From the IMG/VR virus record IMGVR_UViG_3300046522_000517, positions 1 through 37,678 of that record: a DNA stretch of 37,678 nt. The stretch is one strand, 5' to 3'. The position numbers and the translations under genes are program-made. This document shows, in pieces, positions 1-37,678 of the stretch; position 1 is the first letter of the stretch; each line of letters opens with the position of its first letter. The notes below the pieces were generated by a model, which saw nothing but the letters and a program-made list of their open reading frames with translations, was not told the origin of the DNA and did not search any database. The DNA comes from a virus.

Positions 1-138
1 CCAGGCGGTTGAACAGGTGATCGATCAACGAGATACCCAGCTTCGGGGCTATTTCCAGCCAGGCACTGTCGGGCGCGGTCGACGGGACCTCCGCCTGTCG
101 CTCAACTTCGCCATGCTGGCACTGCAGATCAACGATGC

Positions 139-142
<4 letters not shown>
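1..142 (-). CDS. Partial early-region ORF running off the left edge
   Basis: An open frame starts with GTG at 142 and stays open for 47 codons to the window edge. The GTG overlaps the TGA stop of the DUF1376 gene (GTGA), the same tight coupling used by many genes here. The visible protein begins VSIVDLQCQHGEVERQ and shows no motif I recognise. A gene directly after a DUF1376 protein is often a second replication function such as a helicase loader, but only the position suggests that. The call as a gene rests on the start/stop overlap and absence of stops. Confidence 0.5.
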
Positions 143-1164
<1,022 letters not shown>

Positions 1165-1174
1165 ACGGTCCTGC

Positions 1175-1366
1175 CTATATTTGCGTGCGATACGGCACGC
1201 GCTGGCCGCCCATGAGCGACGGAGAGTTGCGGTAGTCGAAGGAACCGTCGCGGGGAACGATGGAACTCGCACGGCGCTGAAGCGGCCGAAATGGCGGCAC
1301 CGTTGGCGCACGCACCAGCTCAGCCGGCGCTTCGATGACATCCTCGACCAAGTCTTGATTAGTCAT
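1175..1366 (-). CDS. Small phage protein between CII-like and DUF1376 genes
   Basis: A 63-residue ORF begins MTNQDLVEDVIEAPAEL and is rich in Arg and Pro in its middle (PPFRPLQRRASSIVPRDGSFDYR). The ATG at 1366 overlaps the stop of the upstream CII-like gene by eight bases, and the ORF ends eleven bases before the DUF1376 start, so translation coupling in a leftward early operon is likely. No domain is recognised. The C-terminal GSFDYRN...GGQRVPYR pattern looks like a short binding peptide, but that is only an impression. Confidence 0.6.
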   Translation of the reverse strand: MTNQDLVEDVIEAPAELVRAPTVPPFRPLQRRASSIVPRDGSFDYRNSPSLMGGQRVPYRTQI

Positions 1367-1847
1367 TGGCCACTCCGCTCGACCGAGCAAGGTTGACGGC
1401 TTGCGTGCGGTGGCAGTAGACGCTGAACATCAGGGCCATGAGCATCTCGATCTTCCGGTGCAGCGCCTGGCCATGCGCCTTGATCTGCGCGCGTTCGTGA
1501 TCGTCGATCTCACCATCCGCGGCGGCAGCCGTGAAGGATTCGAAGAGCCGGCCGATCTCCGCATAGTTCTGGTTGAACAGCTGCTGGATCGAGTCGTTCT
1601 CGATCGCGCCAATGTCCGGCAGCTTGACGAACGTGCCGCCGCTGGCAGCAGCGATCGCTTCGGCGAAGAATGTCGTGCCGGACAGCTGCTGCAATGCGAG
1701 CGCATCGTCGGTTGCCAGCGACTGGCCTTTGGTTTCGTAGGCCCGATTCTTCAAAGAGTTTTCAGTCATTCCCAGGTGAGCAGCAGCAACCACCCATTTG
1801 CCACTGATGGCGGCGATCATCTTCAAGACCGCACTTCGAACATCCAT
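1359..1847 (-). CDS. YmfL/CII-like phage regulatory protein
   Basis: The 162-residue product starts MDVRSAVLKMIAAISGKWVVAAAHLGMTENSLKNRAYE. The N-terminal ~75 residues read as the HTH found in YmfL and phage regulatory CII-like (Phage_CP76) proteins, including the SLKNR recognition-helix region and the following QSLATDDALALQQLSGTTFFAEAIA. The C-terminal part is helical (ESFTAAAADGEIDDHERAQIKAHGQALHRKIEMLM). It is the second leftward gene after the cro-like gene, the position of cII in lambdoid phages, so a role in the lysis/lysogeny switch or early transcription is likely. Family membership is moderate confidence; the precise target is unknown. Confidence 0.72.
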   Translation of the reverse strand: MDVRSAVLKMIAAISGKWVVAAAHLGMTENSLKNRAYETKGQSLATDDALALQQLSGTTFFAEAIAAASGGTFVKLPDIGAIENDSIQQLFNQNYAEIGRLFESFTAAAADGEIDDHERAQIKAHGQALHRKIEMLMALMFSVYCHRTQAVNLARSSGVAND

Positions 1848-1902
1848 GATTTTTCCAATAAGATTATGGTTTCTTTACCAATCGTGCCGACTTAAACTGC
1901 AG

Positions 1903-2148
1903 CTATAGATCTGCTGCGGGAGGAGTCGCAGTCCCCCGAAGGTATGCCCAGTCAACGTCGGGACGAAGATCCTCGCAGCGCACCTTTCCCTCGACGAGTT
2001 TTTCGATAGTGGGGCAGTGCTCTGCCGGCACGCGACGGCCAGGCAATTTCCACTGCCCTACGGCGCCCTTCGTCACTCCAAGGTGTTTCGCCAAAGCCTG
2101 CATCGAACCGACAATGGCTATGACGGTGTTCAAAGGTGAGTTAGTCAT
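1903..2148 (-). CDS. Cro/YdaS-like HTH regulator
   Basis: The 81-residue product (MTNSPLNTVIAIVGSMQALAKHLGVTKGAVGQWKLPGRRVP...) matches small YdaS/Cro-type HTH proteins: one HTH in residues ~8-35 with the typical GAVGQWK recognition helix and RRVPAEHCPTIEKL. A GTG at 2157 could add three residues; the ATG at 2148 has a GAAG purine run six bases upstream and is preferred. The gene is divergent from the CI-like repressor across about 100 bp of promoter/operator DNA, the standard cro position. It probably represses the cI promoter and starts the early lytic programme. Confidence 0.82.
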   Translation of the reverse strand: MTNSPLNTVIAIVGSMQALAKHLGVTKGAVGQWKLPGRRVPAEHCPTIEKLVEGKVRCEDLRPDVDWAYLRGTATPPAADL

Positions 2149-2251
2149 GATCTTCACGAAAAGTATGCTTGAGTCGAAGTCTAGTTTTTCTATACTTTCA
2201 AGTCAAGTTTTTCTGTCCCAAAATGGTTTAGAAAACCTATACGATGTTCGG
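2149..2251. promoter_or_regulatory. Divergent cI/cro promoter-operator region
   Basis: Rightward: TTGAGT (2169-2174), 16 bp, TATACT (2191-2196), a good sigma70-type promoter for the repressor gene. Leftward: TTGACT (2206-2201 on the minus strand), 17 bp, TAGACT (2183-2178), pointing at the cro-like gene. The 9-mer AGTTTTTCT occurs twice, at 2183-2191 and 2206-2214, 23 bp apart, and overlaps both promoters, so it is a candidate operator half-site. CTATAC occurs at 2190-2195 and 2237-2242. Promoter assignments are by eye. Confidence 0.6.
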
Positions 2252-2656
2252 ATGGAAATTAAAGATGAGATCGCCGCCTGGGTTCGAGCGGCTAGAAAAA
2301 GTGCAGGACTGTCTGGCGAAGCGCTGGGCGGCAAGCTTGCGCTTGAGCTGAGAACCGATAGAGGAAATACAAAAGGGAACATCTCCCATTGGGAGCTGGG
2401 CAAGCACCAGCCATCACTAGCTCAACTACTGGCGATCAGCAAGATAACTGGATACCCGCTCCCAGCCTCGGTCGAGCAAAACGTCGATGCCACTCGGGCA
2501 GGGGGCAATGCTGCAAAGCTCAAGGTAGACGCAGCACCAGGGTATGAGTTCTTCCTTGACCACATAAGTACTGCAGTGGCGGAGCGAGATGTGCCGCCAC
2601 ACATTCAAAGTGCGATTATCACCTTGCTAGACACGTGCCCACCGAAGAGGCGGTAA
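2252..2656 (+). CDS. CI-like XRE-family repressor, short form
   Basis: This 134-residue protein starts MEIKDEIAAWVRAARKSAGLSGEALGGKLAL. Residues ~8-70 form an XRE/CI-type HTH, with NISHWELGKHQPSLAQLLAISKITGYPL as the second half. The C-terminal ~60 residues contain no S24/LexA peptidase signature (no Ala-Gly cleavage site or Ser/Lys dyad seen), so it is unlikely to be inactivated by RecA-stimulated self-cleavage. The frame is open upstream to 2009, but that stretch overlaps the divergent cro gene; the ATG at 2252 lies just after the operator region. As the divergent partner of the cro-like gene it is the likely lysogeny repressor. Confidence 0.8.
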   Translation: MEIKDEIAAWVRAARKSAGLSGEALGGKLALELRTDRGNTKGNISHWELGKHQPSLAQLLAISKITGYPLPASVEQNVDATRAGGNAAKLKVDAAPGYEFFLDHISTAVAERDVPPHIQSAIITLLDTCPPKRR

Positions 2657-2774
2657 GGCAATTGCCTACGCGAGCTCGATGCATCTTTATGAAAAAGATT
2701 GCCTTTAAAACACATTTGTGGCCTTTCCGCCACGAGTTTAAAATTTTCAGCAATTCCTGCAGGCCGCTGAAGAG
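2657..2774. other. Short intergenic gap between convergent repressor genes
   Basis: This stretch lies between the 3' ends of the CI-like gene (rightward) and the Arc-like gene (leftward). It is AT-rich in the middle. I see no convincing terminator hairpin with a T-run and no ORF. Confidence 0.5.
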
Positions 2775-3041
2775 CTAGCCCGCTGCACCCTTGTCGTTCT
2801 GATCATCGGGTTCACCAATCCGAATAGTTATCTGCCCCCTGCCATATCTCTCCAGCAGCTCCCGTATCAGATCTCCATCTGAGTAGCTACGGAGAGGCCG
2901 CGCGCTCTCCTCCACGCTGTCAACTAGACGACCAACAATTTCGGAATTGATAGACCGGGCGTGCTTGCGTGCCCACGACTCAATTTTGGCCTTCAAATCC
3001 GCAGGCATTCTCAAGCCAAAAGGGGCAATGTCTCTACTCAT
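2775..3041 (-). CDS. Arc-family ribbon-helix-helix DNA-binding protein
   Basis: The 88-residue product (MSRDIAPFGLRMPADLKAKIESWARKHARSINSEIVGRLVDSVEE...) has the Arc/Mnt ribbon-helix-helix layout: a short basic strand FGLRMP, helix A (ADLKAKIESWARKH), then the SINSEIVGRL helix B. The C-terminal half (DGDLIRELLERYGRGQITIRIGEP) may be an oligomerisation part. Phage Arc-like proteins are transcriptional repressors of neighbouring early or antirepressor genes. Here it is convergent with the CI-like gene and divergent from the next rightward ORF, so it could control the 3.1 kb intergenic promoters. Target unknown. Confidence 0.85.
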   Translation of the reverse strand: MSRDIAPFGLRMPADLKAKIESWARKHARSINSEIVGRLVDSVEESARPLRSYSDGDLIRELLERYGRGQITIRIGEPDDQNDKGAAG

Positions 3042-3142
3042 AGGGGCGCAGTTTAGAGAAAGGCAACAGATGCGAATAGCTACACCGTGCAGCTACTGTG
3101 CCTATAATGCGTGACCCCTTAATTTTCCTACATAAACAAATG

Positions 3143-3403
3143 ATATCCGAATGCAATAAATTAAGCACTTCCATGACTGGGGCGTCAACCACTCTTATGC
3201 CAGGCGTAGTCATCAGCGTCACGAGCGAAAGCATGGCTGACTACCTTCAGATGCGCGCGGCCCAGCTTGCTGCCTTGAACCACCTGCTTATGTCAGCCGA
3301 CTTTGAGAACTGGAGCGCTACGATCAAGGCAGATGCAAAATGGCTCGCAGCATCGCTGGCATCAGAAGTTAGCAGCGTCGCATCAAGTGTGACATTTCGA
3401 TAG
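3143..3403 (+). CDS. Small phage protein of unknown function
   Basis: An 86-residue ORF if started at ATG 3143. A second plausible start is ATG 3233 (56 residues, MADYLQMRAAQLAALNHLL), preceded by a purine-rich GAGCGAAAG. The C-terminal part is helical and Ala-rich, with a conserved-looking FENWSATIKADAKWLAASLASEV. The N-terminal extension (MISECNKLSTSMTGAS) is of different character, which favours the later start. A TATAAT box at 3103-3108 lies upstream but has no clear -35. No family recognised. Confidence 0.45.
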   Translation: MSECNKLSTSMTGASTTLMPGVVISVTSESMADYLQMRAAQLAALNHLLMSADFENWSATIKADAKWLAASLASEVSSVASSVTFR

Positions 3404-3414
3404 AATTTAGGATG

Positions 3415-3468
3415 ACTATACTTATTTGTATAGTTTTTCTTTACTTACGAAAATAGAATATCTATACT
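3415..3468 (+). promoter_or_regulatory. Early rightward promoter with palindromic operator
   Basis: TTTACT (3440-3445), a 17 bp spacer and TATACT (3463-3468) form a near-consensus sigma70 promoter for the ParB operon. Just upstream is a perfect inverted repeat, ACTATAC-TTATTT-GTATAGT (3415-3434), and the 9-mer AGTTTTTCT (3432-3440) that also occurs twice in the cI/cro operator region. This suggests the same repressor controls both promoters. Confidence 0.65.
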
Positions 3469-3498
3469 TTGCTCGTATCAATTCTGATAGGAGCAAAC

Positions 3499-3936
3499 GT
3501 GACCCCAACCTTCCCTCTCCCAGCCCTGCCCACCGATCGTCGTGGCACCGATGCGGCACGTGACCAAAACCGTCTTCAATTTGCTCCTCGCGCACTGCTG
3601 AATGGCACGCTTGCCGACTGCGCGAACGCAATCGCAGCCAGCTACGAGCGCCTCCACACTGCCGCAAAAAATGCCGAGCATCTGCTCGCGCTGTCGGGTA
3701 ATGCCGGCATGCGCGGCGACACGGCTGACGACCTCGCCGTTGCGCTGGCGGTGCACGGCTACATCCTCCAGCAGTTCCAGGTGAAGGTGAAAACCGATCA
3801 CCAGGTCGTGATTTACACCACCGCCGCGGGCAGCAGCTTCAGCGCCTACACGGCAGCAGCCGATAGGCAGGGCGACATGCCGTGCTCGATCACGGTAATG
3901 CGCGCCGCGCAGTCTGCCGCCGCATCGCTGTCATGA
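3499..3936 (+). CDS. Conserved-type early phage protein, function unknown
   Basis: The start is a GTG at 3499, chosen because TAGGAGC lies directly upstream; the frame is open a little further 5' but without a ribosome site. The 145-residue product starts VTPTFPLPALPTDRRGTDAARDQNRLQFAPRALL, followed by a long helical, Ala-rich segment and a beta-rich piece (QVKVKTDHQVVIYTTAAG). No motif is recognised. It is the first gene of the rightward operon that carries parB, and its stop overlaps the next start (ATGA). Confidence 0.7.
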   Translation: MTPTFPLPALPTDRRGTDAARDQNRLQFAPRALLNGTLADCANAIAASYERLHTAAKNAEHLLALSGNAGMRGDTADDLAVALAVHGYILQQFQVKVKTDHQVVIYTTAAGSSFSAYTAAADRQGDMPCSITVMRAAQSAAASLS

Positions 3937-4127
3937 CCAAGCCACCAATACCGGACGGGCTTGCGCTTGATATCGCCTACCGGTCGCTGTCCACAACGAT
4001 GACGATCGCGCAGGTGATGGACGATCCGGCGCTCAGGCGCCTGCTCTATCTCCGCGCCAAGCAACACATGCGGCGGCGCGCGCGCTTCGACCCGAAGCGG
4101 CTGCAAGCCAACGATAACGACGACTGA
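3933..4127 (+). CDS. Small helical early protein
   Basis: A 64-residue ORF, MTKPPIPDGLALDIAYRSLSTTMTIAQVMDDPALRRLLYLRAK..., starts in an ATGA overlap with the preceding gene, which fixes the start. The middle is amphipathic helix and the C-terminus is basic (MRRRARFDPKRLQANDNDD), so nucleic-acid binding is possible. No family recognised. Confidence 0.65.
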   Translation: MTKPPIPDGLALDIAYRSLSTTMTIAQVMDDPALRRLLYLRAKQHMRRRARFDPKRLQANDNDD

Positions 4128-4143
4128 CCCAACCCAGCAATCC

Positions 4144-4161
4144 TGTGCAGACGTCTGCACA
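4144..4161. repeat. Perfect 18-bp palindrome, copy 1
   Basis: TGTGCAGACGTCTGCACA is a perfect palindrome located 21 bp upstream of the parB start in the only sizeable gap of this operon. The 16-bp core GTGCAGACGTCTGCAC recurs at 30226-30243 and 30305-30320 far away in the late operon. Here it could act as an operator or a protein-binding site. Confidence 0.9.
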
Positions 4162-4182
4162 TAACCGTTAACCATTCGCCCG

Positions 4183-6210
4183 ATGACCACTACCTTGACC
4201 ATCCTCGAAGCCCCGACGGCAGCGGCCTCTCTCGCGCCGATCATCGTCGACGAACTGCTGCTGGAAGACGGCAGCACGTTCGGCAAGTTCGCGCTGTGCC
4301 ACATCCGGATTTCCACCACCAACCGCAAGCGCTTCAACGCCGAAAAGCTGCAGCAGCTGGCCGACAGCATCCGCGACAAGGGTGTCGCCCAGCCGATCCT
4401 GCTCCGCCCCGTCGAGCCGACCGACGCGGCGCCACAGCGCTACGAGATCATCGCCGGCGAACGCCGTTTCCGCGCCTCGATCGCCGCCGGCCTGACGCAC
4501 ATTCCGGCGATCAGCCGCAACATGTCCGACCATGATGCGATCGAGCTGCAGATCCTGGAGAACCTGCAGCGTGAAGATCCACACCCGCTCGAGGAAGCCG
4601 AAGGTTACGAGCGCCTGATGCTCACGCACGGCTATAACGCCGACCAGCTGGCCGAGCGCCTGAAGAAGTCCCGCTCGTACATCTACGGCCGCTTGAAGCT
4701 GTGCGCCCTGTCGCTCGACGTGCGCGAGCCGTTCTTGAACGACGAGATCAGCGCGTCGACGGCGCTGCTGATCGCGCGGATCCCGGTGCCGAAGCTGCAG
4801 GCGCAGGCTATGACGGAGATCCTCAAGCCGCAATGGAACAGCGAGCCGATGTCGTACCGCGCGGCCGTACAGCACGTGCAAGGCCGCTTCACGCTGACCC
4901 TGGCCAGCGCGCCATTCGACACCAAGGACGGCAAGCTGCTGGCGGCCGCCGGCAACTGCACCAGCTGCCCGAAACGCACCGGCAGCGAGCCAGTGCTTTA
5001 TCCGGACATCGACGCGAACATCTGCACCGATCCCGAGTGCTTTGCGGAGAAGCGCGCAGCGCACCAGGCAAAGGTAATCGTACTGGCGAACAAAGCAGGC
5101 ACGCCCGTCCTCGAGGGCAAGGAAGCAACGGACGCGCTGGGCGATCTGAAAACCGTGTTCTCCCACTACAGCTTGTGGAAGCTTGACCGCCTGGCCCCGC
5201 GCGCGAACCAGAACGACACAATCCACTTCGTGCTGCAAGAGAAGCAGCTGCCCGAGCCGAAAGCCATCCTGAAGCTCGACAACGGCGTGGTGCACAAGGC
5301 TTACGACAAGGCTGCAGTGCAGGCCGCAGCGGAAGCTGTTGGCATCTGCCTGTCGCGCGAAGCATGGGACGTACTGCAGGCTGAAAAGAACGCCGCCCCG
5401 GCCGCCCAGGCACGGGCTGAGCAAGATCGCAAGCGCGCAGCAGAATATGCCGAGAAAGCACGCCGCGCCGAGGAGCTTACCGCCGAGCGCCTGGCCCTGT
5501 ACCGCAAGGTGCGGGTGCGTGCCGGCAACGGCCTCTCGCTGGCATCGCTGCGCGAGCTGGCGAAGCACTTGGTGCTGGAGTGCCACGTACCATACGACTT
5601 GCTTGGCGATGACTACTCGCTTACGGACCGAAGCGACACTGGCATGGCCGCGCACATCGATCAGGCGCCGCAGAGCGAAGTCCAGATGATCATCCTCGAC
5701 TTACTGCTGAGCGACTGCATCGCGGTCAACCACTGGAATGTGCCGACTGGCGATGACGATGATGGCGATGGCCATGCCGTCATCCGCGCGATCGCCTGCC
5801 ACGAAGGTATCGATACAAACGATGCCGGCCAGCTCGCCGTCCATGCGGAACCGGAAGACACGTTCGGCATCGACCTGGCCGTGTTGCAGGACGCCGACAC
5901 ACTGCGCGCATTCGTCACGACCAATCCCGAGCGGCTGAACGACATCACGCCAATTGTCATCTGGAAGGCCCCTCATCTGCTCAAGTCGCTGGACGTTATT
6001 GGCCACGACACGGGCTACATCTGGCGCGACAACGAATGGCATGCACCCGAGCCAGCAAAGCTCGAGCCCGAGGCAGCTCCGCGCAAGACGCTCACACTTA
6101 AGCCACGTGACGCAACGAGCACGAAGGCACCGACGAAGACGATCACCCTAGCTGCCGCGGTGGCGTACACGGCGCCAGACACTGACGAAGCGATGGAGCA
6201 CACCCAATGA
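4183..6210 (+). CDS. Large ParB/Spo0J-type protein with Cys cluster
   Basis: The 675-residue protein carries a ParB N-terminal domain (residues ~35-145) with the signature box GERRFRA at 92-98 (the CTP-binding/arginine region) and ENLQREDPHPLEEAEGY at 126-142. A KorB-like HTH follows (YNADQLAERLKKSRSYIYGRLKL, ~151-173). At ~259-286 is a C-x2-C...C-x4-C set (C259, C262, C281, C286) that could bind zinc. A charged coiled-coil-like segment (~400-440) and a long C-terminal region of unknown fold follow; this is about twice the size of chromosomal ParB. No ParA partner is visible. Large ParB-like proteins are frequent in Burkholderiales prophages; roles there are not settled (transcription, replication or DNA-binding). 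Stop overlaps the next start by ATGA. Confidence 0.85.
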   Translation: MTTTLTILEAPTAAASLAPIIVDELLLEDGSTFGKFALCHIRISTTNRKRFNAEKLQQLADSIRDKGVAQPILLRPVEPTDAAPQRYEIIAGERRFRASIAAGLTHIPAISRNMSDHDAIELQILENLQREDPHPLEEAEGYERLMLTHGYNADQLAERLKKSRSYIYGRLKLCALSLDVREPFLNDEISASTALLIARIPVPKLQAQAMTEILKPQWNSEPMSYRAAVQHVQGRFTLTLASAPFDTKDGKLLAAAGNCTSCPKRTGSEPVLYPDIDANICTDPECFAEKRAAHQAKVIVLANKAGTPVLEGKEATDALGDLKTVFSHYSLWKLDRLAPRANQNDTIHFVLQEKQLPEPKAILKLDNGVVHKAYDKAAVQAAAEAVGICLSREAWDVLQAEKNAAPAAQARAEQDRKRAAEYAEKARRAEELTAERLALYRKVRVRAGNGLSLASLRELAKHLVLECHVPYDLLGDDYSLTDRSDTGMAAHIDQAPQSEVQMIILDLLLSDCIAVNHWNVPTGDDDDGDGHAVIRAIACHEGIDTNDAGQLAVHAEPEDTFGIDLAVLQDADTLRAFVTTNPERLNDITPIVIWKAPHLLKSLDVIGHDTGYIWRDNEWHAPEPAKLEPEAAPRKTLTLKPRDATSTKAPTKTITLAAAVAYTAPDTDEAMEHTQ

Positions 6211-6452
6211 TCCAGAGCGATACAGAAGACGAGCGCTGGACCTGCTGCATGGATCGCCCCCCGCCGACCGGCGTCCACCGCACCGCTGGCCAGGCGATCG
6301 AGCAGACGCTCGATCTGGCGAGGTTCCAGCACTTCGATGGCAAGACTTGGGGCGCGGTCGCCCTCGATGCCGCCGGCGCGCTGGCACTGGCCGCTACCCC
6401 AACCCAGTTCCGCCCTATTTATTGGCTTGCACCACAAGGAGAATTCGCATGA
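6207..6452 (+). CDS. Small acidic early protein
   Basis: This 81-residue ORF starts in an ATGA overlap with parB and ends in an ATGA overlap with the next gene, which strongly supports it as real. It begins MIDSD-like (MIQSDTEDERWTCCM) and has GVHRTAGQAIEQTLDLARFQHFDGKTWGAVALDAAGALALAATPTQFRPIYWLAP. No family recognised. Confidence 0.65.
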   Translation: MIQSDTEDERWTCCMDRPPPTGVHRTAGQAIEQTLDLARFQHFDGKTWGAVALDAAGALALAATPTQFRPIYWLAPQGEFA

Positions 6453-6970
6453 ATGCACCACTTCCAATGGCGATGGCATCGCTGTCGCCACTCGATTTCC
6501 AGAAAACAGCCGCCGACCTGGCCGTGCAGGTCAAACAGATGGCGCACAGCGCGCAGCTGGTCGCGGACGAGCTGGCACGCGCCGAGCGCATCGTCAACAT
6601 TCTGATCAAGTACATGCCCGCCTCGCAGATGGTCCACGCCCGCCTGGAAATCAACGAGGAATCGATGGAAGCACCGAACCCAACGACGCCTGCGGCCTGC
6701 GACGTGCTTGCTGAACGCCGGCGCCAGAGGGAGCAGGAGGGATGGACGCTGGGCCACGACGACGTGCACGAGGGCGGAGAGCTGGCCGAGGCCGCCATGT
6801 GCTATGCCGATCCAGCCGCGCACTGCCAGCTGGGGATCCCGCACCAGTGGCCATGGCTCGGCGACTGGTGGAAGCCGCGCGATCGCCGGCACAACCTGGT
6901 GCGCGCCGGCGCGCTGATCATCGCCGAGATCGAGCGCCTTGATCGCGCAACTGCTGATTCCGGAGAGTAA
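6449..6970 (+). CDS. Phage early protein with ERRRQ-EGWT-HDD motif
   Basis: The ATG at 6449 (ATGA overlap, AAGGAG eight bases upstream) gives 173 residues; the longer frame from 6347 is not supported. The N-terminal ~65 residues are a helical segment. The C-terminal half has AERRRQREQEGWTLGHDDVHEGGELAEAAMCYA, then PHQWPWLGDWWKPRDRRHNLVRAGALIIAEIERLDR. This pattern (Gln-rich start, EGWT, HDD, GELA..AA, WKP, R.LVRAGALI.AEIERLDR) is a recurrent domain of unknown function in early regions of many phages. Biochemical role unknown. Confidence 0.72.
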   Translation: MNAPLPMAMASLSPLDFQKTAADLAVQVKQMAHSAQLVADELARAERIVNILIKYMPASQMVHARLEINEESMEAPNPTTPAACDVLAERRRQREQEGWTLGHDDVHEGGELAEAAMCYADPAAHCQLGIPHQWPWLGDWWKPRDRRHNLVRAGALIIAEIERLDRATADSGE

Positions 6971-6973
6971 ATT

Positions 6974-7189
6974 ATGAAGGCCTCAATGTTCCTGGTCCTG
7001 AAGTACGAACGTATGTTCATGCGGCTAGATGAGATTTGCTCCGAGATTGACATGGCGGTCGGCACGGCACGCAACAAGCTTTGCGCCGGTACGTTCCCTA
7101 TTCCCACGCGAAAGTCTGGAAAGTTCGTAATCGCCGATGTCCGAGACGTCGGGAATTACATTGATAACTGTCGACAGCAATCGGCGTAA
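6974..7189 (+). CDS. PrtN/AlpA-like regulator, excisionase candidate
   Basis: The 71-residue product starts MKASMFLVLKYERMFMRLDEICSEI and contains a PrtN-like (pyocin activator) or AlpA-like small winged-HTH: MFMRLDEICSEIDMAVGTARNKLCAGTFPIPTRKSGKFVIADVRDVGNYID. It has a good ribosome site (GGAGAG). It is the last gene of the ParB operon and the first gene before the integrase in the same direction, so an excisionase or integrase-directing role is likely by position. PrtN itself is a transcription activator of pyocin genes, so regulation is the alternative. Confidence 0.72.
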   Translation: MKASMFLVLKYERMFMRLDEICSEIDMAVGTARNKLCAGTFPIPTRKSGKFVIADVRDVGNYIDNCRQQSA

Positions 7190-7190
7190 A

Positions 7191-7216
7191 AAAGGCCACG
7201 GAAATCCGTGGCCTTT
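7191..7216. terminator. Bidirectional intrinsic terminator
   Basis: AAAGGCCACGG, loop AAAT, CCGTGGCCTTT is an 11-bp perfect stem directly after the PrtN-like stop. Rightward transcripts get a T-rich 3' side and leftward transcripts from the TPR/HEPN pair get a matching one, so it can insulate both operons. Confidence 0.85.
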
Positions 7217-7231
7217 CTCTACCGTGATAGC

Positions 7232-7657
7232 TCAAGCCTGCTTCGGCACTGCCTGATTTTTTGCTATCTCAGCACTTTTTAACGATGCCTTTGCAATGCG
7301 AAGCACGTCAGCAGCATCGTCTGACGTAAAGTCAGCATCCAGGTCGTAGTCGGCCTTCTTCCGGAAGGCTCGCAATCTAGCCAAGTTTCTCGCAACAATC
7401 CCTGCCTCTACTCGGCCAGGTCGCTGCGCGCGCCCCCAGCCCGACATAGCATCGATTACTGCTTGATGCGAACTTTTCCCCTTTTTTGCAGCGTCAGCTA
7501 CGTGGAGATCAGGAGGCAAAGAACCATCTGCTGCATGTAGCACTGCGTAATACGCCCTACATGCAGAAGTGCGCAGCGAAATTTCTGGCAAAGGTTCGCC
7601 ACTTGGCTGTAGCAGTTGCTCAGCAATACTAAAAAAATCTGAACTAGTGCAACTCAT
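7232..7657 (-). CDS. HEPN-like small protein (UPF0332-type), second gene of pair
   Basis: The ATG at 7657 overlaps the TAA of the upstream TPR-like gene (TAATG), giving 141 residues. The helical pattern fits HEPN/UPF0332 proteins: SLRTSACRAYYAVLHAADG (the R..s..RAYYA.lH signature of helices 1-2), a disordered-looking loop, then RNLARLRAFRKKADYDLDADFTSDDAADVLRIAKA. The last part matches the R..R..ADYD block seen in this clan. The classical RNase motif Rx4-6H is not obvious; residues around RNLARLRAFRKKADYD would be the active-site candidates. HEPN proteins are frequent in toxin-antitoxin, abortive-infection and RNA-sensing systems. The pair is read opposite to its neighbours, typical of cargo. 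Confidence 0.65.
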   Translation of the reverse strand: MSCTSSDFFSIAEQLLQPSGEPLPEISLRTSACRAYYAVLHAADGSLPPDLHVADAAKKGKSSHQAVIDAMSGWGRAQRPGRVEAGIVARNLARLRAFRKKADYDLDADFTSDDAADVLRIAKASLKSAEIAKNQAVPKQA

Positions 7658-8454
7658 TACAGCACTGACGCCCTTGCCCGGAATTTTTCGTACCCTATCC
7701 AAAAACGGTTGGGATCAAACTCCGCTACTTCGTCAAAAAGCCTCTGCCCGAGTTCAGCATCGAGCGCCTCGACCTGCTCACCAGGAGCATCAATGTCAAT
7801 GTAGTACATGAGGTAACACTCATCAAGATCGACAAGATGCCGCAATGCCGAGTATGAAACTTGATGTTTTCGCAGCACATCAAATGCCAGCCGAATGCAA
7901 TTTTGCATGAGCGTTTCGCTCATACCGCACGTCGCTAGAACATAAGCAGTATCAGAAATAACCGACGCGTCGGAGTGTTCTCGGGTTGGCGAACGCTGGC
8001 GATAGACTTCGACAAGTTCATGAGCCATAGCTATCTTCCCCGCATTGTGTGCATATTGAATGGCATTTGAAAGCAGTGTCAGGTTCTGAGGTTCAAGATC
8101 ACTAGCAATAACAGCAACATCCAAAGCTTCAGCAAACCTGCCAGTCATCTGTAACGCATTCGCATACAGGTCATACGTAAGGCTAGTTTTCTGCAGCGCA
8201 ATTGCCTTCGCGAAATTTTCCAGTATGGCGTTATCGTCCCATTCCAATAAGCCAATCTGTGCCAAGGCCACGTAGCCAGCCCAGTAATCAGCACCAAGGT
8301 ACTTGTGCACATCACGCTTGTAACGCTGCAACGTGAAGGTATCCAACCGAGACGTAAGATCTAGGTAGGGCTGAATTTCCTCAAGGATTTCTTGTATCTT
8401 AGTTTTGGGGACTGGGCGCATTGATGATTTAAGGCAAGAAACGCTGTAGAGCAA
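7657..8454 (-). CDS. TPR-like helical-repeat protein, first gene of pair
   Basis: The TTG at 8454 is used because GAGG lies five bases before it; an ATG at 8421 has no ribosome site. The 265-residue protein has repeated helical pairs that look TPR-like: DNAILENFAKAIALQKTSLTYDLYANALQMTGRFAEALDVAVIASDLEPQNLTLLSNAIQYAHNAGKIAMAHELVEVYRQ. The C-terminal part is acidic (DLDECYLMYYIDIDAPGEQVEALDAELGQRLFDEVAEFDPNRF). It is translationally coupled to the HEPN-like gene, which suggests that the two form a complex, as a sensor or neutraliser with a HEPN effector. That is inference; I do not recognise a named system. Confidence 0.6.
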   Translation of the reverse strand: MLYSVSCLKSSMRPVPKTKIQEILEEIQPYLDLTSRLDTFTLQRYKRDVHKYLGADYWAGYVALAQIGLLEWDDNAILENFAKAIALQKTSLTYDLYANALQMTGRFAEALDVAVIASDLEPQNLTLLSNAIQYAHNAGKIAMAHELVEVYRQRSPTREHSDASVISDTAYVLATCGMSETLMQNCIRLAFDVLRKHQVSYSALRHLVDLDECYLMYYIDIDAPGEQVEALDAELGQRLFDEVAEFDPNRFWIGYEKFRARASVL

Positions 8455-8802
8455 AGCTACCTCACACAGTCGAGTTCAAAGTGTAGACGATTTTTCAGCA
8501 AACGACTATCTGCAAGAAATAGGATTGATGCGAAGTTATGGGCTGAGATTGAAATGCACCCAAAAAACTTTCTGCTACGAATTTGCTACAAGCAGAGAAA
8601 AAAAGAATCGGTTCTCCTCTACGGCCGCTTGTCACTCGGTCCAGTCCATCATCGGGGCCACGCTGATGCGGCGGCCCGCGTAAGTATTGGATTTCTCTGC
8701 TTTCCCCTCTGGGGCGGCGTTGTTTGGATGCATAGCTTGTATCACTGGGTATAATGATTAATCACCTGAATTCACAACGCAGTGCTACGGATTTGCTACG
8801 AA
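8455..8802. promoter_or_regulatory. Intergenic region before int with near-identical direct repeats
   Basis: This 348 bp region carries TGCTACGAATTTGCTAC at 8573-8589 and TGCTACGGATTTGCTAC at 8783-8799, a 17 bp repeat with one difference, 210 bp apart, the second ending four bases before the integrase ATG. Each copy is itself two TGCTAC units. Such repeats next to int are candidates for integrase arm sites or part of an attachment site. A TATAAT at 8750-8755 is a likely -10 for int, with no clear -35. The rest of the gap shows no credible gene; the 66-codon frame at 8554-8754 has no ribosome site. Confidence 0.5.
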
Positions 8803-9825
8803 ATGGCATCAGTAATAAAGATCGGAGATCAATGGCGCGCCCAGGTCAGGCGCAAGGGCTTCCCGGCGGAGACGCGGACCTTCTCTACGAAGGGGCAGGC
8901 AACTGCGTGGGCCGCGACAACCGAAGCGAACATGATGGCGCTAAAGCACCAGGACGTGCGCATCATATCAAAGATGACGGTAGCCGACCTGATCGACCGA
9001 TACACGAAGGAGATCGGCGCCGTCAAACCTTTTGGCAAGAACAAGGCTGCCGTGCTGGCTGCGCTACGCATCCAGCTGGGCGAGACGCGGCTCCCTGAAC
9101 TGACGATTGAGCGGCTCACGCAGCACCTACAGTCCCGACAGAAAGCAGGCGCTGGCGGCGTTACCATCGGTATCGACCTTACTTATCTGGGCAGCGTGCT
9201 AAAGGCCGCGAAGAACCTATGGCGCCTGCCGGTAGATCCGAGTGTTACTGCAGGCGCTCGGGACAATATGAGGTACCTGGGCTTATCACCGAAGTCCAAT
9301 GAGCGCGATAGAAGACCTACTGTCGACGAACTCACCCGTCTGAAAGAACACTTTAAGGCCATCAAGCGGCAGAAAGTACCTATGCCAGACATCATCGATT
9401 TCGCCGTGTGCACTGCTATGCGCCTAGGCGAAATTATCAGGCTGAGATGGGTTGATCTCGACCAGGAACATCGGACCATTGTCATCCGAGATCGGAAGCA
9501 TCCCACGGAAAAAACCGGCAACGACCAAGAGGTACCGCTCTTGGGGGAGGCTTACGAGATCGCGATGCGGCAGCCCCGGATTGCGGGCGATGGTCGAATA
9601 TTCCCAGTAACTGAAGGCACGGTGAGTACAATTTTTCCACGTGCCTGCAGAGCGCTTGGCATCGAAGACCTGAGATTCCATGACCTTCGTCACGAAGGTG
9701 TATCGAGATTGTTTGAGCAACGCTATAGTATTGAAGAGGTAGCCCTAGTGTCCGGCCATAGAGACTGGAAGATGTTGTCACGCTATCTTCACTTGCGCGC
9801 AAAAGACCTTCATAGAAATAATTGA
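8803..9825 (+). CDS. int: Tyrosine recombinase, phage integrase
   Basis: The 340-residue protein starts at ATG 8803 (MASVIKIGDQWRAQVRRKGF, an arm-binding-type N-terminus). It has a SAM-like core-binding domain (~residues 57-145) and a catalytic domain with all active-site positions visible: Arg207 in TAMRLGEI, His293-x-x-Arg296 in FHDLRH, His319 in GHRDW and nucleophile Tyr328 in SRYLH. It would catalyse site-specific integration and excision between attP and attB. An upstream in-frame start at 8782 adds seven residues encoded by the repeat and is less likely. The next gene begins three bases after its stop. Position between early operon and late genes is the virion order. Confidence 0.93.
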   Translation: MASVIKIGDQWRAQVRRKGFPAETRTFSTKGQATAWAATTEANMMALKHQDVRIISKMTVADLIDRYTKEIGAVKPFGKNKAAVLAALRIQLGETRLPELTIERLTQHLQSRQKAGAGGVTIGIDLTYLGSVLKAAKNLWRLPVDPSVTAGARDNMRYLGLSPKSNERDRRPTVDELTRLKEHFKAIKRQKVPMPDIIDFAVCTAMRLGEIIRLRWVDLDQEHRTIVIRDRKHPTEKTGNDQEVPLLGEAYEIAMRQPRIAGDGRIFPVTEGTVSTIFPRACRALGIEDLRFHDLRHEGVSRLFEQRYSIEEVALVSGHRDWKMLSRYLHLRAKDLHRNN

Positions 9826-9827
9826 AT

Positions 9828-10796
9828 ATGAAAAAAAATACCCTACTGCTGTTCAACCCAGAATCTAGTCTCTTCAGCCTTCCAATTGTCCGAAACATCT
9901 GCTTTGTCTCTCTCTCTGCCGCGATCCTAGTCGCAATCATCATTGCGAGTAACAGTAAATTAGATTTTTGCTGGAGTAGCATTGGCTTTAACTTTGCTTT
10001 AGACGCATTCAAAGTACCTTTAGGAATACTTGCACTTGGCCTCACCTTAATAGGAATATGCGGCGCCAACCATCGATCAGAGCAGACAAGACGTCAAATT
10101 GAGCGTACAGCAACACAGATAACTTTAACTAACAAACAGATATCAATAACCGAAGGACAAAATCTCTTTTCAAATTATTACAAACATGTTGAAGAATTTG
10201 AAAAATTTTGTGAAAAACATGCCGGCACTGTAAAAGTCGGACGACCACGATCGCTCTATCGAGTACTCTTTCCACGCTCTAAGGCTGGCGAATATTCAAT
10301 TTCCGTAGAAGCTATTGAACAGATCAGCCTAATGTCAGTAAATTTTATAGATGCCGCGATGGAGATGAATATCACTAGTAGCAGCGAAGCAGTTGATGGC
10401 CTTATTAAACTCGGGCGCTTTCGGGAAGAAGCTCTGAAAGACTATAACTTATTATATACAGAAGGAATGTCCGGAACGACCCTTTCTGACTCTAAGGGTG
10501 ATGTCTTTATCCCCCATGCCAATTCAAGAGCATTGGTCGAAAAAATAATTGAAATCTTAAAGAAAATTGATGAGATATGCCACTTTGACGTTGATTACAA
10601 AACTCCAGGCTTACTAGCGATTCTTCTTAATATCGATACCACAAAAATACCGACTAGAAAAATTACCGAAAGCTTTGAAGGTTTCGACATCCGAAATATT
10701 TTGAAAGAAAGCCAACAAAAAATGACGATTAAAAATCCTGAAGCTGAAAATCTAATCGACATTGTTTTTTCCAATACGCGGCACCGACATTTATGA
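9828..10796 (+). CDS. AT-rich two-TM protein resembling putative phage abortive-infection proteins
   Basis: This 322-residue protein starts at ATG 9828, three bases after the int stop, so it is probably cotranscribed with int. Two transmembrane segments are seen at ~22-40 and ~59-79, then a helical linker (RRQIERTATQITLTNKQISITEGQ) and a cytosolic domain that begins NLFSNYYKHVEEFEKFCEKH. That layout (two TM segments, Gln-rich linker, F.N.Y.H.eEF) resembles the putAbiC-type putative phage abortive infection family. The DNA is strongly AT-rich with A-ending codons, unlike the surrounding phage genes, which marks recent transfer. A membrane-anchored defence or exclusion function is inferred, not shown. 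Confidence 0.55.
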   Translation: MKKNTLLLFNPESSLFSLPIVRNICFVSLSAAILVAIIIASNSKLDFCWSSIGFNFALDAFKVPLGILALGLTLIGICGANHRSEQTRRQIERTATQITLTNKQISITEGQNLFSNYYKHVEEFEKFCEKHAGTVKVGRPRSLYRVLFPRSKAGEYSISVEAIEQISLMSVNFIDAAMEMNITSSSEAVDGLIKLGRFREEALKDYNLLYTEGMSGTTLSDSKGDVFIPHANSRALVEKIIEILKKIDEICHFDVDYKTPGLLAILLNIDTTKIPTRKITESFEGFDIRNILKESQQKMTIKNPEAENLIDIVFSNTRHRHL

Positions 10797-10964
10797 TATC
10801 TGCAACCTCCACACGAGGCTACCTACTACGGCATCTCTCATTTGCACAATGCAAGATGCAAGGGCATGTTAAGAGTACTTGGCATTACACTGTAATGATG
10901 CAGCAGTGTTTTCTCCTATGAACATTCAATCGTCACCTTGAAACCTACTCCAAAAATTACGCCA
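10797..10964. promoter_or_regulatory. Intergenic region with a 15-bp palindrome
   Basis: CATTACA-C-TGTAATG (10883-10897) is a perfect palindrome around a central base and could be an operator for the downstream HEPN-like gene. No ORF or terminator is convincing here. Confidence 0.4.
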
Positions 10965-11441
10965 ATGAAAACTTCGCAGATGACGTCAGGCTGGACGCCT
11001 TACGCAAAGCGACAAGTAGCTCTTGACATGTATCATAGAGCTTGTAGCTTTATCGGCTCAGCACTGCTTCTCGAGAAAAATGACGGATCGCCGATGGTGG
11101 TCTCACACCTTTTTTGCCAGGGCGTTGAACTTCTCTTCAAAGCCATTCTGCTTTTGATTGATTATGATAAGTACTACCCAAAGCTGAGGAAGATTGGCCA
11201 CAATTTGTTGCGCGGAGCTGAGGAAGTACATGACGCCGTGGGGCTGAATTTCTGTGATGGCCCTGTAGGCGCCGAGCTGGGTAAGCTGAATAGTTTCTAC
11301 ATGCAGCATATGCTGCGATACGCAACACTCCTTGGACTACTGCACGGCGCTGCCTCAATTCAGTTTGATCACGTATTTCGTCGCACCGCCGCCGTGGTCA
11401 GGCTGACCAGTCGCAAGATTCGCGAACTCCCTGCGCCGTAA
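10965..11441 (+). CDS. HEPN-like helical protein
   Basis: The 158-residue product (from ATG 10965; a TTG at 10938 and an ATG at 10980 are alternatives) has an all-helical layout: AKRQVALDMYHRACSFIGSALLLEKND, then a hydrophobic helix (LFCQGVELLFKAILLL) and PKLRKIGHNLLRGAEEVHDAV. The G.E...KA.LL and GHNL pattern is reminiscent of HEPN-domain proteins. No catalytic motif is certain. It lies in the same AT-rich cargo block as the membrane protein and before the PEP-CTERM gene, reading the same way. It may be a second cargo effector or a partner of the two-TM protein. Function unknown. Confidence 0.5.
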   Translation: MKTSQMTSGWTPYAKRQVALDMYHRACSFIGSALLLEKNDGSPMVVSHLFCQGVELLFKAILLLIDYDKYYPKLRKIGHNLLRGAEEVHDAVGLNFCDGPVGAELGKLNSFYMQHMLRYATLLGLLHGAASIQFDHVFRRTAAVVRLTSRKIRELPAP

Positions 11442-11677
11442 AAACACGTCTAGATGCTTCACCAAGTTGCAACAATAAATATTGCGTACCAGAATTGAAC
11501 TAGAAAATTGCCGGAAGGATACAACGCAATAATTCAGCGCTTTATTTCTGTTGTCGCAGATCCTCGTACGATCAGTCCGCACTTCCACGAATTCCAACAT
11601 TGTGACAATTGGATAGATTGTCACAACGTCATCCATGCTATGTTCCCGGTACTACTACATACCCAAGGGAAACATAG
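11442..11677 (+). promoter_or_regulatory. Regulatory region of the PEP-CTERM gene with a 10-bp inverted repeat
   Basis: TTGTGACAAT (11600-11609), a 7-base spacer and ATTGTCACAA (11617-11626) form a perfect inverted repeat about 50 bp upstream of the PEP-CTERM start. It looks like a dimeric repressor or activator site. A -35/-10 pair TTGTCA (11618-11623) and TATGTT (15 bp further) overlaps its right arm but the spacing is short. AAGGGA precedes the start codon. Confidence 0.5.
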
Positions 11678-12421
11678 ATGACTTCGTTACTCAAAAAAAC
11701 GCTGTTGGTCGCAGCACTCACTGCATATGCAACCTCTAGCCTTGCTGCAGACGCGATTGATATACCTGCTTTCTCGCTTACATCTTGGTCGGCAGACTAC
11801 TTGAACTTAGTTTCCAGTAACGATAATAAGTACGTGTTCGCGGCGGCTCAATTAAATGTGGGTATGGCGGGCAGCGGTGCGTATCCCATGGAAATGCTAT
11901 TTGACGGAGCAGTCAAAGAAGGCTACCGCATCACATCGTTATCGCTCAGCGGAAAGTTCATGGCTGACGCGTGGGTGCAAACTGAGGTGCCACCCCTAGG
12001 AAACTGCAACTGCACGATTAGCTGGGTTAATCCTGGATCAGGGGGAAGTTCCGGAAACGCTGTGCTCACTGTGGCACAAGGTGGTAAGGAAGAAGTTTTT
12101 TCATATGTCAATTCCGCTGGAAATTTGAACGGTCGCATCGAGTTGTTTGAGCTTAGTTATAACCAGATCATAACGGGTGAATTTGATTTAGGGCTCTATG
12201 CTGCTGGCATGGCAGATACTCGCTACGGCTACTACACAGTAATCGACGGAGCTGGCTCATATGACATTTCGATGGGCGCCAGTGCGGAAATGAACTTCAG
12301 CGATATGAAATTGACCGTCCAGGTAGAGCAGATCTCGGCGGTGCCGGAGCCAGGTACTTACGCCATGCTTTTGGCAGGCTTGGGAATCATTAGCTTTGCG
12401 GCTCGCAGGCAACGCGCCTAA
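11678..12421 (+). CDS. PEP-CTERM sorting-domain exported protein
   Basis: The 247-residue protein has a Sec signal peptide (MTSLLKKTLLVAALTAYATSSLAA, split by eye at residue ~24), a beta-rich body with NCNCTIS and several Gly/Ser turns, and a classical PEP-CTERM tail: VPEPGTYAMLLAGLGIISFA followed by basic ARRQRA. PEP-CTERM proteins are exported and processed by an exosortase in the inner membrane; they are numerous in exopolysaccharide-forming Gram-negatives such as Oxalobacteraceae. The phage encodes no exosortase here, so it would rely on the host. Finding this between int and the late genes is unusual: host-derived cargo, or a fragment of chromosome. The body has no family I recognise. 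Confidence 0.9.
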   Translation: MTSLLKKTLLVAALTAYATSSLAADAIDIPAFSLTSWSADYLNLVSSNDNKYVFAAAQLNVGMAGSGAYPMEMLFDGAVKEGYRITSLSLSGKFMADAWVQTEVPPLGNCNCTISWVNPGSGGSSGNAVLTVAQGGKEEVFSYVNSAGNLNGRIELFELSYNQIITGEFDLGLYAAGMADTRYGYYTVIDGAGSYDISMGASAEMNFSDMKLTVQVEQISAVPEPGTYAMLLAGLGIISFAARRQRA

Positions 12422-12675
12422 TCCTTGCGGAAAAGCTCTGCCCGCATTTGCTGCATCTCCTGTACGCATGCGCATTCGTCCAACTCGCTTCGCAACACAT
12501 CCCGGATCATGCTGCATGGCCCGACAAGGTATTGATCAGCCCTAGTGACGACAGCACGTAGCCGCGCTATCTCCCACAACAATGCTGCCACGTCTCCCGG
12601 ATCCGGGGCGTGGCGACGCGCACTAATTTCGCGAAGTTGCTTTCTTGAAAGGGATGGATGGGCAAAGTTTCTCAT
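12418..12675 (-). CDS. Small LexA-controlled phage protein, function unknown
   Basis: The 85-residue product (MRNFAHPSLSRKQLREISARRHAPDPGDVAALLWEIARLRAVV...) is helical with a basic N-terminus and two Cys near C-A-C. AGGTG lies seven bases upstream of the ATG, and a LexA-type operator occupies 12687-12706, so it would be expressed upon DNA damage. Its stop overlaps the stop of the convergent PEP-CTERM gene. The N-terminal SRKQLREI...ALLWEIARLR pattern recurs in phage proteins I recall only as hypothetical. SOS control suggests a role in induction, replication, or lysis timing, but the sequence does not reveal which. Confidence 0.7.
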   Translation of the reverse strand: MRNFAHPSLSRKQLREISARRHAPDPGDVAALLWEIARLRAVVTRADQYLVGPCSMIRDVLRSELDECACVQEMQQMRAELFRKD

Positions 12676-12686
12676 AGCTTCGCACC

Positions 12687-12706
12687 TACTGTTTTTTTAT
12701 ACAGTA
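12687..12706 (-). promoter_or_regulatory. LexA (SOS) box
   Basis: TACTGTTTTTTTATACAGTA matches the proteobacterial LexA consensus in both half-sites (TACTGT-N8-ACAGTA). It ends 12 bp before the start of the leftward 85-residue gene and overlaps its likely -10 (TATACT or TATAAA on the minus strand). Confidence 0.85.
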
Positions 12707-12784
12707 TATAGCATCGTGTGCGCTGCCCGTCCAGACGTCTGCCCTCCTACGCCATCACGGTCATCGGCCTTGTAGAACCGAGCA

Positions 12785-13570
12785 TTAAAACAACCCCGTA
12801 GGCTCTGCTTGACGATCCCAGCTGTAGATGATGAGCTCACGCCGCTCGACACCTGCCCCGCCGCCGACGATGTACTGGATTGTTGTGGAGTCCATCTGGA
12901 ACGCAGCGAACGCTCGCCGGATGTCGGGGTGATCGTTAATGCTGAGAATGGCCTTTCCCTGTAGCGCGGCCATCATCGCTGCCATCTTCTCGTACTGCTC
13001 AAAACCAAATTCGACACCGTAGCCCTCGGTCTGCCAATAAGGCGGATCCAGGTAGAAGAACGTATGCGGCCGGTCGTATCGCTCAATGCACTTTGCCCAG
13101 TCGAGGTTTTCGATGTAGGCATTGGATAGACGCAGATGGGCGGCCGACAAATTTTCCTCGATCCGCAACAAGTTCACCGGTGGCGCCGTGGTCGCCGTGC
13201 CCCAGCTTTGCCCTTGTACCTTGCCGCCAAACGCGTGCTGCTGCAGGTAGAAGAAGCGCGCTGCGCGCTGGATATCGGTGAGTGTTTCCGGCGGCGTATC
13301 CTGCAGCCATTTGAAAACTTCACGGCTCGAAAGTGCCCACTTGAACTGGCGGACAAACTCCTCGAGATGGTGTTTCACGACGCGGTACAGATTGACCAGA
13401 TCGCCATTTACGTCGTTGAGAACTTCAACGTCAGCCGGCGGCCGCATGAAGTACAGCGCTGCGCCACCGGCAAAGACCTCGACGTAGCACTTATGACGCG
13501 GGAAGTTCGGAATGAGTTGGTCCGCCAGACGGCGCTTGCCGCCAACCCATGGAATGATAGGTGTTGCCAA
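12785..13570 (-). CDS. DNA adenine N6-methyltransferase (Dam-type)
   Basis: The 261-residue protein shows the D12-class (Dam/M.EcoRV-like) layout: WVGGKRRLADQLIPNFP at the N-terminus, SAM-binding motif YVEVFAGGAALYF (~29-41), and catalytic DPPY at 175-178 (FFYLDPPYWQTEGYG), with an INDHPDIRRAFAAF motif after it. It would methylate adenine in DNA, probably to protect phage DNA from host restriction or to control timing. The start is TTG at 13570 (GAGG nine bases upstream), with no closer ATG. It sits after the lysis genes, behind a structured leader of ~160 nt, as an orphan methylase without a restriction enzyme. Confidence 0.9.
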   Translation of the reverse strand: MATPIIPWVGGKRRLADQLIPNFPRHKCYVEVFAGGAALYFMRPPADVEVLNDVNGDLVNLYRVVKHHLEEFVRQFKWALSSREVFKWLQDTPPETLTDIQRAARFFYLQQHAFGGKVQGQSWGTATTAPPVNLLRIEENLSAAHLRLSNAYIENLDWAKCIERYDRPHTFFYLDPPYWQTEGYGVEFGFEQYEKMAAMMAALQGKAILSINDHPDIRRAFAAFQMDSTTIQYIVGGGAGVERRELIIYSWDRQAEPTGLF

Positions 13571-13728
13571 GAGTAAACCTCAAATGATTTTTGTGCTAGA
13601 ATCCGCCGCCCTCCGGAGGGTGCAGAGCCTTGCTCGGTTTACTGCTAACTCAGTGAATTGAGGCCTGACCGTGCTGTTAGCGCAGTGCGGTCAGGCGCTC
13701 TGTCTTTTTCGCAGCTACCTGCGAAAAA
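13571..13728 (-). ncRNA. Structured leader upstream of the methylase, candidate RNA element
   Basis: Read on the minus strand, three hairpins follow the Rz stop: TTTTTCGCAG-loop-CTGCGAAAAA (13728-13705), GCCTGACCG...CGGTCAGGC (13696-13663) with a 16-nt loop, and the palindrome CCCTCCGGAGGG near 13611-13622. The loop contains GCTAAC (13681-13676), complementary to GTTAGC downstream (13649-13644), so a pseudoknot or kissing interaction is possible. No ORF fits. The layout is reminiscent of phage antisense/leader RNAs (C4 type), but this is not demonstrated. Confidence 0.4.
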
Positions 13729-14232
13729 TTATTTCGTGACCGCCTTCAAATTCCCGTAGAACTGCCGCCAGCCGAGGGCTTGCTCGCGCCAGGCGCGGCA
13801 AGCTGTTGCGTTGTGGGCGTCGGCTTCTGCGACTTCAGAGAGCGGAATGCCGGCGGGTTCTCGGTCAGCGTCGACGGCGCCTCCGGCAGGCTCACCTGCC
13901 CAGGCGGCGTTGTAGCTGCGCACGAAGCCAGTATTGACACCGAAGCGATCATCATCAGCAGGCGTGACATACACCGGTACGAGCTTTTCAATTTCTTCTC
14001 CCTTCACATAGACCGTCTTGATCCGGTCGCGGTATTTGATCTCGGTTTGAACAACCACCTTTTCCTGCGCCTTCACAATCGCCACTGTGCGACCTGCCTG
14101 TGCCGCGAGGTAATCGATATGAACCTGGCCAGCCACGCGCTCGCCGTTCAGCATGCCCAAGGCGTATAGCGCGGCGCCGGCGGCCGCAACGCACAGCCAG
14201 CGTGCCCACCACGGCAATACCACCCCGGTCAC
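13729..14232 (-). CDS. Rz-like inner-membrane spanin
   Basis: The GTG at 14232 overlaps the endolysin stop (GTGA), giving 167 residues. An N-terminal TM segment (VVLPWWARWLCVAAAGAALYALGML) anchors a periplasmic helical region (QVHIDYLAAQAGRTVAIVKAQEKVVVQTEIKYRDRIKTVYVKGEEIEK) typical of phage Rz i-spanins, which span the periplasm with Rz1 to fuse membranes at lysis. The frame is open far upstream (to 14805), but that part overlaps the endolysin and is not coding. The Rz1 gene is nested within it in another frame. Its stop is followed directly by a hairpin. Confidence 0.8.
   Translation of the reverse strand: MTGVVLPWWARWLCVAAAGAALYALGMLNGERVAGQVHIDYLAAQAGRTVAIVKAQEKVVVQTEIKYRDRIKTVYVKGEEIEKLVPVYVTPADDDRFGVNTGFVRSYNAAWAGEPAGGAVDADREPAGIPLSEVAEADAHNATACRAWREQALGWRQFYGNLKAVTK
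13746..13991 (-). CDS. Rz1-like outer-membrane lipoprotein spanin, nested in Rz
   Basis: An 81-residue ORF lies wholly inside the Rz gene in a shifted frame. It has a lipoprotein signal peptide (MSRLLMMIASVSILASC) with lipobox LASC and then a Pro/Ser/Thr-rich mature part (TTPPGQVSLPEAPSTLTENPPAF), the hallmark of Rz1. The TTG at 13991 has AGGGAGAAG upstream and would add seven residues; the ATG at 13970 is the alternative. The mature lipoprotein would sit in the outer membrane and pair with Rz. Confidence 0.8.
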   Translation of the reverse strand: MKSSYRCMSRLLMMIASVSILASCAATTPPGQVSLPEAPSTLTENPPAFRSLKSQKPTPTTQQLAAPGASKPSAGGSSTGI

Positions 14233-14765
14233 GCCAGCACCCGCTTGGCAACGGCGAAGAACGCCAGCCGTTCGACCAGGCCGTTCGTGCCGCCATTCAC
14301 GCGCTTTGTCACTGCAACCTGGTCGCCGGCGTCGGCCAGCGTATTCAGGCCGCGCATCAGCCAGAACAGACCCGCGGATCGCACGGCATACTCCGGCGTT
14401 TCCAGCAACTCCGGGTGAGACAGCAGGTCGACGCCCAAGGCATTGCCACAGGCAGCGTAGTTTGCGCGGCCGGTGGTCTGAATCAGGCCGCGGCCGAGAA
14501 AGCGCCGGCCGTCTCCGGGCTGCACGTTGCCCAGATCCTTGCGGCCTTCGTAGCGCTTCTGCTGCTCGGTTGGCCCCCACAGTTCGCGCAAGAAGCGCAG
14601 TTGCGCGGTTTCGTGCGCGACTTGCGACAGGAACGAGGCCTGCCGTGCTGGCGTGTTGATGCCGTAGGTCGGCATCCACTGGTTCAGCGGCACCAGGAAC
14701 GCAGCGGCGCGCTCGCGGCCCGCCGCCGGCATGATCGTCATCAGCTGTTCGAGCGCGAGCGTCAC
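14229..14765 (-). CDS. GH19-type endolysin
   Basis: The 178-residue protein matches phage glycoside-hydrolase-19 (chitinase-like) lysozymes: LNQWMPTYGINTPARQASFLSQVAHETAQL, with catalytic Glu52 in AHETA, then RYEGRKDLGNVQPGDGRRFLGRGLIQTTGRANY (the conserved GRG.IQ.TGR.NY block) and a C-terminal helical piece ending VTKRVNGGTNGLVER. It cleaves peptidoglycan glycan strands at the end of the lytic cycle. The GTG start at 14765 overlaps the holin stop, and its own stop overlaps the Rz start. No signal peptide or SAR domain, so it should depend on a holin. Confidence 0.92.
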   Translation of the reverse strand: MTLALEQLMTIMPAAGRERAAAFLVPLNQWMPTYGINTPARQASFLSQVAHETAQLRFLRELWGPTEQQKRYEGRKDLGNVQPGDGRRFLGRGLIQTTGRANYAACGNALGVDLLSHPELLETPEYAVRSAGLFWLMRGLNTLADAGDQVAVTKRVNGGTNGLVERLAFFAVAKRVLA

Positions 14766-15187
14766 AGGACACCTCGCACATCACGTACCACCTCGGCGGC
14801 GTCATGCACGATCTCGCCGAGATCCTTGCCGCGGCGCCGTTCTAGCCACAGCACCAGGCCGCCGAGGATCCACCAGGCCGGCAGCGCGGCAAGCACCAGG
14901 AAGGGCGCGGCCGCCATGAGCAAGCCGACCAGCGGCTCGCCGGCGTATTGCTGGCCGAACTCACGCGCGGATGCGAACAGGCCCGGCCACCAGGAGTGTG
15001 CCCCCATGGCCAGCAGCGGGCCGAAGACGAACGAGCATGCGAAGGAACACGCAAAGCGGCACGCAGCCTCACGCGCCGTGCGCGGCCACATCAGAACGTA
15101 GCCGAGTGCGGTGCCAACAGCTGCCGCGACGACGGCCGCACCGAAAAACTTGATCGCCGCAGCACCGCCGGCAGTTTCGAAACTCAT
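14762..15187 (-). CDS. Holin-like membrane protein
   Basis: The 141-residue product (from ATG 15187; an ATG at 15202 would add five residues and has no ribosome site) has about three transmembrane stretches: ~12-34 (FFGAAVVAAAVGTALGYVL), ~44-64 (CRFACSFACSFVFGPLLAMG) and ~84-115 (LVGLLMAAAPFLVLAALPAWWILGGLVLW). A charged C-terminal tail follows (ERRRGKDLGEIVHDAAEVVRDVR). Position directly before the endolysin, size and topology support a holin that permeabilises the inner membrane; no family signature is certain. Coupled to endolysin by GTGA overlap. Confidence 0.75.
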   Translation of the reverse strand: MSFETAGGAAAIKFFGAAVVAAAVGTALGYVLMWPRTAREAACRFACSFACSFVFGPLLAMGAHSWWPGLFASAREFGQQYAGEPLVGLLMAAAPFLVLAALPAWWILGGLVLWLERRRGKDLGEIVHDAAEVVRDVRGVL

Positions 15188-15220
15188 TGGTGGAGCTTTC
15201 ATATTGAAAAAGAAAAGAAA

Positions 15221-15238
15221 AACCCGCCGCAGCGGGTT
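15221..15238 (-). terminator. Intrinsic terminator between fibre cluster and lysis genes
   Basis: On the minus strand AACCCGC-TGCG-GCGGGTT is followed by a pyrimidine run rich in T. It would separate lysis genes from upstream late transcripts unless antitermination acts. A second hairpin (GCGTCC-CGC-GGACGC) lies at 15257-15271. Confidence 0.75.
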
Positions 15239-15281
15239 GGATTTGCGTGAGTCTCGCGTCCGCGGGACGCAAACTGATGCG

Positions 15282-15524
15282 TTAGTGAGGAGCCTGGACT
15301 GGATCTCCCTCTTCCGGCACTGAGTTCGGATCGGGCTCCGGTACTACCTGCGCCGCCAGCCAGTCCGGATTCACCTGCCACCAGCCGGCGAAGCACAGCT
15401 CGGCGAACCATTCGGTCGCCACGATCGTGTTACCGACACTGCCATCGTCATCGAGAATGTCAACGTTCTTGATTGCGGTGTTGTCGAACGTGTTGCCAAA
15501 ATCTCCGATCACAGGATTACGCAT
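15282..15524 (-). CDS. Small acidic protein after the tail fibre
   Basis: The 80-residue ORF (MRNPVIGDFGNTFDNTAIKNVDILDDDGSVGNTIVATEWFAELCFAGWWQV...) ends in a Pro/Glu-rich tail (VVPEPDPNSVPEEGDPVQAPH). It starts 12 bp after the fibre gene stop. Small proteins directly after fibre genes are often fibre chaperones or attachment partners; no family is recognised. The composition, rich in Asp and Trp, is clearly coding-like. Confidence 0.65.
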   Translation of the reverse strand: MRNPVIGDFGNTFDNTAIKNVDILDDDGSVGNTIVATEWFAELCFAGWWQVNPDWLAAQVVPEPDPNSVPEEGDPVQAPH

Positions 15525-15536
15525 TGCTGACCTCCA

Positions 15537-17555
15537 TCAGAATTCAATCCAGACTGCGCCAGCGCTGCCGGCACCGCCATTCATTACTTGTGAAACGGTT
15601 GATCCAACGACATTCGTGCACCCGCCTGCGCCACCACCAAAATCGCCCCCCGTGCCCGCATAGCCGGTTTGCCCCGATGTGGAAGCCCTGCCACCGCCAC
15701 CGGCAAACATACCTCCGGCGGCAGCACTCACCCCATAGAAACCCGCCATACCGCCACCGGGATACCCTGGCCCACTAGCAGAGTCCGATTGAGCCGGAAA
15801 CTTGCCGCTACCAGTTGCGGCATCGAGATCATTGGCCACGGTAGCGACAGTCCCTCCAGGCGCGCCGTACACGTTGATACCCACATGGCTCGAGTCGTTG
15901 TCGACACCACTGACCGCATCCGATGCGGCTCCCGCCGAACCGCCGCCGCAGGTATAAGTGTTTTCAGTGGCGGATAGGCTCGTGGTCGCATTCCCACCCC
16001 TGCCGCCCACACCTGCGCCACCAGAAGCCACACAAATGTTGTTGAGATGTGAATCAGGGCAAATAGCCGAGCCACCGTTAAAACCAGCGCCGCGCAATCC
16101 TACTGCGCCGCCACCGCTGGCAACGGCGCTGCGGTAAGAGCCAGTACGTGCCGCGCCGCCATCACCGCCCTTGACATTCATGTCTCCACCGTAAGCCGTG
16201 CCACCAATGCCGCCCGCAACAGTTGTGCTGGCGGCCACGGTAGCCCGACCACCGCCACCGCCGTTTGCTCCCATGGCCGAGATGCCGGTGCCAGTAAAAG
16301 ATGAGCCGCTGCCATCGTTACCGTTGACAGCCTTGTTCGAATCCGTTGCCTGCACCAATACGCCACCAGCACCTACCATGACGACATACGGCTGCCCGGC
16401 CACCAGGAAACGCATACCGCTGGCGAAACCGCCAGCGCCCGACCCAGACGCCCCAGCAATGCCCGTTCCCACGTTGCCGGCCGTCGCAGCACCACCGCTG
16501 CCGGAACCGCCCACGACGGTTACTTTGTGCCAGCCAGTTTTCGTCGGGGTGAACACACCAGACGACGTAAAGCGCCGCAGATTGTGCAATGCCCCCAGGT
16601 TGTGCAGGGTCGGTGTGCCATCGGCTTTGCGGATCGTCACATGGAAAAGCGTGGTCGTCTCCGCGCGCACGTCCAACTCATCGCCTGGCGCACATGTATA
16701 GCTTGAGCCGGACGCCAGCCCCTTCACTTTCAGGTTTGCGCTTGCCGTGATCGGAAACGTGCCCGTTGCCAGCAATGTGACTTGTGCGCCAGCCTGCGGT
16801 GCCGCGGCAAGCCCGGTAATGGCCGCGGTGCCGATCATGGGCACGAAATTGCCGCCGGCGGACCATACGTCCGGCGTGGTCGCGCTTGGCACGTCGTTGC
16901 CCTTCTTCTGCCATAGCGCGCCTTCGAGCGGGCCACCGGTTACGCCACCAGTAGGCCCTTGCACACCATCTTCGCCGCTCAACGTGAGCGACCAGTTCGC
17001 CACTGTATTGCCGCCGGCTGTGGGACTCACACGCGACACAGCCAGCGTCAGCGACGAACTGGCGCCGTTGCTCACGTAGGCCGACACTGTGCCGACCATC
17101 CACTGCGCGGCATTTGCCGGGTTGGCTGCTTTGAGCGTCTGGTTTTGGCCAAAGCCTTTCCCAGCCAAGCCGGCGCCCAAGAACGTTTTGTTGCCGACAC
17201 CGATCGCGAGTAATGTCGTGCTGGCCGCCTTGAGCGCGTCGACGTAGCCGGCTGCAGCATCACGTGCCGTCTCGGCTGCGGTTTTGGCAGCCTCAGCGGC
17301 GGTCTTGAAGCCCTCAGCCGCGTTGCGATGTACGAGCGCTTGGCCAGCGCTACCGTCGGCATCGGAAGCACTGCCGGCCGCCGCCTGCGCACTTTCTGCA
17401 GATGCCTCGGCGTTGGCTGCCGTTTCCGCATTGGCGGTGTTCTGTTGCTGGATCATTTTCGGCAGTGCCGCGATCAGTGCATCCGCCGCAGGGTCAAAGT
17501 TGTCGGGATCATTCGTGCTGGGCCCCGGCGGCAGCGCGTCAATTACCGTTGTCAC
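15537..17555 (-). CDS. Polyglycine-rich tail fibre / receptor-binding protein
   Basis: The 672-residue protein begins with a GTG (overlap GTGA with the previous gene). Residues ~35-120 are an Ala-rich coiled coil (NAEASAESAQAAAGSASD...AAEAAKTAAETARDAAAG) typical of trimeric tail-fibre stalks. A middle region holds beta domains (VGNKTFLGAGLAGKGFG, NLGALHNLRRFTSSGVFTPTKTGWHKVTVVGG). From about residue 350 the chain has many Gly-rich runs (GGGGGRAT, GGAGVGGRGGN, GGGGRAS, GGGAGG) interleaved with loops, ending AGSAGAVWIEF. That suits a polyglycine-II sandwich adhesin as in some phage tip proteins, which would bind the host receptor and vary in the loops. It is the last gene of the tail cluster. 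Confidence 0.82.
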   Translation of the reverse strand: MTTVIDALPPGPSTNDPDNFDPAADALIAALPKMIQQQNTANAETAANAEASAESAQAAAGSASDADGSAGQALVHRNAAEGFKTAAEAAKTAAETARDAAAGYVDALKAASTTLLAIGVGNKTFLGAGLAGKGFGQNQTLKAANPANAAQWMVGTVSAYVSNGASSSLTLAVSRVSPTAGGNTVANWSLTLSGEDGVQGPTGGVTGGPLEGALWQKKGNDVPSATTPDVWSAGGNFVPMIGTAAITGLAAAPQAGAQVTLLATGTFPITASANLKVKGLASGSSYTCAPGDELDVRAETTTLFHVTIRKADGTPTLHNLGALHNLRRFTSSGVFTPTKTGWHKVTVVGGSGSGGAATAGNVGTGIAGASGSGAGGFASGMRFLVAGQPYVVMVGAGGVLVQATDSNKAVNGNDGSGSSFTGTGISAMGANGGGGGRATVAASTTVAGGIGGTAYGGDMNVKGGDGGAARTGSYRSAVASGGGAVGLRGAGFNGGSAICPDSHLNNICVASGGAGVGGRGGNATTSLSATENTYTCGGGSAGAASDAVSGVDNDSSHVGINVYGAPGGTVATVANDLDAATGSGKFPAQSDSASGPGYPGGGMAGFYGVSAAAGGMFAGGGGRASTSGQTGYAGTGGDFGGGAGGCTNVVGSTVSQVMNGGAGSAGAVWIEF

Positions 17556-18607
17556 ATTTCCTCCACTTCCAAATTGATGATGCCGTGATTTGCGCCCTGC
17601 AAATTCAGGCTGAATTCCTTGTGCACGCCGTATACGAAAAGCGGGTCAAAATAGTCGAGCGTGAAATCGTCCAGGCCAGACCAGACCGCCGGCCGGCCGT
17701 TGAGCTTCTCGCGCAGCGTGATGAGCCGCTTGGTCAGGCCCTTGTCAAACCACACTTGGCCAGAAACCTTGGGCACGGAACGCCGGGGCTTGAGCTCGAT
17801 GTTCCCGAACGTATCGCGGGCAACGATCGAAAAGTTCAGGTGATCTGACGTGGCCTGGTACTGCATGTCGCCGATGTACACCGCGTTGCCAACCAGGATC
17901 CCGCCGACTTTGCGCAGGCCTTTCGCCTTGCGCACAGTGACGGTGATGCGGGCATTGCGGTACTGCGGCAGATTGAAGAACTGCACGCTCTCGCGGTAGC
18001 CGAACTCACCAAAGAAGTAATCGCGCCAGCCGTACGACTTGCGGGTGCTGAGCAGCACCGTGACTGCATACACTTCCTCGCCAGCGACCGTAACGCGGAT
18101 GCTCACGGATGTTGCATCCAGGCCTACCACGGCGATCGACGACACACGTTGCCCGGGCTCGATCGACTGCACAACATCTACCGGCGCCACGGTCTGCGTA
18201 TTGCGCAACTGGTCGAACGACGCCCAGCGATTTGTCACGGCCACCTTCAGCCAGGCCGTGCCCGACGTGAGCGACTGGCCAGTGTTCGCATCCATCTGCG
18301 ACTCGTACACGAGATGCGCACCGGGATCGATGACACGATGCCCTTTTGCGTATGTGGTAGCTGCGGAATAGACCGCGTACGTGCTGCCGATGTTTTGCCA
18401 CCAGGCCGGGCTGCTCGCCGGCGCATGCCCTGCATTGTTCGCCAGGAGCGATCGATACAGGACCAGCTCCTGGCCAACATCGCCCACGTACACAAGTGCG
18501 GCGAGCGGATAGCTGGCCGCGGCGTTGTATATCGCCGGCGCCACCTCGACAACTGAACTTTCCACCAGCATCGCGTTCGTGATTTCGATCGGCGGAATTA
18601 CTCTCAT
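17552..18607 (-). CDS. Tail tip protein after tape measure
   Basis: The 351-residue protein (MRVIPPIEITNAMLVESSVVEVAPAIYNAAASYPLAALVYVG...) starts in an ATGA overlap with the tape-measure gene. The N-terminal half contains two short repeats reminding of carbohydrate-binding modules (ELVLYRSLLANNAGHAPASSPAWWQNIGSTYAVYSAATTYAKGHRVI, with AWW and TAWL as hydrophobic blocks). The C-terminal half is beta-rich. It follows the tape measure, where distal tail/hub proteins lie; this may be a baseplate or attachment component. I do not recognise a named family. Confidence 0.68.
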   Translation of the reverse strand: MRVIPPIEITNAMLVESSVVEVAPAIYNAAASYPLAALVYVGDVGQELVLYRSLLANNAGHAPASSPAWWQNIGSTYAVYSAATTYAKGHRVIDPGAHLVYESQMDANTGQSLTSGTAWLKVAVTNRWASFDQLRNTQTVAPVDVVQSIEPGQRVSSIAVVGLDATSVSIRVTVAGEEVYAVTVLLSTRKSYGWRDYFFGEFGYRESVQFFNLPQYRNARITVTVRKAKGLRKVGGILVGNAVYIGDMQYQATSDHLNFSIVARDTFGNIELKPRRSVPKVSGQVWFDKGLTKRLITLREKLNGRPAVWSGLDDFTLDYFDPLFVYGVHKEFSLNLQGANHGIINLEVEEM

Positions 18608-21600
18608 GCCTCCTCCATATGGTCTTTCGTAATGAAGCTGTCGCCGTCGCGTGACACGCGGCGAAGCACCCGCGCACCGGTCGCCGTGTTGTCCGCAGTT
18701 TCCCGCAGTGGCGTGCGCAGACTCTCCACCTCCTTTCGGAGCAGCCGCACCTCGTCGACCAGTGCGCTGTTGTCACCGCCGCCGCGCAGCATCGCGGCCG
18801 TCTGGCTCGCATTCCAGATCCTTGCAGGTCCGGTTGCCTCCAGCTCCATGCCGCGTTCGCCAACGACACGCAGGCCGCCGGCATGATCACCGCCCGTGGC
18901 ATACCCCGGAACGCCCCGCTCCTTCAGCCACTGTTCCCAGGTGCCGTTTTTCTTCGCCTCCAGTTCGGGAGCGGCAGCTTTCAGGAAGTCCGCCATCTCG
19001 CTTGCATCCACGCTGCTCCCGTAGGCACTCGTCCAGAACGCGAGGCCATCAGCATCGGCCTCGCGACCAAGTGCGGATCGATACATGTCCGACACGGAGA
19101 GATTCGTTTCTCCTGGCGCGGTGGCACTCGGCCCGGCCTTCACGGCGGCCAGCGCAGCAGACAGGGATGCAAGCGCAGCTACGACCGACAGGACGCTGGA
19201 GTTGATGCCGTTTAGCTGGTCGACCTGCTGTTGTGCCTTGGCCGCGATGTCGTCGAGGTAGGCCACATCCGCCTCATATGCACGCTGCGCGATATCTTTC
19301 TGCTTCTCCAGCGTCGCCAGCATCTGCTGCTGCGCTGTGAGCTGGCTGTCGGTCAGGTCGCCCAGGGCAGAGATATCATTCGCGGTGCGGTACAGGTCAC
19401 GCTGATAGTCCAGGTACGAGGAGAACTGCGACGATGCATCCGACTTGACCGTGTTGAGAGCCCCCTCGAGGTCGGCGGCCTTGGGCAACGGACCGCCGGC
19501 CCTCGCAATCGCCAGTGCTGCGGCGATCTTGGCCTGCGCCTGTGCTCGCTGGACAGCAGCCTGGCCAGCATCGACCATACTGTCCAAGGCACCTCGCAAC
19601 GAGCTGGACAGCGATGTCAGGTCGCTGATGGCCGTACCGACGCCATCGATGCGCTCTTCCAGCGCATCCATCGAATCCTGATACGCTTTGGCCAGTACGT
19701 CCTTCTCGCCCTGCACCGCCGCTTGTACAGCAGCCAGAGCGTCCGAGACTTTGGTTTTAAGCGCCGTACTCACGCTTTCGATTGCCGCAGCAGCAGCTTC
19801 GGCTGCAGCTTTCTCGTCCTGCAACGCATAGATCCGCTGCTGCTGCGGCCGCAGCGCTTCGTCCAGCGCCGCCAGCTCGAGTTCCCGCTGGTGCGCCAGC
19901 TGCTCTGCCGCCGTGTGGGTCAGATTGAATAGGGACAGATCCAGTCCCGCCTGCTTTTCGCGCAACGCATTCGCTTTGGTCTGCGCCTGCACCTGGTCGA
20001 ACAGCGCGCGGTTGCTCTCGTCGAGCGCCGCGCGCTGCCTGGCCAGGAGATCGACCGAAGACATGGTCAGCTGGTCGAGCTGTTGCTGCAGCCCGGCACG
20101 CTCGTCCGCGGTTGCGTTCGCCTGCGTTGCCGCCTGCACCTGGTCGAATAACGCACGGTTGCTGTCGTCAAGCGCGGCGCGCTGTTTCGCCAACAGCTGG
20201 GCGGACGTCATCGTCGCCTCGTCCAGCTGGTCCTGCAGGTTCTTCCGCTCGTCGGCGATCTCCTGCTCGGACTTCGAGAGATCTTCGGTTGCGGCATGGG
20301 TCTGCGCGAACGCCTCCTCCAGGCGCATCAGGCCAGCGTACTGCTGCGCGCCAGCTTCGGTTGCCAGCGCGCCCGAATTGACCAGGCCCATCACGGCATC
20401 CTTGAACTGGTCCCGCGTGGAAATGCCCTGCAGACCCATGGCCGCCAGCTGCTCGGTGACATACTTCTGCACCGGCGCCAGGCGCTCCGCTTCCGTCAGG
20501 AAGTTGTCGGCGAACGAACTGGTCTGGCTCGACAGCTCGTCAATGCCGCCGACCAGGTCGATCAGCCGCTCGCGCGCCGCGATACTGTCGATGCCGACCG
20601 CACCGAACGTGCCGCCGAGCGACGCCATGACGGAGTCGACGTTGGCATAATCGCTGGCTACTCGCGTCAGCGTCTCGAAGTAGCCCTCCCCTACCTTCTG
20701 GAACTGGTCCAGCCCGCTGACGCCGAATTTCGCCATGTCGTCGCCGAGCTTGGAAAACACTGCCTCGAGTGCTTCCTGGATTTCATCACCCGTCATCCCC
20801 TTGAGCGAGATCTTGCCGATGTCGATGACGAAGCTGTTGAGCCGCTTCGTGAAATCATCGCCACCAACACCGAGCAGCTTGCCAGCCTCGCCCACAGCAC
20901 CGGCCAGACCGGCGATCACCTTCGCGAACTGGTCGTTTGCTTCGGTGCCCAGCGAGGACAGCTGCGTGGCGTACTTGTCACTGTGGAACCAGCCACCGTC
21001 TTTTTTCGTGTCGGTGTACTGGCTCGCGCTCACGCCCCCGGCCATGGCTGCATCCAGCGTCGTGCGGCCGATCGTGACGCCCGTATCGAGCGTCGACACC
21101 TTGCCGCCAAAGATCGAACCGATCAGCTTCCCGACCGCGCCACCGGTGAGCTTTTCACCGATCGATGCAAACCCCTGGTACTTATTGAATGACTCCTCGG
21201 TCGATCCGATTTGGTCGGTCGCCAGTTCGCCTGTCAGCCCCGCAGTGCGGACCAGCAGACTTCCCAACCCGGACAGCGACGACTCGATGCTGCGCAGCGA
21301 TGCCAGCATGCCGGCGGTGTAGCTCAGCTCGATATCGCTGTTGTCTGCAACCAGTTCCAGCGAGCGCGCGATCGAGTCGGATTTGGCCGTCGCATCGCCC
21401 AGTACCGACCCGGTGCCCTGCGCGGCCTGCCGATCCTTCGCCGTCGTGTCGGCGCCACCGCCACCACCAATGCCGCCGATCGCGACGCCCAGGCCGGCCA
21501 CGATGGCTGCCATCGCCGCCATGCGCGGAATGGCCGTGTACGGGTCACCCTCTGCCTGACTCAACACAGCCGAGATACCCTTCGGCACCAGCTCGGCCAT

Positions 21601-23700
21601 GGTCTGCACCAGCTCTGCGGCGTGGAACACTTTCGACACCGCCATCAGCGCCTGATAGCCCTTGCTCTGCTCACCGAAGAAGCCGGCCGCGGCGCCGGCC
21701 ATGTCGCCATAGCCGGCGAGCTGGTTCTTGGTTTCTTTTTCGTTGAGCTGGGCCAGCTTGTTCTGGTACTCGATCTCGGTCAACTTGCCGGATTTCAGCG
21801 CGGCCGCGGCATTCTTCCGCTGCTTCTCGATCTCCGCCTGCCGCTTGCCGTAGCCGTCCAGCACGCCAGTCACCTTGGAGATCGCCTCGCCGGCGCTGCC
21901 GAAGGCTTCCTTCAGCGATTCGCCGAACGTTTGCGCCTTGGCCGGGTCGAGGAACGCATTCAGCTCCTCCAAACCCTTTTGCGATGCGTCCAGCCCCTCG
22001 ACCTTAGCCAACGCTTCGGCGCTGCGCTTCTTCGCAGCGATCAGTTTTTCCAGCTCTTCGATCTCGTCGATCGTCATGCCGGTCGACGCGCGCTGCGCGT
22101 ACTGCTCCTCGAGGCGCGCGAGCGTCATCGCCTCGATCTCGGCCTTACTGCGGCCGGTCGTTTCGACCAGGCGCTCGTTCGCTTCTGCCTCAGCCACAGC
22201 CGCCGCGACCTTGTCGCGGCTGGCCTTGGCCAGGTCGTCATACAGCTTTTGTACCTGGACGCCGGCAGCAAGCGACTTCTGCATCGTGTCGACGATCTGC
22301 AGCTGCCCGATCAGGCCAGCTGCCTCCACATCCGTCAGGTGCACAGTGCCCTCGGCACGGCCGCGCTGGATCTTGGCGATCTCCTTTTCCGCATCGCTTA
22401 GCTGGCGGCCAGCAGTGATCTCGGCCTGCAGCAACGCCAGGCGATCCTGTACCGCCTTGTTCAGCGACTCATAATCGCTTTTTTCCTTTTCCGGCTTGTC
22501 TTCGCCGGAGCGGTAATTGAGCGAACGTTTCGGCGCGTCCGCACCGGCACCGTCCGGCTTTTCGGCGCCACGCTCCGCGAGCCGCTTCAGGTACGCCTGC
22601 TCCATCTCGTTGGCAGGCTTGTTCCAGAGATCGGCCAGTTTCTGGTTCGATTCCTCGACAACCTTGTTCCGCTCAGCCAGAGCCTTCGAAATTTCTGCCG
22701 TTGCCGTGGTGCCATCCAGGCGCGCCTTGATCGCGCCGACAGGATTGGCGTATTCCAGTACCGCATTGGCAAGCTTGACGTCTGCAGCGACCGCCTTGAA
22801 CGAGCCGGCCACTGCCGACAACAGCCGCGGAATCAGGATCGCGACATCGACCACGCGTGCCAGACCGACGCCCAGGTCGTCAGCCCAAGTGCCGATATCC
22901 TTCTCGAGCAGGCCATCGGCACCGTTGGCGGTATCGATAAACGCCCCAAGGAGATCATTCACCGCGGGCAGTGCCCCAGTTGTGATATCCGTCGCCAGAC
23001 CAAGCATTTTCGCGCGCAGCTCGCCGGTCTGGTCCTGGAACCGCGCGGCCTGGTCGACCGCCTCCTGCGTGCGCGCCTTGAACTTGTCGACGCTGCCGGC
23101 GGCATCGTTCAGGAACGGCATCAGATCGGCGCCTGACTTCCCCAGTGCATCGGTGACGAGCGCCGCCTTGGCCGCGCCGTCTTCGTAGCCCTGCAGGTTC
23201 TTCGAGATATCGATGAACACTTCGGCGGGGTCACGCAGGTTGCCTGCCGCATCCTTGGCCGAGATCCCCAAGGCCTTGAGCGCCCTGTGCACCTTGCTCG
23301 AATCCTCGTCGGCGGCCGCCATACTTTTGCCAAGCTTCGTGATGGCACTGTCGATCGGCGCGAAGTCTTGGCCGAATGCCTGCCCTACCTGCTGCAGGCG
23401 CGACAACGCCTCAACCGATGCCCCGGTCTTCTGTGCCAGATCATCCAGCGCGGCCAGATCGTCGATCGATCGGCTGACCGCTTGTATTGCGGCGCCGACG
23501 GACACCATCGCTGCCACGGCGCCTACAGCGCTGGTGGCCATGCCCGACAGAAAATCGCGCCCTGCACGCGAGGCATTGTCGAAGTGCTGCTGCGCCCGCT
23601 GAGCGAAATCCAGCGCGCGCTGTTCAGAGCGGTCCAGGCCTTGCGTGTACTCGGCATATTCGAGCGCGAGCCGGACCACCAGGGAGCCGAGTGCGGACAT
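18604..23700 (-). CDS. Tail tape measure protein
   Basis: At 1698 residues this is the largest gene. It starts MSALGSLVVRLALEYAEYTQGLDRSEQRAL, typical of tape-measure N-termini. It has hydrophobic Ala/Gly-rich segments (TAVGAVAAMVSVGAAIQAVSR, AMAAIVAGLGVAIGGIGGGGG), long coiled coils, and at ~residues 1140-1260 a tandem set of three related ~45-residue units with the core LLA.QRAALD.SNRALFDQVQA. Near residue ~1530 is a DUF4214-like block (MYRSALGREADADGLAFW). The C-terminus has GLRVVGERGMELEATGPARIWNA, a common tape-measure end motif. It sets tail length and is ejected with DNA. It lies between GT-type chaperones and tip proteins. Confidence 0.92.
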   Translation of the reverse strand: MSALGSLVVRLALEYAEYTQGLDRSEQRALDFAQRAQQHFDNASRAGRDFLSGMATSAVGAVAAMVSVGAAIQAVSRSIDDLAALDDLAQKTGASVEALSRLQQVGQAFGQDFAPIDSAITKLGKSMAAADEDSSKVHRALKALGISAKDAAGNLRDPAEVFIDISKNLQGYEDGAAKAALVTDALGKSGADLMPFLNDAAGSVDKFKARTQEAVDQAARFQDQTGELRAKMLGLATDITTGALPAVNDLLGAFIDTANGADGLLEKDIGTWADDLGVGLARVVDVAILIPRLLSAVAGSFKAVAADVKLANAVLEYANPVGAIKARLDGTTATAEISKALAERNKVVEESNQKLADLWNKPANEMEQAYLKRLAERGAEKPDGAGADAPKRSLNYRSGEDKPEKEKSDYESLNKAVQDRLALLQAEITAGRQLSDAEKEIAKIQRGRAEGTVHLTDVEAAGLIGQLQIVDTMQKSLAAGVQVQKLYDDLAKASRDKVAAAVAEAEANERLVETTGRSKAEIEAMTLARLEEQYAQRASTGMTIDEIEELEKLIAAKKRSAEALAKVEGLDASQKGLEELNAFLDPAKAQTFGESLKEAFGSAGEAISKVTGVLDGYGKRQAEIEKQRKNAAAALKSGKLTEIEYQNKLAQLNEKETKNQLAGYGDMAGAAAGFFGEQSKGYQALMAVSKVFHAAELVQTMAELVPKGISAVLSQAEGDPYTAIPRMAAMAAIVAGLGVAIGGIGGGGGADTTAKDRQAAQGTGSVLGDATAKSDSIARSLELVADNSDIELSYTAGMLASLRSIESSLSGLGSLLVRTAGLTGELATDQIGSTEESFNKYQGFASIGEKLTGGAVGKLIGSIFGGKVSTLDTGVTIGRTTLDAAMAGGVSASQYTDTKKDGGWFHSDKYATQLSSLGTEANDQFAKVIAGLAGAVGEAGKLLGVGGDDFTKRLNSFVIDIGKISLKGMTGDEIQEALEAVFSKLGDDMAKFGVSGLDQFQKVGEGYFETLTRVASDYANVDSVMASLGGTFGAVGIDSIAARERLIDLVGGIDELSSQTSSFADNFLTEAERLAPVQKYVTEQLAAMGLQGISTRDQFKDAVMGLVNSGALATEAGAQQYAGLMRLEEAFAQTHAATEDLSKSEQEIADERKNLQDQLDEATMTSAQLLAKQRAALDDSNRALFDQVQAATQANATADERAGLQQQLDQLTMSSVDLLARQRAALDESNRALFDQVQAQTKANALREKQAGLDLSLFNLTHTAAEQLAHQRELELAALDEALRPQQQRIYALQDEKAAAEAAAAAIESVSTALKTKVSDALAAVQAAVQGEKDVLAKAYQDSMDALEERIDGVGTAISDLTSLSSSLRGALDSMVDAGQAAVQRAQAQAKIAAALAIARAGGPLPKAADLEGALNTVKSDASSQFSSYLDYQRDLYRTANDISALGDLTDSQLTAQQQMLATLEKQKDIAQRAYEADVAYLDDIAAKAQQQVDQLNGINSSVLSVVAALASLSAALAAVKAGPSATAPGETNLSVSDMYRSALGREADADGLAFWTSAYGSSVDASEMADFLKAAAPELEAKKNGTWEQWLKERGVPGYATGGDHAGGLRVVGERGMELEATGPARIWNASQTAAMLRGGGDNSALVDEVRLLRKEVESLRTPLRETADNTATGARVLRRVSRDGDSFITKDHMEEA

Positions 23701-23744
23701 TCATCACCTTTGAATTGAAACGGGCCAGCTGCTGCCGGCCCGGG

Positions 23745-24071
23745 TTACTGCTTTGATTCGTTTAGCAGCGGCAGCGCCGCACGCTCCATCACCTGCAGCT
23801 CGCGGAACGTCTCGGTCCATTGGGCCCGAGGCACTCGCTCGAGGCGCAACGTGGTTTCTACCGCGGCGTAGTCGAGGCCCTGGTAGTGCACGCCGGCCAT
23901 GCCGATGTGCATGCGCCACTGTGTGGCCAGGCCTGCAAACAGCGATACCGCACGCCAGTTGTCTTCCCACACCAGGAAGTCCTCCGCGATCGGCACCGCT
24001 GGAATAGCCGCCGCGATCACTTCCGGCGGAGCTCCCAGCATGCGCAGCTGCTCGAGGATGTCATCATCCAT
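23745..24071 (-). CDS. DUF1799 tail assembly protein (GT extension)
   Basis: Standing alone this is a 108-residue ORF starting MDDDILEQLRMLGAPPEVIAAAIPAVPIAEDFLVWEDNWRAV. The block VWEDNWRAVSLFAGLATQWRMHIG...GLDYAAVETTLRLERVPR is the DUF1799 signature. It is read in the -1 frame relative to the upstream chaperone gene, and the frame is open from that gene's slippery site to here, so most or all of it is probably made as the C-terminal part of a frameshift fusion, like lambda gpGT. It acts with the tape measure and tail tube in tail assembly. Confidence 0.85.
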   Translation of the reverse strand: MDDDILEQLRMLGAPPEVIAAAIPAVPIAEDFLVWEDNWRAVSLFAGLATQWRMHIGMAGVHYQGLDYAAVETTLRLERVPRAQWTETFRELQVMERAALPLLNESKQ

Positions 24072-24081
24072 CTTGCTAACT

Positions 24082-24128
24082 GGCGGCCGCTCTCCGGCCC
24101 AGTAGCGGGCCGCCGCGATTAGTTTTTT
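24082..24128 (-). other. Programmed -1 ribosomal frameshift signal (G to GT)
   Basis: The heptamer A AAA AAC (24128-24122, zero-frame codons GAA AAA AAC TAA) is a canonical X-XXY-YYZ slippery site. Seven bases downstream is a stem-loop: GGCGGCC (24114-24108) pairing with GGCCGCC (24088-24082). After a -1 slip the frame reads CTA ATC GCG GCG GCC CGC and is open into the DUF1799 ORF. The distance between the two start codons is 371 nt, i.e. -1 mod 3. The fusion would be ~232 residues. Confidence 0.85.
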
Positions 24129-24442
24129 TCCTTCGCCTTATGGATCGAGCCCCAGAACGCTTCGATCAGGGCGAACACGGCTTGCGGGATCGCCAGGACG
24201 GCATCGCGCGTGACAGTACTGAACAGGACCGGCTGATTGTCGTCGCCGACCAGATCGGTCCAGCCGACCAGCACTTCGCGGATCACATCGCGCTGTGGCA
24301 GCGCACGCAGCTCATCGAGCTTGTCGATGTCGCAGCGCTTGAATTCGGCCATGAAGTCCGACTTGTCGGTCTTGCCTTTCAGGTTCGGAATTTCGACAAC
24401 GATCTTGACGGTGTAGGTGTCGGTCAGGGAGAGTTTGAACAT
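24119..24442 (-). CDS. Tail assembly chaperone (gpG-like)
   Basis: The 107-residue product (MFKLSLTDTYTVKIVVEIPNLKGKTDKSDFMAEFKRCDIDKLDEL...) is a small protein between the tail tube and tape-measure genes, the position of lambda gpG. The helical ALPQRDVIREVLVGWTDLVGDDNQPVLFS block resembles tail-chaperone proteins (W.D..D and lids). It ends KAKEKN with a GAA AAA AAC TAA context, which is a -1 frameshift site, so a minority of ribosomes should continue into the DUF1799 ORF. Both forms would help the tube subunits polymerise around the tape measure. Confidence 0.85.
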   Translation of the reverse strand: MFKLSLTDTYTVKIVVEIPNLKGKTDKSDFMAEFKRCDIDKLDELRALPQRDVIREVLVGWTDLVGDDNQPVLFSTVTRDAVLAIPQAVFALIEAFWGSIHKAKEKN

Positions 24443-24462
24443 GGTTGCTCCAGAATGCAGAA

Positions 24463-24481
24463 GGCCCGCACGCGGCGGGCC
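24463..24481 (-). terminator. Hairpin between tail tube and chaperone genes
   Basis: GGCCCGC-ACGCG-GCGGGCC is a 7-bp perfect stem just upstream of the chaperone start. It lacks a real T-run on the minus strand (TTCTGC follows), so it is an attenuator or RNA-stability element rather than a full terminator. Confidence 0.5.
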
Positions 24482-24508
24482 GGATGGTTGATTGGTGTCG
24501 TGCGCCGA

Positions 24509-25441
24509 TCAGCGCACGGTCAGGACGACTTCGTCGTTGCCGGTGTTTGGCTGGATTTCCAGCTTGCCGGTGAGCATGGCGATGCCGTCGCTGTCGGAAA
24601 GCGACGGATCCATGATCTGCACCTTCGGGCACGCGATCTCGACGATGTTGCCGGCGGTCTTGCCGTGCGTGATGGCCAGCGTCCCCAGGGTGCCTTCGGC
24701 AATCGCCGTGTACCAGTTCTTCGTGGCCACCGATTCGAGCTCCATCGTGATCGAGCCGCTTGGCTGACGCTCGGTGATCAGGATGCCCTCGTAGCCCACC
24801 AGATTACGGTAGACCAGCGTGTTGGCCATATCGAGGCTGAAGGACTGCGTCTTGCCGGCGAAGCCGTGCAGGGCCATGCTCGGCGTGTTGGCGGCATTTA
24901 CAGCAACAGGATCGCGGAAGCCAGCGTAATCCACGCTCGAAGGCGGAGCCACATCGGTTGGCGTGCTGTACAGGCCGATGAAGCGGAACTTCATCACGGG
25001 GATGCCCTTGGCATTCAGTTCGAAGCTGACTGTGCCTTGCGCATCCGTCATCTTGTACAGGATGCCGTCCAGGATGTAATGCAGCGTCGCGCATTCCATG
25101 CTGTTCGTCACCGGCGCATACACCACACTGGTACCGACCGTGATAGTTTCCGAGAAAGCGCAGGCGCGCAGCAGCGGGCCGTACTTCGGCACGGTACCGG
25201 CCGTGCCGGCGCCGGCCAGCTCGACGTCGAATGAGACCTCGGCGTGCACCGCCACCTGGACGCTGCCGGAATTGCCCAGGTAAGGTTTCAGATTGTTCCG
25301 CTTGGCGAATTCGGCCGAGACTGGCTGAGCCGAGATGTTCTGGGCCAGTACGGCGTTGGCCAAAGCGGTTGGTGTCGCGGCCACGCCGGCGCCCGTTTGC
25401 AGTGCCAGCAGGAGCACCACGTTACGCATTTTTTTAGACAT
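24509..25441 (-). CDS. Major tail tube protein
   Basis: The 310-residue protein starts MSKKMRNVVLLLALQTGAGVAATPTALANAVLAQNISAQPVSAEF. The body is beta-rich with VPKYGPLLRACAFSETITVGTSVVYAPVTNSMECATLHYILDGILYKMTDAQGTVSFELNAKGIPVMKFRFIGLY, which fits the phage tail tube family of HK97/D3-like siphophages. The N-terminal piece is hydrophobic, but tail tubes of this type often begin that way and a signal peptide is not expected. It lies directly before the chaperone pair and overlaps the end of the upstream small gene by 8 nt. It would form the tail tube hexamers. Confidence 0.85.
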   Translation of the reverse strand: MSKKMRNVVLLLALQTGAGVAATPTALANAVLAQNISAQPVSAEFAKRNNLKPYLGNSGSVQVAVHAEVSFDVELAGAGTAGTVPKYGPLLRACAFSETITVGTSVVYAPVTNSMECATLHYILDGILYKMTDAQGTVSFELNAKGIPVMKFRFIGLYSTPTDVAPPSSVDYAGFRDPVAVNAANTPSMALHGFAGKTQSFSLDMANTLVYRNLVGYEGILITERQPSGSITMELESVATKNWYTAIAEGTLGTLAITHGKTAGNIVEIACPKVQIMDPSLSDSDGIAMLTGKLEIQPNTGNDEVVLTVR

Positions 25442-25637
25442 TGGTCACCTCGGCCACGTCGGGCTGTTCGATCGGTTGTTCCGCCGGCGTGCGCTTGCCG
25501 CTTGCCGGGTCATAGGTATAGCTGCCGCCATGGCCAGCGTATTCGTCGCGCAGCGCATCTTCCGGCTGCGCCGCCGGCTGCGATGCGGTTACCGCCTCGT
25601 CTGCCGTTTTGTTCGTTTTGCCCAACTGGTCCTCCAA
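25434..25637 (-). CDS. Small acidic protein upstream of the tail tube gene
   Basis: A 67-residue ORF (MEDQLGKTNKTADEAVTASQPAAQPEDALRDEYAGHGGSYTYDPASGKRTPAEQP...) with a GGAGGAC-type ribosome site and an 8-nt overlap with the tail tube start. The composition (Ala, Glu, Pro, a GGSYTYDPASGKR motif) is low complexity; a short GxYxxDPxxGxR element recurs in small phage structural proteins. It may be a minor virion component. No family is sure. Confidence 0.6.
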   Translation of the reverse strand: MEDQLGKTNKTADEAVTASQPAAQPEDALRDEYAGHGGSYTYDPASGKRTPAEQPIEQPDVAEVTNV

Positions 25638-25644
25638 ATGAAAA

Positions 25645-25663
25645 GGCCCGCACGTGGCGGGCC
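25645..25663 (-). terminator. Attenuator-like hairpin in the late operon
   Basis: On the minus strand GGCCCGC-CACGT-GCGGGCC is followed by TTTTCATTT, a terminator-like layout inside the late operon between tail-completion and small genes. The same GC arms occur at 24463-24481. Confidence 0.6.
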
Positions 25664-25683
25664 GGATTGATGTGGTGTTATTG

Positions 25684-26037
25684 CTACCGACGGGTTCGCA
25701 CCCGGAAGTTCTGTATGTAGGCGTAGACGTCGGCCTCGCCTTGGTAGTCGGCGTCGCCAGAGAACTCGTCCCCCATGTAGCCGTCCAGTTGCTCGATCGC
25801 CGCCAGCACCTGCCCCGCCAACTGCTCGAGCTCTTCCTGGCTACGCGCGAACGTCATCACGGCGATGTCATTCATGTTGTAGCCGCCGCCCATCACCCAG
25901 CCTGGCTCCGGCTCGGTATTGATCTCGAACACCAGTGCCGGCCAGGCTGGCCGCTCCGGCAGCTCGACCGCGTGCGTGTTCGGCAGGACTGCCGCCAGCG
26001 CTTCATACACGCGCTGCTTGACTGATGGATTGCTCAT
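25684..26037 (-). CDS. Tail completion / tail terminator-like protein (gpU-type)
   Basis: The 117-residue product (MSNPSVKQRVYEALAAVLPNTHAVELPERPAWPALVFEINTEPEPGWVMGGGYNMNDIAVMTFARSQEELEQLAGQVLAAIEQ...) has the layout of small head-tail completion proteins (DUF3168/gpU-like): RV...L..l, WPALVFEI, and an alternating strand/helix fold with LAGQVLAAIE. It starts in an ATGA overlap with the HK97-gp10-like gene. Position between head-tail completion and tail tube genes fits the tail terminator. Confidence 0.72.
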   Translation of the reverse strand: MSNPSVKQRVYEALAAVLPNTHAVELPERPAWPALVFEINTEPEPGWVMGGGYNMNDIAVMTFARSQEELEQLAGQVLAAIEQLDGYMGDEFSGDADYQGEADVYAYIQNFRVRTRR

Positions 26038-26552
26038 TGCCTGTTCGCCCTCAGTAGCGCCGCCTCGAGGCGCTTGCCCATGGCGGCGATCGCGTCAGCC
26101 TGCTTGTTCTGCAGTGCCGGCGCCACGAAGGGCGTGGCCTCGACACGGTTCTTGACGCCGCGGCGGCGCTTGCCGTCGCCGTGGTACACGTTGCGGCCCT
26201 TCTCCAGAAACCACCAGTAGAACGGGTCGTTGATGTACACGCTGGTGACACGGCCCGTTTTCGGATTGAGCACCAGCTTCTTCTGGGCATTCTTCCCGAG
26301 TGCCTTGCCGTGTCGCACGCCCAGGTTGTATTGCGTGAGACCTTCCGGCGTGCGCTCGCGCTTGATCACGATGTTCTTGACCAGTGCACCGGTCAGCTGC
26401 AAGCCCTGCTGCTGAGCCAGCGATCGGGCTTCCTTGCGGAGCACGCCGCCGGCACTCGCCACCATCAGGCGGGAGGTACGCAGACGCATGTCCTGCTTCA
26501 CGTTGCCGAACGCCTGGCGCAGCGTGCCCAGACCTTCGATGCGCGTCGCCAT
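26034..26552 (-). CDS. HK97 gp10-like tail completion protein
   Basis: The 172-residue product starts MATRIEGLGTLRQAFGNVKQDMRLRTSRLMVASAGGVLRKEARSLA. It resembles HK97 gp10-family proteins in the GLG.L.../AGGVLRKEAR pattern, with LTGALVKNIVIKRER (as the LRRSI-type block) and YWWFLEKGRN, plus FVAPALQNKQADAIAAM at the C-terminus. The ATG at 26552 shares a base with the upstream stop (TGATG). It would complete head-to-tail joining. Confidence 0.8.
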   Translation of the reverse strand: MATRIEGLGTLRQAFGNVKQDMRLRTSRLMVASAGGVLRKEARSLAQQQGLQLTGALVKNIVIKRERTPEGLTQYNLGVRHGKALGKNAQKKLVLNPKTGRVTSVYINDPFYWWFLEKGRNVYHGDGKRRRGVKNRVEATPFVAPALQNKQADAIAAMGKRLEAALLRANRQ

Positions 26553-26896
26553 CAGTGCCCTCCGGCCGGCACGCCGCGGCACGTGAGCAGCAGCGTGTGG
26601 TTGGCCTGGCGTTCGTTGTCGACGTGCTCGATGCGGTACACGGCATCGCCGAACACCACGCGCATCGTGTCATTCACGCCGGCCAGATAGCGGATCCGGA
26701 TGGGCAGCGCCGGAATGCTTTCGTCGCCGCCCTTCTGGGTCTGCTTTACCCGGCCGCCAGTCGACGCGCCGACCTCCGCACGCACCGCACTGAACGGCTC
26801 CCAGCTTTTGGCCGTGCCGCCCAGGCGATCCTTGCCGGCCACCTCGTGCTGCAGCGTCACCCGATGCCGCAGCCGTTTTGCCAATGGAATCGTCAT
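26552..26896 (-). CDS. Phage head closure protein
   Basis: The 114-residue protein (MTIPLAKRLRHRVTLQHEVAGKDRLGGTAKSWEPFSAVRAEVGASTGGR...) fits the head closure / SPP1 gp16-like family: L.HRVTLQ.., W.pfs.VRAEV, then IRIRYLAGVNDTMRVVFGDAVYRIEHVDNERQANHTLLLTC. The start is the ATG at 26896 (GGAGG seven bases upstream), not the in-frame TTG before it. The stop is followed at once by the gp10-like gene. It closes the connector after packaging. Confidence 0.85.
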   Translation of the reverse strand: MTIPLAKRLRHRVTLQHEVAGKDRLGGTAKSWEPFSAVRAEVGASTGGRVKQTQKGGDESIPALPIRIRYLAGVNDTMRVVFGDAVYRIEHVDNERQANHTLLLTCRGVPAGGH

Positions 26897-27453
26897 CAAA
26901 ACCTCCGGTACGGATCAAGCAGGTTATCGAGGTACGAGGTCTGCACAGTGACCTTCTCGCCGCCGGCGGCCGGGTCGTACTGCTCGACCAGCTTGGCCAG
27001 GATGTACAGCCGGAGATCGTCCGGCGTGGCATCCGGGCTGTCGCCGTAGCCGCATTCCACGGTGATGCGCACGGCCTCGTCGTCCTGCAGCGTCGCCGGC
27101 CAGGCCTGCCCGCGGGCCGGCTTGAGCAGCGTGGTGTATTCGTCCGGCACGATCGTGCGGACGGTCGCCAGGGAGAGCGAACGCTCCTCGCCGGCCTGGT
27201 CGACGTAATCGATCGACACCACGCGCAGCACAGGGTGCGGCAGCTCGATCGACGCCGGGAACGCCGGCAGCGTGCCTACCCATGTCTGCCGCATCAGCGA
27301 CTGGCCGATGTGCGACTCGAGGTGTCGGACGATGCCCTTGATCCAGCCCTCGATGGCTTCGTCACTTTCCTCGCCATCGATGCCCAGGTTATCGGCTGCC
27401 TTGCGCAGATCGACTGGGAGCGCAGTCGGCGGGGCTGCTCGTATGAATGTCAT
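26896..27453 (-). CDS. Head-tail connector (HK97 gp6-like)
   Basis: The 185-residue protein has the gp6-type pattern: DLRKAADNLGIDGEESDEAIEGWIKGIVRHLESHIGQSLMRQTWV (helical N-terminal domain), FPASIELPHPVLRVVSIDYVDQAGEE, and a C-terminal region ending CGYGDSPDATPDDLRLYILAKLVEQYDPAAG. It forms the ring joining portal and tail. Its stop overlaps the head closure start (ATGA). It is separated from the capsid gene by three inserted genes, where the typical order is capsid then gp6. Confidence 0.85.
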   Translation of the reverse strand: MTFIRAAPPTALPVDLRKAADNLGIDGEESDEAIEGWIKGIVRHLESHIGQSLMRQTWVGTLPAFPASIELPHPVLRVVSIDYVDQAGEERSLSLATVRTIVPDEYTTLLKPARGQAWPATLQDDEAVRITVECGYGDSPDATPDDLRLYILAKLVEQYDPAAGGEKVTVQTSYLDNLLDPYRRF

Positions 27454-27462
27454 GTCCTACTC

Positions 27463-29388
27463 CTAACTTCGGTACGAACCACCGGTGTACTCCAGGGCCC
27501 CGATAGTGGGCGGCACCATGAAGGGCCGCCCACGCATGTCCCGGAGCGGCTTCCGTGTAACCTTGCCCGCGCGTCGGCATGGCGAGTTCTTCGCCATCTT
27601 CGGGTTGAATTTGTCCGTCCAGTCGATGAGCGGGTCGACAAACAGATTGGTGCCCAGGCAGTGCTCGGACTCGTTGAGCGGGGTGTACATCACCTGGCCC
27701 GCGTTGTTCCACTTGCCCAGGAGCGGAGCGGGCTTCGACGTGCCGCCATAGACCACGTTGTTGTGGATGTTTTGACGGCCGATCGGCAGGATGCGCTCGA
27801 CGATGGAGACGGATTCGAGAACGCCCTCAGCTTCCTTGGACGCGCGGTCGTAGATCACATTGTTGAGGATGTTCACCGTGTTCTCGGCGATCACGGGCTC
27901 AGGCAGCAGCTGGCCCGTGTTCTCCGGGTCCGTCTTGTTGTACAGCACAAAGTTCTCGATAACGATCGGGACGCCGACAGGGTCCACAACGATGTTATTG
28001 ACTACCCATAGGTCTTCCGGCACCACGTAGATGAATCGCTCGCGGCCGACGTTGGTATAGCCCGTACGCTCCAGCAACTCCGCGCCGGTATACATCCACC
28101 CACTCACGTCCGGCTTGCGGGCGGCGATTCGGTTGTTAATCCACAGATTCCCGCTCACCACGGCGGAGCCGACGAATTGGCTACGAACGTTCTGCCCGTC
28201 GAACACGCAATTGCGGATGAAACAGTTGGGCATACACCGGTTCGTCGAGGCGCCCCGTGCGTAGGACATATATTCGTCCCAGTAGGCGTAGCAGTTTTCG
28301 AAGCCGCAGTTGTCACTCTTCTGCGAGTTGAAGCCATACACGCCCATTACAAAGGCCACGTGCCAACTGTTCACCGACGTGCAGCGGCGGAAGAGTACAT
28401 TCTTCACCTTGTCGTAGGCGACCATCATGTCCATACCGCCGGCCAGCCAGCCGTAGGCTGTGGTGGGCTCCTGCTCCTGCGGGCTGGACCCCGAGTCGCA
28501 GTAGCAGTCCTCGAAGAGGATGTCGCTGATCTCGACCCGCGGCGTCAAGCTATTTTCCGGCACCGGCATGGCCTTCAATCCGCCGCTGTACATATACCGG
28601 GCCGTACAGTTCTTGAACACGATGTTTTTGCACGGCAGTGGGTCAGTCGTGTTCGATGTCGCGGTAAATGAATGAACATCGCAGCCCCAGCTCTCGACAC
28701 CCATCACCAGCACGTCGATCGACGACTGGACCTGGACCGCCGGGCCTGAGATGCCGATGCGAGCGGTGCCCTCCACCCCCGTCGTACCGTTCGTCATGTT
28801 CCAGCACAGGCCGTTGTACTTCTCAACTGGGCCAATCGTATCGCTGCCCGTATAGACATACACCTTGGGGCTTGCGATCGCGTCCTTGGGCGCGTACCAG
28901 ATATCCGCCGGACCCATCGCCGCCTTGATGTTGGCGAAGGTGGCCGATGCGATGGCCCGGATCTTGCGCATGGCGACGCCTGGGTTGCGCAGGGCGTACC
29001 TGTTGCCGTTGTTGTACCCGCCGACGAATAGGCGCTTGGCCACCGCATTCGCCGGATAGGTCTTGGACCAGATGCCAGAGCCAGGGCTCTCAAGCGCCCA
29101 GCCGGCCGCGAGGGGCGAACCTGGCATCTCCCAGTTGAATGAGTCGATAACCGGCGGGGGCCCCTCTCCGTACGTCCCCAGAGTGAAGTACTGCTTGCGA
29201 ATGACAGGATGGTACCCGCCTGTCTGGTTGCTGTAGAAACGATCGCGCCTCATCAGCACGACACCGCCCGAGGCGGCAGCAGCGTTGTACGCCGAGCCCA
29301 GGTACTTCTTGGCGGTGGCGGGCGTGAGGCCGTCACCGTCCGCAGCCATGTCCGAATCGAGGTAGATCGGTGCTTGCCGGGTTACCAT
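27463..29388 (-). CDS. Right-handed beta-helix protein inserted in the head-gene cluster
   Basis: The ATG at 29388 overlaps the previous stop (ATGGTAA), giving 641 residues. The middle (~190-560) has many short strands separated by turns with repeated N/C pairs (NIVFKNCTARYMYSG, NVLFRRCTSVNSWH, CGFENCYAYW, CFIRNCVFDG, NILNNVIYDR), the ladder pattern of parallel beta-helix (pectate-lyase-like) proteins such as tailspikes and depolymerases. The N-terminus (YLDSDMAADGDGLTPATAKKYLGSA) resembles the start of other beta-helix proteins. The C-terminus ends RDMRGRPFMVPPTIGALEY, a motif common in such proteins (DF.G..R.....IGA.EY). It lies between capsid and connector genes, an odd place for a tailspike. 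A capsid-attached decoration or polysaccharide-acting protein is inferred. Confidence 0.72.
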   Translation of the reverse strand: MVTRQAPIYLDSDMAADGDGLTPATAKKYLGSAYNAAAASGGVVLMRRDRFYSNQTGGYHPVIRKQYFTLGTYGEGPPPVIDSFNWEMPGSPLAAGWALESPGSGIWSKTYPANAVAKRLFVGGYNNGNRYALRNPGVAMRKIRAIASATFANIKAAMGPADIWYAPKDAIASPKVYVYTGSDTIGPVEKYNGLCWNMTNGTTGVEGTARIGISGPAVQVQSSIDVLVMGVESWGCDVHSFTATSNTTDPLPCKNIVFKNCTARYMYSGGLKAMPVPENSLTPRVEISDILFEDCYCDSGSSPQEQEPTTAYGWLAGGMDMMVAYDKVKNVLFRRCTSVNSWHVAFVMGVYGFNSQKSDNCGFENCYAYWDEYMSYARGASTNRCMPNCFIRNCVFDGQNVRSQFVGSAVVSGNLWINNRIAARKPDVSGWMYTGAELLERTGYTNVGRERFIYVVPEDLWVVNNIVVDPVGVPIVIENFVLYNKTDPENTGQLLPEPVIAENTVNILNNVIYDRASKEAEGVLESVSIVERILPIGRQNIHNNVVYGGTSKPAPLLGKWNNAGQVMYTPLNESEHCLGTNLFVDPLIDWTDKFNPKMAKNSPCRRAGKVTRKPLRDMRGRPFMVPPTIGALEYTGGSYRS

Positions 29389-30182
29389 TTGAACTGGCCT
29401 CCGTTGTGGGTTGCGACGCCAGAGTCGACACTGAGACGGAAGCCTCCTTGCAGTAGACACTGCTCGTCGAACTCGAACCGACGACCGCCCTGATTGAAGG
29501 GGGCGATCTCTTCGGCAGCGTCAAATGGGCGGATACCCCAGCCTGTGATAGCCGCACCAACCGGCACGCCATGGGTCACGACCGGCGCGAATGCGTTGCC
29601 TGCCGAGTAAGGAGGATGCGACACGATGCGGCGCATGAACTTTATGGGTCGGCCCGCGTTCGTTGGCAGATAGGTGAACCACATGATCGAGCCGGCAAGC
29701 TGGTTTTCGGTCAGCACGCCATAGCCAGCCGCAGTAAATGCGAGGCTGGCCGTGAGCGCCAGGGACGTCGCGCCGGCCGTCGGTGCTGTACCAGCCGTAC
29801 CCATGACGATGTCGGCCGCGTTGCCATATTCCAGATACACCGCAGCGTTGGTCGCGTTGCGCGGAATCGTCTCGACATACTGCAGGAAGTCGCCCGGGTC
29901 ACCAGTGTTACCCAGGATTACCGAGCTATTTGGCATGGGGCCAGCCGGTGTTTCAATGGGCTTGACGGAGTGGCGTTGCGCCAGGCGAACGACCTTAGTC
30001 CATTCCTGCACCTCGTCGTCGCCGGTGGCCAGGGTGTCAACGCTTACCGAACTCGAGCTATTCACATCGATGCCAAGCTCGGAGGCCGGACGGTAGCCGC
30101 CGGAAGTCCAGACCATCAGTGCGCCATCCGATTCACGGACCATCGCCGGCACTTGGATGGCGGAAGATTTAACAGGTGCCAT
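29382..30182 (-). CDS. Unknown virion-associated protein, partner of the beta-helix gene
   Basis: The 266-residue product (MAPVKSSAIQVPAMVRESDGALMVWTSGGYRPASELGIDVNSSSS...) is beta-rich with an Ala/Gly/Ser-rich middle (TAGTAPTAGATSLALTASLAFTAAGY). It overlaps the beta-helix gene by 7 nt and lies 16 bp after the stop of the VQTSAQ-containing gene, in the capsid cluster. Its C-terminal FRLSVDSGVATHNGGQFKW has a capsid-decoration look. No family is recognised; position suggests a virion surface protein or adaptor on which the beta-helix protein is mounted. Confidence 0.6.
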   Translation of the reverse strand: MAPVKSSAIQVPAMVRESDGALMVWTSGGYRPASELGIDVNSSSSVSVDTLATGDDEVQEWTKVVRLAQRHSVKPIETPAGPMPNSSVILGNTGDPGDFLQYVETIPRNATNAAVYLEYGNAADIVMGTAGTAPTAGATSLALTASLAFTAAGYGVLTENQLAGSIMWFTYLPTNAGRPIKFMRRIVSHPPYSAGNAFAPVVTHGVPVGAAITGWGIRPFDAAEEIAPFNQGGRRFEFDEQCLLQGGFRLSVDSGVATHNGGQFKW

Positions 30183-30197
30183 TTAGTCGCCCCCTTA

Positions 30198-30512
30198 TCA
30201 ATCGCCTACCGGCGGTTCGGAAGCCTGTGCAGACGTCTGCACAGCAACGTCGTCCGCCCTCGGCACCGCCGCGATCAAGGTGCCGAGATGTGCGTACGGG
30301 TCTTGTGCAGACGTCTGCACTGGGACAGCACGAGCTGCCGAAGTCTTCGATGCTGGCAACTTCGTTTTCGGCTTGGAATACTTCGCCGCCCTGTGGTCGT
30401 CGACCAGATGCGTCGCATAGTCGGCGTCGGTGCGCAAGATAGTACCGACAGTGAGCGTGCCGTATTGCGCAGTGATCGTCTCGGTGACGATCTCCACTTC
30501 TACTTGTTCCAT
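30198..30512 (-). CDS. Small protein with two palindrome-encoded VQTSAQ peptides
   Basis: The 104-residue ORF starts at ATG 30512 (CAGGAGA seven bases upstream): MEQVEVEIVTETITAQYGTLTVGTILRTDADYATHLVDDHRAAKY. The N-terminal ~45 residues are beta-like and resemble small phage proteins just after the capsid (head-fibre/decoration or a FI-type DNA-packaging linker). The C-terminal ~50 residues are low complexity with VQTSAQ at 65-70 and 91-96. Both are encoded by the palindrome GTGCAGACGTCTGCAC, so the tail seems to have grown by insertion of a mobile palindrome. It directly follows the capsid gene. Confidence 0.65.
   Translation of the reverse strand: MEQVEVEIVTETITAQYGTLTVGTILRTDADYATHLVDDHRAAKYSKPKTKLPASKTSAARAVPVQTSAQDPYAHLGTLIAAVPRADDVAVQTSAQASEPPVGD
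30225..30244. repeat. Palindrome copy 2, 20 bp
   Basis: CTGTGCAGACGTCTGCACAG is perfectly palindromic and encodes VQTSAQ in the minus-strand small gene. Confidence 0.9.
30305..30320. repeat. Palindrome copy 3, 16 bp
   Basis: GTGCAGACGTCTGCAC encodes VQTSAQ again in the same gene, 61 bp from copy 2. A degenerate shorter form (CCAGACGTCTGCC) is at 12731-12743. Confidence 0.9.
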
Positions 30513-30524
30513 GTGATCTCCTGT

Positions 30525-30548
30525 GCTGGGCCGCCGCGGCGGCCCAGC
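30525..30548. repeat. 24-bp perfect palindrome between capsid and next gene
   Basis: A perfect GC-rich palindrome (GCTGGGCCGC stem, CGCG loop) lies between the capsid stop and the next start, with no T-run. It would form a strong mRNA hairpin, likely a processing or stability element that separates capsid expression from downstream genes. Confidence 0.8.
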
Positions 30549-30555
30549 GTTACGA

Positions 30556-31866
30556 TTAGGCCAGTACCAGGTCGCCGTAGCGGCAGTCGGCAGGCTTCTC
30601 GACCGTGACCGCAAGGCGGCGCTCGGCGCGGATCGTGACCAGGCCGCTGGTGAAGTTATCGCCATCGCTGTCCGACAGATCGATCGCGACACCTTCGCGG
30701 TACCACAACGTGACAGCCATCTGGATCGGGCCAACCCAGACTTTGCCGAATGGCATAGCCGCGCTGGCGACCACAGGCACGCCGAACAGCATCGGCACAA
30801 CGTTGTCGCCAGGCTTGCCCAGCAGGTAATCGCCATTTGCGTTCTTCGCCAGGCGGATCGTCCACCAGTCGGCCGTGTTCAGCACGACCACATCAGCCGG
30901 GTTGCCGGCCGCAGCGCAGTCGCCGATCATCTTGCCGATCAGGTCGAATTTGTTGTTGGCCAGGCCCAGCGCTTCGATCGATACCTTGGTGTAGCCGTGC
31001 GGGGTGTAGTTGCCGACTTTCGTCAGACCGTGGATGTTCGTGCCAACGCCGTCGCCAGCGATGATCTGGTTCTCCGCACGCAGATCCACGCCGTAGACCA
31101 TTCGACGGTTGATGTACGCCACCATCGCCGTGTTGTCCATGGCCAGCTGGCGGGAGATCTTGATCCAGTGACCGATCGCCGAGACCGGCATAGTGCCCGG
31201 CTCGAAGGTGATCGAGGATTGCGGACGCTGCACCGTTTCGGCCGTTTCGGCAGCGGCATTGGTGAACACCTTCTCGCGCACCCACGCGATCGCGTCTGCC
31301 TGCGTCGGCATCTTCGCCATCAGGTCTTCCAGCGTGAAAACGCGGAAGGCGCCTTCGATCAGCGAAGGACGGCGCTCGGAATACGTGTTCGCGATCGGGT
31401 TCGTTACCGTATTCTTGACTTCGGCGCGCACCTTCATGCGACCGTCAGCCTTGAGGAAATTATCGAACTGGGCCGACTTGACGAACATCTGGCCCCAGGT
31501 TTCACCAGCGACTACCGTATCGGCTTGCGCGGTACTCTTCTGCTCGACCTGCAGCAGGCGATCAGCCAGCACGCGCTGCTCGGTCCCCAGGTTATCGATC
31601 GCGGTTTTGGTGTCCTGCGATACTTTGCCGAGGTTTTTGATATCCTCGGTGGCCTTGTTCGACATTTCGGTCATTTTGACTTCGACACGATCGAGTGCCG
31701 CCATGACCTTGGAGCCGTCGATTTCACCGGTGAGGAAAAGCGCGCCAGCGATACCGGCTGCGGCCTCCGGATGGATCTCGAAACCAAAGGCCTGCGCGAT
31801 ACCGGCGACCAGGGCCAGTGCCAGAAGCGCCCAGCCGCGCGCCGGGATGTTGATGAATCGTTTCAT
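30556..31866 (-). CDS. HK97-family major capsid protein
   Basis: The 436-residue protein has the HK97 layout: an N-terminal coiled-coil delta domain (~45-110, KVMAALDRVEVKMTEMSNKATEDIKNLGKVSQDTKTAIDNL), then the capsid fold (WVREKVFTNAAAETAETVQRPQSSITFEPGTMPVSAIGHWIKISRQLAMDN, GAGDGVG-type loop NQIIAGDGVGTNIHG, GVPVVASAAMPFGKVWVG). The delta domain is normally removed by the prohead protease encoded just upstream. The first ~30 residues (MKRFINIPARGWALLALALVAGIAQAFGF) are unusually hydrophobic. Flanking hairpins on both sides (30525, 31892) insulate this highly expressed gene. Confidence 0.93.
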   Translation of the reverse strand: MKRFINIPARGWALLALALVAGIAQAFGFEIHPEAAAGIAGALFLTGEIDGSKVMAALDRVEVKMTEMSNKATEDIKNLGKVSQDTKTAIDNLGTEQRVLADRLLQVEQKSTAQADTVVAGETWGQMFVKSAQFDNFLKADGRMKVRAEVKNTVTNPIANTYSERRPSLIEGAFRVFTLEDLMAKMPTQADAIAWVREKVFTNAAAETAETVQRPQSSITFEPGTMPVSAIGHWIKISRQLAMDNTAMVAYINRRMVYGVDLRAENQIIAGDGVGTNIHGLTKVGNYTPHGYTKVSIEALGLANNKFDLIGKMIGDCAAAGNPADVVVLNTADWWTIRLAKNANGDYLLGKPGDNVVPMLFGVPVVASAAMPFGKVWVGPIQMAVTLWYREGVAIDLSDSDGDNFTSGLVTIRAERRLAVTVEKPADCRYGDLVLA

Positions 31867-31891
31867 TTGCTACCTTTCCGGAAAAGAAAAA

Positions 31892-31907
31892 GCCGCCTCG
31901 CGGCGGC
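31892..31907 (-). terminator. Terminator-like hairpin before the capsid gene
   Basis: On the minus strand GCCGCC-GCGA-GGCGGC is followed by TTTTTCTTTTCC, the full intrinsic-terminator layout, between protease and capsid. It may reduce read-through or define the 5' end of capsid mRNA. Confidence 0.7.
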
Positions 31908-31928
31908 CATTAGTGGGGTGTTTGCTGC

Positions 31929-32612
31929 TTACTGCCCGAGACGCTGAAGGCGCTCGTAAATCGCGGCCGCTGTCTTGGCATCGCCGATCACCGGAGCATC
32001 CCGCTCGGTGAAGATCGCCTTTGCCTTGGAGAGCAGTGCCATGCTCTCCTTTTTGCCCAGCCCTGCATCCCGCAGCAGCCGTTCAAGATCCCGTTCGGTC
32101 TCGCATTCCGGCAGCATCGCCTCGATGTCGATCCCCATACTTTTGACGCTTGTCAGGTCGACGCGCGCCGCGCTGTCCGCCGGGAACACCACTGGCGACA
32201 CTTCCACCAGGTTGGACCACTTGCGGATGATGCGGCCATGCTCGACGTCCTCGAAGTCTCCTTTCTTGACCCAGCCGCCAATCGACAGGCCGTCGAGCGT
32301 GCCGTGCTTCATCGCGGCGCGCACGTCCATCGCGCGCGCCAGGCCCGGCGTGAGCTCGCCTTCCAGCCAGAGGCCTTTGTCATCTTCCTTTGCCTTCGTC
32401 CATTTACCGATTGGCAAGCTACCCCAGTCGTGGTTGAAGAACATCTTCGGTTTGCCGTTACGCAGCGAGGCCTCGAAGGCACCCTTGATGATCGTGTCGC
32501 CGTACGAGTCGATCCCGCCGAATACGGAACCGTAGCCGGAGAACACGCCGGTATCGCCGTCGAACTTGAGCGATACGTCGTCCAGTTTCAGTGTCTTGAA
32601 AATGTGGTGCAT
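31929..32612 (-). CDS. HK97-family prohead protease (S78)
   Basis: The ATG at 32612 (AAGGAAA upstream) gives 227 residues, beginning MHHIFKTLKLDDVSLKFDGDTGVFSGYGSVFGG. Catalytic candidates are His61 in MFFNHDWGSLPIGKW, Ser110 in GTLDGLSIGGWV, and Glu137 in SNLVEVSPVVFPAD, matching the S78 prohead protease pattern. It matures the capsid by cleaving the delta domain and scaffold. The C-terminal ~60 residues (helical) may act as scaffold. It follows the portal gene closely (7 bp). Confidence 0.93.
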   Translation of the reverse strand: MHHIFKTLKLDDVSLKFDGDTGVFSGYGSVFGGIDSYGDTIIKGAFEASLRNGKPKMFFNHDWGSLPIGKWTKAKEDDKGLWLEGELTPGLARAMDVRAAMKHGTLDGLSIGGWVKKGDFEDVEHGRIIRKWSNLVEVSPVVFPADSAARVDLTSVKSMGIDIEAMLPECETERDLERLLRDAGLGKKESMALLSKAKAIFTERDAPVIGDAKTAAAIYERLQRLGQ

Positions 32613-32619
32613 GATTTCC

Positions 32620-33858
32620 TTACTGTGCGATGTTGGAGCCGTCGCCGCCAGCAGCCGGCTTGACTCTGCCGAGCATGTGCAGCGGCACCAGGTTGGATTG
32701 CGCGGTGAGCACCGAGGCCTCTGGCCGCGGCGGCAACCCTTCCAGCTGGCGGACCTCTGATCGATCCTGCCAGCCGTTCTGCACCGCCTTGGCGTAAATT
32801 TCCGCGCGCGCCAGAGGCGAGGCCCGCAGCAGCGCATCCAGTGAGAACTCGATCACGAGCGTGACGCGCTGGCGCGGCGTCAATACGCAGCGCCGGATCG
32901 CCTGCGCGATGTTGACCATCAGCGGTGCGATGCTGAACGTGTACCAGCCTTCGCGCAGCTCCGCGACGCCTGTGCCCCACTGCGTGACATTGGCGTGGTG
33001 AATCAGCACCGGTGGCGTGTCCATCCACCGGCACAGCTCCTCGACGCCATAGCGCCGCGATTCCAGCAGTTGCTGCTCGGATGGCGTCATGGAGAGCTGC
33101 TCGAATTTCATGTTCTGCTCGAGTAGGTGCAATCGTGCGCTGGGATCCACCTTCATGTTCAGGAAGTTGCGCGTGACAGCTTCCCGCTGCGTTTCATTCA
33201 GAATCTTGTCGACCATCAGCAGACCGCCGGTCTTGCCCCCGCTGCCGAAGACCTTGCTCGCGTCGTGCTGCGCCTTGGCGGCCTCATCCAGGCTGGCTCG
33301 CATGAATTCCAGCTTCGACAGGCCGATGGTGCCATTGCCCAGGTTCTTGATGTGCAGGACGTTCTCGGCGGCCAGGATGGCCAAGTTGTAGCCGAGGCGG
33401 TATTCGTACACTACCGCTCCATCGTCGAGCACCCTTTGCTGTACCTGATCAGACGGCATGGGCCATAGAGCGATTGCCTCGCCATTCATGTCCCGATCGA
33501 TCCGGGCGTAGGCGTTCCCGCGCAAATCGTAATTCAGCATCATCGCGCGCCAGAACTCGAACGGCGTCATGCGGTTATTCGGCTGGTCGTGCAGCAGCGC
33601 ATATAGGCGGCTTGTCCGCGCGAGCACCTTCTCGCCATTCGGCTTCTGCTCGTAGACGAAGCACGGCAGGCTTGCCACCGTCGATGCGCGCCGGTCGACG
33701 CAGGCCCACACGGTGCTAACCTGCAGCGCGCCGTCGACGCCGATGTTGCGCGTGTCTTCGACCAGGGCGCCGATCGGCAGGCTGTTTTGCAGGCCCGCCC
33801 GCTCGGCGATCGAGCCACCACGGCCCATCCAGGCCTGCATCGATTTCAATAAATTCAT
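32620..33858 (-). CDS. HK97-family portal protein
   Basis: The 412-residue protein starts at ATG 33858 in an ATGA overlap with the terminase stop: MNLLKSMQAWMGRGGSIAERAGLQNS. The family blocks are clear: VSTVWACVDRRASTVASLPCFVYE, FWRAMMLNYDLRGNAYARIDRDMNGEAIALWPM, then GLSKLEFMRASLDEAAKAQ and GVEELCRWMDTPPVLIHH. It forms the dodecameric portal through which DNA is packed and to which the connector attaches. The frame open upstream to 34386 is non-coding. Confidence 0.94.
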   Translation of the reverse strand: MNLLKSMQAWMGRGGSIAERAGLQNSLPIGALVEDTRNIGVDGALQVSTVWACVDRRASTVASLPCFVYEQKPNGEKVLARTSRLYALLHDQPNNRMTPFEFWRAMMLNYDLRGNAYARIDRDMNGEAIALWPMPSDQVQQRVLDDGAVVYEYRLGYNLAILAAENVLHIKNLGNGTIGLSKLEFMRASLDEAAKAQHDASKVFGSGGKTGGLLMVDKILNETQREAVTRNFLNMKVDPSARLHLLEQNMKFEQLSMTPSEQQLLESRRYGVEELCRWMDTPPVLIHHANVTQWGTGVAELREGWYTFSIAPLMVNIAQAIRRCVLTPRQRVTLVIEFSLDALLRASPLARAEIYAKAVQNGWQDRSEVRQLEGLPPRPEASVLTAQSNLVPLHMLGRVKPAAGGDGSNIAQ

Positions 33859-35708
33859 GTGCTGATCATCCCGTTGATGGCATCGTCGAAACTGCCCTGC
33901 AGCTCGTCGGTGGATACCGCGCGGGAAAGCGCCATTACGGTCGCCACCACGCCGTCGATCCGCCCGTTGGCGTTCGACTTCTTTTTGTCCGGGCGGAAGT
34001 TGCCGTTTGAGTCGAACAGCAGCGCGACGTTGCCGGCGCAGTAGCGCAGCACCGGGTTGCCACCGTGCTGGAACACCTTGCTGTACACCAGCACCTCCAG
34101 GGCCTTTGCGCCCGGGTACATGCCGCCGGTGTTCTGTGGCACCTCGACCAGCGGCACACCCTGGTCGAGCAGCTCGTTCGCCAGCTGCTGCGCGTTCCAT
34201 CGGTCGAAGCCAATCTCGGCCACGTCGTATTCCTGTAGCGACTCCAGGATCCGCGCCTTCACCGGCGCGTAGTCCGTCACGTTGCCCTCGGTCGCTGTCA
34301 GCCAGCCGGCGGTGCGCCAAGCTTCGTACGGCGCAGCATCGTCGGCCGACTGCTCGGCGATCTTGTCTCCCGGACACCAGAACCACACCAGCACATACCA
34401 GTCGCCGCCCTCCTCGTCCGGCGGAAACACCAGCGAGTACGCCGTCAGGTCGCGCGTCGAAGCCAGGTCGAGGCCGCCGTAGCAGCGCCGGCCGCGCAGG
34501 ATGCTTGGGTCAAACTTCTTCTTGCCCTTGTCCCACACGTTCATGTCGAACCAGCCATCGGCGCTGTTGCACCAGATGTTCAAGTCCTTCGTCAGGAAAT
34601 TGACCTTCGCGCCCGGCATCGCCGCAGCCTTGCGCGCCTGGCTGCGCAGGTACTCCAGCGTCTTCGACCGACCCAGGCCCGGGTTGGCCTTGATCCAGTT
34701 GTGCTCATCGAACGGATCGTCGTCGGCGTCCAGCGTGTAGACGTAGCCGAAGAAGCCGTCGTCTACCCGCTTGCCCTCGAGGATCGAGATCAGGTAGGCG
34801 CGCTGCTCGGTACAGATGCCGTCCAGGATGAAGCCGGCCGTGGTGATCGCCGACAGCAGCGGCTGGGCTCGGGCGCCGAGCGCCGATTCCATCACGTCCC
34901 ACACGTCGCGGTGCTTCTGCGCGTGCAGCTCGTCGAACAGGATGGCGGAGGGATTCAGGCCATCCAGGTTCTCCGCGTTGGCCGGCAGCGGCAGGAAGAC
35001 GCTGTTGTCGTCCAGCTCGACCTTCTCGTGGTTCATGCCGGCGTAGATCTTGAACGACCGCGCCACGCCAGCCGACCGCTTGACCCAGCGCCGGATGTTG
35101 TCGAACGCTGGCTTGAACACCGTCATCGCCTGGTTGCGCGTGGTGGCCACCGCGTACACCTCGGCGCCGCGCTCGCCATCCATCGAAAACAGGTAGGCGC
35201 CCTGTGGCCCTTTCCAGGTCGACTTGCCGTTCTTCCGCGCCACCTCTTCGTAGGCGCGGCTAAAGCGACGCATGCCGTCGGACTGGCGGCGCCAACCGTA
35301 CAGCACCGCGGTCCAGAACTTCTGCCACGGATCCAGGAGGATCGGCTTGCCGGCCAGCGGTCCTTTGATGTGGACGAAGAACCGCTCGATGTACTCGATG
35401 ATGTGCCATCCATGCGCCGGCACGAACACGAGGCCGCGTTTGCCCGCATCGCGCAGATCCTGGTAGTGCCGCAGCACGGCCAGGTAGACGAGCTTGCCGG
35501 TGACAATCTCGCCGCGCAGCACGGGCAAGCCGTACTGCTCGTCCCACTCCTCGAGCTGCGATGGCGTCAGTTCATCGAGCTTCTTGCGGGTGAGCTGGTG
35601 GCGTGGCTTACGAGATCGCCGAACAGGTCGTCTTGCTTGCTGTTGTCGCCCATGTCCTTTCGAGCTTTCGCCAGCGCTGGCAGCGTCAAACATAGTTTCG
35701 GAAGCCAT
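33855..35708 (-). CDS. Terminase large subunit
   Basis: The 617-residue protein contains an ATPase with Walker A-like RKNGKS (158-163) and Walker B AILFDE (255-260), and a nuclease domain with acidic candidates Asp414 (GGLDLASTRD), Asp502 (EIGFDRW) and Asp585 (NGRIDGVVATVMAL). LDPWQKFWTAVLYGWRR (125-141) is the adenine-binding region typical of HK97-like TerL. It cuts concatemers at cos and pumps DNA. The ATG at 35708 has GGAG eight bases upstream; this start makes a 142-bp overlap with the small subunit, so the start is less sure than the rest. Confidence 0.95.
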   Translation of the reverse strand: MASETMFDAASAGESSKGHGRQQQARRPVRRSRKPRHQLTRKKLDELTPSQLEEWDEQYGLPVLRGEIVTGKLVYLAVLRHYQDLRDAGKRGLVFVPAHGWHIIEYIERFFVHIKGPLAGKPILLDPWQKFWTAVLYGWRRQSDGMRRFSRAYEEVARKNGKSTWKGPQGAYLFSMDGERGAEVYAVATTRNQAMTVFKPAFDNIRRWVKRSAGVARSFKIYAGMNHEKVELDDNSVFLPLPANAENLDGLNPSAILFDELHAQKHRDVWDVMESALGARAQPLLSAITTAGFILDGICTEQRAYLISILEGKRVDDGFFGYVYTLDADDDPFDEHNWIKANPGLGRSKTLEYLRSQARKAAAMPGAKVNFLTKDLNIWCNSADGWFDMNVWDKGKKKFDPSILRGRRCYGGLDLASTRDLTAYSLVFPPDEEGGDWYVLVWFWCPGDKIAEQSADDAAPYEAWRTAGWLTATEGNVTDYAPVKARILESLQEYDVAEIGFDRWNAQQLANELLDQGVPLVEVPQNTGGMYPGAKALEVLVYSKVFQHGGNPVLRYCAGNVALLFDSNGNFRPDKKKSNANGRIDGVVATVMALSRAVSTDELQGSFDDAINGMIST

Positions 35709-36040
35709 TGCATTAACTCCATGGTCAAGCGTTTTTCGTCATCGGCCCACGGGGTTGGCGTTGACCATCCTGTTTTCGATGTCTGGTAGCGGCCGTCGCG
35801 ATCGCACAGTTCGGTGGCGGCCTCCAGGCGCAGGTAGGTGAAGACCGTCCGCTCGATGGCCAAGCCCGCAGTCACGTGATCGAGGCCGGCCTGGCGAAGG
35901 TGAGCGCAGATGTAATCCCACAGCATCCGCTCGTCTGCAGTTTTGATTTTCCCTGGCGGCGGATCCGGCGAAACTATCTCGCCGTCGCGCCGAAGCGCGC
36001 GTGCGCTGGCCGCGACGACGAGGTCGTTTTTGAGGTTCAT
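35567..36040 (-). CDS. Terminase small subunit (P27-like)
   Basis: The 157-residue product (ATG 36040: MNLKNDLVVAASARALRRDGEIVSPDPPPGKIKTADERMLWDYICAHLRQAGLDHVTAG...) precedes TerL and has the DNA-recognition N-terminus of P27-type small terminases (helical, with TADERMLWDYICAHLRQAGL and LAIERTVFTYLRLE). Its C-terminus (DNSKQDDLFGDLVSHATSSPARSSMN) is read in an alternative frame of the TerL start. It would recognise cos and hand DNA to TerL. Confidence 0.8.
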   Translation of the reverse strand: MNLKNDLVVAASARALRRDGEIVSPDPPPGKIKTADERMLWDYICAHLRQAGLDHVTAGLAIERTVFTYLRLEAATELCDRDGRYQTSKTGWSTPTPWADDEKRLTMELMQWLPKLCLTLPALAKARKDMGDNSKQDDLFGDLVSHATSSPARSSMN

Positions 36041-36171
36041 GATGTTGCCCTTTGGCCGGCAGGCCAGTGTGGCCCGTAAGGCCGAAACCCCCGGGGGGTA
36101 CATTTCGCTCCGCGAAAAAATCTAGCTAAGCTGACGGTTTCCAGTGGTGGCCGGCCGACTTTCGACCCGCC
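36041..36171. other. Gap upstream of TerS, candidate cos region
   Basis: Between TerS and the upstream gene is a GC-rich palindrome (CCCCCGGGGGG at 36088-36098) followed at 36103-36117 by TTTCGC-TCC-GCGAAA. In HNH/HK97-type phages cos lies between the HNH and terS genes. No ORF fits, as the frame MYPPGVSAL ahead of TerS has no ribosome site. Candidate only. Confidence 0.35.
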
Positions 36172-36498
36172 CTACCCCTCAGAAAGATTCCCACCGGAAA
36201 CATCAGGCAAATCACGACCAAACCGCGGTCGAGGGGCGGAGGGTGCGGCACCAGTCGGTAGCGACGCGCGGGAGATGGCCCATGCACTACGCAGCGACAT
36301 GACAATGCCGACGCACTTGCGAGCCATCCGCACCGGCCAGCTGGGCCGGGCTGCCTTTGTCGCAGCCTTGAGAACCGTGATCAGTTCATCGTCCTGTACG
36401 CGCCGGGACGGCGGGCAATCGCCCTGCGCCACTTCCACCGCCAGCGCGCCCATCACCTGCCAGAGCCGCCGAACCCGCTTCACACGCATTGCTGTCAT
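36172..36498 (-). CDS. Small basic protein between HNH and TerS
   Basis: A 108-residue ORF with a good ribosome site (GAGGAGGG just before ATG 36498) and a start 13 bp after the HNH stop. The protein is basic (MTAMRVKRVRRLWQVMGALAVEVAQGD...VLKAATKAARPSWPVRMARKCVGIVMSLRSAWAIS). No family is recognised. A competing rightward frame (36275-36541) has no ribosome site. It may help terminase or HNH, or the frame may be partly fortuitous in GC-rich DNA. Confidence 0.5.
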   Translation of the reverse strand: MTAMRVKRVRRLWQVMGALAVEVAQGDCPPSRRVQDDELITVLKAATKAARPSWPVRMARKCVGIVMSLRSAWAISRASLPTGAAPSAPRPRFGRDLPDVSGGNLSEG

Positions 36499-36511
36499 AC
36501 ACCCTCCTCGG

Positions 36512-36865
36512 TTACTTGCGACCCCAGCGGCCGCGCTTTGATTCGGCTTGCGACTTCACTTCGTGACAGGGCTCGCACAGCCCCTGCTCATTCGTTTCAT
36601 CGTCGGCGCCGCCCTCGCTGAGCGGCTTGATGTGGTCACGCTGCGTGGCTGGCACCGCGCGGCCTTGCTTCCGGCACTCGGCGCACAGCGGATCGCGTGC
36701 GAACAGCGCGGCGCGCATCGCCTGCAGGCGCCGGCCAGTGATTCGTTTTGTGGGTGCGGCCTTCGACCAGGTCTCGCGCGGGTGTGCTGCACAGCGACCC
36801 GAGCTATCTCGCACTAAAGTGGCACATCCATTAAAGCTGCAAGGACGGGGCGCTGATCGAGGCAT
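36512..36865 (-). CDS. HNH endonuclease
   Basis: The 117-residue protein has two zinc-binding Cys pairs and the HNH core: CAECRKQGRAVPATQRDHIKPLSEGGADDETNEQGLCEPCHEVKSQAE (C-x2-C, DH, N, C-x2-C). A further Cys/His set at the N-terminus (CSFNGCATLVRDSSGRCAAHP) may bind a second zinc. HNH proteins next to terminase are required for cos cleavage and packaging in HK97-like phages. It is the first leftward late gene in the window. Confidence 0.92.
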   Translation of the reverse strand: MPRSAPRPCSFNGCATLVRDSSGRCAAHPRETWSKAAPTKRITGRRLQAMRAALFARDPLCAECRKQGRAVPATQRDHIKPLSEGGADDETNEQGLCEPCHEVKSQAESKRGRWGRK

Positions 36866-36905
36866 AATATCGACACCGTATTAACGCGAGATTCCGGGGG
36901 GCAAT

Positions 36906-37484
36906 ATGGAGCTGGCTGAACTATTAAAGTCAACGTGGACTACCATCTTGGCGGCAGGCGGCGTCATTGCCGGAATCGCAGGATTTGTGAAACTAATGTT
37001 TGAGCTCGACAAGGCGAAAACCGAGCGCAATGCCGCCAAGGAACGGAAGCGGCAGGAAGGTGGGTTAATTATTATGCCGACTACCGAGGAAGTCAGGATA
37101 TATTCCAGACGTGAATCGCCTCACCCAGCCAGAGCACGAGCGCTTTCGACAATATGCATATTGCTAGGCGGCGGCCTCTTACTTGCTCAGGTGCTCCAAG
37201 AATCCGGCGACCACGTAGTCTCATCGCAGGCAACCACCGTCCCCTTACAAAGAGACGAAGCGAATGCCTTCCATGAACCTGAATTTGAATCCGATGTGAT
37301 TGAATCCCGTCAACTGATCAGCCGTGAAGTCGTGGGCGAGCACGTAGTCGAGACATGGGAAATAACGAAGACCAATCGAAATGGCAAAAAACAAACCACT
37401 GTTGAGCGAGTAATGACGCCTCTGCTGGACTTCGAGAAGCCAGCCGCACCATCTGGCCCCTTCGGAAATGGCACCGAACAATAA
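36906..37484 (+). CDS. Two-TM membrane protein, unknown phage accessory gene
   Basis: The 192-residue protein is preceded by GGGGGGCAAT and starts MELAELLKSTWTTILAAGGVIAGIAGFVKLMFE. Transmembrane segments lie at ~12-31 and ~80-97 (ALSTICILLGGGLLLAQVL), with a basic cytoplasmic loop (KAKTERNAAKERKRQ) between and a ~90-residue soluble tail (VETWEITKTNRNGKKQTTVERVMTPLLDFEK). It is read opposite to the late operon beside cos/terminase. Accessory genes placed here can be superinfection-exclusion or lysogenic-conversion genes, but nothing in the sequence shows it. Followed by a terminator. Confidence 0.6.
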   Translation: MELAELLKSTWTTILAAGGVIAGIAGFVKLMFELDKAKTERNAAKERKRQEGGLIIMPTTEEVRIYSRRESPHPARARALSTICILLGGGLLLAQVLQESGDHVVSSQATTVPLQRDEANAFHEPEFESDVIESRQLISREVVGEHVVETWEITKTNRNGKKQTTVERVMTPLLDFEKPAAPSGPFGNGTEQ

Positions 37485-37512
37485 GGCTTCAAAGTAATCT
37501 GCGCTACAGACG

Positions 37513-37545
37513 AAAAAGCGCCTCCCAATGGGAAGCGCCTTTTTC
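37513..37545 (+). terminator. Intrinsic terminator after the two-TM gene
   Basis: An imperfect inverted repeat (AAAAAGCGCCTCCC...GGGAAGCGCCTTTTT) with loop AAT and a 3' T-run ends the rightward gene. Confidence 0.7.
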
Positions 37546-37678
37546 GGCTGTAGGCACGGGACACACCCGGCAGGCAAATTGTTCGGTACTTCAGGACAGG
37601 ATCGTATCCGCCCGCTCCAAAACGCGCAAGAGGCGTTGCAAATTATTTTCGGCTCGCGCAATCACTAACTTCACGTGC
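37546..37678. other. End of window, no gene seen
   Basis: No credible ORF, RNA or repeat is visible after the terminator. Leftward frames at 37245-37661 overlap the two-TM gene and look like shadows. Confidence 0.5.

Follow-up and report, generated by a model that had tools for sequence, protein, structure and literature searches.

The minus-strand open reading frame at 12418-12675 of the window, by which we mean the whole 37,678-nt stretch of DNA analyzed here, is a genuine gene, carried by a temperate phage of soil-type bacteria, and its upstream sequence makes it nearly certain that it is under LexA control. On balance, we think that this gene is probably a LexA-induced accessory of mobile elements in the DNA-damage response. 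The evidence lies in the LexA box and its conservation among relatives, host use of the same motif, the spread of the gene family over phages and plasmids, and the linkage of the family to SRAP genes. The response of prophages and plasmids to DNA damage, including that caused by antibiotics, is set by small genes under SOS control. To our knowledge, few such genes are known outside enterobacteria and Bacillus, and the family described here provides a testable, conserved LexA target on Burkholderiales phages and plasmids that is tied to SRAP.

LexA box and start of the small gene

On the minus strand, the palindrome TACTGTATAAAAAAACAGTA (12706-12687; TACTGTTTTTTTATACAGTA on the plus strand) is followed by GGTGCGAAGCT and then by the ATG at 12675. 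Each half-site agrees with the consensus at 6 of 6 bases, the spacer consists of A and T only, and the match to TACTG(TA)5CAGTA extends to 17 of 20 bases. This is the single exact CTGT-N8-ACAG site in the window, and the runner-up for TACTGT-N8-ACAGTA, at 20583, has two mismatches; the latter motif was found in none of 400 shuffled windows. The initial annotation had described a near-perfect LexA box 12 bp from an 85-residue frame with a good ribosome site. The box is confirmed by these counts, the frame has 85 codons as described, and the closeness of the two holds, although the gap is really 11 nt. A plausible ribosome-binding site, AGGTG (12683-12687, minus strand), lies 7 nt before the ATG and abuts the box. 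The hexamer TATACT (12703-12708, minus strand), which overlaps the box, is a candidate -10 element, and several relatives that have no box keep a TATACT/TAAACT-like hexamer at this place; a promoter and terminator scan returned nothing, with no full sigma-70 match. At four such loci (L015, L048, L054, and L071), no box is recognizable upstream and a TATACT or TAAACT hexamer is retained about as far from the start, which looks like loss of the operator alone.

Conservation of the box was assessed at the 99 family loci with usable upstream DNA by scanning for CTG[TG]-N8-[AC]CAG, with ORF starts of the same loci as controls. At 78 of the 99 loci, a LexA-type box was found no more than 45 nt from the start, compared with 65 of 4486 control starts (1.4%), and the strict CTGT-N8-ACAG form is present at 46 loci and at 36 control starts. 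Family boxes mostly stand 8 to 10 nt before the ATG, and a recognizable box is absent in about a fifth of the relatives. At many Achromobacter-type loci (within L034-L080), the box reads TACTGG-N8-CCAGTG. The matching change in the two half-sites suggests either that the palindrome is under selection or that the preference of LexA has shifted. At another locus, a small zinc-ribbon-like ORF just upstream of the family member (L101:4623-4883) carries, at its own start, a sequence resembling a LexA box.

The same motif is used by hosts of relatives of the gene. In genomes of about 6 Mb, the exact palindrome occurs four times in Pseudoduganella flava, three times in P. lurida, and six times in Massilia brevitalea, where the complete 20-mer before the relative (L091) is identical to that of the window. 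Directly downstream of palindromes in these Pseudoduganella and Massilia genomes are imuA, the error-prone dnaE2, and dinB (NCBIfam), which are part of the betaproteobacterial SOS core (PMC3323433), and the relative of the small gene is itself among the few palindrome sites in each genome. As the box is conserved across the family and the motif precedes host imuA, dnaE2, and dinB, the earlier proposal that the gene is LexA driven is supported as far as sequence permits.

The phrog_32761 family and its neighborhoods

The window protein matches the phrog_32761 profile of PHROGs v4 (E 1.2e-4), an entry that carries no recorded function, and so do all 56 of the aligned nonredundant members. Its closest relatives are from P. 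flava (61% identity) and P. lurida (56%), followed by proteins of Massilia and Janthinobacterium and, at a greater distance, of Achromobacter and Cupriavidus. These two identities, together with the match of all 56 members to the profile, establish the reading frame as a gene. Burkholderiales prophages and plasmids contain more than 100 relatives. A first alignment, which included plasmid relatives, gave 79 loci in viral contigs, and a second gave 23 loci in genomes, these being partly the same prophages as among the 79. The family is accessory, being present in 9 of 62 Massilia genomes and, with up to 16 candidates scored in each genome, in at least 7 of 300 Burkholderiales genomes. Plasmid carriers belong to Cupriavidus, Bordetella, and Achromobacter, some with conjugation genes; a degraded plasmid copy (L002) was excluded. 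The plasmid matches provided the bridge to the family, as single-protein searches of genome, viral, and phage collections gave no relatives, tblastn at E 1 gave no match in 50,697 phage records, and a DNA pattern combining box and leader matched nothing. No description of the family was found in the literature searched, which contained few subscription papers.

Conserved residues of the alignment center on LLWE-x2-RLR within a long helix, and the AlphaFold2 model of the 85-residue protein has four helices (mean pLDDT, 82), so that the product is probably all helical. Among the 56 members, Pfam found no domain, the DinI domain included, and defense-system families gave no match. Neither a PDB sequence search nor fold searches with the small protein yielded a credible relative, the best Foldseek E value being 6.5. 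Two sigma-factor chains, 7l7b and 8x6f (Z 3.5; 67 and 66 residues aligned at rmsd 4.3 and 3.4, respectively), and an anti-CRISPR chain, 6as3 (Z 3.0; 70 residues at rmsd 6.5), were rejected as noise, since scores at this level are expected for a small helical query.

SRAP, the HMCES/YedK abasic-site shield, is encoded on the same strand within 600 bp of the small gene at 34 of 108 phrog_32761 loci; neighbors were scored with targeted profiles, wide clustering having been dominated by antisense frames. The enzyme forms DNA-protein cross-links at abasic sites (PMC9436759). In two Cupriavidus plasmids and one further locus (L005, L007, and L079), the order is box, small gene, and SRAP, with SRAP starting 5 to 9 bp after the small gene, while at Alcaligenaceae loci SRAP precedes it. 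Of the 39 phage records that contain the small gene, 10 have SRAP, always next to it: nine at a distance of no more than about 0.3 kb and the tenth at 0.9 kb. On Cupriavidus and Achromobacter plasmids, the pair occurs without nearby phage genes, once beside trb conjugation genes. Mapped onto the family tree, which is poorly resolved owing to few columns, the presence of SRAP changes eight times, only three of these changes being forced by well-supported branches, and the linkage is concentrated in one Alcaligenaceae clade and a few separate branches. No SRAP was found in the window, and none is adjacent in the window's own branch (three rows). Because of this linkage, damaged or single-stranded DNA is the first place to look for a target; by association, the product may act there, an argument that is weaker for the window copy, whose branch is without SRAP.

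In the window, the small gene stands at the end of the late/lysis region, downstream of a Dam gene on the same strand (DNA adenine methylase, 12785-13570, minus strand; Pfam MethyltransfD12 2e-25, phrog_56). It converges with a tyrosine integrase gene 2.6 kb away (8782-9825, plus strand; Pfam Phage_integrase), with cargo genes between them. Dam also precedes the small gene at L021, L029, L044, and L071, and the integrase layout recurs at L011, L016, L048, L071, and L091 and in the P. lurida prophage, where integrase and cargo genes likewise occupy the other side. Here and in many Oxalobacteraceae phages, the small gene closes the late strand after tail genes, endolysin, and sometimes Dam, often facing the integrase. 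In Bordetella bronchiseptica pA, the small gene comes after xis, integrase, and SRAP, in that order, and faces the lysis genes, and comparison of the two arrangements indicates that the junction of lysis end and integrase end is used from either side. This 39-kb "plasmid pA" (L174; NZ_CP132331.1) encodes integrase, holin, lysozyme, and tail proteins and looks like a circularized phage genome. Two cargo regions of the window may be mentioned. A gene for a PEP-CTERM-tagged secreted protein, unusual as phage cargo, lies between the integrase and the small gene (11678-12421, plus strand) and overlaps the end of the latter by 4 bases. Beside the integrase, two overlapping genes (7232-8454, minus strand), one for a weakly HEPN/HepT-like protein and one for a TPR-like protein, are possibly toxin or defense cargo.

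Possible roles of the product

From these features, we infer LexA binding, induction, and an action on damage or repair along the following lines. In a lysogen, LexA would occupy the box, overlapping the presumed -10 element and abutting the ribosome-binding site, and keep the small gene off. Upon DNA damage, RecA-driven cleavage of LexA would turn the gene on directly, with no need for the phage repressor to be lost first. The small, probably all-helical phrog_32761 protein would then most likely aid its element as a damage-response accessory, probably by acting on DNA or repair intermediates that SRAP, its repeated neighbor, also handles; as the window has no SRAP, its copy would work without one. 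Such a general accessory is more likely than a trigger of the window phage's own induction. Against it, the slot between lysis genes and integrase suits a phage-specific role as well, no domain or fold match supplies a biochemical clue, and SRAP is absent from the window. More tentatively, phrog_32761 could be SRAP's small partner in an SOS module that travels with phages and conjugative plasmids and shields the damaged or single-stranded DNA of the element or tunes the host SOS response, with the window copy as an orphan; we regard this narrower proposal as possible but doubtful.

The initial annotation had suggested an antirepressor, as in coliphage 186 Tum, on the grounds that the CI-like repressor has no visible self-cleavage domain. 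That premise is right. The 134-residue repressor (2252-2656, plus strand), which is divergent from a YdaS/Cro-type regulator gene (1903-2157, minus strand; Pfam YdaS_toxin 9e-26 and P22_Cro 2e-9), matches Pfam HTH_3 only, and no S24 self-cleavage domain is found anywhere in the window. Five phages have a related repressor, four of them full length at 71 to 81% identity. The fifth (G404; L157:3001-3783) is 73% identical over the first 74 residues and continues into an S24 domain where the window and the four other phages have a short C terminus, forming a natural cleavable/noncleavable pair. As G404 joins a related HTH to S24, the lineage of the window repressor, itself a short form, includes a cleavable repressor, and the window phage lends itself to a clean test of whether repressor self-cleavage can be replaced by a LexA-controlled gene.

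An antirepressor made after LexA cleavage would bind the noncleavable repressor and free the DNA, like GfoA/GfhA or Tum. In its favor, the window repressor without S24 is close in length to the 136-residue Gifsy repressor, and, like the Gifsy antirepressor genes, the small gene has a LexA box and a location separate from the immunity region (PMC3121763). The small gene itself is absent from all five phages with the window-type repressor, two of which (G401 and G403) are fragments lacking late-end genes and hence uninformative about a LexA-controlled gene after Dam. Two others with short repressors (G400 and G402; 77 to 81% identity) have a different, unrelated LexA-box gene beyond Dam near the record end (L161:5401-5889, plus strand, and L162:1-450, minus strand). 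Its products of 149 to 162 residues share 57% identity and have no Pfam match, and a search for relatives found only these two carriers. The S24-bearing G404 has no CTGT-N8-ACAG site. This is the arrangement that one would expect if phages with short repressors need a LexA-driven gene, and it resembles Gifsy (PMC3121763). Since three cases with two unrelated genes cannot show this, we still rate an antirepressor as unlikely for the window phage.

For the family as a whole, we do not accept an antirepressor function. S24 proteins are encoded in 24 of the 39 phage records with the small gene, including both closest relatives, and those phages should therefore already respond to RecA. Ten of these proteins that were read out have about 230 to 360 residues, most with Ala-Gly and SMEP-type self-cleavage signatures; of seven submitted to Pfam, all have S24 and five a detectable HTH. 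Moreover, plasmids carry the small gene without phage repressors nearby, the gene is linked to SRAP and not to immunity regions, phages of the same repressor lineage do not have it, and none of the 50,697 phage records gave a tblastn match.

Less probable still is an SOS modulator whose feedback, with RecA or LexA or else S24 repressors or UmuD-type proteins as the target, would tune the strength or duration of the SOS response and of prophage induction, in the manner of DinI, PsiB, and GIL01 gp7. A small LexA-repressed protein common to phages and plasmids has the spread expected of modulators, and the gene occurs in phages with cleavable repressors. On the other hand, the DinI domain was not found in any of the 56 members, whose modeled representative is all helical, and modulation overlaps with the accessory role that we prefer, differing only in its target. 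A late or lysis-timing function, with the gene as part of the lysis cassette and the SOS promoter merely adding early expression, is very improbable. The gene does follow endolysin and Dam on the late strand of the window, as its counterparts in P. lurida and many relatives follow endolysin or other late genes. In Bordetella phage pA, however, it belongs to the integrase side of the junction, after SRAP and on the strand opposite to the lysis genes, plasmid copies have no phage lysis cassette nearby, and the sequence, judged by eye, has no obvious hydrophobic signal or membrane segment.

Comparison with known systems

DinI and PsiB are small SOS modulators of chromosomes and plasmids, and gp7 of GIL01 is a phage SOS modulator (PMC4551915). 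Like them, phrog_32761 proteins are small, SOS linked, and carried by mobile elements, and they differ in having no DinI domain. With GfoA/GfhA of Gifsy-1 and Gifsy-3 and with Tum of 186, the window gene shares a small product, a direct LexA box, a position outside the immunity region, and a noncleavable repressor (PMC3121763). A sequence relation to these proteins is not detectable by tblastn at E 1 against the phage collection, short proteins diverging fast; Tum has a DinI-like domain that is absent from phrog_32761, and many phrog_32761 members are found on plasmids or in phages that have S24 repressors.

In the part of their account available to us, Aravind et al. place SRAP genes in SOS gene neighborhoods, prophages included, with polymerases, ImuB-C, Ku, ligase, and zinc ribbons as partners (PMC3765255). 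The small helical phrog_32761 family goes unmentioned in that part, and the window copy differs from those neighborhoods in standing without SRAP. Small LexA-controlled prophage genes are known as a kind, and what we did not find described in the literature searched, and report here, is the conserved LexA control of the phrog_32761 family, its distribution across phages and plasmids, and its linkage to SRAP.
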